63,945 nt of DNA from Hungatella sp. (GTDB lineage Bacteria > Bacillota > Clostridia > Lachnospirales > Lachnospiraceae), in contig JAAWHU010000010.1 of the NCBI GenBank assembly GCA_022796015.1, positions 1-63,945 on the forward strand, in the 5' to 3' direction. The translations under genes and the position numbers were made by a program. Under the pieces are notes generated by a model. It ran no database searches, had not been told where the DNA came from, and saw only the letters and a list, made by a program, of their open reading frames with translations. Positions within the stretch are counted from its first letter, which is position 1; each line of letters starts with the position of its first letter. Shown one piece after another: positions 1 to 63,945 of the stretch.

Positions 1-3
1 ACG

Positions 4-34
4 CAGCTCTAAAACACGAAGTGTTTTGGAGCTG
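4..34. other. Long near-perfect hairpin upstream of lepA
   Basis: Arms 4-17 and 21-34 pair over 14 positions around a GAA loop, with one G-U wobble. No T-run follows on the plus strand, so it does not look like a simple rho-independent terminator of an upstream gene. It could be a processing or regulatory stem in the leader of the lepA transcript, or one copy of a dispersed intergenic repeat; no second copy was noticed in this window. Confidence 0.5.
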
Positions 35-88
35 AACCCGGCGCAAATAAGCCAGCTAGCCCGGTGTTAATGGGTATGTCTGCCCGGC

Positions 89-113
89 GGGGAGCGTGCA
101 ACCTCCCCCTTTT
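89..113 (+). terminator. Possible weak terminator before lepA
   Basis: GGGGAG (89-94) pairs with CTCCCC (103-108) around an 8-nt loop and is followed by CTTTT. The stem is short and the T-run only four long. It may end transcription of a gene left of the window, with the lepA promoter lying between it and 232. No clear promoter boxes were seen. Confidence 0.3.
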
Positions 114-231
114 ACACATAGGTAACTGCGAAGCTCAAAGCTTGGCCGAATAATCTGATCAGAACATTCTCCTGGCCTCGACTTTTGCAATCACCTAACC
201 TCTTACACAACAAGAAAGGAACCCCAGCATT

Positions 232-2046
232 ATGCCATCTGTTGATCAAAATAAAATTCGTAATTTTTGCATTATTGCCCACATCGACCACGGCAAGTCC
301 ACTCTGGCCGACAGAATCATTGAGATGACAGGGCTTTTGACAAGCAGGGAGATGCAGTCCCAAGTGTTAGATAATATGGAACTTGAACGGGAGCGGGGGA
401 TTACCATAAAAGCCCAGACGGTCCGCACTGTGTACAAGGCCAAGAACGGTGAAGAATACATTTTTAATCTCATAGACACTCCCGGTCACGTGGATTTTAA
501 CTACGAGGTATCCCGGAGCCTGGCGGCCTGCGATGGGGCCATTCTGGTGGTGGATGCAGCCCAGGGAATCGAGGCCCAGACGCTGGCCAATGTATACCTG
601 GCTCTGGATCATGACTTGGATGTGTTCCCGGTTATCAACAAGATCGATCTGCCAAGTGCGGAGCCGGACCGGGTAGCCGCAGAGATCGAGGACGTCATTG
701 GCTTAGAGGCCCATGACGCCCCCAGGATTTCCGCCAAGACGGGAATCAATATAGAAGAAGTTCTGGAATCCATTGTAGAGAAGATTCCGGCCCCTGACGG
801 CGACCCTGACGCTCCTCTTCAAGCGTTGATCTTTGATTCTCTCTACGACTCCTACAAGGGAGTCATTATTTTCTGCAGAATCAAACAGGGCACCGTAAAA
901 AAGGGCACCATGATCCGCATGATGGCCACCGGGGCCCAGGAAGAGGTGGTGGAAGTAGGATACTTTGGAGCCGGTCAGTTTATCCCCTGTCAGGAGCTGA
1001 GCGCCGGCATGGTAGGTTACATTACTGCCAGCATTAAAAACGTGAAAGATACGGCAGTTGGCGACACCATCACCGACAGTGACAATCCATGTTCAGAGCC
1101 TCTTCCAGGTTACAAAAAGGTTACATCCATGGTGTATTGCGGCCTCTATCCCGCAGATGGGGCCAAGTATAATGATTTGAGAGATGCATTGGAAAAGCTG
1201 CAGCTCAATGACGCGTCCCTGTTCTTCGAGCCGGAGACCTCCATTGCCCTTGGATTCGGTTTTCGCTGCGGCTTCTTGGGACTGCTCCATCTTGAGATTA
1301 TCCAGGAACGTCTGGAGAGAGAATATAATCTGGATCTGGTAACCACGGCGCCCGGCGTTGTCTACCAAGTGTACAAGAAAAACGGTGAGATGATTCAGCT
1401 GACCAATCCCTCCAACCTGCCTGACCCGGCGGAGATCGAGTACATGGAGGAACCGGTGGTCAGTGCAGAGATTATGGTCACTACAGAATATGTGGGAGCC
1501 ATCATGACTCTGTGCCAGGAAAGGCGGGGAGTGTATCTGGGAATGGAGTATATTGAGACCACCCGGGCTCTCCTTAAATATGACCTTCCCCTCAACGAGA
1601 TCATCTATGATTTCTTTGACGCCCTCAAGTCCCGCTCCCGGGGATATGCCTCCTTTGACTATGAGATCAAGGGTTACCAGCAGTCTGAGCTGGTGAAGCT
1701 GGATATTTTAATCAATAAAGAAGAGGTGGACGCTCTGTCCTTCATTGTCCATGCATCCTCGGCCTATGAGAGAGGAAGGCGGATGTGTGAGAAGCTGAAG
1801 GAGGAGATCCCCAGGCATCTCTTTGAGATCCCCATCCAGGCGGCTGTAGGCGGCCGGATTATTGCCAGGGAGACTGTGAAAGCTATGCGCAAGGACGTAC
1901 TGGCCAAATGCTACGGCGGTGATATCTCCAGAAAGAAGAAGCTTCTGGAGAAGCAGAAGGAAGGCAAAAAGCGGATGCGCCAAGTGGGCAATGTAGAGAT
2001 TCCACAGAAGGCTTTTATGAGTGTGCTTAAATTAGACGAGGGATAG
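232..2046 (+). CDS. lepA: Elongation factor 4 (LepA), ribosomal back-translocase GTPase
   Basis: Ribosome-bound translational GTPase of 604 residues (family about 600). The P-loop AHIDHGKST sits at residues 16-24 and is followed by the G2-G4 motifs of the EF-G class (DTPGH, NKID). The C-terminal LepA-specific domain is intact, with the [17 protein letters not shown] stretch and a lysine-rich tail. The ATG at 232 follows an AAAGGA box about 12 nt upstream. hemW starts three bases after the stop, the usual Firmicutes lepA-hemW pairing. The family is thought to act when ribosomes stall or assemble under ionic stress. Identification is near certain. Confidence 0.98.
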
Positions 2047-2049
2047 ACT

Positions 2050-3204
2050 TTGAGAAAACCACTGGAATTATATATTCACATTCCGTTCTGCGCCAAGAAG
2101 TGCGCCTACTGTGATTTTTTGTCGGCGCCTGCCGGCATCGGCGTGCAGCGCAGCTATGTAGAACAGCTGATTAATGAAATATCATGCCAGAGTGCCCGCT
2201 ATCCGGGATACCAAGTGACGTCGGTATACCTGGGAGGAGGCACTCCTTCTTTGTTGGAGCCTCATGAGATTGAGGCGGTTATGAACCAGGTACGCCGCGT
2301 TTTTCGTGTGGAGGAGGATGCGGAGGTGACCATGGAGGTCAATCCGGGCACCGTTACCTTAGAAAAATTAAAAGCATATGCAGAGGGGGGAATCAACCGG
2401 ATCAGCATCGGCCTCCAGTCGGCAGACGACAGGGAACTGAAGGCTCTGGGCAGGATCCATACTTATGACGAATTTCTAAAAACCTACCAGAGAGCGAGAC
2501 AGGCAGGGTTTACTAACATCAATATTGATCTCATGTCCGCGCTTCCCGGCCAGAGCCTTGCTTCCTGGAAATCCACGCTCAAGCAGGTAACCCGGCTGAA
2601 GCCGGAGCATATCTCGGCTTACAGCCTTATGGTGGAAGAGGGGACTCCTTTTTATGAGAGATACCATGACCATCCGGAACTTCTGCCCGACGAGGACGAG
2701 GAGCGGAACATGTACTACGCGGCCAAGCAGTTTCTCAAGGAGCAGGGATTTGTTCGGTATGAGATCTCCAACTATGCAAAGCCGGGACGTGAATGCCGCC
2801 ATAACATAGGGTACTGGACAGGAGTGGAGTATTTGGGACTGGGGCTGGGGGCGTCCTCCTATATTCAAGGGTTCCGTTTCCGCAATGAAAGTGATTTAAA
2901 GACCTATCTTCATATTAAGATGAGCAGAGAAGCTGCAGACAGCCGCCTGCACCAGGACATGGTAAGGCTGACAGAGAAAGAAAAGATGGAAGAATTTATG
3001 TTTTTGGGACTCAGGATGATAAACGGAGTGTCCGAGGAAGAATTTTTCAGGCGTTTTGGCGTCAGTCTGTTGGAGGTATACGGAGCCGTGATGAGTAAGC
3101 TTCTGGCCAATCGGCTCATGGTAAGGGAACCTCCCTTTTGGCGGCTCACTGATTTTGGAATCGATATCAGTAACTATGTGCTCAGCGAATTTCTGCTGCC
3201 ATAG
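2050..3204 (+). CDS. hemW: HemW-type radical SAM heme chaperone
   Basis: 384-residue radical SAM protein. The cluster motif C14-x3-C18-x2-C21 is followed by DF, the HemW/HemN arrangement. The TLG-type GGGTPS motif and the C-terminal HemN region are present. It lacks the extra N-terminal features of true coproporphyrinogen dehydrogenase HemN, and its place right after lepA is typical of HemW, which binds heme for delivery to target proteins. The start is TTG at 2050, three bases after the lepA stop, using a GAGGG box within the end of lepA. Its last 31 bases overlap the convergent minus-strand gene ending at 3174. Confidence 0.93.
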   Translation: MRKPLELYIHIPFCAKKCAYCDFLSAPAGIGVQRSYVEQLINEISCQSARYPGYQVTSVYLGGGTPSLLEPHEIEAVMNQVRRVFRVEEDAEVTMEVNPGTVTLEKLKAYAEGGINRISIGLQSADDRELKALGRIHTYDEFLKTYQRARQAGFTNINIDLMSALPGQSLASWKSTLKQVTRLKPEHISAYSLMVEEGTPFYERYHDHPELLPDEDEERNMYYAAKQFLKEQGFVRYEISNYAKPGRECRHNIGYWTGVEYLGLGLGASSYIQGFRFRNESDLKTYLHIKMSREAADSRLHQDMVRLTEKEKMEEFMFLGLRMINGVSEEEFFRRFGVSLLEVYGAVMSKLLANRLMVREPPFWRLTDFGIDISNYVLSEFLLP

Positions 3205-4067
3205 GACCTTTGGCAGTTATGCACAAAGTCCAGATAAAGATGATAGACCTGTTTGGTGTCCAGGGCGATTACCTGGCGGAAGGAAAGGTCTGTCATAAGG
3301 CTTAGGACAAAACGGCAGCCCAGATAATAGCCTGTGTCAGCATATCCCCGGTAATTGCACCAGTCGCCGAAATACTGCTGGTTAAACCGGGTCATGGAAG
3401 GAAGAGCTCGGTGGAAATCCTCCAGAATCTCTATAAAGTGGTGATCACACCACTCCCTCCACCCGTTTTTATCCTGGTGATAAAAATGAAAATCTCCCAC
3501 AAGCGCCTGCTCAAAATACATGGCAACCCCTTCTGTGAACAGCTGCCACACAAAGGAGGGGCAGGAGCCCTCAGGCTGTTGGTCCATAAGGCCGTGCTGG
3601 AAATGATAGATATGGCCCAGCTCGTGGTAAATCAGGCCATACATGGAGCTTTGGTCGTGCCAGTTTAATTCCAGAATCTTTTCTACGCCCAAAAGAACCG
3701 TATGGATCCCGTTTATGACGGTCATCCTTCCGGCAGAACTCCCCAGCCCTAAGTACAGAATCAGCTCCGCATCTATACTTTGGCCGAACTGCTGTGTAAT
3801 CCTCTGGTTTAAATTCCTGGCAGCACAGAGAAAGGATTCATGAAGAATGTCTAACTGGGGATTTTTCCAGACACGGTTAATAAGGGGCAGGAAATCCTGT
3901 TCAAAGGTGCGGGAGCTGTTGTGAAGATATGCATTCAGTTCCCGTTTAAAAACAGAAGCCCCGTTTTCGTAAATGGAGTTAATGTAGGTTTCCCATCTGG
4001 TTTCATTAAATTGTCCGTTGTCAAATAAGCCCTGGATTTGATCACAGGTATCCACAATATGAATCAT
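3174..4067 (-). CDS. Putative HExxH zinc metallopeptidase-like protein
   Basis: About 297 residues, no signal peptide. H148-E149-L-G-H152 forms a zincin HExxH motif, with a candidate third ligand glutamate at E179 in LFTEG, a gluzincin-like spacing. I cannot place it in a named peptidase family. The reading frame extends to a TTG at 4151 that touches the stop of the upstream gene, but the ATG at 4067 has a GGTGAGGG box at good distance, and the extra 28 residues look non-coding. It lies 80 nt downstream of the metallophosphoesterase and is probably cotranscribed from the LacI-controlled promoter near 5200. Its 3' end overlaps hemW. Substrate unknown; it could also be an inactive scaffold. Confidence 0.72.
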   Translation of the reverse strand: MIHIVDTCDQIQGLFDNGQFNETRWETYINSIYENGASVFKRELNAYLHNSSRTFEQDFLPLINRVWKNPQLDILHESFLCAARNLNQRITQQFGQSIDAELILYLGLGSSAGRMTVINGIHTVLLGVEKILELNWHDQSSMYGLIYHELGHIYHFQHGLMDQQPEGSCPSFVWQLFTEGVAMYFEQALVGDFHFYHQDKNGWREWCDHHFIEILEDFHRALPSMTRFNQQYFGDWCNYRGYADTGYYLGCRFVLSLMTDLSFRQVIALDTKQVYHLYLDFVHNCQRSYGSRNSLST

Positions 4068-4147
4068 AAAAACAGCCCTCACCTTCAGCCGGCCTTTGAT
4101 TTTGACTGTCAGCTGTATCACTATGGTAAGGGCAATCACAATAATTT

Positions 4148-5152
4148 TCAAGAGTTTTCTTTAAGTTTTCCGGAGTTAAAACGCAGCCTGCGGTTTTTCA
4201 CGCTGGGGGACACCGGATGAGCCCGAAAATGAAGCTCCTGGGGAGTAGGAGGAATAAACCGGCTTTGCCGTCCAAGGATCCGTATCTCTTCGTTCGTCAG
4301 GGTCACTATGGCATAGACAGGGTCGCGGTAAGGAAAGGTGTAGCGGAGATTGGGGAAATTCTCTTCTGTGGCCTGGTCAAACCTTTGACAGGCAAAGCCC
4401 GGGCCCACCCAGTGGTTGGAAATGCTGTTGATGCAGTAGTGGAGAATGCCATCCCGGATCTCATATTCGTCCACATGGACATGGCCGTAGATGCACATTT
4501 TTACCCGGGGAAAACCATGATCCGTGACAGAGGAGAGGATCTTATAAAATTCATCGTAGTTGCGGAGTCCGCCTCCCTGCCTCCGGGGATACAGAGGCTG
4601 GTGAGAAAAAATCACAGCAGGCTCCGGCGAGGCCTTAAGGACATGTAAAAGCCAGGAGAGCTGCTCCTCATCCAGATAAGGTGAGTCTGGAAAATCAATG
4701 TAATTCCCGTAGGAGTAGCCACGAATCCTGCCCTCCTGATCCTGATAGTGGTTGGCATCCAGGACAATCAGATGCCAGCCCTTGTGGTGGAAATCATAGT
4801 AGGGGGAAGGCATGCCCAACAGCCTTACTGCCTCCTCCTTAGATGAAAAATCCATCTCATGATTCCCCAGCACATGGTAGTGGGGGAGCGAGAAGGAATT
4901 GTACTGGTCAAGAATCTCCATCTTAGAGATGGGAGGTGTGCGGGTCATGGCATTTTTCAGATTGATGGGCAGATTTTTCTCGGAACAAAGGCATCGGCCA
5001 ATCACCTGGGGGTATGTAAAATCGCCGGCGGTGATGACAAAATCCACATTTCTTTTTTGGCAGTCCCGGAGAAAAAGGGCAAGGCGTCGCTGTCCATCCT
5101 GCATAATGTCCAGATGCAGATCGGAAAACAGCCCGAATGTCAAAGGTGTCAT
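4148..5152 (-). CDS. Calcineurin-like metallophosphoesterase
   Basis: 334 residues from ATG 5152, which follows a GGGAGGGAC box. A longer frame to 5224 has no ribosome site and runs through the promoter. The dimetal phosphoesterase signature is complete: D11-L-H13, GDF around D44, GNHE at 96-99 with a following D, a FSHQP block and a GHVH block. The family hydrolyses phosphomonoesters or diesters, and the substrate cannot be told from sequence. No signal peptide, so cytoplasmic. It is first in a minus-strand pair with the HExxH protein and is driven by a promoter carrying two LacI-type palindromes, which ties it to the sugar importer at 9744-15038. Confidence 0.88.
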   Translation of the reverse strand: MTPLTFGLFSDLHLDIMQDGQRRLALFLRDCQKRNVDFVITAGDFTYPQVIGRCLCSEKNLPINLKNAMTRTPPISKMEILDQYNSFSLPHYHVLGNHEMDFSSKEEAVRLLGMPSPYYDFHHKGWHLIVLDANHYQDQEGRIRGYSYGNYIDFPDSPYLDEEQLSWLLHVLKASPEPAVIFSHQPLYPRRQGGGLRNYDEFYKILSSVTDHGFPRVKMCIYGHVHVDEYEIRDGILHYCINSISNHWVGPGFACQRFDQATEENFPNLRYTFPYRDPVYAIVTLTNEEIRILGRQSRFIPPTPQELHFRAHPVSPSVKNRRLRFNSGKLKENS

Positions 5153-5167
5153 AATAGTCCCTCCCGT

Positions 5168-5183
5168 ATTTACTCGTGTAAAT
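5168..5183. promoter_or_regulatory. LacI-type operator 1 (ATTTAC-TCGT-GTAAAT)
   Basis: A 16-bp palindrome with perfect 6-bp arms. It lies just downstream of the predicted start of the minus-strand phosphoesterase transcript, where a bound repressor would act as a roadblock. It matches three other sites in the window, including the one over the promoter of the LacI gene at 8522. Confidence 0.72.
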
Positions 5184-5195
5184 AGAATTAATGAG

Positions 5196-5224
5196 AGTAT
5201 ATCCCATATAGTTACTCGTGTCAA
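5196..5224 (-). promoter_or_regulatory. Promoter for the phosphoesterase/HExxH operon
   Basis: Reading the minus strand: TTGACA (5224-5219), 17-nt spacer, TATACT (5201-5196). The -35 box and the bases after it are the same as in the lacI-family gene promoter at 8362-8390 (TTGACACGAGTAA, then TATACT at the same spacing), so the two promoters look like copies under one repressor. Confidence 0.8.
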
Positions 5225-5225
5225 T
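5210..5225. promoter_or_regulatory. LacI-type operator 2, over the -35 box
   Basis: AGTTACTCGTGTCAAT, a weaker copy of the 16-bp palindrome. It covers the -35 box of the minus-strand promoter and ends 8 bp before the -35 of the divergent SGNH gene, so one bound repressor could control both directions. Confidence 0.68.
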
Positions 5226-5232
5226 ATCTTCC

Positions 5233-5261
5233 TTGACTTTTTTTATGCTCCGTGATACCAT
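5233..5261 (+). promoter_or_regulatory. Probable promoter of the SGNH hydrolase gene
   Basis: TTGACT (5233-5238), 17-nt spacer, TACCAT (5256-5261). The -10 matches the consensus at four of six positions. Operator 2 lies directly upstream. Confidence 0.5.
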
Positions 5262-5305
5262 CCCATGGTAAATATGTCAGCACGTGAAAAGGAGAGATGG
5301 GACTC

Positions 5306-5953
5306 ATGGGAAGTATATTAGAAGGCAAGACTCTGGCGGCACTTGGAGATTCTCTGATCTACGGCAATCTCTTGGGCAATGAAAAGACCTGGGTGAATCT
5401 GCTGGGCAGGAAGCATCATATGAAGGTGTTTAATTATGGTATCAACGGCAATCCTGTGGCAGTGCAGGAGAAGGAACCGGAGCGGATCCCTATGTGCATC
5501 CGGTACCAGGACATGACTAAGGACGCAGACTATGTGGTGATTCTGGGCGGAGCCAACGACAAAAGGCTGGATGTTCCCATTGGGGAATGTTCCTTCTCCA
5601 ACCGGGATACAAGGACTTTTATGGGAGCTTTGAACACGCTGATAGAAGGAGTTACCGGCAGATCCCCTAAGGCCCGCCTTCTGCTGATGACCAATTATAA
5701 CCGCTGGCCTCAGAAGAACCGCCTTGGGCTTTCTGATCTTGACTATGTGGATGCCATGATTAAGGCAGGGGAGCTGTGGTCCGTGCCCTGTTTTGACAAT
5801 TACCGGAACTGCGGCCTTTCTTTCCAGAATCCGGCCCAGCTGTCGTGGATTGATGAGGGCTTGAGCATGGGCCTTCAGGAGAATCATCATTTTTCCCCGG
5901 AGGCCTATGAGTGGCTTGTGGATAAATACCAGGTTGTGCTGGAAGGCCTGTAA
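5306..5953 (+). CDS. SGNH/GDSL-family hydrolase
   Basis: About 215 residues. The GDSL block holds the nucleophile at S16 (GDSLIYG), followed by a glycine block (NGNP), the GGAND asparagine block and a C-terminal block with HHFSPE that should supply the catalytic His. The family cleaves esters, often acetyl groups on carbohydrates. There is no signal sequence, so it acts in the cytoplasm. An ATG at 5297 is also in frame, but it sits only two bases from the AAGGAG box; the ATG at 5306 is better spaced. It diverges from the phosphoesterase operon and shares its LacI operators, so it may deacylate an imported sugar. Confidence 0.85.
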   Translation: MGSILEGKTLAALGDSLIYGNLLGNEKTWVNLLGRKHHMKVFNYGINGNPVAVQEKEPERIPMCIRYQDMTKDADYVVILGGANDKRLDVPIGECSFSNRDTRTFMGALNTLIEGVTGRSPKARLLLMTNYNRWPQKNRLGLSDLDYVDAMIKAGELWSVPCFDNYRNCGLSFQNPAQLSWIDEGLSMGLQENHHFSPEAYEWLVDKYQVVLEGL

Positions 5954-6031
5954 CAGCTCCAAAAAGCTATAAAGAAGCAATATTATTCCTGAAAAAAGCA
6001 AGAAAGTGTACATACCATCTGAGATCATACA

Positions 6032-6060
6032 GCCGGAATCCTGCCAGGCAGGATTTCGGC
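6032..6060. other. Hairpin between convergent genes
   Basis: Stem of about 13 bp around a CAG loop, with one wobble pair, lying between the SGNH gene (ends 5953) and the convergent AraC gene (ends 6149). There is no T-run on either side, so termination activity is doubtful. Confidence 0.4.
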
Positions 6061-6148
6061 GCTGTCTTGTAAGTCTTAAGTCAAGCAAGATTCTTCCCGT
6101 TATCTCCAACATAAAGCATGTAAAAAAACAGGACTTTGCAATACAATA

Positions 6149-7018
6149 TCAGTGTTCCTCTTGTTCCCGGTAGGAGGCACGAAAAGATAGAGGATGAATG
6201 CCTACCCTTTTGAGGAAGAGATTCGTAAAATGCCGTGGATTGTCGTAGCCCACCTCCTTACTCACTGCAGAGATGGTCTTGTCGGTGTAGAGCAAAAGGC
6301 CGAAGGAGGCAGTAAGGCGGCAGGTGATCAGATGGTTAATGGGTGAGATCTGATATTGAGAGGAGAGGGCATGGCTGATCACTCCCTGGCTGATATGAAA
6401 ATGCCGGGACAGGGAATCAAGGGTGACAGGCTCCTTGTAGTGACGGCTGATATAGAGAAGAACATCATGAGCCAGGGCGGCGTGGGAGTCCTTGGAGAAC
6501 TGGGGCAGCTTGGGCGCACCCGAAAAAAGCTGGTAAGTGAGAATTACCAGAGCGGAAGCCAGAAGATTGCACATATAGGAGCAGGATGCAGGCTTTTGTT
6601 CCCTCTGATATAAGATCTGGGCGGCGGTGCTCTGAATAAAATCACAGCTGTGTTCCAAATGGAGCAGAGGACAGAGATCAGGGGCTATGATATGGTTGTC
6701 AGGCAGCCCGGGAATCCTAAATCCGGTGATGGAGCAGTTGTAGGCATCTAAAGGATCCTGGTGATCAGAATACACGGCGTGGAGGGCCCTGGGGTTTACA
6801 ATGATGAGGTCATTCTGCTTCAGATGGTAGGGTACATTGTCGATGGTGTAGGTTCCCCGTCCCTTGTTGATATAGACCAGTTCGCAGAGATCCTCATGGA
6901 GATGATAGTTGAAGAACCAGTGAGGGTTGCTGTGGGAGTGGACGATTTTGGTAATAACAGGAGATGTATTGTCCTCAAAAAATGCAGTTGATGCGGTGTC
7001 AAAGGGCAGGGAGATCAT
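6149..7018 (-). CDS. AraC-family transcriptional regulator
   Basis: 289 residues. The N-terminal half is a cupin-like sensing domain (region HLHEDLCELVYINKG at about 40-55). The C-terminal 100 residues hold two helix-turn-helix units, including TLDSLSRHFHISQGVISHAL and the conserved second motif ending VGYDNPRHFTNLFLKRVGIHPLSFR. The ATG at 7018 has an AAGGAGG box. It is divergent from the MFS transporter at 7120 with a 101-nt shared control region, so it most likely activates that transporter in response to its substrate. Such regulators usually bind sugars. Confidence 0.93.
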   Translation of the reverse strand: MISLPFDTASTAFFEDNTSPVITKIVHSHSNPHWFFNYHLHEDLCELVYINKGRGTYTIDNVPYHLKQNDLIIVNPRALHAVYSDHQDPLDAYNCSITGFRIPGLPDNHIIAPDLCPLLHLEHSCDFIQSTAAQILYQREQKPASCSYMCNLLASALVILTYQLFSGAPKLPQFSKDSHAALAHDVLLYISRHYKEPVTLDSLSRHFHISQGVISHALSSQYQISPINHLITCRLTASFGLLLYTDKTISAVSKEVGYDNPRHFTNLFLKRVGIHPLSFRASYREQEEH

Positions 7019-7119
7019 GGGAGGGGCCTCCTTGTAAAATGTATTTTTCTATCCTAAAGTATAGATGATAAAAAGTCCCTGTGCAACAATAATTTCGGAC
7101 TGAAAAAAGCGGAGGAGTT

Positions 7120-8307
7120 ATGAAAAGTAAAAAATATATGCCTACAATAATCTTGATTTATCTTCACTATCTGATTCACGGCATTGCCCTGATTATTTTG
7201 TCTCAATGTGCCCTGTATCTGAAGGATCAGATGCATACGGATTATGCCGGGGTGATGTTTGTGGTGTCAGGCCTTGGTATCGGAAAAGTGGTGACACAGT
7301 ATTTTGGGGGGATTCTGTCTGACCGCGTGGGAAGGAAGCCCTTTATGTATCTCAGCGTGGCGTGCTATACCGCATTTTTCTTGGGAATCCTGTGGGCGCC
7401 TAACATCTATGTGGGTTTTGCTTTTTATTTCCTGTGCGGTGTGGGAAATACCTGCCTGGATTCCGGCGGTTCCAATGCCCTTATGGAGATTATGGATACT
7501 ATGGTGGGAACGGCGTCTATTCTCACCAAGCTGTTCATCGCCGCAGGACAGTTTATCCTTCCCATAGTGCTGGGGTTCATAGGGGCCAATGAGATGTACT
7601 ACGGACTGTCCTTCATGGGCTGTGCGGGAATCTGTATGGTCATAGGGCTCTTTTTGTACAGGGCGCCCTTTGTACCTGCAGAGTCCTCTAAAAGAGCGGT
7701 ACGGCAGTCGGCTGAAAAGTACAGGGTCAGGCTGGGATTAGAGGGAGTAGCGCTGATCCTCATAGGATATACCTCCACTGCCACCTTCCACACCTTTACA
7801 AGCTGGGGGACCATCTATGGGAGAGACGTGGCCGGGCTCTCTGAGGTTTCGGCCCAGACCATTATGAGCTTTTACAGTATGGGAGCCTTCTTGTCTGTGC
7901 TGATTATGGCCATCCTGGTGAGGAAAACCATAAAGCCTGTAAGAATCCTGATGTTCTATCCCTTCGGGGCGGCGATGGTGCTGACCCTCCTTCTCATGTT
8001 TCCCACAGAGCCGGTATTTCGCGTCATGGGATTCCTGGTGGGATGCTTTGCCGGAGGAGGAGTGTTTCAGCTGGCAGTGGCAGTGATGGTAGAATTTTTT
8101 CCGGAGGCAAAAGGTACAGTCACAGGCATGGTCTATACGGCGTCCGGCGTGGCCCTGTTTGCAGACCCTGCCATTACAGGCTGGCTGTCGGGAATCAATA
8201 TGAGATATGTACTGATCTATGATATAGGGGCGGCGGTTCTGGGAGTTATTCTGGCGGTTCTGGTGAATATCCGGTATGGCAGAAGGCCTGGGTTGTCAAA
8301 AGTCTGA
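7120..8307 (+). CDS. MFS transporter, probably sugar or sugar-derivative
   Basis: 395 residues with a hydrophobic profile consistent with 12 membrane segments. The MFS signature between helices 2 and 3 is clear (GGILSDRVGRKP, about residues 62-73), and a basic loop at about 190-200 separates the two halves. The ATG follows GCGGAGGAG. The divergent AraC gene is the likely regulator. The substrate is not evident from sequence. Confidence 0.9.
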   Translation: MKSKKYMPTIILIYLHYLIHGIALIILSQCALYLKDQMHTDYAGVMFVVSGLGIGKVVTQYFGGILSDRVGRKPFMYLSVACYTAFFLGILWAPNIYVGFAFYFLCGVGNTCLDSGGSNALMEIMDTMVGTASILTKLFIAAGQFILPIVLGFIGANEMYYGLSFMGCAGICMVIGLFLYRAPFVPAESSKRAVRQSAEKYRVRLGLEGVALILIGYTSTATFHTFTSWGTIYGRDVAGLSEVSAQTIMSFYSMGAFLSVLIMAILVRKTIKPVRILMFYPFGAAMVLTLLLMFPTEPVFRVMGFLVGCFAGGGVFQLAVAVMVEFFPEAKGTVTGMVYTASGVALFADPAITGWLSGINMRYVLIYDIGAAVLGVILAVLVNIRYGRRPGLSKV

Positions 8308-8325
8308 TGACAGGGCTTTTGACAA
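8293..8325 (+). terminator. Inverted repeat over the MFS stop codon, possible terminator
   Basis: TTGTCAAAAG (8293-8302) and CTTTTGACAA (8316-8325) are perfect 10-bp arms around a 13-nt loop containing the TGA stop. No T-run follows, so it is either a weak terminator or an mRNA 3'-end stabiliser. Confidence 0.4.
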
Positions 8326-8360
8326 TCCAAGCCTATTAAAACAGGAACCGTAAAACCTAT

Positions 8361-8376
8361 ATTGACACGAGTAAAT
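8361..8376. promoter_or_regulatory. LacI-type operator 3, over the lacI-family promoter
   Basis: ATTGACACGAGTAAAT. It includes the -35 box of the promoter of the regulator gene at 8522, so the regulator is predicted to repress itself. Confidence 0.75.
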
Positions 8377-8390
8377 ATTTGTGATATACT
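8362..8390 (+). promoter_or_regulatory. Promoter of the LacI-family regulator gene
   Basis: TTGACA (8362-8367), exactly 17 nt, TATACT (8385-8390). This is a strong sigma-A promoter and leaves a leader of about 125 nt before 8522. Confidence 0.85.
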
Positions 8391-8521
8391 CCTTCCTATA
8401 AGAAGCGGAGATGGCCAAAGCTTACAAAAAGTAACATGATAGCCGCTCTTTTGTTTTAGGCTGGGGCCGGTGAAAGCGGCCAACCTTAGATTCATGGACA
8501 TAAAAAGGAAAAGGGACGAAT

Positions 8522-9508
8522 ATGGCGACCAGAAAAGATGTGGCAAAGCTTGCAGGAGTTTCTACGGCCACAGTTTCATATTTTATCAATGACAGCGGAT
8601 ATGTGAGCCAGGAGAAGAGGCAGAGGATTGCCAAGGCGATTGAGGAGCTTGACTATCAGCCCAACCTTATTGCCAAGAGCCTGAAGGTGAAGGATACCAA
8701 GCAGATCGTGTTTTTATGCAATGAGATCTGCAACCCCTTTCATGCCAGAGTGGCTTACCGGGCTACCACAGAGGCTTACTGCCGCGATTACATGATTCTG
8801 TTCTGCAACGTGATTGATGATGAGAAGTATATTGCCCGGCTCTGCAGCTATCAAGTCAGCGGAGTCTTCATCGCCTCCAACAGGCTGCCCTTAGAGGCCA
8901 TCAAAAAGATGACAGCCAGGAGGATTCCCGTGGTCATGCTGGATGAACGGCTGGATCCGGAGATTCCGGAGGAGGTATCCCGGATTATTATTGATTACAG
9001 CCAGATCATGAGGGATGTGGTAAGGCATATGTTAAGTTCGGGGAAGAGGGAGCTTTTCTACCTTTCCTCGAACCCGGCAGGCCACATGGGGATCAATGAT
9101 GGGAAGACCAGCGCAGTTGTGGAGGCGGCGAAGGCTGAGAAGGGCTGTACCGGACTGACAGTGGAACGCGGAATGGTCAGCGCTCTTGACGCTTATCACA
9201 TGATTATGGAAAAGTACGGCAGCCGTCTGGGCAAAAACACAGGGTTTATCTGTACCAACGATGATACCGCCCTGGGGGTCATGCGGGCGGTGAATGATCT
9301 GGGGCTGCGGATTCCGGAGGATGCGGCAGTTATAGGAACAGGCAATACCTATCTCTCGGAGATGTCGGTGCCCCGTTTAAGTACTTTGGATATCCAGACC
9401 GATTATATCAGCCAGAAGGCCATACAGATTTTGGCAGATAAGAACTGCCGCAAAGAGGTTCAGAATATATGGATTCAGCCAAGGATGATCAGGAGAGAGA
9501 CAAGCTGA
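8522..9508 (+). CDS. LacI-family transcriptional regulator
   Basis: 328 residues. The N-terminal helix-turn-helix (RKDVAKLAGVSTATVSYFIN, residues 4-23) and hinge helix (YQPNLIAKSLK) are canonical, followed by a periplasmic-binding-protein-like sensor domain with the usual C-terminal IGTGNT / LSTLDIQ region. The ATG has an AAAGGGA box. The gene lies between four copies of a palindrome typical of LacI operators, one over its own promoter and one before the ABC importer that follows. It is therefore the predicted repressor of the importer, of itself and of the phosphoesterase/SGNH genes. The inducer is probably a sugar or sugar phosphate. Confidence 0.95.
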   Translation: MATRKDVAKLAGVSTATVSYFINDSGYVSQEKRQRIAKAIEELDYQPNLIAKSLKVKDTKQIVFLCNEICNPFHARVAYRATTEAYCRDYMILFCNVIDDEKYIARLCSYQVSGVFIASNRLPLEAIKKMTARRIPVVMLDERLDPEIPEEVSRIIIDYSQIMRDVVRHMLSSGKRELFYLSSNPAGHMGINDGKTSAVVEAAKAEKGCTGLTVERGMVSALDAYHMIMEKYGSRLGKNTGFICTNDDTALGVMRAVNDLGLRIPEDAAVIGTGNTYLSEMSVPRLSTLDIQTDYISQKAIQILADKNCRKEVQNIWIQPRMIRRETS

Positions 9509-9528
9509 GGGGCAGCAGGGCCCCTTTA
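9508..9528 (+). terminator. Weak terminator after the LacI-family gene
   Basis: AGGGGC (9508-9513) pairs with GCCCCT (9520-9525) and is followed by TT. The stem is short and the T-run minimal, so readthrough toward the importer is possible. Confidence 0.35.
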
Positions 9529-9694
9529 AGGCTGTCTTTTGTGACAGGAAAACGTTCTGCCAGGTTCTGAGGATTTGCCGGAGATTGTGAGGCCGGTCCT
9601 TGGGCCGGGGATAGGCATCCGCCCTTTAGGATGAGGGCCGCCGCGCCGCCTGTCGGCGTCAAAATCCCCCGGAACGATATTCTTTTTCGCCAAA

Positions 9695-9710
9695 CTTTAC
9701 TCGAGTAAAT
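9695..9710. promoter_or_regulatory. LacI-type operator 4, before the ABC importer
   Basis: TTTACTCGAGTAAA (9696-9709) is a perfect 14-bp palindrome and the best copy of the site. It lies 34 bp upstream of the ATPase start, where binding would block transcription or elongation. I could not resolve -35/-10 boxes for the importer promoter with confidence. Confidence 0.75.
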
Positions 9711-9743
9711 AAAACATAGGAACAAAGGGAAGGAGAGGATACT

Positions 9744-10838
9744 ATGAGTGAAATTGTGTTCAAAAACGTGAGCAAATTTTTTGGAGACACCAAAGTCATC
9801 GAGGATTTGAACCTGACGCTAAAGGATGGGGAATTTACGGTGCTGGTGGGGGCTTCAGGATGCGGCAAGACTACTCTTCTGCGGATGATTGCGGGAATTG
9901 GCCCGGCTACTTCCGGAGAGATCTACATGGACGGAGAAGATATCAGCCAGGTGCCCCCGGGGAAGCGCAGCATTGCCATGGTATTCCAGAATTATGCCAT
10001 ATATCCCACCATGTCCGTAAAAGGCAACATTGAGTTCGGGCTGAAGAACAAGAAGATTCCCAAGGAGGAGAGGGAACGGAGGATTGCCTCGGTGGCGGAG
10101 ACCGTAGGACTGACGCCTTATCTTGGCAGAAAGCCGGGAGCGCTATCAGGAGGACAGAGGCAGAGAGTAGCCCTGGCACGGGCCATGGTGAAGAACCCTA
10201 AGGTGTTTCTCATGGATGAACCCCTGTCCAACCTGGATGCCAAGCTCCGTGTATCCATGCGCACAGAGCTTATAGAGCTTCACCGCCGTGTGAAAACCTC
10301 GTTTGTATATGTTACCCACGACCAGGCAGAGGCCATGAGCATGGCAGACACCATTATCCTTATGGATGGGGGGAAGATCATGCAGCAGGCTTCGCCGGAG
10401 GTAATCTACAACGACCCGGACAATGTATTTACCGCACAGTTTGTGGGAACCCCTGCCATGAATGTGATCCGGGCAAAGGATGGGGAGAGCTTTATAGGAT
10501 ACCGGCCGGAGAAAGTGATGCTGGGAAGAAATCGGGGAGGGGCCCTTTATTGCCGCCGGGGCCTTATTCTTACAAGGGAGATGCTGGGGTCAGAGACTTT
10601 ATATAAGGTGAGGCTTGAGAAAGGGGAATGGGAGGGGGAGGAACCGGTCAATGTGATGGTAAAATCACAGGATCCCGGTTTTCGTGAGGGGGAACCTGTG
10701 GAGGTGTCCGTGGAAAAAGAGAGCCTGTATTTTTTTGACAAGAACGAAAACCGGATCCGGCCGGGAGGAGGGACGGATATGGAGATTTATTATGATATGG
10801 CGAGAGACATACCTGCCAAAGCAGGAGGGAAAGAATGA
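9744..10838 (+). CDS. Sugar ABC transporter ATPase (UgpC/MsmX type)
   Basis: 364 residues. Walker A GASGCGKTT (about residues 36-44), Q-loop (VFQNYAIYP), signature LSGGQRQRVALARA, Walker B VFLMDEPLSNLDAKLR and the H-loop THDQAEAM are intact. The C-terminal regulatory domain includes the GYRPEKV motif typical of sugar importers of the CUT1 class. It is the first gene of an operon with its own permeases and binding protein; many Firmicutes instead share one MsmX for several importers. It overlaps the next gene by four bases. The operator at 9695 predicts LacI-type control. Confidence 0.95.
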   Translation: MSEIVFKNVSKFFGDTKVIEDLNLTLKDGEFTVLVGASGCGKTTLLRMIAGIGPATSGEIYMDGEDISQVPPGKRSIAMVFQNYAIYPTMSVKGNIEFGLKNKKIPKEERERRIASVAETVGLTPYLGRKPGALSGGQRQRVALARAMVKNPKVFLMDEPLSNLDAKLRVSMRTELIELHRRVKTSFVYVTHDQAEAMSMADTIILMDGGKIMQQASPEVIYNDPDNVFTAQFVGTPAMNVIRAKDGESFIGYRPEKVMLGRNRGGALYCRRGLILTREMLGSETLYKVRLEKGEWEGEEPVNVMVKSQDPGFREGEPVEVSVEKESLYFFDKNENRIRPGGGTDMEIYYDMARDIPAKAGGKE

Positions 10839-11740
10839 TGGGAGAAGAAAAGAAAAAGAAAAAAGGCGGAGCCATATGGTGGGAGAGGGTACGTCCTTAT
10901 GTTATGGTGGGGCCCTGCATGATCTTCCTGGCTGTCTTTACCGTCTATCCTGTGCTCAATATGATCTATCTCAGCTTTTTTGATTATAACCTTCTCACAG
11001 AGAAGAAGTATATCGGATTAAAAAATTATGAAAGATTATTTTTCGTCAACGTGGATTTCTGGAATGCCGTGAAGAATACGGCTATTTACACGTTGTCCGT
11101 GGTAATATTGCTGATTTTCTTTGCCCTGGTATTTGCCCTGTGGCTTCAGAAAAGTACGGTGCTCAACTCCATTGCCCAGAGAATCATATTTCTTCCTCAC
11201 ATCTGCGCCATGTTAAGTGTGGCCATGGTCTTCCAGTGGATGATGGATGAGAAGGGACTGCTGAACATGGTACTGGAATTTTTCCGTCTTCCGGCCCTTC
11301 GATGGCTGAACAGTTCCGCCACGGCGCTTTTGTCGGTAATTGTGGTCAATGTCTGGAAGAATATCGGGTATTATGCCCTGATTCTGATGTCCTCCTTAAA
11401 AGCGATTCCAGCAGAGATCAATGAGGCGGCGGAATTGGATGATGCAAAGCCTCTGTCAAAATTTTTTAAGATCACCCTGCCCATGCTTTCGCCTCAGGTG
11501 TTTTTTCTCCTTGTGACCATTACCATAAGCTCTTTTAAGGTCTTTGAGAGTGTAAGGGTTCTCACGGGAGGAGGCCCGGGGGATTCCACCCAGGTGCTGG
11601 TGTATTACATTTACCGCTATGCCATGACCAATCTGAAGTTTGGCTATGCGTCGGCGGCAGGGACCTTCCTTCTGGCGGTGGTACTGATTCTGACTGTGGT
11701 TTACTTCCGCCTTCCGGGGAAGCGTGTTCATTATCAATAG
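10835..11740 (+). CDS. Sugar ABC transporter permease (MalF type)
   Basis: 301 residues, about six membrane segments, with a lysine-rich N-terminal cytoplasmic tail. The EAA loop that docks on the ATPase is present (EAAELDDAKPLSKFFKITLP, about residues 198-217). ATGA overlap with the ATPase gene indicates translational coupling. The partner permease follows 16 nt later. The C-terminus ends in the usual RLPGKRVHY-like tail of this family. Confidence 0.94.
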   Translation: MMGEEKKKKKGGAIWWERVRPYVMVGPCMIFLAVFTVYPVLNMIYLSFFDYNLLTEKKYIGLKNYERLFFVNVDFWNAVKNTAIYTLSVVILLIFFALVFALWLQKSTVLNSIAQRIIFLPHICAMLSVAMVFQWMMDEKGLLNMVLEFFRLPALRWLNSSATALLSVIVVNVWKNIGYYALILMSSLKAIPAEINEAAELDDAKPLSKFFKITLPMLSPQVFFLLVTITISSFKVFESVRVLTGGGPGDSTQVLVYYIYRYAMTNLKFGYASAAGTFLLAVVLILTVVYFRLPGKRVHYQ

Positions 11741-11756
11741 GGGAGGACAAGGAAAA

Positions 11757-12593
11757 ATGAGGAGATATCAGGTTAAGAAAATATTGACCGGATCCGTAAG
11801 CGGGATCCTGAAGGTTATGCTCTGCCTATTCTTTGCATTTCCTTTTTACTGGATGATTATTACCTCTCTAAAGTCCTATATGGAGTCCATCCGGTATCCT
11901 CCGACTCTGTGGCCGAAGGAACTGACGCTGGAGGGGTATCTTACGGTCTTTCGCGGGCTGGACGTGGGAATGTATCTGAAAAATTCGGTGATTATTATAA
12001 TCTGCATTATCATGATGCAGGTGGTGATTATGGTGCCGGCAGCCTATGGGTTCGCAAGATATTCCTTTAAGGGCAGCGGCCTTCTGTTCGGGATCGTAAC
12101 TATAGCGTTCATGGTTCCATCTCAGGTGACCTTTGTGTCTGTGTACATTATGTTTTCAAGAATGAGGCTTATGCGCACCCTTCTGCCTCAGATTCTGCCC
12201 TTTGGGGCCAATGCTTTCGGAATCTTTCTTTTGAGGCAGACCTTTAAGCAGGTGCCCGATGAACTGATCGAGTCCGCAAGGCTTGATGATGCCGGTGAGA
12301 TAAAGATTATGATGGAGATCATGATTCCCATGGCAAAGTCTACCTTTGTCACCGTGGCCCTTTTAAGCTTTATCAGCCACTGGAACGCATATTTCTGGCC
12401 TCTGGTCATGACCACTACAGAGAGCGTAAAGCCCTTTACTCTGTGTATTGATAAATTGAAGGATCTGGATTATGGGCTTGTGTGGCCTACGATTATGGCG
12501 GGCAACGTGATTCTGGTTCTGCCGGTTCTGGTGCTGTTTTTGTTTGGAAGCAAAAGGATTATATCGGCTATGGCTTACAGAGGGATGAAGTAA
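11757..12593 (+). CDS. Sugar ABC transporter permease (MalG type)
   Basis: 278 residues with about six membrane segments. The EAA-like loop reads ESARLDDAGEIKIMMEIMIP. An in-frame GTG at 11724 would overlap the upstream gene, but the ATG at 11757 follows a strong GGGGAGGACAAGG region, so I chose it. Forms the heterodimeric channel with the preceding permease. The binding protein gene follows after 100 nt, an order (ATPase, permeases, then binding protein) less common than binding protein first. Confidence 0.93.
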   Translation: MRRYQVKKILTGSVSGILKVMLCLFFAFPFYWMIITSLKSYMESIRYPPTLWPKELTLEGYLTVFRGLDVGMYLKNSVIIIICIIMMQVVIMVPAAYGFARYSFKGSGLLFGIVTIAFMVPSQVTFVSVYIMFSRMRLMRTLLPQILPFGANAFGIFLLRQTFKQVPDELIESARLDDAGEIKIMMEIMIPMAKSTFVTVALLSFISHWNAYFWPLVMTTTESVKPFTLCIDKLKDLDYGLVWPTIMAGNVILVLPVLVLFLFGSKRIISAMAYRGMK

Positions 12594-12693
12594 ATAAGGT
12601 GATTGCGACAGTCAAAGTCAGGAGAATATTGGGATCGTAGTTTGCATCAAAAACCTGCTGCACTATAAATAAAAACCATAAAGGAGGAGAAAC

Positions 12694-14094
12694 ATGAGAT
12701 TTACGTGGAAGAGGATGGCTGCATTGGGGATGAGTATGGTTCTGCTGGGGAGTATGGCAGCCTGTGGCAAGGAGGAGGCGGCAGCGCCCGGGGCTGCGGC
12801 TCAGTCAGGGAGTGAAGCTAAGGAGACTGAGACAGAGACAAAGGCCGGGGAAAGGGAGGAGTCGAAAGAACAGGAGAGCCGTCCGCCTCATCCTTCGGGG
12901 CCGGTGACCATTCAGCTTTGGCACGGCAATTCAGGGGTAAATGAGGAGTATATTCTTTCCGTGGTGGATGACTTTAACAAGACCAATGGGTACGGGATTA
13001 CGGTGGAAGCCACTTATGCGGGAAAATACCCGGAGATCCTTTCCAAGACCAGCACGGCGATTGCCTCAGGAGACGCGCCTCACATTATTATGATGAGCAG
13101 TACCGGGATTCCGATGATGGCAGAGACAGGGGCTCTGGCTGACATGTCGGAATATATTGCCAGAGATGGGCTGGATATGGACAATTTTGTGTCCAGTATG
13201 CTGGATTTCTGCTACTATCAGGATCAGATCGTGACCCTGCCTTATCAGAGATCAGTGCCGATTCTGTATTACAACAAGACCATGTTTGACGAGTTTGGGC
13301 TGAAGGCGCCGGAGAGCTTTGAGGATCTTACCCAGATCAGCAAAGCCATATATGAGAAGTCTGAGGGAAAGACTGCAGGAGCCGGTTTTCTCATTGATAT
13401 GTTTTTCTACCAGGAGGCCTTAATCCGTTCTCTTGGGGCAGATGGCATCCTTGCAGCGGATGGCAGCGGTCCGGCCTGTCTGGACGATGGGAGTATGGAA
13501 AGGGTGTTAAAGGACTGGAGAGAGGGGATTGAGGCAGGCTATTTCTGCAAGGTGGAGGTAACCAACACTTCTTCCATTATGAAGGAAGACCTTTACAACG
13601 GCGAACTGGGAGCAATGCTCAGCACAAGCGGTAACTTAGGAAACTTTACGGAGCAGTTTGAAAGCCTTGACTATGAACTGGGAGTCTGCGCCATGCCGGT
13701 ATACGGCGGTCTGGGAGGCAACATCGGAGGCGGAAACCTGGGAATCATCGCTTCGGGACACAGCGAGGATGAGATTGGGGCCTCATGGGAATTCATGAAA
13801 TTTATGATGGAAGACCAGCAGGTGGCCAAGTGCGCCATAGAGACGGGATATCTTCCCGTAACCTACAGCAGTACAAAGACAGATGCCTTAAAAGCTCAGT
13901 GGGAGGCCAATCCTAATTATCGGATCGCATTTGACATTCTGGATCAGTGTTCGGAATCCAGCTGGTGCGTATACCAGAATGAATATGAAAGCTACCTGAA
14001 GCAGGCTGCATCTTATGTAATACAGGATTTCAGCTGGACTCCCGAAGAGGCTGTGGAGTACTTAAAGGAACAGGCTAAAATTGTATTTCAGTAA
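12694..14094 (+). CDS. Sugar-binding lipoprotein of the ABC importer
   Basis: 466 residues. Lipoprotein signal with lipobox cysteine at C24 (GSMAAC), then a Glu/Lys/Thr-rich tether (about residues 26-65) before a family 1 extracellular solute-binding domain starting TIQLWHGNSG. It would be anchored on the outer face of the membrane and deliver an oligosaccharide or sugar derivative to the permeases. The ATG follows AAAGGAGGAG. The 100-nt gap before it carries no clear terminator and may hold processing signals that raise its expression over the permeases. Confidence 0.94.
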   Translation: MRFTWKRMAALGMSMVLLGSMAACGKEEAAAPGAAAQSGSEAKETETETKAGEREESKEQESRPPHPSGPVTIQLWHGNSGVNEEYILSVVDDFNKTNGYGITVEATYAGKYPEILSKTSTAIASGDAPHIIMMSSTGIPMMAETGALADMSEYIARDGLDMDNFVSSMLDFCYYQDQIVTLPYQRSVPILYYNKTMFDEFGLKAPESFEDLTQISKAIYEKSEGKTAGAGFLIDMFFYQEALIRSLGADGILAADGSGPACLDDGSMERVLKDWREGIEAGYFCKVEVTNTSSIMKEDLYNGELGAMLSTSGNLGNFTEQFESLDYELGVCAMPVYGGLGGNIGGGNLGIIASGHSEDEIGASWEFMKFMMEDQQVAKCAIETGYLPVTYSSTKTDALKAQWEANPNYRIAFDILDQCSESSWCVYQNEYESYLKQAASYVIQDFSWTPEEAVEYLKEQAKIVFQ

Positions 14095-14111
14095 GGCAGG
14101 GAGACGTGCAG

Positions 14112-15038
14112 ATGGACATAAGTGTGCAGACAGGCGGGATTGTATCACGATGGGGGCCGCGGGACGGCTGCCGGCTTATTAGAGAGGCCGGTTTTGACGG
14201 GATTGACTGGGGAATCGATGAGGCCTGGGACCGAAGCCAGGTACAGAAGGGCAATTTAGGACACTGTGTGTTTCAGGATTCCTTAGAGGAGATTCAGGCA
14301 TATTACAGGGAGGAGCTGGCGGAGATCAGGAAAAACGGACTGAAGATCTTTCAGGCTCATGCGCCCTTTCCTCCCTATGTAAAGGGCTTCCCCAAGGTGA
14401 ATTCCTATGCCATAGAGATTTATAAGCAGTGCATCCGTTTCTGTGATTCCCTGGCAATCGACCGCCTTGTGATCCATGGGATTTCCCTGGCCTTTGACGA
14501 TAAGACCCAGACTAAGCAGTCTGTGGAGGAGATGAATCGTCACCTCTATGAGAGCCTGATTCCCGTATTGAGAGAAAGCAATGTGACCGTGTGCATGGAA
14601 AATCTGTTTACCCGCTGCAAGAGACAGACTGTGGAGGGAGCCTGCGCCGATCCCCATGAAGCCTGCGCGTTCATTGACGAGATGAATGAGAAGGCAGGAA
14701 AGGAGTGCTTCGGCATCTGTGTGGATACAGGGCATCTCAATGTGCTGGGAAAGAATCAGAGGGATTATCTGTGTACAATGGGGACCAGGGTGAAGGCGGT
14801 TCATCTTCATGACAACTGGGGAGACGATGACAGCCATCTGGCGCCTTATACAGGTAATATTGTGTGGGATCATGTTCTGGAAGGGTTAAAAGTCATTGGA
14901 TATAGGGGAAACTTAAATTTCGAGACTCATCAGCAGGTGGCGGCAGGCCATATGGCACCGGAGACAGCTGCCATATGGCTGCACACCATCTGCAGAATCG
15001 GAGAGGTCTTTGCAGAAAAGCTTGAGAAAAACCAATAG
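14112..15038 (+). CDS. Sugar phosphate isomerase/epimerase (TIM barrel)
   Basis: About 308 residues of the xylose-isomerase-like TIM-barrel family. Likely metal ligands lie in CMENLF, CVDTGH, VHLHDN and NFETHQ, in the order expected for the family. A GTG at 14106 is in frame, but the ATG at 14112 is at proper distance from GGGAG. It sits 17 nt after the binding-protein gene and closes the operon with a strong terminator, so it probably processes the sugar brought in by the importer (isomerisation, epimerisation or inosose-like chemistry). Confidence 0.87.
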   Translation: MDISVQTGGIVSRWGPRDGCRLIREAGFDGIDWGIDEAWDRSQVQKGNLGHCVFQDSLEEIQAYYREELAEIRKNGLKIFQAHAPFPPYVKGFPKVNSYAIEIYKQCIRFCDSLAIDRLVIHGISLAFDDKTQTKQSVEEMNRHLYESLIPVLRESNVTVCMENLFTRCKRQTVEGACADPHEACAFIDEMNEKAGKECFGICVDTGHLNVLGKNQRDYLCTMGTRVKAVHLHDNWGDDDSHLAPYTGNIVWDHVLEGLKVIGYRGNLNFETHQQVAAGHMAPETAAIWLHTICRIGEVFAEKLEKNQ

Positions 15039-15041
15039 AGA

Positions 15042-15088
15042 CAGACAGTGGGCGCCGGAGGTATCTCCGGCGCCCACTGTCTGCATTT
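15042..15088 (+). terminator. Strong terminator of the ABC importer operon
   Basis: A perfect 19-bp stem (15042-15060 with 15065-15083) closes on a GTAT loop and is followed by CATTT. The T-run is short but the stem is very stable. Confidence 0.8.
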
Positions 15089-15137
15089 GGGGGCGGCAGC
15101 TTATATGGAAAAACTTATAAAAAACGCTGATTCCCCA

Positions 15138-15166
15138 TTGACTTATTTTGAAATATATAGTAATAT
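15138..15166 (+). promoter_or_regulatory. Promoter of the kdgT-like gene
   Basis: TTGACT (15138-15143), 17-nt spacer, TAATAT (15161-15166). The 312-nt stretch between 15039 and 15350 therefore holds the previous terminator, this promoter, a palindrome and a leader of about 175 nt. I see no gene in it. Confidence 0.6.
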
Positions 15167-15171
15167 ATGAC

Positions 15172-15185
15172 TACGGATATTCGTA
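15172..15185. promoter_or_regulatory. Palindrome at the predicted kdgT transcription start
   Basis: TACGGATATTCGTA, a near-perfect 14-bp palindrome right after the -10 box. It is a candidate repressor site. It differs from the CATATG pair near the IclR gene, so the regulator is uncertain. Confidence 0.4.
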
Positions 15186-15350
15186 ATAAAGAATATTGTT
15201 CTGATATAAGGATGATAAGTGAAAAGTTCACACACCAAGAGTACATCACAGGAGACAAAAAGGAACAGGATGAAGAGACTGTCATAACGAACCAACAGGA
15301 ACAAGATAACGATGCACAAAAAGAAAAGACCCTTAGGAGGGGGGTCAGGT

Positions 15351-16310
15351 ATGATTATGGATTTTTTAAAAAAGGTACCAGCTGGAATGATGATTGTCCC
15401 CATGTTTTTATCGGCGATTGTCAACACGTTTTTTGCGGAGGCACTGCAGATCGGATCGTTTACTACCGCGGTATTCACCAGTGCGGGGTCAGCGGCGATC
15501 CTTGGAGTTCAGCTGGTATGTCTGGGGACACAGCTTCATTTTAAGTCTATGGGAAAGGTACTGAAGCGGGGAGGCATCCTTTTGGTTTCCAAGTTTATAA
15601 TCGGAGCGGTTATTGGAATTGTGATCGGAAAGGTCTTTGGGCCCGCCGGATTTGTAGGAATCACCACACTGGCTATTATCAGCTCAGTAACCAACAGCAA
15701 CGGCAGCCTGTATATGTCTCTCATGGCCAGCTTCGGCGATGAGACGGATATTGCGGCCATGAGCGTGCTGACCATCAACGATGGGCCGTTTTTGACTCTT
15801 GTGGCTCTCGGTGCATCGGGTCTGGCAGATATTCCCTTTATGTCTTTGGTAGCGGTGATTGTTCCTCTTTTATTCGGAATGCTTTTGGGAAATATTGATA
15901 TAAAGGTAAAAGAATTTTTTGAACCGGGAATCGGGCTGTTGATCCCCTTTGTGGGAATTACCTTAGGAGGAAGTATTAACCTGCTGAATATTGTCAAGGG
16001 CGGGGCATCCGGAATCATCCTGGGATTGATCGCCGTGTTTATAGGCGGCCCCTTTATTGTGCTCTGTGACCGTCTCATCGGAAAGCGTCCGGGATACGCA
16101 GGCTGGGCCGTGGCCACAGCAGCCGGCAATTCCATTGCCACTCCGGCAGCTGTTGCCTTAGTTGACCCAAGCTGGGCGCCTTATGTAGGTGATGCCACCA
16201 CACAGATCGCTGCGGCCGTTGTGGTCACTGCCATTCTGGTTCCCATTATTACAGGCTGGTGGGCCAAAAAATATGGCTGTCCCCAGATCCCCATAGGGGC
16301 GGCAAAATAA
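15351..16310 (+). CDS. kdgT: 2-keto-3-deoxygluconate permease (KdgT family)
   Basis: 319 residues, highly hydrophobic with about ten membrane segments, matching KdgT from its N-terminal KVPAGMMIVPMFLSA through the NGSLYMSLM and NDGPFLTL segments to the AAGNSIATPAAVA block. It imports 2-keto-3-deoxygluconate or a close relative by proton symport. A longer frame begins at 15312, but the ATG at 15351 follows TTAGGAGG; an ATG at 15357 is also possible. It lies next to an IclR regulator and to dehydratase and aldolase genes that fit the same catabolic route. Confidence 0.9.
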   Translation: MIMDFLKKVPAGMMIVPMFLSAIVNTFFAEALQIGSFTTAVFTSAGSAAILGVQLVCLGTQLHFKSMGKVLKRGGILLVSKFIIGAVIGIVIGKVFGPAGFVGITTLAIISSVTNSNGSLYMSLMASFGDETDIAAMSVLTINDGPFLTLVALGASGLADIPFMSLVAVIVPLLFGMLLGNIDIKVKEFFEPGIGLLIPFVGITLGGSINLLNIVKGGASGIILGLIAVFIGGPFIVLCDRLIGKRPGYAGWAVATAAGNSIATPAAVALVDPSWAPYVGDATTQIAAAVVVTAILVPIITGWWAKKYGCPQIPIGAAK

Positions 16311-16319
16311 AACGAAGGA

Positions 16320-17087
16320 TTACTGGATCTGTTCGTTTTGTTCTAAAAGGGTTTCCAGCTTTGGCTTCGCCATGAGAAGAAGGGTTTCAATCTGCCTGCG
16401 TTTTTCCGGAGTAAAGCGGAAGGTGGGAACACTGACGCTGATGGAAGCAGCCACCTGATGGTTTCTGCTTAGAGGAACGGCGATGCAGGAGATATCCGGG
16501 TGGGTTTCGCCCTGCTCCACAGCGATGGAGGTTTCGCGGACCTTCTGAAGCTGGGAGGCAAGTTCCTCAAGGGTTTTGACCGTGTTAGATGTGAAAGGAG
16601 TCAAAGGATCCGGGTAGAGCTCCTTAAGTTCCTCCATGGTACAGCGGCTTAACAGTGCTTTTCCCAGGCTGGTGCAGTAAGCGGGAAGCCGTTTGCCGAT
16701 ATCCGAGGAAAGGCGTACCGGTTCCGGTGAATCCACCTTGGCCAGATAGAGAACCAGATTGTGCTCGAGGATGCCGAACTGGCAGGTTTCCGAACACTGT
16801 TCCATAATGTGTTTCATCTCATTTTGGACAAGTTCAAAAACATTGTGCCGGTTCATGTAGGAAATCCCCACAAGGTAAGCGTTGAGGCCGATGGCATATT
16901 TTTGAACGGCTTCGTTAAAAAAGATAAAGTTTTGATCGGCCATTGTATGGACAATAGGGAAGAGGCTGCTTTTCGGTGCATGTAAACGCTGTGAAAGCTC
17001 TGCTAAGGTAAGCCCTTCCTTTTCAGAAGAAAGAACCGTGAGAATGGAAAGAACCCGTGCAGTGGAGCGGTGTTCGTCTTTGGTCAT
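16320..17087 (-). CDS. IclR-family transcriptional regulator (KdgR-like)
   Basis: 255 residues from ATG 17087 (AAAGGAG box at 7 nt); the frame extends further upstream only through its own promoter. N-terminal winged helix (SILTVLSS, TLAELSQRLHAPKSSLFPIVHTM) and C-terminal IclR effector domain with the conserved LGKALLS region and a serine/valine-rich end (HQVAASISVSVP). It is divergent from the dehydratase genes and convergent with kdgT, so it probably regulates the sugar-acid genes in answer to a keto-deoxy acid. Its promoter overlaps a repeated CATATG motif. Confidence 0.92.
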   Translation of the reverse strand: MTKDEHRSTARVLSILTVLSSEKEGLTLAELSQRLHAPKSSLFPIVHTMADQNFIFFNEAVQKYAIGLNAYLVGISYMNRHNVFELVQNEMKHIMEQCSETCQFGILEHNLVLYLAKVDSPEPVRLSSDIGKRLPAYCTSLGKALLSRCTMEELKELYPDPLTPFTSNTVKTLEELASQLQKVRETSIAVEQGETHPDISCIAVPLSRNHQVAASISVSVPTFRFTPEKRRQIETLLLMAKPKLETLLEQNEQIQ

Positions 17088-17118
17088 AGAAGTCTCCTTT
17101 GTTCCGGTTTTTATGGCT

Positions 17119-17147
17119 ATCATATGTGAATTTACACCATATGTCAA
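17119..17147 (-). promoter_or_regulatory. iclR promoter with paired CATATG operator
   Basis: On the minus strand: TTGACA (17147-17142), exactly 17 nt, TATGAT (17124-17119). CATATG occurs at 17121-17126 and again at 17138-17143, with 11 nt between, covering both promoter boxes. This arrangement fits an autoregulated IclR operator that also controls the gene starting at 17164. Confidence 0.7.
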
Positions 17148-17163
17148 GTGGAGGTAGAGATAA

Positions 17164-17448
17164 ATGAGAAATGCGATGATCATTAACGAGAAGGATAATG
17201 TAATTGTGGCTATTGAGCCGATTTCAGCAGGAAGTGAGGCAGCCTATATGCTCCATGGGGAGTATCACAGCATACCGGTCAGGGAGGACATTCCCATGTA
17301 TCATAAGCTGGCGAGGGTAACCATGGCAGAGGGAAGCCAGGTCATTAAATACGGAGAGTATATTGGGGAGGCAGGCTGTGAGATTTTAGAGGGAAGCCAT
17401 GTACATACCCACAATGTGTTAAGCGTTCGAGAAAGAGTCACGGACTGA
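17164..17448 (+). CDS. SAF-domain small subunit of a UxaA-family dehydratase
   Basis: 94 residues forming a single SAF domain, the N-terminal part of altronate/galactarate dehydratases. In E. coli UxaA and GarD this domain is fused to the catalytic part; here it is a separate gene, common in Firmicutes. The ATG has a GGAGGT box at 8 nt. The larger subunit gene follows at once. Together they should dehydrate an aldonic or aldaric acid to a 2-keto-3-deoxy acid using an iron centre, a family-level inference. Confidence 0.88.
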   Translation: MRNAMIINEKDNVIVAIEPISAGSEAAYMLHGEYHSIPVREDIPMYHKLARVTMAEGSQVIKYGEYIGEAGCEILEGSHVHTHNVLSVRERVTD

Positions 17449-17480
17449 TGAGGAAAATCAGAGAAAGGAAGGAAGAAGAA

Positions 17481-18644
17481 ATGAAATTTTGGGGTTATCA
17501 GAGACCGGATGGAAAGGTCGGCATCAGAAATCATGTGTTAATACTGCCTGCAAGTATCTGTGCATCAGACACAACCAGGATTATTGCCTCCCAGGTGGAG
17601 GGCGCCATCTCATTTAATAATCAAAACGGATGTTCCCAGGTGCCGCCGGACATGAAGCTTACTATGGATATTTTGGCAGGCTACGCCGCTAATCCCAATA
17701 TCTATGGGACCGTGGTGGTGTCCTTAGGATGTGAAGGATGCCAGATGGACCTGGTGACCGAGGCCATCCGCCAGAGAACCAATAAGCCTTTAAAGACCCT
17801 GATTATCCAGCAGGAGGGCGGAACCATAAAAACCGTGGAAAAGGGAGTGCGCTATGCCCAGGAGATGGTGCAGGAGGCAGCTCTTTTGAGGAGAGAAGAG
17901 TTTCCGTTATCCAAGCTGATCCTGGGGACCAACTGCGGGGGAAGCGACCCCTCCTCCGGCTTAGGTTCCAATCCCTTAGTAGGCTCTTTAAGCGACCGGC
18001 TGGTGAACATGGGCGCCACCTCCGTGCTGTGCGAGACCACTGAATTTTTAGGGGCAGAGCACATTCTGGCCCGCCGCGCCGCAAGCAAAGAGGTTCACGA
18101 TAAAATTTACGAGATTGTGTACCGCTATGAGGAATCCTTAAAGATGATCGGTGAGGAGATCCGCAGCGGCAACCCCTCCCCAGGCAATATTGCAGGAGGG
18201 CTGACTACCTTGGAGGAGAAGTCCCTGGGATGTATCCACAAGGGAGGGGAAAGCCCCATTAACGCCGTATACGAATATGCGGAGCCCATGAAGACCGGCC
18301 ACGGCCTGGTTATTATGGATACCCCCAGCAACGACGCTGCTTCCGTGGCAGGACTTATCGCCGGAGGGTGCCAGCTGGTAGTCTTTACAACAGGCCTTGG
18401 AACTCCCACAGGGAATGCCGTGGCTCCGGTGATGAAGATTACGGCCAACAAAAATACCTACAAGACCATGAAGGATAATCTGGATTTTGATGCCAGCCAT
18501 GTGATCTACGGCCCTGAAACCTTAGAGGAGATTACCGACGATTTCCTGAACCAGGTCATTGATGTCTGCAACGGAAAATTAGTAAAAGCAGAAGCCTTAG
18601 GCTACATTGAGACAGCCATTTCCAGGGCCTGCAATTATATGTAA
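17481..18644 (+). CDS. UxaA-family sugar-acid dehydratase, large subunit
   Basis: 387 residues corresponding to the catalytic C-terminal part of altronate dehydratase / galactarate dehydratase. The start region GYQRPDGKVGIRNHVLI, the GCEGCQ cysteines, the LGTNCGGSD motif and the VVFTTGLGTPTGNAVAPV segment are all present. The frame opens at 17448 overlapping the SAF gene, but the ATG at 17481 follows a GAAAGGAAGGAAG box. It pairs with the SAF subunit. The exact acid (altronate, galactarate, or another hexonate) is not decided by sequence. Confidence 0.9.
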   Translation: MKFWGYQRPDGKVGIRNHVLILPASICASDTTRIIASQVEGAISFNNQNGCSQVPPDMKLTMDILAGYAANPNIYGTVVVSLGCEGCQMDLVTEAIRQRTNKPLKTLIIQQEGGTIKTVEKGVRYAQEMVQEAALLRREEFPLSKLILGTNCGGSDPSSGLGSNPLVGSLSDRLVNMGATSVLCETTEFLGAEHILARRAASKEVHDKIYEIVYRYEESLKMIGEEIRSGNPSPGNIAGGLTTLEEKSLGCIHKGGESPINAVYEYAEPMKTGHGLVIMDTPSNDAASVAGLIAGGCQLVVFTTGLGTPTGNAVAPVMKITANKNTYKTMKDNLDFDASHVIYGPETLEEITDDFLNQVIDVCNGKLVKAEALGYIETAISRACNYM

Positions 18645-18658
18645 GAAGGAGGAGCGAC

Positions 18659-19546
18659 ATGAGCGCAGAATATATTTGTCCCGTTCTCACTGCCTTTAAG
18701 GAGGATGGAAGCGTGGATATGGAGGCCATGAAGGCCCTGTTTGATCACCTGATCCACGGCGGCATGGATGGAATTGCCATTATGGGCAGTTCCGGTGAGT
18801 TTTACAGCATGACTCTTAAGGAAGCAGGAGAATTTGCCAGGGCGTCTCTTGACTACCTGAAGGGAAAGATTCCGGTTTACATAGGAACGGGACGTCTGAC
18901 TCTGGAGGAGACTGTCCAGCTGTCCTCCATGGCTCTGGAATGGGGGGCAGAGGGCGTGATGATCGTAGGCCCCTATTACATAGGAGCAGATAAGGAAGGG
19001 ATCTATGCCTATTATGATCAAGTGGCCGGGCAGGTTAAGGGAAATATGATCCTGTATAATTATCCGGATCGTACCGGTTATGACATCACTCCTGATATTG
19101 TGCTGCGCTTGTTAAAGAAACACAAGAATATTGTGGGCTTTAAGGACACCATGCCGGCTCCGTCACATACCAGAGAGCTGATCCGCAGCGTGAAGCCCCT
19201 ATATCCGGAGTTCAGGATTTATTCCGGCTTTGACGATAACTTTATCCATGTGCTGTTAAGCGGAGGAAACGGCTGTATTGCCGCCTTGTCCAATGTGCGC
19301 CCGGAGCTGTGCGCTCAGTGGAGGGATGCGTGGAAAAAGGGAGATCTAAAGAAGGTAATGGCTATCCAGGGCATCATTGACGGGCTCATGGACTTTTATA
19401 AAATCTCCACTCCCTTTATGCCTGCCATGAAATACGCGCTCCAGAAAATGGGCCTTCCCATATCCGCCGGCTGCAGATTGCCTGCGCTTCCAGCAAGTAA
19501 GGAACAGAGGCGGGAAGTGGACAGAATGCTTGAGGAATCTCTGTAA
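18659..19546 (+). CDS. DapA-family aldolase, probably 2-keto-3-deoxy acid aldolase
   Basis: 295-residue class I aldolase. Schiff-base lysine K162 in GFKDT, catalytic tyrosine Y133 in LYNYP, and the phosphate/carboxylate loop GSSGE at 43-47 in place of GTTGE. The family includes dihydrodipicolinate synthase, N-acetylneuraminate lyase and KDG aldolases. Context argues for cleavage of a 2-keto-3-deoxy acid to pyruvate and an aldehyde: it is last in the dehydratase operon next to a KdgT permease and an IclR regulator. The ATG follows GAAGGAGGAG. Confidence 0.88.
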   Translation: MSAEYICPVLTAFKEDGSVDMEAMKALFDHLIHGGMDGIAIMGSSGEFYSMTLKEAGEFARASLDYLKGKIPVYIGTGRLTLEETVQLSSMALEWGAEGVMIVGPYYIGADKEGIYAYYDQVAGQVKGNMILYNYPDRTGYDITPDIVLRLLKKHKNIVGFKDTMPAPSHTRELIRSVKPLYPEFRIYSGFDDNFIHVLLSGGNGCIAALSNVRPELCAQWRDAWKKGDLKKVMAIQGIIDGLMDFYKISTPFMPAMKYALQKMGLPISAGCRLPALPASKEQRREVDRMLEESL

Positions 19547-19566
19547 GCTTATAGTGACAGGTACAA

Positions 19567-19617
19567 AAAACACCGTTTTTCTTATGGCTTTTATACCAGA
19601 AAAACGGTGTTTTCTTT
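19567..19617. terminator. Bidirectional terminator between aldolase and coiled-coil genes
   Basis: A perfect 16-bp stem (19567-19582 with 19598-19613) around a 15-nt loop. On the plus strand it is followed by CTTT, and on the minus strand by a run of six T. It serves the convergent genes ending at 19546 and 19616. Confidence 0.88.
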
Positions 19618-20347
19618 AAACGGATATATCAACGGACATGGCTCCTCCAAAGCCGCCGGACATATCTGCGCCGGACAGGATATCGCCTAGGGAGCCGCCG
19701 GCTGCCAGCTCCGGTGCAAAAGCCCCGGCTCCGGCCATGGAGGCCATGAGTTCGTTGGAGGCCTCTCTTCCATCCTGGGCCATCTCTTTGTCGGCATAAT
19801 TCTTCTCGTCCTTGCGGCGCTTTCTCCTCCGGGCCGTCAGTTCTTCACGAAGCTCCTTTTCCTTCTGGAGCTGAAGCTTCTTCAAAGCCTTCCGACGCTG
19901 TAGCTCCAGCTGCTCTTCCTTGCTTAAATGCTTCAGCTTTTTCTGGATGCGTTTAATGAGCTTTTCCATGCGCTTTACCTTCTGGGCAGCCTTTTTGGCT
20001 TCCTTGCTGTTGCTGGTGGACAAAGCGGCCATCTTTAGGTCGGTCAGGGCCCGCATGGCTTTGGAGTAGACCTGGAGTACATCCATCCGGGTCTCAGCCA
20101 TGGCCAGCTCCGAGGCCAGCTGTCCCACGGAATTATTGGATGAGGAAGAACTGGTCTTAAAGTTTCCGGAATCCTCCGATTTCTTTCCGGAAACAGAGGA
20201 TAAGGCCATGGTTTCGGATTCCTTGACATCGGAACTATCTTTTTTCTGAGACGTGTTTTTAGCCTTTCCGGAAGCCTTTGCAGAAGCAGAGGACCGGTAT
20301 GAGGCCTGATCCGTTTTGGTATACCGGTTATCAGCAGTAACTTTCAT
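19616..20347 (-). CDS. Charged coiled-coil protein, function unknown
   Basis: 243 residues, not recognised. The first 85 residues are Ser/Lys-rich and low in complexity. Residues about 85-180 form a long basic coiled coil (KKAAQKVKRMEKLIKRIQKKL and following). The tail is Gly/Ala/Met-rich and ends in a short beta-like segment. No signal peptide or membrane segment. ATG 20347 follows AAAGGGGG; a TTG two codons upstream is less likely. It is a single gene divergent from the glycosidase. The composition suggests a structural or nucleic-acid-associated protein; no function is claimed. Confidence 0.75.
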   Translation of the reverse strand: MKVTADNRYTKTDQASYRSSASAKASGKAKNTSQKKDSSDVKESETMALSSVSGKKSEDSGNFKTSSSSSNNSVGQLASELAMAETRMDVLQVYSKAMRALTDLKMAALSTSNSKEAKKAAQKVKRMEKLIKRIQKKLKHLSKEEQLELQRRKALKKLQLQKEKELREELTARRRKRRKDEKNYADKEMAQDGREASNELMASMAGAGAFAPELAAGGSLGDILSGADMSGGFGGAMSVDISV

Positions 20348-20444
20348 AAACAACCCCCTTTCTATGATGCACGGTCAATTTCCTATCAATTCCCTATAGT
20401 TATATATCGGCAAAATATGAGAAAATAAAATAGCATAATTTCCC

Positions 20445-20473
20445 TTTTCAAACAGAGAGAAAGCCTGTATAAT
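20445..20473 (+). promoter_or_regulatory. Promoter of the phospho-beta-glucosidase gene
   Basis: TTTTCA (20445-20450), 17-nt spacer, perfect TATAAT (20468-20473). Confidence 0.7.
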
Positions 20474-20486
20474 AAAAATTAGCTAA

Positions 20487-21929
<1,443 letters not shown>

Positions 21930-21945
21930 TACTGAAGCATGTTTC

Positions 21946-21985
21946 ATCCCGCACCAGAGCTGTATGGCTGGTGCGGGATTTTTTT
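21946..21985 (+). terminator. Terminator of the GH1 gene
   Basis: A 10-bp GC-rich stem (21948-21957 with 21968-21977), extended by AT pairs and followed by a run of seven T. Confidence 0.93.
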
Positions 21986-22030
21986 GGGGATTCCCATTAA
22001 GGACGGCCGGGGGTGAGAGAAAAAATATGG

Positions 22031-22059
22031 TTGAGATATGCGGCAGGAATGCGTATAAT
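22031..22059 (+). promoter_or_regulatory. Promoter of prmA-rsmE and probably the helicase cassette
   Basis: TTGAGA (22031-22036), 17-nt spacer, TATAAT (22054-22059). No terminator was seen between here and 31806, so this promoter probably drives prmA, rsmE and the three large cassette genes. Confidence 0.82.
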
Positions 22060-22111
22060 GATAGAAGCCTGATAAAAGTCTGAATGATCAAGATGAAGGA
22101 GAGCACAGCAT

Positions 22112-23068
22112 ATGAAGTGGAGCAAATTTACGCTGACCACCACCACGGAGGCGGTGGATTTGGTCAGCAGCCTGTTGGATGAGATCGGAATTGAGGGGAT
22201 CGAGATAGAGGATCATGTCCCTCTTACGGAGGCGGAGACAAAGGGGATGTTTATTGATATCCTGCCGGATCTGGGGCCGGACGATGGGGTGGCCAAGGTC
22301 AGCTTTTATCTGGAGGATTTGTCAGACCTGAGCCGGATTATGAAGGAGATCGAAGAGGGCCTTGAAGAATTGAGCCGGTTTGTGGACGTGGGGGAGAGGA
22401 CCATCACCTCCTCGGAGACAGAGGATAAGGACTGGATTAACAACTGGAAGGAGTACTTCAAGCCCTTTACGGTAGATGATATTCTCATTAAACCTACCTG
22501 GGAGGAGATTCCTGACCAGGATCAGGACAAGCTTTTGATTCAGATTGACCCGGGAACCGCCTTCGGCACAGGCCAGCACGAGACCACTCAGCTGTGTATC
22601 CGTCAGCTGAAGAAATATGTGACCCAGAAGGCCAGGATTCTCGACGTGGGAACGGGAAGCGGGATCCTTGGGATTACGGCCTTAAAGCTTGGGGCAGGGT
22701 GGGTCTTTGGGACAGACTTGGACGAGAATGCCATTGCGGCCGTGGGGGAGAATTTAGGTGCCAATCATATCGGCGCCGAGAGCTTTCAGGTGGTTCAGGG
22801 CAATATTATAGATGATAAAGCTGTTAAGGATCAGGCCGGGTACGGCTGTTATGACATTGCAGTGGCCAATATTCTGGCTCCGGTAATCATCATGCTTCAA
22901 AAGGAGATCCCTGCTCATCTGAAAAAGGGAGGAATCTTCATTACCTCGGGCATTATCAACACCAAGGAGGAGGCTGTGAAGGAGGCCATTTCGGCCAACA
23001 AAGAGCTGGAGATTGTGGAGACCACATACCAGGGCGAGTGGGTGTCTGTCACGGCCCGGAGAGTGTAG
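22112..23068 (+). CDS. prmA: Ribosomal protein L11 methyltransferase
   Basis: 318 residues. The N-terminal substrate-recognition region (WSKFTLTTTTEAVDLVSSLL) is followed by a class I SAM domain with GTAFGTGQHETT and motif I DVGTGSGILGI. It trimethylates lysines and the N-terminus of L11. The ATG has AAGGAGAG upstream. prmA followed by rsmE is a common Firmicutes pair. Confidence 0.96.
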   Translation: MKWSKFTLTTTTEAVDLVSSLLDEIGIEGIEIEDHVPLTEAETKGMFIDILPDLGPDDGVAKVSFYLEDLSDLSRIMKEIEEGLEELSRFVDVGERTITSSETEDKDWINNWKEYFKPFTVDDILIKPTWEEIPDQDQDKLLIQIDPGTAFGTGQHETTQLCIRQLKKYVTQKARILDVGTGSGILGITALKLGAGWVFGTDLDENAIAAVGENLGANHIGAESFQVVQGNIIDDKAVKDQAGYGCYDIAVANILAPVIIMLQKEIPAHLKKGGIFITSGIINTKEEAVKEAISANKELEIVETTYQGEWVSVTARRV

Positions 23069-23077
23069 GGGGAAGAC

Positions 23078-23848
23078 GTGTATCATTTTTTTGTGACAAA
23101 GGATCAGATCGGGCCTGACTATATTACCATAACCGGCGGGGATGTGAACCATATCCGCAATGTGCTGCGGATGAAGGCCGGGGAACAGGTTTCTGTAAGG
23201 GATGGGGAGACCAAGGGATATGTGTGCGAGATCGCCGAGATAAGGGGGGAGACGGTTACGGCCCGGATTCTCTGTGAGGAGGAGGATCAAAAGGAACTGC
23301 CGGCCCGCCTCCATCTGTTCCAGGGACTTCCCAAGAGCGATAAGATGGAGCTGATTATCCAGAAGGCCGTGGAGCTTGGGGTATACCAGGTGATTCCTGT
23401 GGTTACGAAACGAACCATAGTAAAGATGGATAAGAAAAAAGAAGAATCCCGTATCAAACGATGGAACTCCATTGCAGAAAGCGCGGCGAAGCAGTCGGGC
23501 CGGAACCGGATTCCAAGGGTAACAGGGATAATGTCCTTTGAGGAGGCCCTGGCCTTTGCAGAGCAGTTTCAGGTAAAAATGATTCCCTTTGAACATGCAG
23601 AGGGCATGGAGGCTGCCAAAAGGGAGATGGAGCGCATGGGGCCTGGGATGGATATCGGGATTTTCATAGGGCCGGAGGGCGGCTTTGAGGACGAGGAAGT
23701 GAGCCGGGCAGAAGCTGCCGGGGTTAAGGCCGTGTCTTTGGGACGCCGTATTCTTCGGACAGAGACAGCAGGACTTATGGTGCTCTCGGTGGCCGGGTAT
23801 CTGCTGGAGACAAAGGGAATGGGTACAGGAGGAGAAGGGGATGCTTGA
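23078..23848 (+). CDS. rsmE: 16S rRNA m3U1498 methyltransferase
   Basis: 256-residue SPOUT methyltransferase with an N-terminal PUA-like domain. The C-terminal knot motifs IGPEGGFEDEEV and LGRRILRTETAG are diagnostic. It starts with GTG at 23078, 9 nt after prmA, with an AGGGGGA box. Its final 8 bases overlap the start of the next gene, so the unknown cassette is translationally tied to this housekeeping gene. Confidence 0.96.
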   Translation: MYHFFVTKDQIGPDYITITGGDVNHIRNVLRMKAGEQVSVRDGETKGYVCEIAEIRGETVTARILCEEEDQKELPARLHLFQGLPKSDKMELIIQKAVELGVYQVIPVVTKRTIVKMDKKKEESRIKRWNSIAESAAKQSGRNRIPRVTGIMSFEEALAFAEQFQVKMIPFEHAEGMEAAKREMERMGPGMDIGIFIGPEGGFEDEEVSRAEAAGVKAVSLGRRILRTETAGLMVLSVAGYLLETKGMGTGGEGDA

Positions 23849-25433
23849 GGCAAAAAATGAGCAGTTGGGTAATTTTGGGTTTCTTTTAGACTTTAACCAG
23901 GATTTCCTCTTTGAGTTTGCACAGCTGGCGGAGAGTAATCTCTATGTGAACAAGAGGCTGTGCGCAGTGTACATAAGACAGCTGACAGAAAGCTTTTTTG
24001 ATACGGTTATTGACAGAGAGGGAATCGAGATCGGAAGGAAAAGCTTAACAGATGGCATGGACAACATGGCCTCCATAAGCGATAAGCAGAAGGCCATAGA
24101 CCGGTATTACAATGAAAGGGATGTCAGAAGGCCGGCATACGGAAAGCGGGCGTTTCCCAGATACCCCGGCTCGTCAAGGACAGCGTATTCACGGCTGGAG
24201 TGTCCCGAAGGCGAGGGGGACAACCGGGTGGCAGGAAGCCTGGTGGATCCGGAGAAAAAGACGCTGTATGTGTGGGATTTTATCAGGCGTCTGGGCAATG
24301 CAGGCTCTCACGCCGTGTTATCGGAGGACAACAAGCGATGGCTGGAAGAAAAATATATGATCGCCGCCCTGGAACAGCTGTGTTTTAGAATGGGGATTTA
24401 TTTTTATGGTGTCCACAATGAGGACAATAAGGCTGTCTACCGTCTGGAACGCTGTTCTCTGGCAAGCAGGATGGTCTTTTATCCCAAGGAAGATGGGAGA
24501 ATGATCTCTGTCCAGAGCCAGGGGATTCTTCCGGGATACGTGGAAAAAAAGTACTATACCGTAATGCCCAAATCCTATACATGGGAAGGGAAGCTGTACT
24601 GGGAGAATTATATCAACAAATATTTTATAATCAGGCGGTATGAGATAAGGGGAGAAAACAGCGTCAGGGACTATCTGCTCCAGAGCCAGAAGGCATATCT
24701 GATTCTTCAGCAGACAGGTAATCTGGAGGGGATTGCCTCCTATGCCGTACTGGCAGACCTAAGGAACAGCGCTAACTATTATGTGACCTCCTATGAGTTT
24801 GACACGGAGCCCCTGGAATTGTCTGCCGAAACCTTGCGGACATGCGGCGTCTATGACAGCCCGGCAAGGCTTATGGGGCTGTGCTTAAGGCTGATAAGGG
24901 TAATGATGAACCTAAGCGCCAATCATATATACCATAGGAATCTCACCCACAACAGCATAAAGCTGTGCAGGCTGGGACAGGGGGAATTTGAATTGAAAAT
25001 CATTGATTTTGAACTGGTTAAGCTCTATGAGAAGGAGGAGGAATTTTCTCAGGCTACCGTATATAAGTATGTCAATGAACAGACCCAGCTGATGAATGAA
25101 TCCAACATAAGACAGTACGGCGCTGTGGAGTGGGACGAGCACACGGAAGAATGGGAGTATGAGAGAGAACAAAAAAGGCGTACAGCTATGATTCTGCGCA
25201 ATCTGCTGTGCCCGGCACATTTTGATAACTCCCGGTCCTATAATGCGCCGGCCTCATGGGAAGAAATATGGGAACAGAAGGAGCTTAAGGCCCTTAAGGC
25301 CCTCTGCCCGCCCAAGGACCAGATATTGAAGCAATTATTTGACATATCAGACCGATTAATGAATGACAGCGGTTTTGGACTATCACAGGCTTATGGCCAG
25401 ATTGAGAGTGTGGAGAATGAATACAAAGGTTGA
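23841..25433 (+). CDS. DUF4145/HEPN-like plus degenerate protein kinase, cassette protein A
   Basis: 530 residues, not a named family. The N-terminal 190 residues are helical and contain RRLGNAGSHA at about 149-158, resembling the IRN-x-x-xH motif of DUF4145-type domains found at the N-terminus of restriction subunits. The C-terminal half resembles a Ser/Thr kinase: IYHRNLTHNSIKL (363-375) sits where HRDLKPxN should be, and D389-F390-E391 replaces DFG. The catalytic aspartate is Asn, so it is probably a pseudokinase. The ATG lies inside the rsmE end with an AGGAGG box. The next gene overlaps by 17 bases. It probably partners with the kinase-fused helicase two genes downstream. Confidence 0.72.
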   Translation: MLEAKNEQLGNFGFLLDFNQDFLFEFAQLAESNLYVNKRLCAVYIRQLTESFFDTVIDREGIEIGRKSLTDGMDNMASISDKQKAIDRYYNERDVRRPAYGKRAFPRYPGSSRTAYSRLECPEGEGDNRVAGSLVDPEKKTLYVWDFIRRLGNAGSHAVLSEDNKRWLEEKYMIAALEQLCFRMGIYFYGVHNEDNKAVYRLERCSLASRMVFYPKEDGRMISVQSQGILPGYVEKKYYTVMPKSYTWEGKLYWENYINKYFIIRRYEIRGENSVRDYLLQSQKAYLILQQTGNLEGIASYAVLADLRNSANYYVTSYEFDTEPLELSAETLRTCGVYDSPARLMGLCLRLIRVMMNLSANHIYHRNLTHNSIKLCRLGQGEFELKIIDFELVKLYEKEEEFSQATVYKYVNEQTQLMNESNIRQYGAVEWDEHTEEWEYEREQKRRTAMILRNLLCPAHFDNSRSYNAPASWEEIWEQKELKALKALCPPKDQILKQLFDISDRLMNDSGFGLSQAYGQIESVENEYKG

Positions 25434-27651
25434 CTATGAAGAGGCAAAAGAGATTGGGGCCCAGTGGGGGTATCATGAATTTACGGCATTGCAGGACATG
25501 GTGCTAAAGGACTGCGGCTGTATGGAGAATGCCAGGGAATTTATAACAGGGTCTACATCTTCCGGCAAGACCCTGATCCCCCTGATCTGTGTGAAGGCTG
25601 ACCAAAGGCGGTGTGAGAAGAAGGTAAAGCTTTTGTATATGGTTCCATACAGGGCCCTTGCCACCCAGAAGGCAAAAGAATTTGTACAAAAGTTTACCCG
25701 GGAAAGGGTCATTGTCTCCACAAGTGAATACTGTTCCGAAGATGCGAATGTGATGAATGGAAACTGTGATATCGCTATTGTTATTTATGAAAAGATATTT
25801 ATGTTTCTGTCCAATGACAAGAGATTCTTAGATCAGTATACCCATATTGTCTTTGATGAACTGGGAATCGTGGAGAACCCCGAGCGGGGGCTGAAGGTGG
25901 ACTTTATCCTGTATCGGGCATGCAGGTTTACAAAAAGCAATATTTATGTTCTGGCGACTCCGTATTTCAACTGGAACTATTATATTTCCTTATATTCGTT
26001 TCACAGGCATCAGGAGGAGTCCAGACCTGTACAGATCAAAAATACCATTATCAATTATACAAAGGGTGAAGTGGGACATGAATATGATGAGCAGGATGGC
26101 CTTATCTTTGACTTATGCGACAAGCACCGCAGGCTGGGGCACAAGATTCTCATTTTTGCCAACAGCAGAGCCCGTGTGCGGGATATTTCAAAAAAGCTCT
26201 ATCTGCATTTTGGAGGCAGCGATACCATAAACGCCGGGGAGGCGAAGCGGCAGTTTTTATCCAGGCTGGTTATGACTGAGGATGATTTGTACGGAATCAT
26301 GGACAGAGACGACTACCTGGCCTATGCCGCCGGTATCACCTATCACAACGCGTCTCTTCCGGAGGAAGTGAGGGAGTTAATCGAGGATGATTTTTTAAAC
26401 GATGACGGCTGTATAGACATTGTGGCGGCTACGGAAACCTTGGCATACGGTCTCAACAGCAACGTGGATATGGTGATTGTCACGGAGATGGAAAAGCCCA
26501 TTGGCAGGGGGGAAAAGAAATTCCTTACAGTCAACGAGTACGAGAATTATATCGGAAGGGCAGGGAGGCTGGGCAAGAAAACCATGGGATATACCTATAC
26601 CTTTGTGGAGCAGGCTCAGGATACCCGGTGGGAGGAATTAAAGGAAAAGATAAAAGATCCGGATGTTATGGAAAGCCAGTATAAGGGGATCTGGGAGACC
26701 GAGGAGTGTATCTTTCATCTGCTGAATTATTTTGACGACCCCCATGGAATCCAGCTTAGCCAGGTGTCGGAGGCTCTTGGCTCTTTCCCCTACAGTCATG
26801 AGGGGGAGGCCATTGACCTGGAACCTTCCGTCCGGGAATTGCGAAGCCGAAGGCTTATAAGGGAGAACTATGATGAGCTGGATGACAGCGTAAAGATAAA
26901 GGTAAGTAAAACAGGAAGGCGTGCTTTGGGATTTATTGTCAGTATGGATACTTATGACAGGCTGAACCGGGAGAGGAACCGGCTGTTTCACGCCGGGACT
27001 ATCTGTATCTTTGATTTTCTCTATGCCGTATGTCACTGTAAGGAGCTGCAGATCTCGGATTACTATCCTATTAGGGACAGTAAAAATTATCGGAGCCATC
27101 TCATAGAGTGGCTTGGCCGTCTGGAGGAAAAGGGAGATGTGTCAGGGCCATGCAGAAAAAGCATTACCACGAATCCCATGATTACTAAATTTAAGAATGA
27201 GAAGAACCGGTTCAGCCAAAGGGATTTTGCGGAGCTTCGGAAGGTACGCATGGCGGAGGCCATCTACATGTGGATAGAGTGTTATTCCGTAGAGGAGATT
27301 GAAAAACGATGTGGATTTAGTTATGGAATCATCAAAAAGATGGGGGAGAAGGCAAAGTACATAACCGATATCCTGTCAGCGGAGATTTCCATGACAAAGG
27401 ATGTAGGCGACCTGGAGATCATCCTGAAGCAGACAGGTCTTTCCCTTTACTACGGAGTAAAAAGAGAGCTGATACAAACTTTGAATCTTCTGGAACTGGA
27501 ACCTGTGGAGGGGAGACAGCTGCGGACCATTGGAAGAATCAAGAACATAAAAGAACACTATTCAAAGGCAAAGGCAGGAAGGCTTGAGATGCTTATGGCG
27601 CAGATCGCTTCTTTTCCTGATGAATATAAAGGATTGGCAGAGGGTGATTAA
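25417..27651 (+). CDS. Ski2-like superfamily 2 helicase, cassette protein B
   Basis: 744 residues. Walker A GSTSSGKT at 45-52, motif II DELG at 147-150 (not DEIH), motif III near LATP (179-182), motif IV ILIFANSRARV, motif V ATETLAYGLN and motif VI NYIGRAGRLG around 378-386. The C-terminal half has winged-helix and ratchet-like regions, including VEEIEKRCGFSYGIIKKMGEKA, as in Hel308/Ski2 proteins. It should be an ATP-dependent nucleic acid translocase; DNA or RNA is not decided. The frame opens at 25363, but the ATG at 25417 is most plausible, overlapping gene A by 17 bases. The stop abuts the start of gene C. It is clearly a paralogue of the helicase part of C. Confidence 0.82.
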   Translation: MNTKVDYEEAKEIGAQWGYHEFTALQDMVLKDCGCMENAREFITGSTSSGKTLIPLICVKADQRRCEKKVKLLYMVPYRALATQKAKEFVQKFTRERVIVSTSEYCSEDANVMNGNCDIAIVIYEKIFMFLSNDKRFLDQYTHIVFDELGIVENPERGLKVDFILYRACRFTKSNIYVLATPYFNWNYYISLYSFHRHQEESRPVQIKNTIINYTKGEVGHEYDEQDGLIFDLCDKHRRLGHKILIFANSRARVRDISKKLYLHFGGSDTINAGEAKRQFLSRLVMTEDDLYGIMDRDDYLAYAAGITYHNASLPEEVRELIEDDFLNDDGCIDIVAATETLAYGLNSNVDMVIVTEMEKPIGRGEKKFLTVNEYENYIGRAGRLGKKTMGYTYTFVEQAQDTRWEELKEKIKDPDVMESQYKGIWETEECIFHLLNYFDDPHGIQLSQVSEALGSFPYSHEGEAIDLEPSVRELRSRRLIRENYDELDDSVKIKVSKTGRRALGFIVSMDTYDRLNRERNRLFHAGTICIFDFLYAVCHCKELQISDYYPIRDSKNYRSHLIEWLGRLEEKGDVSGPCRKSITTNPMITKFKNEKNRFSQRDFAELRKVRMAEAIYMWIECYSVEEIEKRCGFSYGIIKKMGEKAKYITDILSAEISMTKDVGDLEIILKQTGLSLYYGVKRELIQTLNLLELEPVEGRQLRTIGRIKNIKEHYSKAKAGRLEMLMAQIASFPDEYKGLAEGD

Positions 27652-30600
27652 ATGATCGGTGAATTTAGACAGATTGCTGACAATTACGGGGTTCCGGAAG
27701 AAATATTAGAAAAGATAGAATATGAGATCAGCGGCGGAGGAACCAGGCCCGTAGGCCTTACGGCCCTCCAGAGGGAAGCCATTGGCAATGACAGATTCTG
27801 GTGCTCCAATGACAGAGGCGGAAATGTTATTGTCCAGGGGGCTACTTCTTCCGGTAAGACCCTGGTGGCAGAGCTTTTGACGCTGCAATGTGTGTTTGCC
27901 ATGAATAAGCATGTAATATACCTGGTTCCCCTTAAAGCCCTGGTATCGGAAAAGGTCCAGCAGTTTAAGAGGGATATCTTTCATGGCGAGAGAACCATGG
28001 GGATCAATATTTTTGCCTCCTCCTCAGACTACCAGGATCATGATACGGAGCTTGCAGAGGGACAGTATGATATAGCGGTGGTGGTCTACGAGAAATTCTT
28101 TGCCATGCTGGCCGAGCAGAAGGACAACAAATTCCTGGAAAAGTGCGGCCTTATTGTAGTAGATGAGATTCAGCTTCTTAGCTCCCAGGACAGAGGGGCA
28201 AAGCTTGAATACTCCCTGACAAAGGTGCGGAATAATTATCAGAATACCATACGGATCCTGGGGCTTACTACGGTTGACTGTGATACCAGCTACGTGAACC
28301 GCTGGCTGGAGGCCGAGATCATCAAAAATTCCCAAAGGCCGATCGGATTAAAAGAGAGGATCATATCCTTAAGCGGGCTGTTTTGGGAAAGATATATTAA
28401 GGGAGAGGGCGAAGCTGAGGACAGTGAGCCGGAGGAAGGCCATATTGAGGGAAGAATCCAGATCGAAGATACCGAGAAGCTGAAAAATAAGTCTGTAAAC
28501 ATAAAAAAACAGGCCCTTTTGCGGGCCCTGTTAAGGAAAATCAGCAACGAGGATGACCAAAAGAAGATCATTGTCTTTGCCAACAGCAGGGAGCGCTGCA
28601 AGAGTATTGCCGGGGAGATCGCAAAGGGAGGCGTGTTTAGCAGGCAGGAGGTTAATGCCAGCCTAAGCAGTGAGCTGGAGAAGACAGATGATGACAGCGA
28701 AAAGAATCTTCTCCAGAACGAGCTTCTTCCCTATGGGATCGCATACCACAGCGCGGCCCTTCCCATGAGCCTGCGGGAGCTGATTGAACAGGAGTTTAAG
28801 AGGGCGGACGGAAGTATCCGGCTGATTGTGGCCACGGAGACCATCACCATCGGAATGAACCTTCCTGCTGACGTTATGATCTTATATGATAAGAAGGTGT
28901 TCAGAGGAAGCGATGGAGGCGTTGATATACGGCCCCAGGAGTATAAGAATTATATAGGAAGAGCCGGGAGGCTTGGCATAACGGATAAGATCGGTGAAAG
29001 CTACTTGTTTGTAGATACGGATTCCGACATACCCTATTACTGGAAGCAGTATGTGAACTGCAGAATCGAGGAGGTTTCCTCCGCCTTAAGGGATGCTTCC
29101 TCCAGGGAAAGTGCACCGTATTACCTGAATCTGCTGTGCAAGGGCAAGGAGGAGGTGTTTTCGGAGCAGACCATTAAGAAATTGTCAAAGAAGACCCTGA
29201 ATGCAGCGGAAGCCTCCTGGGAGGGCAGAGAGTATGATAGGGTTGATACGGCTAAGATTATTGAAGACTTTAAGAAGGTAGGCCTTATCCGACACAAGGA
29301 TACGGAGAGCAGTGAGCTGGATGACGACATGGATTCGGCATATAAGCTGACCAATTTCGGCGAAATGCTGGCTCCCTATGCCTTATCCGTGGTGACCTGC
29401 TTCAACATAAAGAAATATTTCCGGGATGGGGGAAGTGCCCATAAGGCCGGCCTTCCCATTGACTATACCAGTGAGGATCTAAAAAAAGACAGGTATCTTC
29501 TGGACATCTTATTTACAGTGTGCAAGATGCATGAGGTGAAAAAGATCATACACCCGGGGCTTCCGGAACCTAAAAATCCCAACAGCAGAAGGATCTACCA
29601 AAAAATGGAGGAGGCTGTCTTAAATTACCTGAATCAATATAAGGAGAGGGAAGGGGAGGACGGATTCTGGGACAATTCCGAGATAGAGAGAGTATTTTTC
29701 AGCGATGAGGAGCCTGAGACAGAGCAGCTGACCGCAGCCCTGAGGGCTATTCTTCTCTTTCACTGGATTAAGGGCGAGCTTCCATCACAGATCAAGGAAC
29801 ATGCAGGCTTGAAGATCAAGGAATTTACCTTGTATACCGGGGATATGTCGCGGATCGGCGAGAGCTGCAGCTATATTTTAGAGGCAATATCAAAATGCCT
29901 TTTTACCAACAAGAAGAGAATCGATGGCGGCGGGTTGGAGCATGGCTTCTATTCTCTGGCAGTTAAGCTAAAGTACGGCCTGTCAAACCCTAACTTGATT
30001 CAGGTGGCCAACAGACATGTATATGGGCTGTCAAGAAGTACCATCATTCAGATGGATAAGGCGGCCCAGGGCTGCGGATTTGATAATATTAATCTTTTTA
30101 TCCGCAGTTCCAACAAAAAGGTCTTTGATTATCTGACGCCTGCTCAGAGAAGAGACCTGATTCAGCAGATGAGCGAACGATATGACGACAGAAATGTGGA
30201 GAATCTTATTGCAAAGCTTGTGGAGGACGAGATCGTGGATTTCTCCATGGAGTCTCATTTTAAGGCTATCGCCCATCCAAGGGAAGCAGAAGAATGGCTG
30301 GACAGCATAAGAAATGTTTTTTCGTTCCTAGACGGCGTAAGGCAGCTTCCGCTGGCGAAGAACCATAGTTCCGCCAGAGGAATCCGGCTTAAATGGAAGG
30401 ACCATGAGATGTACATGGTGCTGCTTTTTGATAAGGCCTCTGTTTCCAAGGAGAAGCTTGCAGAATACAGAAAACAGCTGAATCTGCAGGCTCAGGACAA
30501 GGTTCTTTTTGTCCACGGCCGGGACGCGGATCTTGACCTTTCTAATCCCAATGATATCACAATCAGTGCGGATTATATGAGCAAGGTGATTCTGGAATTC

Positions 30601-31806
30601 CTGGCGCTGAGCGGATGCATCAACGGAGTCAGCATCTGTAATTATTTGTATGAACAGGAGGGAGCCGTATCGGATAAAGGAATGTCTTCCCTGCAGAAGA
30701 GTATTGAGAAGCTGCTGGAGTATTCCGAGGAGGAATCCTGCGGGGATGAGGAGGCCCTGAGTTCCTATAAAAAATATATCCGCAAATACGGGTACAAGGA
30801 TTTAGAGGTTATGGACTCGCCCCACGGTCATGCCATTATGCACATGGTCCAGGGTTCCCGCGGAATCGGAAATCTTGTGATAAAAGAGATTCGTATTCCG
30901 GAGAATGAGGAGGAATTTGAAGCGCTGGATGCAAAGGCCAAGGAGCTGTGGGAGAGGTACGGTCAGGAAGCGGATGAGGAAGAGCTGGAAACCATGGTCC
31001 GGCAGCTGTGCTGCTGTGATATCCCGCCGGCGGATCTAAAGGACATCATTGCCATGTCCCGCAAAAGAGAAGGGCAGCTTTATGGCGCCGTAGAACATAA
31101 AAAAGCATATTTTTATCAGTCCCTTGTGTTTTTGACAGAGGGGTACAAACGGTTAAATGAGGTTCGTATTGCCGCAGCCCTTGCCAGCAGCCATATTGTG
31201 ATGGTATTTAACCCGGAAATTTTCCATGTGAATTATGAGCATGGAAGCCTGAACTCTGTGGATACAAAATTTAACCATCTGAGAACCGATTTGTTCTTTG
31301 CCATGCAGTCCTATGATGGAAGCCTATTGGATAAAAGGGAGGAATTAAACAATAATCGGGAAGAGATCATCCGGATCGGTATCCAGATCAGTGAAGCCCT
31401 TAAGGTCTGCCATGAGAACAAGATCCTGCACAGGGATATTAAGCCTGCCAATATTCTCTTTTTGAACAAAAGCGAGTACTATCTCTGTGATTTTGGCAGT
31501 GCCGTAAAGATCAATGCGGGAAAGACATACCGTGTAGGGACTCGTGGGTTTATAGCGCCGGAGGCAGACGCGGGAGAGTATTCGGAGAGAAGCGATATCT
31601 ATTCCCTGGGAAAGACCTTACTATTTCTCTATAAGGGCAGGGAACAGGCCTCCGGGGAGCAAAGCCCGGAGGAGGATGAACTGATGCTGGTGTTAAAGAA
31701 GGCGTGTGAAGAGAAGCCTTCCGCCAGATATGAAGGTGCCGGCCAGCTGAGAGACGCCTTGAGGACACTAAAACTCCCCGCTGCTGCCGGCAGCAGGGAT
31801 AGGTGA
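27652..31806 (+). CDS. Ski2-like helicase fused to a Ser/Thr protein kinase, cassette protein C
   Basis: 1384 residues. Helicase: Walker A GATSSGKT at 63-70, motif II DEIQ at 171-174, motif V ATETITIGMN, motif VI NYIGRAGRLG with GRAGR at 436-440, then Ski2-type winged-helix and ratchet-like regions to about 860. Residues about 880-1045 are unassigned. The kinase follows: VIK lysine K1078, HRDIKPAN with D1262 and N1267, DFG at 1280-1282, then FIAPEA and a SDIYSLG segment. All key kinase residues are present, though the glycine loop is degenerate. The start abuts gene B, using AGAGGGTGAT. I know of no described helicase-kinase fusion of this form. It may phosphorylate a partner when its helicase engages a nucleic acid. 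Confidence 0.85.
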   Translation: MIGEFRQIADNYGVPEEILEKIEYEISGGGTRPVGLTALQREAIGNDRFWCSNDRGGNVIVQGATSSGKTLVAELLTLQCVFAMNKHVIYLVPLKALVSEKVQQFKRDIFHGERTMGINIFASSSDYQDHDTELAEGQYDIAVVVYEKFFAMLAEQKDNKFLEKCGLIVVDEIQLLSSQDRGAKLEYSLTKVRNNYQNTIRILGLTTVDCDTSYVNRWLEAEIIKNSQRPIGLKERIISLSGLFWERYIKGEGEAEDSEPEEGHIEGRIQIEDTEKLKNKSVNIKKQALLRALLRKISNEDDQKKIIVFANSRERCKSIAGEIAKGGVFSRQEVNASLSSELEKTDDDSEKNLLQNELLPYGIAYHSAALPMSLRELIEQEFKRADGSIRLIVATETITIGMNLPADVMILYDKKVFRGSDGGVDIRPQEYKNYIGRAGRLGITDKIGESYLFVDTDSDIPYYWKQYVNCRIEEVSSALRDASSRESAPYYLNLLCKGKEEVFSEQTIKKLSKKTLNAAEASWEGREYDRVDTAKIIEDFKKVGLIRHKDTESSELDDDMDSAYKLTNFGEMLAPYALSVVTCFNIKKYFRDGGSAHKAGLPIDYTSEDLKKDRYLLDILFTVCKMHEVKKIIHPGLPEPKNPNSRRIYQKMEEAVLNYLNQYKEREGEDGFWDNSEIERVFFSDEEPETEQLTAALRAILLFHWIKGELPSQIKEHAGLKIKEFTLYTGDMSRIGESCSYILEAISKCLFTNKKRIDGGGLEHGFYSLAVKLKYGLSNPNLIQVANRHVYGLSRSTIIQMDKAAQGCGFDNINLFIRSSNKKVFDYLTPAQRRDLIQQMSERYDDRNVENLIAKLVEDEIVDFSMESHFKAIAHPREAEEWLDSIRNVFSFLDGVRQLPLAKNHSSARGIRLKWKDHEMYMVLLFDKASVSKEKLAEYRKQLNLQAQDKVLFVHGRDADLDLSNPNDITISADYMSKVILEFLALSGCINGVSICNYLYEQEGAVSDKGMSSLQKSIEKLLEYSEEESCGDEEALSSYKKYIRKYGYKDLEVMDSPHGHAIMHMVQGSRGIGNLVIKEIRIPENEEEFEALDAKAKELWERYGQEADEEELETMVRQLCCCDIPPADLKDIIAMSRKREGQLYGAVEHKKAYFYQSLVFLTEGYKRLNEVRIAAALASSHIVMVFNPEIFHVNYEHGSLNSVDTKFNHLRTDLFFAMQSYDGSLLDKREELNNNREEIIRIGIQISEALKVCHENKILHRDIKPANILFLNKSEYYLCDFGSAVKINAGKTYRVGTRGFIAPEADAGEYSERSDIYSLGKTLLFLYKGREQASGEQSPEEDELMLVLKKACEEKPSARYEGAGQLRDALRTLKLPAAAGSRDR

Positions 31807-31833
31807 AAGGATCTCAGGAAAATCAATGGTCAT
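31768..31833 (-). CDS. Small ORF 3: 21-residue peptide, antisense to the end of gene C
   Basis: Starts ATG at 31833 (MTIDFPEILSP...) and ends TAG at 31770-31768, with 39 bases antisense to the last codons of gene C. An AGAGGAGGT ribosome site lies 8 nt upstream of the ATG, 25 nt after the stop of the 82-residue ORF. The strong ribosome site is the main reason to list it; there is no homology evidence. It is third in a proposed minus-strand mini-operon. Confidence 0.4.
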   Translation of the reverse strand: MTIDFPEILSPIPAAGSSGEF

Positions 31834-31858
31834 GACAATACCTCCTCTCAACATGGCG

Positions 31859-32107
31859 TCACACGGCATCCGCGACGCCGGATGTGACAGCGGCAGTGCC
31901 TATGGCAGTGGTGGCAGTTCCGGCGACGGAGGCGGCGGCAGCCCCGGCGGAGACAACGGCGGCGGTGCTTGCTCCGGCGGAGACGGCGACGGCACCCACT
32001 GTGGCGGCCAAGGGAACAACGGCGGCAACGGCAAGGGGAGCGGCGGCAATGAGTCCCACACCGGCTGCAATTTTGCCAATAGGTGAAAAATCATCGAAGA
32101 AACCCAT
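31859..32107 (-). CDS. Small ORF 2: 82-residue Ala/Gly-rich hydrophobic protein
   Basis: Starts MGFFDDFSPIGK, then runs as a long hydrophobic stretch with 28 alanines and 10 glycines among 82 residues and only four charged residues (D5, D6, K12, D80). Small-residue repeats (GxxxG, AxxxA type) resemble glycine-zipper membrane peptides, some of which form pores. The AGGAGGT box lies 8 nt before the ATG. It is on the strand opposite to the surrounding large genes. The plus-strand frame here (Gly-rich, no ribosome site) is its GC mirror. It could be a membrane-active effector, a bacteriocin-like peptide or a structural peptide; the function is unproven. Confidence 0.62.
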   Translation of the reverse strand: MGFFDDFSPIGKIAAGVGLIAAAPLAVAAVVPLAATVGAVAVSAGASTAAVVSAGAAAASVAGTATTAIGTAAVTSGVADAV

Positions 32108-32149
32108 AGAGTATACCTCCTGTGCAATGAAAAAAGGGTTGACAAGGAA

Positions 32150-32215
32150 TCAGTCGTCAAGCTGGTCATAGATGTCCTCCATGATCTCGCTGACTAAATC
32201 GAAGAACTCATCCAT
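32150..32215 (-). CDS. Small ORF 1: 21-residue acidic peptide
   Basis: ATG at 32215, TGA at 32152-32150. The peptide begins MDEFFDLVSEIM and has nine acidic and no basic residues, with a heptad-like pattern suggesting an amphipathic helix. Its ribosome site AGGAGGTGATC is an 11-base perfect complement of the usual 3' end of 16S rRNA, the strongest in the window. It lies 42 nt upstream of the 82-residue ORF and shares the FFD element with it. A leader peptide, an antitoxin-like partner or a small regulatory peptide are all possible. Confidence 0.5.
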   Translation of the reverse strand: MDEFFDLVSEIMEDIYDQLDD

Positions 32216-32225
32216 GGTGATCACC
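32216..32225. promoter_or_regulatory. Palindrome over the ribosome site of small ORF 1
   Basis: GGTGATCACC is a perfect 10-bp palindrome covering the end of the ribosome binding site and touching the ATG at 32215. It could be an operator for the neighbouring WYL regulators, or simply the consequence of a full-length anti-16S sequence. Confidence 0.35.
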
Positions 32226-32236
32226 TCCTGGAAAAG

Positions 32237-32245
32237 ATGATACCA
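32237..32245 (-). promoter_or_regulatory. Extended -10 promoter of the small-ORF mini-operon
   Basis: On the minus strand, TGG-TATCAT (32245-32237) is an extended -10 box. No good -35 hexamer is present; the upstream region is a T-run, as is common for extended -10 promoters. Transcription would start near 32230, giving a leader of about 15 nt before the ATG at 32215. Confidence 0.55.
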
Positions 32246-32289
32246 TAAGTGGATGGAAAAAAAATTGCATTGATAAAGGAGATGGTCGG

Positions 32290-33507
32290 TTGGCTTCAAG
32301 GGATGAGATCAACAGAAGAAGAGAGCATATTTTGACAAGCCTATGGGAGAAGCCGCGTTCTGTTGAAGAGCTGTCCCGGATTACAGGCAGGGGAAGGCGC
32401 ACGGTCCTTGACGACATCAGCACTCTCAGGAAAAGCGGCAATGTGATCGAGATAAAGGAAGGGGTAGCCTCTTTAAAAGAGAAGACTGATGTGCTGGTTC
32501 ACTCCTCTAAGTCAGTTATGAGAAAAATACATATCATTACCTTAATAAACCGGATAGGAGGAGCCAATAAGGAGCAGCTGTTAAAGGTAATCAAGGATGA
32601 TATGGGGGATTATGATGACAGGCAGGCTCAAAGACGCAGGGCAGATGGGGCCAGAAAGAATCTGGATAAAGATCTGAAGGAGCTTTTAAAAGAGCACGTG
32701 ATACACATGGAAGGGGACTTGTATACCGCATCCATAGATACTCCGGAGGTCATAAAATTCCAGGATGAATCCCTAATGAGTATTTACAACATGATTGTGA
32801 ACAACGGGGATAAGGCGGCATACAGTCCGGTGCTGTACTGCATTGCCAAAAAGATGGAGGAGGCGCTGCAGTATAAGCTGTACGCCGAGCCTAAGAACTA
32901 TGTTCCCTCCATTCTGATCCGGGACAGCAGGGAGAATATAGAGGAATACGAAGCGATGATAGACCGTGTGTGGCGGCTTCCCTTTAAAACCAAAAAGCTT
33001 TCCATTCAGGCGAAAAACCGATACGGCCAGGTTTACTGCAAAATAATTGCAGTGGAAAGGATGGTGTATCTCTGCGATTCGGGGAAGCTGTATCTTATGG
33101 GGGAGGAACACGGCTCCTTAAGGAGATGTATTATTGATTTTTCCCGTATGATAGACGCTGAGGCAACCGACCTTGACAATACCATATATGACAACGAAGC
33201 CATAAGGGACGTATGTGAGGAGATGCTTAAGATTTCAGCAGGAGAACCCCATGAGATCACAGTGGAATTTGACAATGCAGAGGCCGTGAAGGAGGATTTA
33301 AGGAGACATATAAAGACAAGAACCAAGGGGGCTCTGCAAAGTAAGGAGGGCAGGCTTGTATACACAGACAGAATACGGGGCATCGACGACATGGCTAAGA
33401 TGATTAGAAGATATGGGAAGTCCTGTAAAGTCCTAAAGGATGAGGCGTTAAAGGACAGGATGGTGCAGTCCTCAAAAAAATTGATAGAGAGATATGAGAG
33501 GAAATGA
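32290..33507 (+). CDS. WYL-domain transcriptional regulator, cassette protein D
   Basis: 405 residues. A winged helix at about 10-60 (SVEELSRITGRGRRTVLDDISTL), a second helical/winged region at 75-145, a WYL domain at about 232-295 (KKLSIQAKNRYGQVYCKIIAVE ... RRCIIDFSRM, split here), and a C-terminal WCX domain at about 322-392. WYL domains bind nucleic acid fragments or nucleotides, and regulators of this kind control defence loci (BrxR, CapW) or DNA-damage genes (PafBC). The start is TTG at 32290 behind AAAGGAG. It overlaps gene E by four bases. It probably regulates the cassette and/or the divergent small ORFs. Confidence 0.87.
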   Translation: MASRDEINRRREHILTSLWEKPRSVEELSRITGRGRRTVLDDISTLRKSGNVIEIKEGVASLKEKTDVLVHSSKSVMRKIHIITLINRIGGANKEQLLKVIKDDMGDYDDRQAQRRRADGARKNLDKDLKELLKEHVIHMEGDLYTASIDTPEVIKFQDESLMSIYNMIVNNGDKAAYSPVLYCIAKKMEEALQYKLYAEPKNYVPSILIRDSRENIEEYEAMIDRVWRLPFKTKKLSIQAKNRYGQVYCKIIAVERMVYLCDSGKLYLMGEEHGSLRRCIIDFSRMIDAEATDLDNTIYDNEAIRDVCEEMLKISAGEPHEITVEFDNAEAVKEDLRRHIKTRTKGALQSKEGRLVYTDRIRGIDDMAKMIRRYGKSCKVLKDEALKDRMVQSSKKLIERYERK

Positions 33508-34535
33508 ATCAATACCATACCAATGTATACGAGAGAGTTACAGATATTATGTATCTTTTATATGAGGCGGATGGAATTTCCGTCAGCGAGATTTCTGCTA
33601 AATATAAGGTGGATTATCATATCGTATTGGAAGACTTAAGGTATTTATCAGAAGCACAGGAGCTGGAGTTTTTAATCTTTCCCTGTGATGAGAGGTTTGA
33701 TACCGATGAGTTCCTGGAGGAATTATTTGCCGGGAAACATAATGAAGTAAAGCTGTATGCAGAAAAGGCAGATGACGGCTACATGGTTTCTCTTCAATTA
33801 TCAGCCTTTGAAAAAATATTTTTAAACCATTTTTTAAAGGAATATCCATGGAAGGAGGAGCTGGGCAGGGTTCATGACATCTTAATAAAGAACGGGCCGG
33901 CTGACACGTCATGGGCCGTGCTCCAGGTTATGGGCCAGATCAATGAGGCCATAGGCAGCCATGAGGCTGTGAGAATCCGATATGATTCCCGCGAGATGGA
34001 TATGGTTCCCATTAAGATGGTGAAAATGGTTTCCACAGGTACTTGTTACTGTATGGCTCTGGAGCTTGATGAGGGCCTGGGGCCGGGTGAGCTGATGGAG
34101 GCTTCAGGCCGGATGCGATATGTAAGGCTTGACCGGGTTGAACATGTGGAGGGCTTATGCCAAGGGCCGTATCTTCTTACGGGAGACTGGCTGAAGCAGG
34201 AGCTTGGGATGCTGGATTACCGCTGGGGAATGGAAGACGACCAGGGCCCCTTTCCCTTTGCAATGATCGTATATGATGAGGCCAATCTTCCGAGGCGGCT
34301 CTACGGCCAGCTGAAGAACAGAAGGTACGGAACCTGGAAGCGTAATGCAGACCACACATATCTGTATGAGGATATGGTTATGGATTATGAGAGTTTGAAG
34401 CAGTGGGTAATGGAGCTGGGCAGTTCTGTCAAGGTGATAGAACCCCGAAGGCTGCGGGACGAAATCCTTGAAGCTGCATACAGCAGGCTGGACATCTATG
34501 GTAAGGGCTCAGGAGATGGCGGCACAGCAGAATAA
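33504..34535 (+). CDS. WYL-domain transcriptional regulator, cassette protein E
   Basis: 343 residues. N-terminal helix-turn-helix (ISVSEISAKYKVDYHIVLED), WYL domain at about 150-215 (EAVRIRYDSREMDMVPIKMV ... RYVRLDRVEHV, split here) and WCX-like C-terminus ending GSSVKVIEPRRLRDEIL. ATGA overlap with gene D shows coupled translation. Tandem WYL genes recall PafB/PafC, which work as a heterodimer, so D and E may form one regulator. E is last in the cassette; the cysteine desulfurase starts 49 nt later with no terminator seen. Confidence 0.84.
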   Translation: MNQYHTNVYERVTDIMYLLYEADGISVSEISAKYKVDYHIVLEDLRYLSEAQELEFLIFPCDERFDTDEFLEELFAGKHNEVKLYAEKADDGYMVSLQLSAFEKIFLNHFLKEYPWKEELGRVHDILIKNGPADTSWAVLQVMGQINEAIGSHEAVRIRYDSREMDMVPIKMVKMVSTGTCYCMALELDEGLGPGELMEASGRMRYVRLDRVEHVEGLCQGPYLLTGDWLKQELGMLDYRWGMEDDQGPFPFAMIVYDEANLPRRLYGQLKNRRYGTWKRNADHTYLYEDMVMDYESLKQWVMELGSSVKVIEPRRLRDEILEAAYSRLDIYGKGSGDGGTAE

Positions 34536-34584
34536 CAGACAAGCCAGGAAGGCCTTAGAGGCCTGAACGGGATTAGGAGGGAAC

Positions 34585-35739
34585 ATGGAAGTATATTTTG
34601 ATAATTCAGCGACTACCAGAGTCTTTGACTCGGTAAAGGATATTGTAGTAAAGACCATGACAGAGGATTACGGCAACGCCGCCGCCAAGCATAGGAAGGG
34701 CGTGGAGGCGGAGCGCTACATTAAGGAGGCAAGGGCAGTGATCGCAGGGAGCCTAAAGGTTCAGGAGAAGGAGATTATCTTTACCTCCGGCGGTTCCGAG
34801 TCCAACAACATGGCTCTCATCGGCACGGCGCTGGCCAATAAGCGGCAGGGCAATCATATAATCAGTACAGGCGTGGAACACTCTTCCGTATACAATACCC
34901 TGGGATTTTTGGAAGATATGGGCTTTGAGGTCACCTATCTTCCCGTGGATCACAAGGGCCATATCAGCCTTGAGGCCTTAAAAGAGGCCATAAGGCCCGA
35001 GACCATACTGGTGTCTGTCATGTATGTGAACAACGAGGTGGGCGCCGTGGAGCCGGTGGAAGAAATCAGCCGGGTGATAAAGGAGTGCCGGCCCTCGGCC
35101 CTGTTCCATGTAGACGCCATTCAGGCCTACGGAAAGTATGAGATTCGTCCCAAACGCCAGGGCATCGACCTGTTAAGCGTCAGCGGCCACAAGCTTCACG
35201 GCCCCAAGGGGGTAGGATTTTTGTATGTGGGTGAAAAGGTCAAGATAAAGCCTCTGATCTATGGGGGAGGCCAGCAGAGAGGCATGCGCTCCGGCACGGA
35301 GAATGTGCCGGGAGTGGCAGGCCTGGGAGCCGCCGTAAAGGAGATTTATCAGGATCACAAGAACAAGGTGGATTATCTCTACGGCCTTAAGGATCACCTT
35401 ATGACCCGGCTGAAGGAGCTGGAAGGATGTGTGGTCAACAGTCAGCCGGGAAGAGAGAGCGCCCCTCAGATCGTAAGCGCAAGCTTTGAGGGAGTTCGCA
35501 GCGAGGTGCTCCTCCATGCCCTGGAGGACCGGGGAATCTATGTGTCCTCCGGCTCCGCCTGCTCCAGCACCCACCCGGGCATCAGCGGTACCTTAAAGGG
35601 CATCGGAGTGCGGGAGGATCTTTTAGACGCTACCCTGCGGTTCAGCTTCGGCATGTTTAACACAAAGGAAGAGATCGATTATGCCGTGGAAGTGCTGGGG
35701 GAGCTTTTGCCGGTTCTCAGGAAGTACAAGAGAGGATGA
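34585..35739 (+). CDS. Cysteine desulfurase (NifS/IscS family)
   Basis: 384-residue PLP enzyme. PLP lysine K203 in SGHKLHGPKG, catalytic cysteine C326 in the SSGSACSS loop, and an N-terminal YFDNSATT motif. It removes sulfur from cysteine as a persulfide. It is next to thiI, so it very likely feeds tRNA 4-thiouridine synthesis, as the desulfurase paired with ThiI does in Bacillus. The ATG follows TTAGGAGG. The start lies 49 nt after the cassette's last gene. Confidence 0.95.
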   Translation: MEVYFDNSATTRVFDSVKDIVVKTMTEDYGNAAAKHRKGVEAERYIKEARAVIAGSLKVQEKEIIFTSGGSESNNMALIGTALANKRQGNHIISTGVEHSSVYNTLGFLEDMGFEVTYLPVDHKGHISLEALKEAIRPETILVSVMYVNNEVGAVEPVEEISRVIKECRPSALFHVDAIQAYGKYEIRPKRQGIDLLSVSGHKLHGPKGVGFLYVGEKVKIKPLIYGGGQQRGMRSGTENVPGVAGLGAAVKEIYQDHKNKVDYLYGLKDHLMTRLKELEGCVVNSQPGRESAPQIVSASFEGVRSEVLLHALEDRGIYVSSGSACSSTHPGISGTLKGIGVREDLLDATLRFSFGMFNTKEEIDYAVEVLGELLPVLRKYKRG

Positions 35740-35788
35740 CTTTAGGAGAGCTGCGGCGAAAAGACAGCGAGAGGAGAAAGGATGAACC

Positions 35789-36970
35789 ATGTTATATCAG
35801 TCATTTTTAATTAAATATGCAGAGATCGGGACAAAAGGGAAGAACCGGTATCTTTTTGAGGATGCCTTAATGAAACAGATCCGTCACGCCTTAAAGGAGG
35901 CAGATGGGGAGTTTGCCGTGACCAAGGAGATCGGGCGTATCTATGTGAAGGCCCATGGGGACTATGATTATGAGGATGTGATCGAGGCCTTAAAAAGGGT
36001 GTTCGGCATCGCCTGGATCTGTCCTATGTTCCAGACAACGGAACGGGATTTTGAAAGCGTGAAGAGGGAACTGGTAGACTATGTGAAGCAGGTATACCCT
36101 TCCCAGGATATGACCTTTAAGGTGGACTCCAGAAGAGCAGATAAAAAATATCCCAGGACCTCCGAGGAGATGAACCGGGATCTGGGGGAAGCAGTCCTTG
36201 AGGCCTATCCCCGGATGAAGGTGGATGTACACCATCCCCAGGTCATGTTCCATGTGGAAGTCCGCACAGTGGTGAATATCTATTCCGAGATGATTCCAGG
36301 GCCGGGAGGCATGCCCATAGGAACCAACGGGAAAGCCATGCTTCTGTTATCAGGAGGAATCGACAGCCCCGTAGCCGGCTACATGATCGCCAAGAGAGGC
36401 GTGAAGATCGAGGCCGTTTATTTCCATGCGCCGCCCTATACCGGCGACAGGGCAAAGCAGAAGGTGGTGGATCTGGCTAAGCTGGTGTCACGGTATGCAG
36501 GGCCCATTAACCTTCATGTGGTGAATTTTACGGATATTCAGCTCTATATCTATGAGCAGTGCCCCCATGAGGAGCTGACCATTATTATGCGCCGTTATAT
36601 GATGCGGATCGCAGAGTCCATCGGGGAGGAGACCGGGTGCCTGGCACTGATCACCGGGGAGAGCATCGGCCAGGTGGCCTCCCAGACGGTGCAGTCCCTT
36701 GCGGCTACCAACGAGGTGTGCACCATGCCGGTCTTCCGCCCGGTCATCGGCTTTGACAAGCAGGAGATCGTGGACATTGCGGAGAAGATCAATACTTATG
36801 AGACCTCCATTCAGCCCTACGAGGACTGCTGCACCATATTCGTGGCCAAGCATCCGGTGACAAAGCCCAATGTAAAGGTGATCCGCCATTCGGAGGAGAA
36901 GCTGGAGGAGAAGATTGAGGAGATGGTGAAGAGGGCAGTTGCGGAGAGAGAAGTGGTGATGTGCAGGTAA
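35789..36970 (+). CDS. thiI: tRNA 4-thiouridine synthase ThiI
   Basis: 393 residues: N-terminal ferredoxin-like and THUMP domains (about 1-170) and a PP-loop ATPase with SGGIDS at 188-193. It lacks the C-terminal rhodanese domain of the E. coli enzyme, as is usual in Firmicutes, where the dedicated desulfurase passes sulfur directly. It makes s4U at position 8 of tRNA. The ATG has an AAAGGATG box. It forms an operon with the desulfurase upstream. Confidence 0.95.
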   Translation: MLYQSFLIKYAEIGTKGKNRYLFEDALMKQIRHALKEADGEFAVTKEIGRIYVKAHGDYDYEDVIEALKRVFGIAWICPMFQTTERDFESVKRELVDYVKQVYPSQDMTFKVDSRRADKKYPRTSEEMNRDLGEAVLEAYPRMKVDVHHPQVMFHVEVRTVVNIYSEMIPGPGGMPIGTNGKAMLLLSGGIDSPVAGYMIAKRGVKIEAVYFHAPPYTGDRAKQKVVDLAKLVSRYAGPINLHVVNFTDIQLYIYEQCPHEELTIIMRRYMMRIAESIGEETGCLALITGESIGQVASQTVQSLAATNEVCTMPVFRPVIGFDKQEIVDIAEKINTYETSIQPYEDCCTIFVAKHPVTKPNVKVIRHSEEKLEEKIEEMVKRAVAEREVVMCR

Positions 36971-36988
36971 AAAAGCTACGAAAAATTA

Positions 36989-37064
36989 ATCAGCCTTCCT
37001 ATTATCAAAGAGGGCCGTGTCTGCCTGACATGGAGAAAAACCTCAAAGGAATAGGAAGGCTGAT
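36989..37064. terminator. Perfect 15-bp inverted repeat with a 46-nt loop
   Basis: Arms 36989-37003 and 37050-37064 are perfect complements. It lies between thiI (ends 36970) and the convergent HPr-like gene (ends 37092). No T-run follows, and the loop is long for a terminator, so it may be a bidirectional 3'-end structure or a remnant of a small mobile repeat. Confidence 0.45.
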
Positions 37065-37091
37065 GGAATAAGCAGTATTTTCTGGAACTGC

Positions 37092-37331
37092 CTACTTGAT
37101 GATATAGGGAGCAAGCACATTGAGAATCTCCTCAACACTGCTCTCGGTCTCGGCGTGGATATTTAAGTCGATGGGTTTGGAGAGATCCAGGCTGAAAATG
37201 CCCATAATAGACTTTGCGTCAATGACATATCTGCCGGACACCAGGTCAAAATCTACATCAAACTTTGTCAGATCATTAACAAAGGATTTAACTTTATCAA
37301 TGGAATTTAAAGAAATGCGTACTGTTTTCAT
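37092..37331 (-). CDS. HPr-like protein lacking the active-site histidine
   Basis: 79 residues with the fold pattern and length of HPr (about 85). The region GRYVIDAKSIMGIFSLDLSKPI matches the Ser46 neighbourhood of HPr. The usual His15 loop (GxHARP) is replaced by SLNSIDK, so it cannot act as the standard PTS phosphocarrier. It may be a regulatory HPr/Crh-like relative, given the kept serine region. The ATG at 37331 follows AAGGAGG. It stands alone on the minus strand between thiI and mtaB. Confidence 0.75.
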   Translation of the reverse strand: MKTVRISLNSIDKVKSFVNDLTKFDVDFDLVSGRYVIDAKSIMGIFSLDLSKPIDLNIHAETESSVEEILNVLAPYIIK

Positions 37332-37479
37332 GGAAAGCCTCCTTCAAATAATATCTCTATCTATGTTCCATAGTACAGACATGGCAGGGAAAAGTCAATA
37401 GTGAGATTGCATGAAAAAGAGGGAAAAGAGAGAAAAGGAAGTGCAGTGGCATAAAAAATCAGAAAAAGAGGGAATCAGG

Positions 37480-38808
37480 ATGCGGAAGGCGGCTTTACAT
37501 AATTTGGGATGCAAGGTAAATGCTTATGAGACGGAGGCTATGGGGGAGCTTCTTTCTGAGGCAGGGTATGAGCTTGTCCCCTTTGAGGAGAAGGCGGATG
37601 TCTATGTGATCAATACCTGTTCCGTCACCAATATTGCAGATCGGAAGTCCAGGCAGATGCTTCACAGGGCGAAAAAGAGAAATCCCCAGGCTGTAGTGGT
37701 GGCTGTGGGATGCTATGTCCAGGCAGCGGGGGAGGAGCTAAGGAAAGACCCGGCAGTTGACCTGATTGTGGGCAACAATAAAAAGAGGGAGCTTCCCGGG
37801 ATTTTGGAGGACTATTTTGCCGGCAGGAAGGCGGAGCAGGGAGAATATCTCATTGATATCGGAAAGGCCAAGGAGTATGAGGAGTTAAAGATTAAGAGTG
37901 TGGCGGAGCATACCAGAGCCTTCGTAAAGATTCAGGATGGGTGCAATCAGTTCTGCAGCTACTGTATTATTCCCTACACCAGAGGGCGGGTGAGGAGCCG
38001 GGCTCCTCAGGAAATTATAGAAGAGGCCAGAGGGCTTGTGAGCCAGGGCTACAAAGAGATTGTGCTGACAGGGATTCACTTAAGCTCTTACGGAGTGGAT
38101 TTTTGTGAGGAACACAGGGAGACTCTTCTTGGGCTCATGGGGAAGCTGGATCAGCTCCCGGGTCTTAAGAGGCTGCGCCTCGGCTCTCTGGAGCCAAGGA
38201 TTATTACAGAAGATTTTGTGAAGACGTTAGCGGGCCTGGAGACTATCTGCCCCCATTTTCACCTCTCCCTCCAGAGCGGCTGCGATCAGGTATTAAAGCG
38301 CATGAACCGCCATTATACCACGGAGGAGTATGAGGAAGGGTGCCGGATTCTCAGAAAATGGTTTGCAGAGCCGGCCATTACCACGGATATTATTGTGGGA
38401 TTTCCCCAGGAGACAGAGGAGGAATTTGAGGAGACCTTAAGGTTTGCCGAGAAAATCGGGTTTTATGAGATGCATGTATTCAAATATTCCAGGAGAGCCG
38501 GCACAAAGGCCGCGGGTATGAGCGGGCAGGTGGAGGAAGCCGTGAAGGCAGCCAGGAGCGACAGGCTTTTACAGACAGAGGCCGGATTGTCTTTGGCGTA
38601 TCGAAAAAGATTTCTGGGGCAGGAAAAAGAGGTTCTCATGGAAGAGAAGACTGTCATTGACGGGAGGGAATATCTTATGGGGCATACCAGAGAATATGTG
38701 AAGGCCGCCATGGCATGGAACCACGGGAAAAAGGGGCAGATGGTCAGGGGCATTTTGAGGGAGATGATAAGTGACGAAGTGCTCCTTTTGGAAGAAAAGA
38801 TTGTGTAA
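37480..38808 (+). CDS. mtaB: tRNA threonylcarbamoyladenosine methylthiotransferase MtaB
   Basis: 442 residues. The N-terminal MTTase domain has its three cysteines in NLGCKVN, NTCSVTN and VGCYVQ. The radical SAM cluster CNQFCSYCIIPYTRGR follows, and a TRAM-like domain ends the protein. NLGCKVN is diagnostic for MtaB rather than MiaB. It converts t6A37 to ms2t6A37. The frame opens at 37411, but the ATG at 37480, with GAGGGA upstream, matches the family length. Confidence 0.93.
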   Translation: MRKAALHNLGCKVNAYETEAMGELLSEAGYELVPFEEKADVYVINTCSVTNIADRKSRQMLHRAKKRNPQAVVVAVGCYVQAAGEELRKDPAVDLIVGNNKKRELPGILEDYFAGRKAEQGEYLIDIGKAKEYEELKIKSVAEHTRAFVKIQDGCNQFCSYCIIPYTRGRVRSRAPQEIIEEARGLVSQGYKEIVLTGIHLSSYGVDFCEEHRETLLGLMGKLDQLPGLKRLRLGSLEPRIITEDFVKTLAGLETICPHFHLSLQSGCDQVLKRMNRHYTTEEYEEGCRILRKWFAEPAITTDIIVGFPQETEEEFEETLRFAEKIGFYEMHVFKYSRRAGTKAAGMSGQVEEAVKAARSDRLLQTEAGLSLAYRKRFLGQEKEVLMEEKTVIDGREYLMGHTREYVKAAMAWNHGKKGQMVRGILREMISDEVLLLEEKIV

Positions 38809-38832
38809 AGAAAGATTTTATAAATATTTCCC

Positions 38833-38861
38833 TTTACGAATTCCAAAAAGTAGTATAGAAT
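38833..38861 (+). promoter_or_regulatory. Probable promoter of ireB
   Basis: TTTACG (38833-38838), 17-nt spacer, TAGAAT (38856-38861), 31 bp before the ireB start. Confidence 0.55.
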
Positions 38862-38892
38862 AGATAGGAACAGTTAAAGGACGTGAGGACAC

Positions 38893-39153
38893 ATGGGAGA
38901 TATTCATAACACACAATTTTTCAGGACAGTACAAGAGAATAAGATGGATGTGAGCCAGGTTTTGGAACAGGTATATCAGGCTCTTACCGAAAAAGGGTAT
39001 AATCCTGTGAATCAGATTGTGGGTTATATCATGTCTGGAGATCCAACCTATATTACCAGCCACAAGAACGCCAGAAGTCTCATTATGAAGGTTGAGCGGG
39101 ATGAGATTCTGGAGGAGCTTTTGTCTGTGTATATTCATGCGAGATTAAGGTAG
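38893..39153 (+). CDS. ireB: IreB family regulatory phosphoprotein (UPF0297)
   Basis: 86 residues, typical of the family, with the conserved QVYQALTEKGYNPVNQIVGY and SGDPTYITSH segments. In Enterococcus, IreB is phosphorylated by the kinase IreK and tunes cephalosporin resistance. The ATG is preceded by a GAGGA box. It lies upstream of ruvX and the DUF1292 gene, the standard Firmicutes order (B. subtilis yrzL-yrrK-yrzB). Confidence 0.94.
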   Translation: MGDIHNTQFFRTVQENKMDVSQVLEQVYQALTEKGYNPVNQIVGYIMSGDPTYITSHKNARSLIMKVERDEILEELLSVYIHARLR

Positions 39154-39178
39154 TTACGTGCAAAGTACCATAAGAAGG

Positions 39179-39222
39179 CTGTCAGATTTTGTCATTAGGG
39201 AGAATCTGGCAGTTTAGTTATA
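39179..39222 (+). terminator. Probable terminator after ireB
   Basis: CTGTCAGATT (39179-39188) pairs with AATCTGGCAG (39203-39212), with one wobble, and is followed by TTTAGTTAT. The remaining 150 nt up to ruvX hold nothing I can identify. Confidence 0.6.
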
Positions 39223-39377
39223 TCTGTGAAAGTTCCAGGTGGCAGGCGGCCAGCTGGTTTGTTGCCGGTGTGTGAACATGGGATGAGTGTTGTCGGGATT
39301 GGGAGAGGATAAGTCTGTCTGAAAGCCGGAAGTGGTCTGCCATGTGTCTGACAGGAAGGCTTTGATGGAGAATTTTT

Positions 39378-39821
39378 ATGAGAATCATGGGACTTGATTA
39401 TGGGTCGAAAACTGTGGGGGTGGCGGTCTGCGACCCTTTGGGCCTGACTGCCCAGGCAGTGGAGACCATTACGCGCAAAGAGGAGAATAAGCTGCGCAGG
39501 ACGTGCCAGAGAATCGAGGAACTGGTCCGGGAATATGAGATTACATCTATTATTTTGGGTTATCCTAAGAATATGGATGATTCTGTAGGAGAACGGGGAA
39601 AGAAGACACGGGAGTTTCGGGAGCTGCTGAAGAGAAGGACCGGGCTTTCTGTGATTTTGTGGGACGAGCGTCTGACGACTGTGGAGGCTGACGAGATTCT
39701 GAGAGAAAGCGGTGTGCCAAAGGACCAGCGAAAGAAAGTCATTGACAAGGTGGCGGCCGGAATTATTCTTCAGAGCTATCTGGATGCCTCAGAGACTGAG
39801 AGAGAAAAAGGAGAAGAATGA
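39378..39821 (+). CDS. ruvX: RuvX/YqgF family pre-16S rRNA nuclease
   Basis: 147 residues with an RNase H-like fold: [20 protein letters not shown] at the start, [15 protein letters not shown] in the middle and WDERLTT holding acidic catalytic residues. The family finishes 16S rRNA 5' ends. GGAG lies 8 nt before the ATG. The stop overlaps the next gene by four bases. Confidence 0.95.
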
Positions 39822-40099
39822 TGAACGAGGATAAGATGATTACCCTTACCACCTCCGAGGGGGAGCAGGTGGAATTTTATGTGCTGGAGGAGACCAAGAT
39901 AAACGGCATGAACTATCTTTTGGTCACCGATGCAGGGGAAGAGGACGACGAGGGGGAATGTTACATTTTAAAGGACAAGTCAAGGCCGGAAGAGGAAGAG
40001 GCTGTCTATGAGTTTGTGGAAGACGACAATGAGATGGATTATCTTTTTAAGATTTTTACGGAGCTTATGGAGGATGTGGATGTGGACATTAGAAAATAA
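39818..40099 (+). CDS. DUF1292 family protein (YrzB-like)
   Basis: 93 very acidic residues starting [20 protein letters not shown], with [20 protein letters not shown], a typical DUF1292 pattern. Function unknown. It overlaps ruvX by four bases behind an AAAGGAG box, and its position in the ireB-ruvX-DUF1292 order is conserved. A second ATG directly follows the first. Confidence 0.9.
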
Positions 40100-40153
40100 T
40101 CCGCCTCAAAAATAAGGAACCAGAAGCGAAAGCTTGAAAAAGAGGGCTGTAAG

Positions 40154-40621
40154 ATGAAAGAGAATGTATTCAAAGAGATGCTGAGAGAGAAGGGGCTTAA
40201 GGTTACAGGCCAGCGGATGCTGGTGCTTAAGACTATGGCCGGCCATCCGGGGGAACATCTTACGGCGGAAGAGATTTTTGATTTGGCCAGACAAAGCTAC
40301 CCGGAGATTGGTCTGGCTACGGTGTATCGGACTTTGCAGGTCCTGGTGGAGCTGCACCTGATTGATAAGCTTAGTTTTGATGATGGGTTTGCCAGGTATG
40401 AGCTGGGCCGGGAGCTGGGAAGCGAGGAGCACCATCATCACCATGCCATATGTACTGGATGTAAGACCGTATTTTCTCTGGAAGAGGATTTGCTTGAGGT
40501 CCTGGAGCAGAATCTTTTGGAGCGTCTCGGGTTTGCCGTGACGGACCATGAGGTGAAGCTCTACGGATATTGTAAAGCATGCAGAATAAAACAACAAAAT
40601 AAATCGGAGGTAACAGATTGA
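40154..40621 (+). CDS. Fur-family metal-dependent regulator
   Basis: 155 residues. N-terminal winged helix (KGLKVTGQRMLVLKTM, TVYRTLQVLVE), a histidine cluster HHHHH at about 93-97, and two CxxC pairs (CTGC, CKAC) for a structural zinc. It could be a Fur, Zur or PerR; the residues do not decide. The ATG has a GAGGG box. It overlaps the RNase J gene by four bases, an unusual pairing, and both lie inside the otherwise conserved ireB...trhP block. Confidence 0.92.
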   Translation: MKENVFKEMLREKGLKVTGQRMLVLKTMAGHPGEHLTAEEIFDLARQSYPEIGLATVYRTLQVLVELHLIDKLSFDDGFARYELGRELGSEEHHHHHAICTGCKTVFSLEEDLLEVLEQNLLERLGFAVTDHEVKLYGYCKACRIKQQNKSEVTD

Positions 40622-42303
40622 GACAACAAAGCAAGAGACAGAATCAGAATCAAAATGCAAAAGTAAAGATCATTCCCCTCGGGGGCCTGGAACAGATCGG
40701 TATGAACATTACCGCTGTGGAATATGAGGATAATATTATTGTAATCGACTGCGGCCTGGCATTTCCCAGTGATGATATGCTGGGGATTGATCTTTGTATT
40801 CCTGATATTACTTATTTGAAGGATAATATTGCTAAGGTCAAGGGGTTTGTCATTACCCACGGACATGAAGATCATATCGGGGCCCTGCCCTATGTGCTGC
40901 AGCAGCTGAATGTGCCGGTGTACGGAACGAAGCTGACCATAGCCCTGATCGAGAACAAATTAAAAGAGCACAACCTGGTTAAGACCACCAAGAGAAAGGT
41001 GGTAAAGCATGGACAATCCATTAACCTGGGATGCTTTAGAATCGAGTTTATTAAGACCAACCACAGCATTGCAGACGCCTCGGCGCTGGCTGTCTTTACG
41101 CCGGCGGGAATCCTGCTTCACACCGGAGACTTTAAGATTGACTATACGCCGGTGTTCGGAGAGTCGGCGGATCTGCAGAGATTTGCGGAGCTGGGGAAAA
41201 AGGGAGTACTGGCTTTGATGTGCGACAGTACCAATGCCCTCAGAGCCGGCTTCACGCCGTCGGAGAGAACGGTGGGAAAGACCTTTGACGGAATTTTCTC
41301 TGAGCATAAGAGCAGCCGGATTATTGTGGCAACCTTTGCGTCCAATGTGGACCGGGTCCAGCAGATTATTAATTCTGCCTACAAATACGGAAGGAAGGTG
41401 GTGGTGGAGGGCCGAAGCATGGTAAATGTCATCGGAACTGCCAGCGAGCTGGGCTACATCAAGATTCCGGATGGGACCCTTATTGACATTGACCACTTAA
41501 AGAATTATCCTGACGAGAAGACGGTTCTCATTACCACGGGGAGTCAGGGAGAGTCCATGGCGGCTCTGTCCAGAATGGCTTCCAGCATTCACAGAAAGGT
41601 ATCCATTAAACCGGGAGACGTGGTGATCTTCAGCTCCAATCCCATACCAGGCAATGAAAAGGCCGTGTCCAAGGTAATCAATGAGCTTTCCATCAAGGGG
41701 GCGGAGGTGATCTTCCAGGATACTCACGTGTCAGGACATGCCTGTCAGGAGGAGATAAAGCTGATCTATTCCCTGACTCATCCCAAGTATGCCCTGCCGG
41801 TTCACGGGGAGTACCGCCACCTAATGGCTCAAAAGAGTATTGCTCAGTCCATGGGAATTCCCAAGGAGAATATTCTTCTCATGTCCTCCGGGGATGTGGT
41901 GGAAGTGTCGGAAGATGAGTGCAGAGTGGTGGACCATGTGCAGGCTGGGGCTATTCTGGTGGATGGCCTGGGCGTAGGCGATGTGGGAAATATTGTGCTT
42001 CGGGATAGACAAAACCTGGCTCAGAATGGTATTATTATTGTGGTACTGACCTTGGAGAAATACAGCAATCAGCTTTTAGCAGGCCCGGATATTGTATCCC
42101 GGGGGTTTGTGTATGTGAGGGAATCCGAGGATCTTTTGGAGGAAGCAAGACATGTGGTGGAAGAGGCAGTGTGCGACTGTCTTGACCGTCATGTCAGCGA
42201 TTGGGGGAAGATTAAGAATATTATCAGAGACAGCTTAAGTGATTTCCTGTGGAAGAAGATGAAGAGAAATCCTATGATACTTCCTATTATCATGGAGGTA
42301 TAG
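40618..42303 (+). CDS. rnj: Ribonuclease J
   Basis: 561 residues with the metallo-beta-lactamase/beta-CASP fold: HGHEDHIGALPY metal motif, HTGDFKID, CDSTNA, TGSQGE and the C-terminal HGEYRH. It combines endonuclease and 5'-3' exonuclease activity in mRNA decay and rRNA maturation. The start is TTG at 40618, overlapping the Fur gene, with CGGAGGT 6 nt upstream. Confidence 0.95.
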   Translation: MRQQSKRQNQNQNAKVKIIPLGGLEQIGMNITAVEYEDNIIVIDCGLAFPSDDMLGIDLCIPDITYLKDNIAKVKGFVITHGHEDHIGALPYVLQQLNVPVYGTKLTIALIENKLKEHNLVKTTKRKVVKHGQSINLGCFRIEFIKTNHSIADASALAVFTPAGILLHTGDFKIDYTPVFGESADLQRFAELGKKGVLALMCDSTNALRAGFTPSERTVGKTFDGIFSEHKSSRIIVATFASNVDRVQQIINSAYKYGRKVVVEGRSMVNVIGTASELGYIKIPDGTLIDIDHLKNYPDEKTVLITTGSQGESMAALSRMASSIHRKVSIKPGDVVIFSSNPIPGNEKAVSKVINELSIKGAEVIFQDTHVSGHACQEEIKLIYSLTHPKYALPVHGEYRHLMAQKSIAQSMGIPKENILLMSSGDVVEVSEDECRVVDHVQAGAILVDGLGVGDVGNIVLRDRQNLAQNGIIIVVLTLEKYSNQLLAGPDIVSRGFVYVRESEDLLEEARHVVEEAVCDCLDRHVSDWGKIKNIIRDSLSDFLWKKMKRNPMILPIIMEV

Positions 42304-42396
42304 GCGGACTTGGGCCGGAAAGCGGCTGCGGGCTGGAGGACAGGCTCTTCCGGCCTGTGATTCTTATGTAAACCAGGAAAGAAAAAGGTGACGGAT

Positions 42397-42807
42397 ATGA
42401 GCAGTACAACGAAAGAGATCAACAAGATAACCGGAGCGGTGATCCGCGTGTCGTGGAAGCTGATTGTCTATGCCGTGGTGGTCCTTCTTCTGTATGAGGG
42501 GGTCACCAGGGGCTATGAATTCGGCCATGATATTTTCTATTCCTCTGGAATGGCGGCTAAACCGGGGATGGATATGAGAGTGACCATCGGCGAGGGGGAG
42601 AAGGTGGCGGATATCGGGGCGGCCTTAGAGAGAGGCGGACTCATTAAGAGCAAGTATGCCTTTGTGATCCAGAGTATCTTTTATGACTATGGAGGCTCGG
42701 AGCACCCTGTGGAGGCAGGGACCTACATTCTGAACAATTCCATGACATCCAAGGAGATCATCTTGATTCTCAGGGAGGGGATGGAGGAAAAGGATGTGGA
42801 AGAATGA
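42397..42807 (+). CDS. MltG/YceG N-terminal-like membrane protein, short form
   Basis: 136 residues. One membrane helix at about 15-35, then a LysM-like segment (VTIGEGEKVADIGAALERGGLI, split here as VTIGEG / EKVADIG / AALERGGLI) as in the endolytic transglycosylase MltG. The catalytic domain, which makes MltG more than 300 residues long, is missing. The place is that of B. subtilis yrrL (mltG) before trmR and trhP. GTG at 42388 is in frame, but ATG 42397 fits the AAGGTGA box. It overlaps trmR by four bases. Probably a regulatory or remnant MltG-like protein. Confidence 0.75.
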   Translation: MSSTTKEINKITGAVIRVSWKLIVYAVVVLLLYEGVTRGYEFGHDIFYSSGMAAKPGMDMRVTIGEGEKVADIGAALERGGLIKSKYAFVIQSIFYDYGGSEHPVEAGTYILNNSMTSKEIILILREGMEEKDVEE

Positions 42808-43454
42808 TTGTGAATGAGCGAATCCGGGATTATATCTATTCTCTGGAGTCCGGCCAAGGGGAGCTGTGTGATGAGATCGCCAGGAAAGCCAGGGCAGATG
42901 GAGTACCCATTATAAAAAAAGAGACGGAGCCGTTTTTAAAGACATTGGTGGCAATGAAAAGGCCTGGGGCGATTCTGGAAGTGGGAACCGCCGTAGGCTA
43001 TTCTGCTTTATTAATGGCTTCTGCTATGCCCTCAGACTGCAGAATCACCACCATCGAGAAATACGGCCCTCACATAAAGGCAGCCAGAGAACATTTTAAA
43101 AGGGCAGCTGCGGAGGAGCAGATTACTCTTTTGGAGGGAGACGCAGAGGAGCTTTTACAGGGGCTTACAGGGCCCTATGATTTTGTGTTTATGGATGCGG
43201 CAAAGGGGCAGTATCTCCACTGGCTTCCCATGGTTTTAAGGATTATGGCGCCGGGCGGCGTGCTGCTGTCCGATAACGTGTTCCAGGATGGGAATATTGT
43301 TCAGTCCCGATATGGCGTGGAGAGGAGGGACCGAACCATTCACAGCCGTATGAGGGAATATCTGTATACCTTAAAACATATGGAGGAGCTGGAGACGGCC
43401 CTTATTCCCATAGGGGATGGGGCGGCCCTCAGCGTGTACCTAAAAGGCTTATAA
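42804..43454 (+). CDS. trmR: tRNA 5-hydroxyuridine methyltransferase TrmR (O-methyltransferase family 3)
   Basis: 216-residue class I methyltransferase with motif I EVGTAVGYSALLMASA and DFVFMDAAKGQYL, the pattern of the catechol/caffeoyl O-methyltransferase family. The gene order (mltG-like, this gene, U32 peptidase) matches B. subtilis yrrL-yrrM-yrrN/yrrO, where YrrM is TrmR, which methylates ho5U34 in tRNA. The function is assigned from family plus order. Confidence 0.82.
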   Translation: MIVNERIRDYIYSLESGQGELCDEIARKARADGVPIIKKETEPFLKTLVAMKRPGAILEVGTAVGYSALLMASAMPSDCRITTIEKYGPHIKAAREHFKRAAAEEQITLLEGDAEELLQGLTGPYDFVFMDAAKGQYLHWLPMVLRIMAPGGVLLSDNVFQDGNIVQSRYGVERRDRTIHSRMREYLYTLKHMEELETALIPIGDGAALSVYLKGL

Positions 43455-43485
43455 GAACCGTGAGGAGACAGGGAAAGGAAGAACC

Positions 43486-44721
43486 ATGAGGAAGACGGAA
43501 CTATTGATACCGGCGGGAAGCCTGGATGTGCTGAAGACGGCAGTGGTCTATGGCGCCGATGCGGTTTATATAGGCGGAGAGGCCTTTGGCCTTAGGGCTA
43601 AGGCCCACAATTTTTCTCTTCAGGAGATGAAGAAGGGGATTGAGTTTGCCCACGGCCGGGGTGTGAAGGTCTATGTGACGGCCAATATTCTGGCTCACAA
43701 CCAGGATCTTAAAGGAGTGGAGGAGTATTTTCGGGAATTAAAGGATGTGGGGCCCGATGCTCTGATTATCTCGGACCCGGGAATCTTTTCCATAGCCAGA
43801 AGGGTGCTGCCGGACATGGATCTGCATATCAGCACCCAGGCCAACAATACGAATTACGGAACCTACCGGTTCTGGCATGACTTAGGGGCAAAACGAGTGG
43901 TATCCGCCCGGGAACTGTCTCTTAAGGAGATCGGGGATATCAGGAGAAATATTCCTGATGATATGGAGATTGAGACCTTTGTCCATGGAGCCATGTGCAT
44001 CTCCTATTCGGGAAGGTGCCTTCTCAGTAATTTCTTTACGGGAAGAGACGCCAACCAGGGTGCCTGCACCCATCCCTGCCGGTGGAAATATGCCCTTGTG
44101 GAGGAGACCAGGCCAGGGGAGTACCTGCCGGTATATGAGAACGACAGAGGTACATTTATCTTCAATTCCAAGGATCTGTGCATGGTGGAGCATATGCCGG
44201 AGCTTTTGGAGGCAGGGATTGACAGCTTCAAGGTTGAGGGACGCATGAAGACGGCTCTCTATGTGGCCACGGTGGCAAGGGCTTACCGAAAGGCCATAGA
44301 CGACTGCAGGAAGGGGATCCAGGCGTACCGGGATAACCTGGAATGGTACAAGGAGGAGATCGGCAAGTGCACCAACCGGGAATTTACCACAGGTTTCTTT
44401 TTCGGCAAACCGGGGAGTGACGCCCAGATCTATAAAAGCAGTACCTATGTAAAAAATTACACCTATTTGGGCACCATAGAGAAGGTAGACCAAAGAGGCT
44501 TCGGAAGGATCCAACAGAAGAACAAGTTTTCCGTGGGAGAGATCATCGAGGTGATGAAGCCGGATGGGCGGAATCTTCAGACAGAGGTAAAGGGCCTGTG
44601 GAATGAGGAAGGCATAAGGCAGGAGAGCGCGCCCCATGCCCGGCAGATACTGGATGTGGAGCTGGGCGTGCCCCTGGAGGAGTTTGATATACTGAGACGA
44701 AAGGAAGATGAGGGAAGATGA
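43486..44721 (+). CDS. trhP: U32-family protein, tRNA uridine 34 hydroxylase TrhP
   Basis: 411 residues with the U32 signature ETFVHGAMCISYSGRCLLS at about 162-180 and nearby cysteines (GACTHPCRW). U32 members next to trmR make 5-hydroxyuridine 34 in tRNA using prephenate, so hydroxylation here and methylation by the previous gene would form mo5U. B. subtilis has two such genes in tandem; only one is present here. It overlaps the DUF218 gene by four bases. Confidence 0.85.
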   Translation: MRKTELLIPAGSLDVLKTAVVYGADAVYIGGEAFGLRAKAHNFSLQEMKKGIEFAHGRGVKVYVTANILAHNQDLKGVEEYFRELKDVGPDALIISDPGIFSIARRVLPDMDLHISTQANNTNYGTYRFWHDLGAKRVVSARELSLKEIGDIRRNIPDDMEIETFVHGAMCISYSGRCLLSNFFTGRDANQGACTHPCRWKYALVEETRPGEYLPVYENDRGTFIFNSKDLCMVEHMPELLEAGIDSFKVEGRMKTALYVATVARAYRKAIDDCRKGIQAYRDNLEWYKEEIGKCTNREFTTGFFFGKPGSDAQIYKSSTYVKNYTYLGTIEKVDQRGFGRIQQKNKFSVGEIIEVMKPDGRNLQTEVKGLWNEEGIRQESAPHARQILDVELGVPLEEFDILRRKEDEGR

Positions 44722-45539
44722 TGTGGATTGCGGGAATCGGCGCTGCGCTGTGCCTGATTTACTATGGAATCATTGTGTGCTATTCCGGAATTTCCACATC
44801 CTTTGTATGGTTCTGGCCCCTTGCAGCCCTGTTTCTTTTAGGATTTGTGGCAGGGGGAATCTACAACCGGTTTCATCCAAAAAAGTGCCCTCTGTGGCTG
44901 CCCGTGTCGGCCATCACATTTTTCACCGCATGTGCAGTGATTCTCTGTGTGGTGGAGGCCCTGGTGTTTTTGGGAGCCGCCTCCTCGGATGTGCCTAATC
45001 TTGACTATGTGATTGTGCTGGGAGCCAAGGTGGAGGAGGGGAGAATCAGCAGCTCTCTTCAGAAGCGTCTGGATAAGGCTATTGAGTACAGCAGGAAAAA
45101 CCCGGATACCATCCTGATTCTCTCGGGAGGAAAGGGGGAGGACGAACCGGTCAGTGAGGCTCAGATGATGTATGAGTATTTGAAATACAGCGGGGTTCCT
45201 TCCCGGCAGATGATCATGGAAGAGCGGTCTACCAGCACCGTGGAAAATATTGCCTACAGCAAGGTGATGATTGATGAGCTAGAGCAGGAGAAGGAGAAGG
45301 AACAGGCCGGCAGTCTCCACAAGGCGCCGGGGCCCTATATGATCGTGGAGGATAAGCCCGTCCAGATCGGGGTACTGACCAGTAATTTTCATGTATTCAG
45401 AGCCATTCAGATCGGGAAAAAATGCGGAATTGAGGGAATCTGCGGAATCAGCGCCCGATCCGACGTGATTCTCTTTGCCCATCTCTGCGTCAGGGAGTGT
45501 GCGGCGATTCTTAAGGATAAACTGATGGGAAATATGTAA
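44718..45539 (+). CDS. DUF218 (YdcF/SanA-like) membrane protein
   Basis: 273 residues. Three membrane helices in the first 90 residues, then a DUF218 domain starting YVIVLGAKVEEGRISSSLQKR and including LSGGKGEDEPVSEAQ and STVENIAYS. Members are linked to envelope maintenance and vancomycin tolerance in E. coli, but their chemistry is unknown. It is translationally coupled to trhP by a four-base overlap. Confidence 0.88.
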   Translation: MMWIAGIGAALCLIYYGIIVCYSGISTSFVWFWPLAALFLLGFVAGGIYNRFHPKKCPLWLPVSAITFFTACAVILCVVEALVFLGAASSDVPNLDYVIVLGAKVEEGRISSSLQKRLDKAIEYSRKNPDTILILSGGKGEDEPVSEAQMMYEYLKYSGVPSRQMIMEERSTSTVENIAYSKVMIDELEQEKEKEQAGSLHKAPGPYMIVEDKPVQIGVLTSNFHVFRAIQIGKKCGIEGICGISARSDVILFAHLCVRECAAILKDKLMGNM

Positions 45540-45568
45540 TAAAATAAAAAAGGAACAGGTACACAGCT

Positions 45569-48487
45569 ATGAAGGTAAACGATTTAAAGTCCTATAAAGT
45601 TTTAAAGGAAAAGCATGTGGAGGAGTTAAATTCTCAGGCTTTCCTCTTAGAGCACCTAAAAAGCGGGGCAAGAGTATTTCTTCTGTCCAATGACGATGAG
45701 AATAAGGTGTTTTCCATTGGGTTTCGGACGCCGCCGGCAGACAATACGGGGGTGGCTCATATTTTAGAGCACAGCGTGCTGTGCGGGTCAGAAAAGTTCC
45801 CGGTGAAGGATCCCTTTGTGGAATTGGTGAAGGGGTCTCTCAACACATTTTTAAATGCCATGACCTATCCGGACAAGACCGTGTATCCCGTGGCAAGCAC
45901 CAATGACAAGGACTTTCAGAATCTGATGAATGTCTATCTGGACGCGGTGCTCAATCCCAATATTTATAAGGAGCCCAAAATCTTTATGCAGGAAGGCTGG
46001 CATTATGAGCTGGAGTCTGAGGAGGATAAGCTTAAGATCAACGGCGTAGTGTACAATGAGATGAAGGGGGCGTTTTCTTCTCCTGAGAGCGTCCTGGAAC
46101 GGTATACCCAGAAAATGCTGTTTCCTGATACCTCCTATGGTTTTGAGTCAGGCGGGGATCCGAAGGATATCCCATCCCTGACCTATGAGGGATTCCTGGA
46201 TTTTCACAGGACCTACTACCATCCCTCCAACAGCTATATCTATCTCTACGGGGATATGGATATGGCCCAGAAGCTTGAGTGGCTGGATAGGGAGTATCTG
46301 TGTCATTATGACAGGATAGAGGTGGATTCCGCCATGAAGGAGCAGAAGGCCTTTGATGCTCCGAAGACAGCGAAAATCAGCTATTCCGTCACAGAGGAAG
46401 AGGAGCAGGAGGCGGGGGTTTACCTGTCTGTCAGCGATGTAGTGGGCACCGATCTGGATCCTAAGCTGTATGTGGCATTTCAGATTCTGGAATACACCCT
46501 GATCAATGCTCCGGGCGCCCCCTTAAAGCAGGCTCTTTTGGATGCAGGCATTGGGGAGGACATTTTCGGAGGGTATGACAACGGGATTCTGCAGCCCTAC
46601 TTTTCCGTGACGGCAAAGGGAGCAAGGGAGGAGCAAAAAGGGGAATTTCTGGCTGTGGTAAAGGGGACCTTGAGAAAGCTGGCGGATCAGGGAATTAACC
46701 AGAAAAGCCTTCTGGCAGGTATGAACTTTTATGAGTTCCGCTACAGGGAGGCTGATTACGGCTCTACTCCCAAGGGGCTTATGTATGGGCTTCAGTCCAT
46801 GGACAGCTGGCTCTACGACGGCGACCCTCTGATGCATCTGGAGTATCAGAAAACCTTTGATTATCTGAAGGAAGCAGTGAAGGACGGATACTTTGAAGGA
46901 CTCATCAGAGAGTACCTTCTGGACAATCCCTTTGAGGCGGTTTTAGTGGTAAAGCCGGAGAAGAATCTCACTGCCAAGGAGGATCAGAACCTGGCGGAAA
47001 GGCTGGAGCAGTACAAGGCAGGCCTTTCACCGGAGGAAATAAAAAGGCTTGTGGAGCAGACAAAGGAGCTGAAGGAATATCAGGATACTCCCTCCAGCAG
47101 GGAGGAATTAGAGCGGATTCCCATGCTGAAGCGGTCGGATATCGGCGCCAAGGCGGAGGAGTTAAAGTGGAAAGAGCATCTGCTCCATGGGGTTTTGGCC
47201 CTGCACCACAATATGTTCACATCGGGAATCGGATATCTGAAGGTTTTATTCAACACGGACCGGGTGCCCGCCGAGGATATTCCCTATGTGGGACTTTTAA
47301 AAACCGTGCTGGGATATGTGGATACCGAACATTACACCTACGGAGATCTGACTAGCGAGATTCACCTTAACAGCGGAGGCATCGGAGTCAGCGTCGCTTC
47401 CTACGTGGATCTTGACCATTTACCGGGATTCACAGGCTGTTTTGTGGCGGAGGCAAGGGTATTGTACGACAAGCTTGATTTTGCCTTTGATATCATCGGG
47501 GAGATTCTTACCACATCAAAGCTGGAGGACGAGAAGCGTCTGGGTGAGATCTTGAGGGAGGCCAAATCCCGTTCCAGAATGCGTCTTGACAACGCCAGCC
47601 ACAGTGCGGCAGTCGCCAGGGCTACCTCCTATTTCTCACCAACCTCATCCTTCAGCGATCAGACGGGAGGTATTGCCTATTACCAGTTCCTGGAGGAGGT
47701 GGTGAAAAATTATGAAAAGGATTCCCAAAAGCTTACTGCAAAGCTGAAGGAAGTCTGCAAAAAGCTGTTTACCATTGACAATCTGCTGATCAGCTATACT
47801 GCCGATGAAAAAGGATTTGAGAAAGTAGAGAAATCCATGGAGAAGCTTACGGCAAAGCTCCCCAAAGGAGGCGGACGCAAGTATGAGTTTGCTTTTTGTC
47901 CGGACAACAAAAACGAGGGATTTAAGACCTCCTCCCAGGTGAATTATGTGGCAAGGTGCGGCAATTTCAGAGACGCCGGCTATGAGTATACAGGGACGCT
48001 GAAAATTCTGAAGCTGATTCTAAGTTATGACTACCTGTGGCTGAAGCTTAGGGTAAAGGGCGGGGCTTACGGCTGTATGAGCGGCTTCGGACGGTCTGGA
48101 GAGGGATATTTTGTATCCTACCGGGATCCCAATGTGGCGGAAACCAACCAGGTTTATGAGGAGGTTGTAAGGTATCTGGAGGAGTTTGACGCAGATGACC
48201 GTGACATGACCAAGTATATTATAGGAACCATCAGCGCCATGGATACTCCCTTTACTCCGGCGGACAAAGGGGCGAGAGGTCTGTCCGCTTATCTCTCCGG
48301 CGTGACCAATGAGATGATGCAGAAGGAGAGGGACGAGATATTAAAGGCCCGGCCTCAGGACATAAGGGCCCTGGCAGGAATCGTGAAGGCCATTCTCAAT
48401 ACAGGGAGCCTGTGTACCATCGGCAATGAGGAAAAGGTGGAGTCCTGCCGGCATATGTTCGGGGAAATCAAGAACCTCTATAGCTGA
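45569..48487 (+). CDS. M16C zinc metalloprotease (presequence-protease-like)
   Basis: 972 residues, the size of the PreP/Cym1/falcilysin group. The inverse zinc motif HILEH is at 64-68 (H64, E67, H68), with the third ligand expected in the YNEMKGAFSSPES region. Four M16 repeats form a clamshell around peptides. It has no signal peptide, so it is probably a cytoplasmic oligopeptidase. RBS AAAGGAACAGG. It lies between the DUF218 gene and era. Confidence 0.93.
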   Translation: MKVNDLKSYKVLKEKHVEELNSQAFLLEHLKSGARVFLLSNDDENKVFSIGFRTPPADNTGVAHILEHSVLCGSEKFPVKDPFVELVKGSLNTFLNAMTYPDKTVYPVASTNDKDFQNLMNVYLDAVLNPNIYKEPKIFMQEGWHYELESEEDKLKINGVVYNEMKGAFSSPESVLERYTQKMLFPDTSYGFESGGDPKDIPSLTYEGFLDFHRTYYHPSNSYIYLYGDMDMAQKLEWLDREYLCHYDRIEVDSAMKEQKAFDAPKTAKISYSVTEEEEQEAGVYLSVSDVVGTDLDPKLYVAFQILEYTLINAPGAPLKQALLDAGIGEDIFGGYDNGILQPYFSVTAKGAREEQKGEFLAVVKGTLRKLADQGINQKSLLAGMNFYEFRYREADYGSTPKGLMYGLQSMDSWLYDGDPLMHLEYQKTFDYLKEAVKDGYFEGLIREYLLDNPFEAVLVVKPEKNLTAKEDQNLAERLEQYKAGLSPEEIKRLVEQTKELKEYQDTPSSREELERIPMLKRSDIGAKAEELKWKEHLLHGVLALHHNMFTSGIGYLKVLFNTDRVPAEDIPYVGLLKTVLGYVDTEHYTYGDLTSEIHLNSGGIGVSVASYVDLDHLPGFTGCFVAEARVLYDKLDFAFDIIGEILTTSKLEDEKRLGEILREAKSRSRMRLDNASHSAAVARATSYFSPTSSFSDQTGGIAYYQFLEEVVKNYEKDSQKLTAKLKEVCKKLFTIDNLLISYTADEKGFEKVEKSMEKLTAKLPKGGGRKYEFAFCPDNKNEGFKTSSQVNYVARCGNFRDAGYEYTGTLKILKLILSYDYLWLKLRVKGGAYGCMSGFGRSGEGYFVSYRDPNVAETNQVYEEVVRYLEEFDADDRDMTKYIIGTISAMDTPFTPADKGARGLSAYLSGVTNEMMQKERDEILKARPQDIRALAGIVKAILNTGSLCTIGNEEKVESCRHMFGEIKNLYS

Positions 48488-48535
48488 GCAGAGGCAGGAA
48501 GGGCATATGGGCCCGGGGACACAAAGGAGAATTTT

Positions 48536-49441
48536 ATGAAGGAAGATTTTAAATCGGGATTTGTGGCACTGGTAGGCCGGCCCAATGTAGGCAAGTCCAC
48601 CCTGATGAACCATTTGATCGGACAAAAGATTGCCATCACGTCGGAAAAACCCCAGACCACGAGAAACCGGATACAGACAGTGTACACCGACGACAGGGGA
48701 CAGATTATTTTTCTGGACACACCAGGAATACACAAGGCCAAGAACAAGCTGGGCGAGTACATGGTCAATGTGGCCGAGAGCACTCTCAAGGAGGTGGATG
48801 TAATTCTGTGGCTGGTGGAGCCATCTACCTTTATCGGGGCCGGTGAGCGCCACATCGCAGAGATCCTCAGCAAGGTAAAGACGCCGGTGATTCTTGTGAT
48901 CAACAAAATAGACACGGTGAAGAACCAGGAGGATATCCTGACCTATATGGATGCCTACAGGCAGGTAGGTGATTTTGCCCAGATTGTTCCGGTATCGGCT
49001 TTGAGGCATAAGAATACCAAGAAGATGACGGAACTGATCTTTCAGTATCTTCCCTATGGGCCGCAGTATTACGACGAGGATACGGTGACAGACCAGCCTA
49101 TGCGCCAGATCGCGGCGGAGCTGATCCGGGAGAAAGCCCTGCGGCTTTTGGAGGATGAGATTCCCCATGGCATAGCGGTGACCATTGAATCCATGACGGA
49201 GCGGGACAACGGCATGTTCGATATTGAGGCCACCATTGTCTGCGAGAGAGAGTCCCATAAAGGGATTATCATCGGGAAGAAGGGTTCCATGTTAAAGAAG
49301 ATCGGAACCGGAGCCAGAATCGGGATTGAGGGGCTTATGGGAGCCAGGGTAAACCTACAGCTGTGGGTGAAGGTGCGCCGGGAGTGGCGGGACAGCGAGA
49401 TCTATATGAAAAATTACGGATATGTTCAGAACGGCAAATAA
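48536..49441 (+). CDS. era: GTPase Era
   Basis: 301 residues. G1 GRPNVGKST at 14-22, DTPGIHK and NKID G motifs, and a C-terminal KH domain with IIIGKKGSMLKKIG. It binds the 3' end of 16S rRNA in 30S assembly. It is followed closely by recO, the usual neighbour. Confidence 0.97.
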   Translation: MKEDFKSGFVALVGRPNVGKSTLMNHLIGQKIAITSEKPQTTRNRIQTVYTDDRGQIIFLDTPGIHKAKNKLGEYMVNVAESTLKEVDVILWLVEPSTFIGAGERHIAEILSKVKTPVILVINKIDTVKNQEDILTYMDAYRQVGDFAQIVPVSALRHKNTKKMTELIFQYLPYGPQYYDEDTVTDQPMRQIAAELIREKALRLLEDEIPHGIAVTIESMTERDNGMFDIEATIVCERESHKGIIIGKKGSMLKKIGTGARIGIEGLMGARVNLQLWVKVRREWRDSEIYMKNYGYVQNGK

Positions 49442-49464
49442 GGAGAACATAGGGAAAGGGTTGC

Positions 49465-50121
49465 ATGAGGGAAGCAGTGGAGCTTATGGGGATGGTGATA
49501 AAATCCTCATCTGTTGGAGAGTATGATAAGAGGCTGGTGGTTCTCACAAGGGAGCGGGGAAAGATTACGGTCTTTGCCAGAGGGGCCAAGCGTCCGGGCA
49601 GCAGCCTTATGGGGCCCAGCAGGCATTTTGCTTTCGGGACGTTTAAAGTGTTTGAAGGGCGGGACTCATACTCTCTCCAGTCTGCCCGGATTACCAGATA
49701 TTTTGACGATCTGGCCCAGGATGTGGAGGCCTCCTGCTACGGGCAGTATTTTCTCGAGCTGACCGATTATTACACAAGGGAGAACCTGGATGGAAGCGCC
49801 ATGCTTTTGCTCTTGTACCAGTCCTTAAGGGCCTTAGAGAATCTTAGGATTCCCAACGCCTTAGCCAGGAGGGTCTTTGAACTGAAGGCCATGGTCCTTA
49901 ACGGAGAGTACACCCAGAAGCCGCCGGTGCCTGTCAGCGATTCGGCTGTCTATACATGGGAGTATGTGGTTCTTGCTCCCATGGAGAAGCTCTATACCTT
50001 TAATGTGACGGAGGAAGTATTTGAGGAATTCAGGAAATGTGTGGAAATCAATAAAAGCCGTTACATAGACAGGGAATTTCGTTCTCTGGAGATCCTTGGG
50101 GATCTTATGAGGGAAGGGTAA
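49465..50121 (+). CDS. recO: DNA repair protein RecO
   Basis: 218 residues, shorter than the usual 240-260. The N-terminal OB fold begins MGMVIKSSSVGEYDKRLVVLT, followed by the helical domain with FELKAM. The zinc-finger cysteines found in many RecO proteins are absent, as in several Clostridia. It mediates RecA loading on SSB-coated ssDNA. The order era-recO supports the call. Confidence 0.93.
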   Translation: MREAVELMGMVIKSSSVGEYDKRLVVLTRERGKITVFARGAKRPGSSLMGPSRHFAFGTFKVFEGRDSYSLQSARITRYFDDLAQDVEASCYGQYFLELTDYYTRENLDGSAMLLLLYQSLRALENLRIPNALARRVFELKAMVLNGEYTQKPPVPVSDSAVYTWEYVVLAPMEKLYTFNVTEEVFEEFRKCVEINKSRYIDREFRSLEILGDLMREG

Positions 50122-50263
50122 GAAGGGAAAACCGAAAAACTATTGAAAATGAGAGAGACTTGTGGCATACTAAGGAAAGCACACTTTGAGGAAATGCAGG
50201 AGACAGAGGCTGTGTTCCGAAACCGGTATATGGAAACAAGGGAAACAGCGATGGAGGGAGAAT

Positions 50264-50896
50264 ATGAAAAAGACGGGAATGGCAGCCCTTGCACTGGCGG
50301 CAGGGATGATGCTGTCAGGATGCAAAGCCGGAAAGACAAGTACATTTCCGCCGCAGCAGAGCGCGGTCTATGTGTCAAAGGAGGGCGCAATCTACACGGC
50401 CATTGTTGAGCATTATGACGCTTCCGATACGGGTTACAGCGGGGAAGAGCTCAGAGCCATGGCAGAACAGGAGGCGGCAGACTATAACAGGGAGTACGGC
50501 ACAGGCAGTGAAGCGCTGGTGTCTGTTGCAGAATGTACGGTGTCCGAGGGAACAGCCACCCTTGTATTCTGCTATGGGGCGGCCGAGGATCTGTGCCGCT
50601 TTACAGAGATCAGCCAGGATACGGTCAATCATCCACAGCAGCTTCAGGTGACCACCAACTCCGTATACCTTACGGGCAATGACAGTGAGGGCGGATGGAC
50701 AGACGCCAGAAAGAACAGCGCCACTACCTTGGGGGCTGTGAGAAAGAAGAAGGATCTTCCCATGGTGGTGGTATCAGGGCCGGTGACGGTTCAGACGGAG
50801 GGACAGATCCTTTACTACAGCGGAGCAGTGACCTTGAAAGACGAGTTTACCGCCCAGGTGTCAGAAGGGGAAGCATATATTGTGTTCAAATATTAG
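50264..50896 (+). CDS. Lipoprotein of unknown function
   Basis: 210 residues. Signal peptide MKKTGMAALALAAGMMLSGC with lipobox cysteine C20. The mature part has a predicted mostly beta structure without a family I recognise. The frame opens earlier, but the ATG at 50264 has GGAGGGAGAA upstream and begins the signal peptide. It lies between recO and glyS. Surface-anchored; role unknown. Confidence 0.85.
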   Translation: MKKTGMAALALAAGMMLSGCKAGKTSTFPPQQSAVYVSKEGAIYTAIVEHYDASDTGYSGEELRAMAEQEAADYNREYGTGSEALVSVAECTVSEGTATLVFCYGAAEDLCRFTEISQDTVNHPQQLQVTTNSVYLTGNDSEGGWTDARKNSATTLGAVRKKKDLPMVVVSGPVTVQTEGQILYYSGAVTLKDEFTAQVSEGEAYIVFKY

Positions 50897-50925
50897 GATA
50901 GGAAGAAAAGGCAGGGTAATCAAAG

Positions 50926-52314
50926 ATGGAAAAGACAATGGAAAAAATAGTGGCACTGGCAAAGTCAAGAGGATTTGTGTATCCGGGCTCCGAGATTTAC
51001 GGCGGATTGGCCAATACATGGGATTACGGCAACCTGGGAGTGGAGCTTAAGAACAATGTGAAGAAGGCCTGGTGGCAGAAGTTTGTCCAGGAGAGCCCCT
51101 ACAATGTAGGCGTGGACTGCGCCATTCTCATGAACTCCCAGACATGGGTGGCTTCCGGCCATTTAGGCGGGTTTTCCGATCCCCTTATGGACTGCAAATC
51201 ATGTAAAGAGAGATTTCGGGCCGACAAGCTTATTGAGGATTACATGGAGGAGCATGGAATTACCATAGAAGGAAGCGTGGACGCATGGTCTCAGGAGGAG
51301 ATGAAGCAGTACATTGAGGAGAAGCAGATCTGCTGTCCCAGCTGCGGCAAACACGACTTCACGGATATCCGCCAGTTTAACCTGATGTTCAAGACCTTCC
51401 AGGGCGTGACGGAGGATGCCAAGAACACGGTGTACCTAAGGCCGGAGACGGCTCAGGGTATCTTTGTGAACTTTAAGAATGTACAGAGAACCTCCAGAAA
51501 GAAGATTCCCTTCGGCATCGGACAGATCGGAAAGTCCTTTAGGAACGAGATTACGCCCGGCAACTTTACCTTCCGCACCAGAGAATTTGAGCAGATGGAG
51601 CTGGAGTTCTTCTGCGCTCCGGGAACGGATCTGGAGTGGTTCGCATACTGGAAGGAGTTCTGCATCAACTGGCTGAAGGCCCTGGGCATGAAGGATGACG
51701 AGATGAGAGCCAGGGATCACTCTCCGGAGGAGCTGTGCTTCTACAGCAAGGCGACTACGGACATTGAATTCCTCTTCCCCTTCGGCTGGGGTGAGCTGTG
51801 GGGCATTGCCGACAGGACAGACTACGACCTGACCCAGCATCAGAACACTTCCGGCCAGGACATGGCATACTTTGATGATGAGAAGAAGGAAAAATACATT
51901 CCTTATGTGATTGAGCCGTCTTTAGGAGCGGATCGTGTGACTCTGGCCTTCCTCTGCGCCGCCTACGACGAGGAGGAGATCGGTGAGGGAGACGTGCGGA
52001 CCGTGCTTCATTTCCATCCGGCCATTGCCCCGGTGAAGGTGGGCGTGCTTCCCCTGTCCAAGAAGCTCAACGAAGGTGCAGAGAGCGTATATGCAGAGCT
52101 GAGCAAATACTTTAACTGCGAGTTTGACGACAGAGGCAATATCGGCAAGAGATACCGGAGACAGGATGAGATCGGTACACCCTTCTGTGTAACCTATGAT
52201 TTTGATTCCGAGGAAGACCATGCGGTTACGGTTCGGGATAGGGATACCATGGAGCAGGTGAGAGTTCCCATTGGGGAGCTTAAGAGCTATCTGGAGGAGA
52301 AACTCCGGTTCTAG
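50926..52314 (+). CDS. glyS: Glycyl-tRNA synthetase (single-chain class II)
   Basis: 462 residues of the homodimeric type, not the alpha/beta tetramer. [15 protein letters not shown] and [20 protein letters not shown] are class II motifs, with a C-terminal anticodon-binding domain ([13 protein letters not shown]). RBS region AGGCAGGG. There is no T-box in the 29 nt before the start. The gene closes with a terminator shared with the convergent LysR gene. Confidence 0.97.
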
Positions 52315-52320
52315 AATAAA

Positions 52321-52351
52321 AGGGGCTGCCCTCAAAGGCAGCCTCTTTTTA
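52321..52351. terminator. Bidirectional terminator between glyS and the LysR gene
   Basis: GGCTGCC (about 52324-52330) pairs with GGCAGCC around CTCAAA. It is followed by TCTTTTT on the plus strand and CCTTTTATT on the minus strand. Confidence 0.85.
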
Positions 52352-53266
52352 TATAGTCACAAAAGCATTCTTGGCCACTTCAATAAAGTTCTGGGCTGCC
52401 GCCGGCAGCATTCTTCCTTTCTTATAGGCGATCAGATAGGGCCGGGTGGTAATGTCCGCTATAATCCGGTAATACACCGGCCGTTTGCCCACTGTAGGCA
52501 TTTCCGTTAAGATCTCCGGGATAAACCCGACTCCCATACCTGTTGACACAAGAGAATGGATGGTATTCCAGTTGCCTGTCTCAAAGATAATATTCGGCGA
52601 AAAGCCGGCATTTTCACAGAGGGTATGGCCCATACGGGTAAACTTCTGATGCTTTTTCAAAAAAATAAAGGGTTCGTCTCTCAGCAATGCCAGGTTAATA
52701 AAAGGAAGGCCGGAGGAGAGAGCCGGGGTCAGCTGCCTGTTTAAGGCATGGGAGGCAGGCAGGGCCATGAGAATCTGCTCCTGATAGATGATCTGGGAAT
52801 CCAGCTGTTTGCTTGCCAAAGGGCCGGGAATCATACAGAAGTCTATTTTTTCATCATTTACCAGGTCCTCCAGACAAAAGGAAGATTCCTCGGTGATCTC
52901 CAGATGAATGGAGGGATACTGGCTTTGAAAGGCGGGAATAATCCTGGGAAGATAGCAGTTGCTGTAAAAGGTGGAGATGCCGATCCGCAGATGGCAGTCT
53001 CGTAAGTTGATAATATCCGACATTTTTGTTCTCAGGGAATTGCTTAAGCGCAGGATCTCCATGCCATCGGTCACAAAGATCTTCCCGGCAGCCGTCAGGC
53101 GGACCGTGTTATTCTCCCTTATGAAGAGAGGCACTCCCAGTTCACCCTCCAGCCGTTTAATGCTCTGACTTAGGGCCGGCTGGGTGATGAACAGGGCCTG
53201 GGCTGCCTTGGAAAAGCTGGACTCGTGGGCGATGGTTACTACATACTGGATGTCTCGAAGCTGCAT
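52349..53266 (-). CDS. LysR-family transcriptional regulator
   Basis: 305 residues from ATG 53266 (AGGGAGAA upstream). N-terminal winged helix FSKAAQALFITQPALSQSIKRLE (split at SFSKAAQALF / ITQPALSQSI) and a substrate-binding-type effector domain. It is divergent from the oligopeptide importer operon at 53521 with 254 nt between them, so it most likely controls that operon. The effector is unknown. Confidence 0.94.
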   Translation of the reverse strand: MQLRDIQYVVTIAHESSFSKAAQALFITQPALSQSIKRLEGELGVPLFIRENNTVRLTAAGKIFVTDGMEILRLSNSLRTKMSDIINLRDCHLRIGISTFYSNCYLPRIIPAFQSQYPSIHLEITEESSFCLEDLVNDEKIDFCMIPGPLASKQLDSQIIYQEQILMALPASHALNRQLTPALSSGLPFINLALLRDEPFIFLKKHQKFTRMGHTLCENAGFSPNIIFETGNWNTIHSLVSTGMGVGFIPEILTEMPTVGKRPVYYRIIADITTRPYLIAYKKGRMLPAAAQNFIEVAKNAFVTI

Positions 53267-53430
53267 GGCGCGGTTCTCCCTATAAGTTTTTATTATAAGC
53301 ATATTATATCTAGGTATTTTACGAAATACAAGAATTCTTTTATAATTAAGGTGTGTTTCTCATACAGTGCTGTAAAAAACAGGAAAAAGATAAAATTATT
53401 TGACTATTTTATCCAACATTTTCCATTTCG

Positions 53431-53458
53431 TATTTTCCTACTGGCCAACTGGAAAATA
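53431..53458. promoter_or_regulatory. Inverted repeat upstream of the oligopeptide importer
   Basis: TATTTTCC (53431-53438) and GGAAAATA (53451-53458) are perfect arms separated by 12 nt. A TATAAT box lies at 53467-53472 with no good -35 at the expected place, which is where the second arm lies, a layout typical of an activator-dependent promoter. This is a candidate LysR-type binding site. Confidence 0.42.
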
Positions 53459-53520
53459 TAGGAAGTTATAATTATTTATTATTGACCTTGAGAGTCAGTC
53501 TATGATGAGGAGGATATCTT

Positions 53521-55152
53521 ATGAGGAGAGCAGCCATGTTGTTGGCAGTAGCTTTGCTGGCAGGAACCTTGAGCGGGTGTTCAGGAGGACAAAAAACAGC
53601 CGGTACGGGCACGTCTGCAGCCGCCCAGACTCAGACTGCCCAGACCGAGGCAGCGGGCAAAGGAGAAGGTGATAAGACAGAACCGGAGGGGAGTAAGCCG
53701 GCTGAGAACATAAAGGAATTGGAAGTGCTGAAAATCGGCGTTGCGGACCTTCCCAAACACATGGATCCTATGAGGGATGTGGGCAATGTGGGAATCCGGA
53801 TTCATTATAATATTTTTGAGACCTTGATTCTGGCGGATCAGAAAAACGGCTATGAGCAGAAGCCTATGCTGGCCCAGGAGTGGAGGAGGGTGGATGACTA
53901 TACCGTAGAGTTTAAGCTGCGGCAGGGAGTCAAGTTCCACAACGGCGACGAGATGAAGGCAGAAGACATTAAGTACAGCTTTGACCGTTTGAAGAAGGAT
54001 ATTCAGGGAATCGAGCTGGCCTCCTCCCTGATGCTGACCATCAAGGATGTGGAGGTAGTGGACGATTACACCGTAAGACTGATTACAGACAGTGTAGACC
54101 CTATTCTGGAAGACCGGGTGGCCTCCAGCTGGGGTTCCTGGATTCTTCCCAAAGACTATCTGGAGGAAGTGGGGGACGAGGGATTCGCGTCCAAACCTGT
54201 GGGAACCGGCCCTTATAAGGTGGTGTCCTATTCGCCGGAGAGGGTGGTTCTGGAGCGGTTTGAGGATTACTGGGGAGAGAAGCCGGCGGCAAAGAAGATT
54301 GAGTACATCGTCTACCCGGAGACTTCCGCCAGAATCACGGCTCTCATTACGGGAGAGGTGGACATTATTACCCAGCTTCCGCCGGATCAGATCCAGGTGG
54401 TGGAGTCCCAGAAGGGCCTGCGGGTAATCAGCACCAACATTGTCAACATGCATGCTCTGAGATATAACACCACCTTTGGGCCCTTGAAGGACAAACGGGT
54501 GAGACAGGCATTGTCTCTTGCCATTGACCGTCAGCTCCTTGCAGATACGCTGTGGGCAGGAAAAGCCGTCGTTCCCAGAGGCCATCAGTACCCGGAATTC
54601 GGTGACATGTATTTTGCCGACTATCCCTTGGAGGAATACAACCTGGAGAAAGCAAAGGAGCTGATCGCCCAGTCCGACTATAACGGGGAAGTGATCAACT
54701 ATGAGCTGAGAAACGGTTATTACACCTTCGGCAATGAGGCGGCAGAGGCCATTGTGGACATGTGGAAGGAGATCGGCGTCAATGCCCAGGTAAAGTTTGT
54801 GGAGAAAACCTCCAACACGGAGATCTCCAACTGGTCCAACAGCATGCGGTTCCCAGATCCCTTAGGCGGGCTGTGGCTTCTCTGGGGCGAGGGTTCCAGT
54901 CCCAGCGTGGAGCACTGGACCGATATGCCTCAGGAATTTATTGACACAGGCAGACAGCTGTCCTCCACCACAGATGAGGCCAAGAGAAAGGAACTGGCAA
55001 GAAAATTAATGGATATCTGGAAAGAAGAGGCTCCCGGAGCGCTGCTCTACTACCCATTTGAAAGCTGGGGCGTGAGAGACGGCCTGGAGTGGGAACCCTA
55101 TTCCTCCCAGACCATGGACTTCCGCGCCCATAACCTTAAGGTGACGGAATAG
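53521..55152 (+). CDS. Oligopeptide/dipeptide-type ABC substrate-binding lipoprotein
   Basis: 543 residues. Lipobox cysteine C20 (LSGC), an Ala/Glu/Lys-rich tether to about 65, then a family 5 solute-binding domain starting LEVLKIGVADLPKHMDPMRD. The ligand of this family may be peptides, nickel, or sugars and glycosides; sequence does not decide. GAGGAGGA lies before the ATG. First gene of a five-gene importer operon. Confidence 0.93.
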   Translation: MRRAAMLLAVALLAGTLSGCSGGQKTAGTGTSAAAQTQTAQTEAAGKGEGDKTEPEGSKPAENIKELEVLKIGVADLPKHMDPMRDVGNVGIRIHYNIFETLILADQKNGYEQKPMLAQEWRRVDDYTVEFKLRQGVKFHNGDEMKAEDIKYSFDRLKKDIQGIELASSLMLTIKDVEVVDDYTVRLITDSVDPILEDRVASSWGSWILPKDYLEEVGDEGFASKPVGTGPYKVVSYSPERVVLERFEDYWGEKPAAKKIEYIVYPETSARITALITGEVDIITQLPPDQIQVVESQKGLRVISTNIVNMHALRYNTTFGPLKDKRVRQALSLAIDRQLLADTLWAGKAVVPRGHQYPEFGDMYFADYPLEEYNLEKAKELIAQSDYNGEVINYELRNGYYTFGNEAAEAIVDMWKEIGVNAQVKFVEKTSNTEISNWSNSMRFPDPLGGLWLLWGEGSSPSVEHWTDMPQEFIDTGRQLSSTTDEAKRKELARKLMDIWKEEAPGALLYYPFESWGVRDGLEWEPYSSQTMDFRAHNLKVTE

Positions 55153-55180
55153 ACCTTATGGAAGATAAAGGGGCTGTAGC

Positions 55181-56179
55181 ATGGCAGATATTTTACAGGT
55201 AAAGGATTTAAAGACTTACTATTATTCAAAGACGAAGATTGTCCCGGCAGTGGATGGAGTGAGCTTCACCCTAAGGCAGGGAGAATCCATAGGGATTGTG
55301 GGGGAGTCTGGCTGCGGTAAAAGTACCGTGGCCAGAACCATCATAAACCTGTTGGATCACTCCTACACCAAGGTGGAAGGGGGAGAGATCTTATTTCACG
55401 GCCAGGACATGTTGAAAGTACATACAAAGGAAATGAACCAGATCAGGGGAAAAAAGATATCCATGATATTTCAGAATCCTCTGAGCACCTTGAATCCCGT
55501 GTTTACGGTGGGGGACCAGATCGGCGAGGTGATCAGGCTCCATAACCGGAGGTTAAGCAAGAAGGAAGTTCTGGATCAATCTGTGGAGCTCTTGAAAATG
55601 GTGGGGATCCCATCTCCGGAAGCCAGAGTCCACGACTATCCCCATCAGCTGTCCGGGGGAATGCAGCAGAGAGTGATCATTGCCATTGCCCTGGCCCTAA
55701 ATCCCGAGATTGTCATTGCGGACGAACCCACCACGGCTTTGGATGTGACCATTCAGGCTCAGATCCTGGATCTTATGAAGAAGCTGCAGGAGGAGCTTCA
55801 GATGGGCTTGATTCTTATTACCCACAATATGGGTGTGGTGGTGAGAATGTGCGAACGGGTTCTGGTGATGTACGGGGGAGTGGTGGTAGAGTCAGGTCTT
55901 ACAAAGGACATCTTTGCCCACCCGGCCCACCCCTACACCAAAGGGCTTTTGTCGGCTATTCCCAGCGTCCACAGCGACAAGGAGGAGCTGTACTCCATAC
56001 CGGGGTTTGTTCCCAGGTTTGAACATCCTGTGACGCAGTGCCGGTTCTGCAACCGGTGCAGCCAGGCCGTGGAAAGGTGCTTTAAGGAAGAACCGGGATT
56101 TTACCAGGTGGGAGAAGGCCATGAGTCCCGATGCTTTCTCCATGAAAACGAAAGCGGGGTGAGAGACCATGGAGAGTAG
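55181..56179 (+). CDS. Oligopeptide-type ABC ATPase (DppD/OppD)
   Basis: 332 residues. Walker [10 protein letters not shown], signature [16 protein letters not shown], Walker [13 protein letters not shown], and the C-terminal oligopeptide-transporter cysteine region (CRFCNRC...CF). It pairs with the next ATPase, which it overlaps by 11 bases. Confidence 0.95.
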
Positions 56180-57155
56180 AGAAGTGCTGGTGGAGCTGGA
56201 CCGCTTAAAAAAATACTACCCGGTGAACAAAGGGATGTTTCGCCACAGGCAAAAGGGCGTGGTAAAGGCTGTGGACGACGTAAGCCTTAAGGTGTATAAA
56301 GGGGAAACCCTGGGATTGATCGGGGAGTCCGGATGCGGAAAGTCTACTCTTTCCCGGGTGCTTTTAGGCCTTACAGAGGCTACAGGCGGAGAAATCTTCT
56401 TTCGCGGGGAGACGGTAAACAGCCAGAACAGGAAGGCCTTTAGACGCCAGGCCCAGATGATCTTCCAGGATCCCTATTCCTCCTTAGACCCCAGAATGTC
56501 TGTGGGAAGGATCATTGAGGAGCCTTTAAGGATCCACACGGATTTTGACAGGGATAAGAAACAGGAGGTGGTGAAGAACCTTCTGAAAAAGGTCAGCCTT
56601 CCTGAGGACAGCCTGAAAAAATTCCCCCACGAGTTCAGCGGCGGTCAGAGGCAGCGCATCGGCATTGCCAGGGCCTTGGCCTTAAACCCGGAGTTTGTGG
56701 TCTGCGACGAGCCTGTTTCTGCCCTGGACGTGTCTGTCCAGGCCCAGATTCTCAACCTCTTTAAGCAGATGCAGAAGGATTTTTGTCTAACCTACCTCTT
56801 TATCTCCCATGATATGAGCGTGGTGAGACACATGAGCGACAGGATTGCGGTAATGTATCTGGGAAGAGTGGTGGAGCTGGCAGAGAAAAGGGATCTGTTT
56901 GAAGATACCCTTCATCCCTACTCCGTAGCCCTGATGAATGCCATCCCCATACCGGACCCTTCGGTTCCCATGGGAAATGTGCGGCTGGAGGGGGAACTGC
57001 CAAGTCCTCTAAACCCGCCTCCCGGCTGTCCCTTCCAGACCCGCTGTTCCAAGGTAATGCCTGTGTGCAGAGAGCAGTGTCCTGCCTTAAAAGAGGTAAA
57101 ACCGGGACATTTTGCCGCATGCCATATATATGATGATTGTGAGGGATGCCTGTGA
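56169..57155 (+). CDS. Oligopeptide-type ABC ATPase (DppF/OppF)
   Basis: 328 residues. Walker [10 protein letters not shown], signature FSGGQRQRIGIARALA, Walker B FVVCDEPVSALDVSVQ, and a C-terminal GCPFQTRC cysteine motif. It overlaps the first permease by 10 bases. The two ATPases drive uptake through the two permeases that follow. Confidence 0.95.
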   Translation: MESREVLVELDRLKKYYPVNKGMFRHRQKGVVKAVDDVSLKVYKGETLGLIGESGCGKSTLSRVLLGLTEATGGEIFFRGETVNSQNRKAFRRQAQMIFQDPYSSLDPRMSVGRIIEEPLRIHTDFDRDKKQEVVKNLLKKVSLPEDSLKKFPHEFSGGQRQRIGIARALALNPEFVVCDEPVSALDVSVQAQILNLFKQMQKDFCLTYLFISHDMSVVRHMSDRIAVMYLGRVVELAEKRDLFEDTLHPYSVALMNAIPIPDPSVPMGNVRLEGELPSPLNPPPGCPFQTRCSKVMPVCREQCPALKEVKPGHFAACHIYDDCEGCL

Positions 57156-58072
57156 AGAAGTTTTTAATTGTGAGACTGGCAAAAGCCGCAGTGACCGTCT
57201 GGTTCATCGTGTCTCTGGTGTTTATTCTGACCCGTCTTTCCGGAGATCCTACAGACTGGATGCTGCCGGACGATGCTTCTTTGGAGGCACGGATGGAGCT
57301 GCGGGAGTCCTTAGGACTTGATAAACCTGTTTTAGAACAGTACGGAATCTATATTTCCGATGTATTTCATGGAGATATGGGAAAAAGCTACTATTACCTG
57401 CGCCCTGTAGGCGAGCTTTTCGGGGAGCGGGCAGAGGCCACGGTAAAACTGGCGGTGACGGCATTTTCCCTGGCGATCCTGCTGGGAGTGCCTCTGGGGG
57501 TTTTGGCCTCTGTCTACAGGAACACCGTATTTGACAGGCTGACTATGGGGGTCACCATAGCGGGATACACGATCCCAAACTTTGTCCTTGGGATTCTTAT
57601 GATATTTTTGTTCAGCTTAAAGCTGAGAGTGCTGCCAAGCGGCGGGTTCGGGGAGGCAAAAAACTATGTTATGCCTGTGCTTGCCATGATGGTAGGGCCT
57701 ATGGCCAATATTGCCAGGCTCACCAGGAGCTCCATGCTGGATGTGTTAAAGCAGGATTACCTGGACTGTGCCAGGGCAAAGGGCGTGGTGGAATGGCTTG
57801 TGGTTTTCAAGCATGCCCTGCGCAATGCCCTGATTCCCGTGGTGACTATTATCGGGCTTCAGATGGGAACCCTCATCGGAGGCATGGTGGTGGTGGAGAC
57901 GGTCTTTGCCTGGCCGGGCATCGGGTCTTTGCTGATCTCAGCCGCCAAGAACCGGGATTTCCCTGTGGTTCAGTACGGAATTATGATCTGTGCCATCATC
58001 GTCTGTGTTACCAATATGCTGGTGGATCTAAGCTATGCCCTGTTAGACCCCAGAATCAGAGATAATTTTTAG
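57146..58072 (+). CDS. Oligopeptide-type ABC permease (DppB)
   Basis: 308 residues with about six membrane segments. The EAA-like loop reads DYLDCARAKGVVEWLVVFKH. The N-terminal helix and the long extracellular loop (residues 30-90) are typical of DppB. It overlaps the preceding ATPase gene, a sign of tight coupling. Confidence 0.94.
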   Translation: MPVKKFLIVRLAKAAVTVWFIVSLVFILTRLSGDPTDWMLPDDASLEARMELRESLGLDKPVLEQYGIYISDVFHGDMGKSYYYLRPVGELFGERAEATVKLAVTAFSLAILLGVPLGVLASVYRNTVFDRLTMGVTIAGYTIPNFVLGILMIFLFSLKLRVLPSGGFGEAKNYVMPVLAMMVGPMANIARLTRSSMLDVLKQDYLDCARAKGVVEWLVVFKHALRNALIPVVTIIGLQMGTLIGGMVVVETVFAWPGIGSLLISAAKNRDFPVVQYGIMICAIIVCVTNMLVDLSYALLDPRIRDNF

Positions 58073-58087
58073 CAGGAGGGACGGGAA

Positions 58088-58942
58088 ATGAACAAAATTA
58101 AAAAACAGCCTGTGATTCCAAGGTTCATCCTGTTTCTGATCCTTGTACTTCTGGCCATTATGATTGTTTCCTCCATGGCGTCGGTTTTATTCCCCATTGA
58201 TCTGGGTCAGACCAGCCTGACGGAACGGCTTTTAAAGCCTGCCTTTATGGAGGGAGGAAATCCGGGGCACCTTCTGGGCACGGATCATCTGGGCAGAGAT
58301 TTTGCCATACGTCTTGTGTACGGCACCAGGAATACCCTTATGATTGCCGGCACGGGCCTTCTTATTGCCATGACGGTGGGGACGGCTCTGGGAGTTGCGG
58401 CAGGCATGAATAAAGGATTTCTTGATTCTTTCATTATGTTTCTGGTGGATGTGAGGCTGTCGGTGCCATCTACCATTATCGGCATTGTCTGTGCATCCAT
58501 ATTCGGGTCTGGCAAGATGACCATTGTGCTGATTATCGGGTTCACAGGATTTGCCAGCTTTGCCCGCCTGGTAAGAGGGCAGATCCTGCAGCTTCGGGAG
58601 TCCAATTTTATAGAGTGCAGCCAGGCCCTGGGGGCCTCCAAAGTCAGGATCTTATTTGAGCATGTGCTGATCAACATTGCATCGCCTCTGATTATCAACG
58701 GGACCATGCGGTTAAGCTCCTTTATTCTCCTGGAGAGCTCCCTGTCATTTCTGGGCCTTGGCATTCAGCCGCCGGATGTGTCTTTAGGGGTTATGGTGAG
58801 CGCAGGAAGGGATTATCTGATCAATGCATGGTGGCTTACCATTGTTCCCAGTATGATTATTGTAGTCATTGTCCTGTCGGTGTCTCTCATCGGAGACTGG
58901 CTGCGGGACAAGCTGGATCCCAAATTACAAACGAATTCGTAG
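58088..58942 (+). CDS. Oligopeptide-type ABC permease (DppC)
   Basis: 284 residues, about six membrane segments, with the HLLGTDHLGRDF motif near residue 60 that marks DppC-type permeases and an EAA-like loop NFIECSQALGASKVRILFEH. An AGGAGGGACGGGAA site lies before the ATG. Confidence 0.95.
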   Translation: MNKIKKQPVIPRFILFLILVLLAIMIVSSMASVLFPIDLGQTSLTERLLKPAFMEGGNPGHLLGTDHLGRDFAIRLVYGTRNTLMIAGTGLLIAMTVGTALGVAAGMNKGFLDSFIMFLVDVRLSVPSTIIGIVCASIFGSGKMTIVLIIGFTGFASFARLVRGQILQLRESNFIECSQALGASKVRILFEHVLINIASPLIINGTMRLSSFILLESSLSFLGLGIQPPDVSLGVMVSAGRDYLINAWWLTIVPSMIIVVIVLSVSLIGDWLRDKLDPKLQTNS

Positions 58943-58954
58943 GAGGAGAAAGAC

Positions 58955-59668
58955 GTGAGCATGACAATAGCAGCCCACCGGTGTGGGACAGACCAGTATC
59001 CGGAGCTTACATTGGACGCAGCCAGGCATTCCCTGAAGCTGGGGGCGGACTGTGTGGAGATGGATATCCGTTTTACAAAAGACGGTGTGCCGGTGATCAA
59101 CCATGACAAGGATGGGGAAACGTTGTTCGGCACAACGAAAAACGTATGCGATTTAACCTTAAAGGAGTTTCAGGAATTGAGGTTTTTAGCCAATCCCTGC
59201 TGCCATCCCCACACATTAGAGGAGGTCTTAAAAAGTGAGGTGGGCCCCATTCTCTTCCATATTAAAGAGGGAAAAGAGCAGCTGGATATTATTCTCTCCT
59301 GTATCCGCAGATTCGGATATGAGGACAAGGTGATTATGGGAGTCATGGAGGTGGAGGATGTGGCCAGAGTCAAGAGGTTTAACCCGGATATGAAGGTGCT
59401 TTCCTTTAATTCGGACAGAAACGCCACCGATGATTTTCTTGAGGAAGGGGCCGATATCATCCGCCTGTGGGAGGAATGGGTGACAGAGGAGAAGGTACAG
59501 TTTGTTCACAGCCGCGGCAGGAAGGTGTGGGTTATGGCCGGGAGCTCTGCAAAGGATACCACAGGATATGCAGAGGAAAAGGAACTGAGATGGTGGAAAG
59601 AGCTGGGGGTAGACGGGGTTATTGTCAACGAGATCGGCAAGGTGCAGAGGATTTTACAGGAGATATGA
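58955..59668 (+). CDS. Glycerophosphodiester phosphodiesterase family protein
   Basis: 237 residues of the GDPD TIM-barrel family. H8-R9 and E17 (PELT), E35-x-D37 (VEMDIRFTKDGVPVINHD) and H50 give the metal and catalytic set. The usual HRG is HRC here. It starts with GTG at 58955 after GAGGAGAAAG. No signal peptide, so it should act on an imported diester. As it directly follows the importer, the transported ligand may carry a phosphodiester such as glycerophosphodiesters, an inference. Confidence 0.86.
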   Translation: MSMTIAAHRCGTDQYPELTLDAARHSLKLGADCVEMDIRFTKDGVPVINHDKDGETLFGTTKNVCDLTLKEFQELRFLANPCCHPHTLEEVLKSEVGPILFHIKEGKEQLDIILSCIRRFGYEDKVIMGVMEVEDVARVKRFNPDMKVLSFNSDRNATDDFLEEGADIIRLWEEWVTEEKVQFVHSRGRKVWVMAGSSAKDTTGYAEEKELRWWKELGVDGVIVNEIGKVQRILQEI

Positions 59669-59686
59669 GGAAGGGGAGCTGACATC

Positions 59687-60829
59687 ATGTACTATGACTC
59701 TCTTGCCGCCATGAAAATGCGGTATGAAAGGCAGAAGCCCTGCTGCAGGTTCCAGGCGGAAACTCTTTTGGAATATGACCAGTGGAAAAAGAGTACCAGG
59801 GCCAAGCTGAGACGCCTTACAGGCCTTAACAAAATGGAACTCTGCGGCTTAAATCCCCGTCTTATAGACACGGAACTCTTAGAAGGAAAATCATATACCA
59901 GAGAAAAGTGGGTCATACAGACAGAGGCCCATGTGTGGATGCCTTTTTACCTGCTGAAGCCCAAGGAACCTGGTTTTAAGAAAAACCCTGTGATCATCGC
60001 TCCCCACGGTCACGGCAGCGGGGGAAAGGCTGCTGTCGCCGGTGTGTGGAATAGGCCGGACATAAGGGAGGCCGCCTTGAGGCAGAATTATACCTACGGC
60101 ACCGCCATGGCGGATCAGGGATTTTACGTGTTCTGTCCTGACGCCAGAGGCTTCGGAGAGCGGAGGGAGGCCGGGAGACAGGGGGAAGAGCCGGAGCAGT
60201 ACATGGGATGCAGCTGCCGGGAGATCAGCCACATGGCTTTGGGCCTGGGACTTACGGTGACAGGACTGTGGGTCTGGGATCTCATGCGGCTTTTGGACTA
60301 CATAGAGACAAGGCCGGACTGTGACAGAGACAGAATCGGCTGTATGGGCCTGTCCGGCGGCGGTATGCAGACCCTCTGGCTGTCAGCCCTTGATGACAGA
60401 GTCAGCTTTGCGGCTGTCAGCGGTTATTTCTATGGCTATAAAGATTCCCTGCTGGAGATGAACACCAACTGCTCCTGCAACTATGTGCCCAGGCTGTGGG
60501 AGGCCGTGGATATGGGAGATGTGGGGGCCCTGATTGCCCCCAGGCCCTTTGTCATTGAGTCGGGAACCGAGGATCATCTAAACGGAAGGAGAGCCATGGT
60601 CAATGTGCTGGAGCAGGTGGAGACCGTGAGGAAGGCCTACGGGCTATTTCACAGTGAACATGCTTTTGTCCATGATATGTTTGAGGGAAAGCACCAGTGG
60701 TGTGGAAAGAAGGTATATCCTTTTGCCAGGCAATCCTTGTTGGCAGGGCTTTTGGCGCCTGAATCCGGTATGGAAATAGGCGGCAGGCCTATGAAAACTT
60801 GCGGCAATGGAGACATCATCTTGGATTAA
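59687..60829 (+). CDS. Alpha/beta hydrolase, acetyl-esterase-like
   Basis: 380 residues. Nucleophile elbow GLSGGG with S223, oxyanion region HGHGSGGKA around 107-115, an acidic residue in SGTEDHLN and a histidine in HSEHAFVHD. It resembles the large acetyl-xylan-esterase/DUF-type hydrolases rather than lipases. No signal peptide. Last gene of the importer operon, 18 nt after the diesterase, so it probably removes an ester from the imported compound. Confidence 0.83.
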   Translation: MYYDSLAAMKMRYERQKPCCRFQAETLLEYDQWKKSTRAKLRRLTGLNKMELCGLNPRLIDTELLEGKSYTREKWVIQTEAHVWMPFYLLKPKEPGFKKNPVIIAPHGHGSGGKAAVAGVWNRPDIREAALRQNYTYGTAMADQGFYVFCPDARGFGERREAGRQGEEPEQYMGCSCREISHMALGLGLTVTGLWVWDLMRLLDYIETRPDCDRDRIGCMGLSGGGMQTLWLSALDDRVSFAAVSGYFYGYKDSLLEMNTNCSCNYVPRLWEAVDMGDVGALIAPRPFVIESGTEDHLNGRRAMVNVLEQVETVRKAYGLFHSEHAFVHDMFEGKHQWCGKKVYPFARQSLLAGLLAPESGMEIGGRPMKTCGNGDIILD

Positions 60830-60832
60830 AAA

Positions 60833-60844
60833 TCGTATATACGA
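60833..60844. promoter_or_regulatory. Palindrome before ppdK
   Basis: TCGTATATACGA is a perfect 12-bp palindrome just after the esterase stop and about 100 bp upstream of the ppdK promoter. Possible operator, no regulator assigned. Confidence 0.3.
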
Positions 60845-60945
60845 ATTATCAACGCATATGTGAATTTATACAAAAATGTAACCGCTTACAGAAAATTGCC
60901 TATTGAGTATATACAAAATTTATTACATTTTTTCCAGAAAACCAC

Positions 60946-60973
60946 TTTACTAGATTTTGAATTATGTTATACT
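60946..60973 (+). promoter_or_regulatory. Promoter of ppdK, extended -10
   Basis: TTTACT (60946-60951), 16-nt spacer, TGT-TATACT with the -10 at 60968-60973. It leaves a leader of about 100 nt with a small TGTAG/CTACA stem (61041-61057) just before the GAGGAGG ribosome site. Confidence 0.75.
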
Positions 60974-61080
60974 AATACCAGACCGCCAGCGGGTTTTCTT
61001 AGTATGCCTGTAAGAGGACAAAGGGCTGGTAGGGAGAAAATGTAGACAAGTGCTACACACAACTTGAGGAGGAAATACTT

Positions 61081-63708
61081 ATGGCAAACAAGTGGGTCTA
61101 TTTGTTTAGCGAAGGTAATGCCAACATGAGAAATCTGTTGGGCGGAAAAGGTGCCAACCTGGCAGAGATGACAAACCTGGGGCTTCCTGTTCCCCAGGGA
61201 TTTACCATTACTACAGAAGCATGTACCCAGTATTATGAGGATGGCAAGAAGATCAATGACGAGATCATGGATCAGATCATGGTTCACATTGGCAAGATGG
61301 AAGAGATCACCGGCAAGAAGTTCGGAGATAAGGAGAATCCTCTTCTGGTATCTGTTCGTTCCGGTGCAAGAGCATCCATGCCCGGTATGATGGACACCAT
61401 CCTGAACCTGGGTCTTAATGAGGAGGTAGTGGAGGTTCTGGCTGCCAAGTCTGGGAATCCCCGGTGGGCATGGGACTGCTACAGAAGATTTATCCAGATG
61501 TTCTCCGATGTAGTTATGGAAGTAGGAAAGAAGTACTTCGAGGAACTCATCGACAAGATGAAAACGGCAAAGGGCGTGACTCAGGACGTAGATCTGACTG
61601 CAGACGACTTAAAAGAGCTGGCCAACCAGTTTAAGGCAGAGTACAAAGAGAAGATCGGAAACGACTTCCCGACAGATCCCAAGGAGCAGCTTATGGAGGC
61701 GATCAAGGCCGTATTCCGTTCCTGGGACAACCCGAGAGCCAACGTATACCGCCGCGACAACGACATCCCTTATTCCTGGGGTACTGCCGTTAACGTACAG
61801 ATGATGGCATTCGGCAACATGGGCGAGACTTCCGGTACCGGCGTTGCATTTACCCGTGATCCAGCTACAGGAGAGAAGCACCTTATGGGTGAGTTCCTCA
61901 TGAATGCTCAGGGCGAGGACGTGGTTGCCGGTGTTCGTACACCTCAGAAGATCGATCAGTTAAAGGAAGTTATGCCGGAAGTTTACGAGCAGTTCGTAGG
62001 CATCTGCCATAAACTGGAAGACCACTACAGAGATATGCAGGATATGGAGTTCACCATTGAGGACAAGAAGCTCTACATGCTGCAGACCCGTAACGGCAAG
62101 AGAACTGCCAAGGCAGCTCTTAAGATTGCCTGTGACTTAGTTGACGAGGGTATGATCGACGAGAAGAAAGCCGTTCAGATGATCGACCCCAGAAACTTAG
62201 ATACCCTTCTTCATCCTCAGTTTGACCAGGCTGCTCTTAAGAAGGCTGAGCCGGCTGCAAAGGCTCTGGCTGCATCACCAGGTGCTGCCTGCGGCAAGAT
62301 CGTATTCACTGCAGAGGATGCAAAGGAGTGGGCGGCAAGAGGCGAGAAGGTTGTTCTGGTTCGCCTTGAGACTTCACCGGAAGATATTGAGGGTATGAAG
62401 GCTGCTCAGGGTATCCTGACTGTCCGCGGCGGTATGACAAGCCATGCAGCCGTTGTTGCCCGCGGTATGGGTACCTGCTGTGTATCCGGATGCTCTGACA
62501 TCGCCATGGACGAGGAGAACAAGAAGTTTGTTCTGGCAGGCAAAGAGTATCACGAGGGAGACTGGCTGTCCTTAGACGGTTCCACCGGTAATATCTATGA
62601 TGGCATTATCCCCACTGTGGATGCCGCCATTGCAGGTGAGTTCGGCAGGATTATGGGCTGGGCTGACAAGTACAGAAGATTGAAAGTAAGAACCAACGCA
62701 GATACACCGGCTGACGCTAAGAAGGCAAGAGAGCTGGGTGCAGAGGGCATCGGCCTTTGCCGTACCGAGCATATGTTCTTCGAGGGCGACAGAATCGAGG
62801 CATTCCGCGAGATGATCTGCTCCGACACGGTGGAGGAGAGAGAGGCAGCTCTTGAGAAGATCCTTCCCGTACAGCAGGGCGACTTCGAGAAGCTTTATGA
62901 GGCTTTAGAGGGCAATCCGGTATGTATCCGTTTCCTGGATCCGCCTCTTCATGAGTTCGTTCCCACAGAGGAAGAGGACATTAAGAAGCTGGCTGACACC
63001 CAGGGCAAGACTGTTGAGCAGATTAAGAACATCATCACTTCCCTTCATGAGTTCAACCCCATGATGGGCCACAGAGGATGCCGTCTGGCTGTCACCTATC
63101 CTGAGATTGCAAAGATGCAGACCAAGGCAGTGATCCGCGCAGCTATCAACGTTCAGAAGGCTCACGCTGACTGGACCGTATGCCCGGAGATCATGATTCC
63201 TCTTATCTGCGATATTAAGGAGCTTAAATTCGTTAAGAAGGTAGTGGTTGAGACTGCTGACGCTGAGATTGCAGCAGCAGGCGTGAACCTGAAGTATGAG
63301 GTTGGTACCATGATCGAGATCCCGAGAGCTGCTCTTACTGCCGACGAGATCGCAAAAGAGGCTGAGTTCTTCTGCTTCGGTACCAATGACCTGACTCAGA
63401 TGTGCTACGGCTTCTCCCGCGACGATGCAGGCAAGTTCTTAAACGCTTACTATGACACCAAGATCTTTGAGAACGATCCATTTGCAAAGCTGGATCAGAT
63501 CGGTGTAGGCAAGCTTATGGAGACTGCTATTAAGCTGGGCAAGCCGGTACGTCCGGAGCTTCATGTAGGTATCTGCGGCGAGCACGGCGGAGATCCGTCT
63601 TCCGTAGAATTCTGCCACAAGATCGGTTTGGATTATGTGTCCTGCTCACCATTTAGAGTTCCCATTGCGAGACTGGCGGCGGCACAGGCGGCTATTAACA
63701 GTAAGTAA
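61081..63708 (+). CDS. ppdK: Pyruvate, phosphate dikinase
   Basis: 875 residues, essentially the length of the C. symbiosum enzyme (874). N-terminal ATP-binding part (LLGGKGANLAEMT, VRSGARASMPGMMDT), central swivelling domain with phosphohistidine H455 in GGMTSHAAVVARG, and C-terminal PEP/pyruvate TIM barrel with C832 in GICGEHGGDPSS. It interconverts pyruvate + ATP + Pi with PEP + AMP + PPi and often runs glycolytically in these anaerobes. Codon choice looks more biased than in neighbours, in line with high expression. Monocistronic with its own promoter and terminator. Confidence 0.98.
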   Translation: MANKWVYLFSEGNANMRNLLGGKGANLAEMTNLGLPVPQGFTITTEACTQYYEDGKKINDEIMDQIMVHIGKMEEITGKKFGDKENPLLVSVRSGARASMPGMMDTILNLGLNEEVVEVLAAKSGNPRWAWDCYRRFIQMFSDVVMEVGKKYFEELIDKMKTAKGVTQDVDLTADDLKELANQFKAEYKEKIGNDFPTDPKEQLMEAIKAVFRSWDNPRANVYRRDNDIPYSWGTAVNVQMMAFGNMGETSGTGVAFTRDPATGEKHLMGEFLMNAQGEDVVAGVRTPQKIDQLKEVMPEVYEQFVGICHKLEDHYRDMQDMEFTIEDKKLYMLQTRNGKRTAKAALKIACDLVDEGMIDEKKAVQMIDPRNLDTLLHPQFDQAALKKAEPAAKALAASPGAACGKIVFTAEDAKEWAARGEKVVLVRLETSPEDIEGMKAAQGILTVRGGMTSHAAVVARGMGTCCVSGCSDIAMDEENKKFVLAGKEYHEGDWLSLDGSTGNIYDGIIPTVDAAIAGEFGRIMGWADKYRRLKVRTNADTPADAKKARELGAEGIGLCRTEHMFFEGDRIEAFREMICSDTVEEREAALEKILPVQQGDFEKLYEALEGNPVCIRFLDPPLHEFVPTEEEDIKKLADTQGKTVEQIKNIITSLHEFNPMMGHRGCRLAVTYPEIAKMQTKAVIRAAINVQKAHADWTVCPEIMIPLICDIKELKFVKKVVVETADAEIAAAGVNLKYEVGTMIEIPRAALTADEIAKEAEFFCFGTNDLTQMCYGFSRDDAGKFLNAYYDTKIFENDPFAKLDQIGVGKLMETAIKLGKPVRPELHVGICGEHGGDPSSVEFCHKIGLDYVSCSPFRVPIARLAAAQAAINSK

Positions 63709-63763
63709 TACACTGGAAGCTGAGTAAATAGTAATTTGATTATTTACAGACATGAATAAAGAG

Positions 63764-63808
63764 AAGTCCTCTGTTACTTTATAGAAAAAGTAGCAGAGGA
63801 CTTTTTTG
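63764..63808 (+). terminator. Terminator of ppdK
   Basis: A 17-bp stem with one mismatch (63764-63780 with 63787-63803), followed by a run of T. The last 137 bases of the window after it hold no gene I can identify. Confidence 0.92.
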
Positions 63809-63945
63809 TGTAATGAAATAAGTGAATTCTGAAGAATTATATCTGTTATCTTCGGATGCCAGCCTGTCGGTCAGAGTGCGGGAGGAATATCCACAGGATG
63901 AAAGCTTATTCTGCTTCGGTAAACAGCGGTAAAAATGTGCCGCAG

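What the first reader, a model, noticed from the sequence alone, without database searches (positions are those of the whole stretch)
23841..34535. Candidate undescribed system: pseudokinase + twin Ski2-like helicases + helicase-kinase fusion + twin WYL regulators
Five large genes overlap or abut: A (DUF4145-like domain plus degenerate kinase), B (Ski2-like helicase), C (Ski2-like helicase plus intact kinase), D and E (WYL regulators). Known facts: WYL regulators control defence loci (BrxR, CapW) or DNA-damage responses (PafBC), and Ski2-like helicases occur in Hachiman (HamB). I recall no described system that joins a helicase-kinase fusion with a pseudokinase and twin WYL proteins. Inference: a nucleic-acid surveillance system in which helicase engagement triggers phosphorylation, possibly antiphage or stress defence. 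A housekeeping role in Lachnospiraceae is the main alternative.
Basis: partly seen in the sequence, partly recalled or inferred. Interest (0 to 1): 0.92.

Follow-up and report, generated by a model that had tools for sequence, protein, structure and literature searches.

The report
Twin-helicase immune cassette with peptide array
A rare inserted gene cassette in a gut-type bacterium pairs two nucleic-acid helicases with a swappable alarm part (here a protein kinase, in most relatives a TIR immune domain) and sits beside a row of tiny peptide genes and two regulator genes, which points to an undescribed bacterial immune system.

Summary
Genes A-E (23841-34535) lie between rsmE and nifS. In 23 of 23 fetched same-genus loci rsmE and nifS are neighbours, so the whole block is an insertion. 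The conserved core is the Ski2-type helicase pair B-C. A GTDB scan gave 14 further loci, 14 of 14 with B directly upstream of C; B and C trees largely agree. The module on C is swapped: kinase in the window and NK4A144, TIR in 12 loci (11 fused, one as a separate gene), unresolved in one. Three TIR-type loci add a Thoeris ThsA macro gene. That is strong indirect evidence for immunity. NK4A144 has A, B, C, D and E at 28-66% identity, on two contigs that appear adjacent. Likely mechanism: helicases sense aberrant nucleic acid, the kinase fires, the WYL pair releases the peptide operon. Kinase target and peptide function are inferred. My searches found no described system of this make-up.

The parts
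23078..23848 (+). rsmE, left flanking core gene (overlaps the start of A by 8 bases)
   Evidence: Pfam Methyltrans_RNA 9.3e-52; next to nifS in 23 of 23 fetched congeners
23841..25433 (+). A: 530 aa, probable pseudokinase with an unassigned N-terminal part
   Evidence: weak MkoA kinase-region match 3.1e-4; HRN/HRS and DFE in place of HRD and DFG; 50% identical relative in NK4A144; hhalign with C kinase part negative
25417..27651 (+). B: Ski2/Hel308-type helicase (longest ORF starts at 25363)
   Evidence: Walker A, DELG and GRAGR motifs; start inferred
27652..31806 (+). C: Ski2-type helicase (about residues 1-750), unassigned middle, C-terminal protein kinase (Pfam match at residues 1211-1340)
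31768..31833 (-). mini-ORF 3 (21 aa), overlaps the 3' end of C
   Evidence: AGGAGG 7 nt before ATG
31775..31799 (-). terminator-like stem-loop near the end of the mini-ORF array
   Evidence: 1 found against 0.6 expected in shuffles, so not significant by itself
31859..32107 (-). mini-ORF 2 (82 aa, Ala/Val/Gly-rich, very hydrophobic)
   Evidence: AGGAGG 8 nt before ATG; GRAVY 1.36
32150..32215 (-). mini-ORF 1 (21 aa, acidic)
   Evidence: AGGAGG 8 nt before ATG
32216..32289 (.). 74-bp gap between the divergent starts of mini-ORF 1 and D; expected regulatory region
   Evidence: position; promoter scan found nothing
32290..33507 (+). D: HTH plus WCX regulator of WYL type (TTG start)
   Evidence: WCX 4.8e-7, PADLOC WYL 2.4e-10; NK4A144 relative, 28% identity, E 2.5e-47
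33504..34535 (+). E: HTH plus WYL/WCX regulator
   Evidence: WCX 1.1e-7, PADLOC WYL 8.4e-14; NK4A144 relative, 30% identity, E 5.8e-42
34585..35739 (+). nifS-like cysteine desulfurase, right flanking core gene
   Evidence: Pfam Aminotran_5 1.6e-77; ortholog in 23 of 25 other genus genomes

Best explanation
An inserted, modular immune system. Shown by sequence: helicases B and C form a conserved pair; the module linked to C is either a TIR domain (with a ThsA macro gene in three loci) or a kinase whose catalytic motifs are intact; the kinase subtype has A-B-C, then a minus-strand row of tiny ORFs with strong ribosome-binding sites, then the divergent WYL pair D-E; the block is missing from close relatives. 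Inferred: B and C survey nucleic acid and change state on aberrant phage or damaged DNA or RNA, as HamB does in Hachiman, and this switches on the C-terminal output. In the kinase subtype the kinase, gated or scaffolded by A, phosphorylates the D-E regulators (or A). D-E, which may themselves sense ssDNA as PafBC does, then release transcription of the divergent peptide operon, and one or more hydrophobic products arrest or kill the infected cell.
For: B directly upstream of C in 14 of 14 related loci and largely matching B and C trees. TIR linked to C in 12 of 14 (11 fused; L054 as separate gene 2.5e-16) and ThsA macro gene in L047, L049, L057 (8.2e-35 and 7.7e-46; PADLOC ThsA 2e-56). Empty site in 23 of 23 fetched congeners; no B or C between miaB and mutS in 10 of 11 fetched relatives of the TIR-type G107. 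A, B, C, D and E all recur in NK4A144. Strong-SD mini-ORFs in both kinase-type arrays, 0 of 1000 shuffles reaching the counts. Models for the steps: HamB senses DNA damage and activates an effector (PMC12278908, abstract); ssDNA-activated kinase CapK phosphorylates repressor CapS (PMC13373217, abstract and passages); ssDNA activates the two-protein WYL factor PafBC (PMC11804915, abstract).
Against: No phage or biochemical data. Only two kinase-type genomes. In NK4A144 the D-E pair lies on another contig; neighbourhood rests on a shared end repeat. TIR assignment of the nine divergent C-termini is moderate: no Pfam hit for the two scanned (L037=L057, L047); profile comparison E 0.0011 but probability 21%. 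A as pseudokinase is weakly supported (negative). No promoter above chance in the array region; terminator not above chance. Peptide similarity between the two arrays is only suggestive (29 of 1000 shuffles as good). No substrate of the kinase is known. TIR-type loci lack A, D, E and arrays, so these parts are not needed by the core.
Confidence: 0.55

Rival explanations
1. Same immune core, but the kinase output is carried by A: the helicase-kinase C phosphorylates pseudokinase A, which is the effector or its gate, and the tiny ORFs and D-E are a separate regulatory or passenger module.
For: A directly precedes B-C in both kinase-type loci and no A match was seen in the 13 other loci; A and C are in the same gene run; A is conserved (50-52%) while the array peptides are hardly conserved.
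Against: A has no recognisable effector domain; D, E and an array accompany the kinase type in both genomes.
Confidence: 0.22
2. A toxin-antitoxin-like or mobile-element stabilising module: the tiny ORFs are toxic peptides, D-E keep them silent, and helicase-kinase C reports loss or damage of the element rather than phage infection.
For: Tiny hydrophobic ORFs, repeats in the NK4A144 array, divergent regulators.
Against: No integrase or plasmid genes at the window site among the flanking genes that I checked; TIR/ThsA relatives fit immunity better.
Confidence: 0.12
3. A housekeeping DNA/RNA repair or stress operon of Lachnospiraceae.
For: Helicases resemble Hel308/Ski2; the WYL pair PafBC controls a DNA damage response (PMC11804915, abstract).
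Against: Empty site in 23 of 23 fetched congeners; full-length C relative in 1 of 298 other family genomes; TIR and ThsA partners.
Confidence: 0.06
4. The mini-ORF array is not translated and is a remnant or RNA element.
For: Peptides differ greatly between the two arrays; no Pfam family for the two longest (above-threshold) peptides; assembly broke there.
Against: Count of SD-ATG sites far above 1000 shuffles in both genomes; no Rfam family there.
Confidence: 0.2

Closest known systems
Hachiman (HamA-HamB)
   Same: Ski2-type helicase as presumed DNA sensor tied to an output; PADLOC HamB models match the helicase cores of B and C (4.4e-22 and 1.8e-33)
   Different: Two helicases, no HamA found among A-E; output is a kinase or TIR
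Thoeris with TM-macro ThsA (type II)
   Same: Relatives L047, L049, L057 pair a TIR with a ThsA macro gene
   Different: TIR is fused to a twin-helicase sensor; the window has neither TIR nor ThsA
PADLOC candidate PDC-M23B
   Same: Best PADLOC match of C over the helicase core (2.2e-38)
   Different: Match covers residues 40-481 only; no kinase, twin helicase or WYL known to me for it (recalled, not checked)
Mokosh
   Same: Kinase joined to a helicase (recalled); A matches the MkoA kinase region weakly
   Different: As recalled, MkoA has an SF1-type helicase; C is SF2 Ski2-type and kinase C-terminal
CapK-CapS, CapW/BrxR and PafBC regulators
   Same: Kinase plus transcription regulator at immune genes (CapKS); WYL regulators of defence loci (CapW, BrxR); two WYL proteins acting together (PafBC)
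   Different: CapK is a GHKL kinase acting on a STAS protein; here a Hanks-type kinase fused to a helicase and a WYL pair facing a tiny-ORF array

Membership tests
Twin-helicase TIR/kinase family (defined here) | B-type helicase directly upstream of a C-type helicase | tested here: met
   window, and 14 of 14 related loci
Twin-helicase TIR/kinase family (defined here) | output module at or just after the C-terminus of C | tested here: met
   window kinase; of 14 loci: 1 kinase, 11 fused TIR, 1 separate TIR gene, 1 unresolved (L056, IS110-interrupted)
Hachiman | HamB-type Ski2 helicase | tested here: inconclusive
   PADLOC HamB models match only the helicase cores of B and C
Hachiman | HamA (DUF1837) nuclease partner | tested here: not met
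   no such match in A, D or E at E<=1
Thoeris (TM-macro type) | TIR protein ThsB | tested here: not met
   no TIR match in A-E (Pfam); relatives do have TIR
Thoeris (TM-macro type) | ThsA effector | tested here: not met
   none in A-E; present in 3 of 14 related loci
Mokosh | kinase joined to SF1 helicase plus PLD protein MkoB (definition recalled) | tested here: not met
   C is DEAD/Ski2 SF2; no PLD match among A-E
BREX/Pgl | PglZ and BrxC-type proteins | tested here: not met
PafBC-like WYL pair | two adjacent HTH-WYL-WCX proteins | tested here: met
   D and E adjacent here and in NK4A144; WYL part of D is below Pfam detection
PafBC-like WYL pair | ssDNA-controlled transcription activator | not testable with these tools
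   needs biochemistry
Antiphage defence system | protects against phage | not testable with these tools
   no experiment available

The most novel reading that the evidence does not exclude
A kinase-switched peptide-array immune system: twin helicases detect invading or damaged nucleic acid, the fused kinase modifies a pseudokinase/WYL relay, and a normally silent operon of tiny, variable peptides is released as the lethal or growth-arresting output. Related loci use the same sensor with a TIR/ThsA output, so one sensor core would drive nucleotide signalling in some bacteria and phospho-signalling in others.
Probability: 0.33. Interest if true: 0.92.

Novelty: new variant of a known kind. Interest (0 to 1): 0.8.

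Why it matters
It would show one nucleic-acid-sensing core re-plugged between TIR signalling and a Hanks-type kinase, a direct case of sensor-output modularity in bacterial immunity. It would give a testable kinase pathway in phage defence, and would expose rows of tiny peptide genes, which the ORF and family tools pass over, as possible immune effectors. The key predictions (kinase-dead C, array deletion, D-E binding to a 74-bp gap) can be tested directly.

Tried and rejected
Housekeeping operon: disfavoured by empty sites and rarity. Hachiman membership: no HamA among A-E. Plasmid helicases at 25-31% identity (six loci opened): in the stretches shown, the matching helicase has no B-like helicase beside it in the annotation; used as outgroup only. 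Searches that found nothing: A in plasmids and phages at E<=0.01 and in viral contigs; D in plasmids; E in plasmids and viral contigs; C core in viral contigs. C in plasmids and phages gave 200 and 40 records, none covering 80% of the query. E in 200 family genomes: one distant match, G197, where a two-gene regulator pair lies among genes I read as unrelated, with no helicase in the listed ORFs. A in NK4A144's genus: 1 of 48, itself. A single-protein GTDB scan with C found nothing although L045 was there, so pattern scans miss members. Rfam: nothing at the cassette. The 67-aa peptide in viral contigs: none. Shared exact repeats of 9 bases or more between the two insertion ends (300 and 350 bp compared): none. 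Promoter scans of the array region: none in the window, one (2.0 expected) on the D' side. PDB searches with D and E: none; with the A profile: only weak kinase matches from 0.14 upwards and unrelated better-ranked ones. Literature: searches listed no twin-helicase TIR or kinase system in the rows shown; several were capped lists, and most subscription papers are not held. Passages only were read of PMC7159879 and PMC12839542 and PMC12799240.
Full report
What is there. The five genes are at the stated coordinates. B and C are Ski2/Hel308-type SF2 helicases, and C also ends in a protein kinase domain (Pkinase 7.9e-25). D and E carry WCX domains and match PADLOC WYL models; Pfam WYL is seen only in E and below its cut-off. 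A has no Pfam family at E<=1. Its kinase-like part rests on weak matches to the MkoA kinase region (3.1e-4; 1.2e-4 for its relative) and on motif positions: HRN or HRS where HRD is expected, DFE where DFG is expected. Profile comparison with the C-terminal part of C does not confirm it (E 0.2). I call A a probable pseudokinase, no more. Its N-terminus is a lead only.

It is an insertion. Of 26 same-genus genomes (own included), 24 have the nifS ortholog at 71% identity or more; the other two show only a paralogue. I fetched the 23 loci other than the own one. In 23 of 23, prmA, rsmE, nifS and thiI follow one another with 10 to 367 bp between the rsmE and nifS matches, and no match to A-E at E 1e-5 in the stretch. 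In the window the two genes are 10.7 kb apart. D matches in 1 of 26 genus genomes at E 1e-10. The C core profile is full length in 1 of 26; three others have weak local matches (3e-14 to 5e-6). The own assembly is fragmented (163 contigs), and I could not check reads at the two junctions; the recurrence of A-E in NK4A144 speaks against a chimera.

It is rare. C without its kinase has a full-length relative in 1 of 298 other family genomes (G107, 38% identity, 6e-149); 47 more have only weaker matches. The core profile at E 1e-30 found only the own genome among 392, 391 and 398 genomes of order, class and phylum; these draws overlap, and at most two candidates per genome were scored.

The family. 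A scan of the GTDB collection with the two-row core alignment matched 58 stretches, 14 of which encode relatives. It is pattern-based and a lower bound: an earlier scan with C alone missed L045. In 14 of 14 a B-like helicase lies directly upstream of the C-like one (B is split into two frames in L052 and cut by the contig end in L046; C is interrupted by an IS110 transposase gene in L056). L057 is the G107 locus (100% identity). In a tree of 33 rows (B of L052 and B and C of L056 left out) B rows form one clade (100/99) and C rows another (88/75). Branching orders largely match, L053 being placed differently. The window and L045 pair with full support in both. They branch inside TIR-bearing lineages (B: 100/99 and 90/78; C: 83/81 and 85/89), so a switch from TIR to kinase is favoured, not proven; the tool flags L051, L053 and L054 B rows as long branches of unsure place.

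The output module is swapped. L045 (Lachnospiraceae bacterium NK4A144) has the kinase (Pkinase 7.4e-21). L051 has a clear TIR_2 (6.9e-16), L053 a weak one (3.8e-5, below cut-off), and L054 a separate TIR gene at the end of C (2.5e-16). Nine further loci share one divergent C-terminus. Pfam gave no TIR for the two I scanned (L037=L057; L047). The nine-row profile aligns co-linearly with the clear TIRs of L051 and L054 (E 0.0011, probability 21%) and has an invariant NC..E where, as I recall, the TIR catalytic glutamate lies. An 11-row profile that includes L051 and L053 weakly hits plant TIRs (0.025 to 0.076). L047, L049 and L057 have a ThsA_Macro gene after C (8.2e-35 for L057 as L037; 7.7e-46 for L049; L047 74% identical to L057; PADLOC ThsA 2e-56). 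TIR plus TM-macro ThsA makes up one kind of Thoeris (PMC11204291, abstract part and passages). This is the main reason to read the twin-helicase core as an immune sensor. L056 is unresolved. In the ORF comparison no A, D or E match was seen in L046-L058, though L046 and L052 end soon after C.

The TIR type also comes and goes. In G107's genus 12 of 13 genomes have mutS. Of the 11 others fetched, 10 show miaB near mutS with 35 bp to about 4 kb between and no B, C or macro match; in G1466 miaB is not in the stretch (miaB and mutS named by reading their sequences). G1466's contig has the same length as L047's, so L047 is probably that genome, which then does carry the system elsewhere on that contig.

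The kinase subtype. NK4A144 has A at 50%, B at 54%, C helicase at 66% and C kinase part at 48%. Its contig ends about 1 kb after C, inside a repeat. Searching the same genome with D found D' (28%, 2.5e-47) and, next to it, E' (30%, 5.8e-42) at the start of another contig, whose first 84 bases are 99% identical to the end of the first contig. That the two contigs are neighbours is inferred from this. Beyond E' lie a T-box and an ORF I read as proS, so the site differs from the window's. A is in 1 of 48 genomes of that genus, itself.

The mini-ORF array. Between C and D, on the minus strand, the window has ORFs of 21, 82 and 21 aa, each with AGGAGG 7-8 nt before ATG. Of five such strict sites on the minus strand of the whole window, three are in this 484-bp gap; shuffles average 0.006 and 0 of 1000 reached three. 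The NK4A144 stretch behind C has six small ORFs with strong sites (11-67 aa) and repeated 23-aa ORFs; the D' side has one more strong site. One search's loose counts (6, 12, 3) count some ATGs through overlapping sites; strict counts there are 3, 2 and 1. I saw no such cluster in the 13 other loci. One peptide pair looks alike (MxxxFPE...PI); as best of 24 pairs, 29 of 1000 shuffles do as well. The 82-aa peptide is strongly hydrophobic. A terminator-like stem-loop lies near the array's end (0.6 expected by chance), and one can be read by eye in NK4A144. Mini-ORF 1 and D start 75 bp apart and point away from each other, so D-E are placed to control the array; no promoter was found above chance.

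Mechanism. HamB of Hachiman is a sensor helicase that unleashes an effector on DNA damage (PMC12278908, abstract); I infer the same role for B-C. CapK, an ssDNA-activated kinase, phosphorylates the repressor CapS and releases immune operons (PMC13373217, abstract and passages). PafBC is a two-protein WYL factor switched on by ssDNA (PMC11804915, abstract). CapW represses CBASS (PMC9122588, abstract). These are models for how it may work, not membership. My estimates: immune function 0.85; kinase as replaced output 0.8; array part of the system 0.7; array controlled by D-E 0.6; kinase acting on D-E 0.4.

Known or new. Membership in Hachiman, Thoeris, Mokosh and BREX fails for A-E (membership table). 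Literature searches showed no such system in the rows listed; they cover open-licence PMC papers only. I rate the core a new variant of helicase-sensor and TIR-output defence, and the kinase plus peptide-array subtype as possibly a new kind.

Noticed in passing
L045, mini-ORF scan hits at 1530 and 5518 (-): Two similar 75-aa small proteins with strong Shine-Dalgarno sites upstream of A in NK4A144, amid repeated short-chain-dehydrogenase-like ORFs and a PD-(D/E)XK transposase.
   Followed up: no
L049:16784-18505: Tyrosine integrase with DUF6262 right after the ThsA macro gene: the TIR-type system may ride on a Tn554-like element (Tn554 likeness recalled).
   Followed up: no
L051:16075-20253: A 1392-aa HD-CE protein gene lies beyond a transposase next to the TIR-type pair, perhaps a second conflict system.
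   Followed up: no
L056:12507-17674: C is interrupted by an IS110-type transposase gene, so this copy is probably broken.
   Followed up: partly
L107-L117, between miaB and mutS: The miaB-mutS interval varies from 35 bp to about 4 kb between congeners and may be an insertion hotspot.
   Followed up: partly
L097:9359-11483 (G197): A distant two-gene pair of WYL-like regulators (one matching E at 4.3e-9) with no helicases in the listed ORFs.
   Followed up: partly
L100:2744-3011: T-box leader in front of an ORF read as proS, just beyond E' in NK4A144.
   Followed up: no
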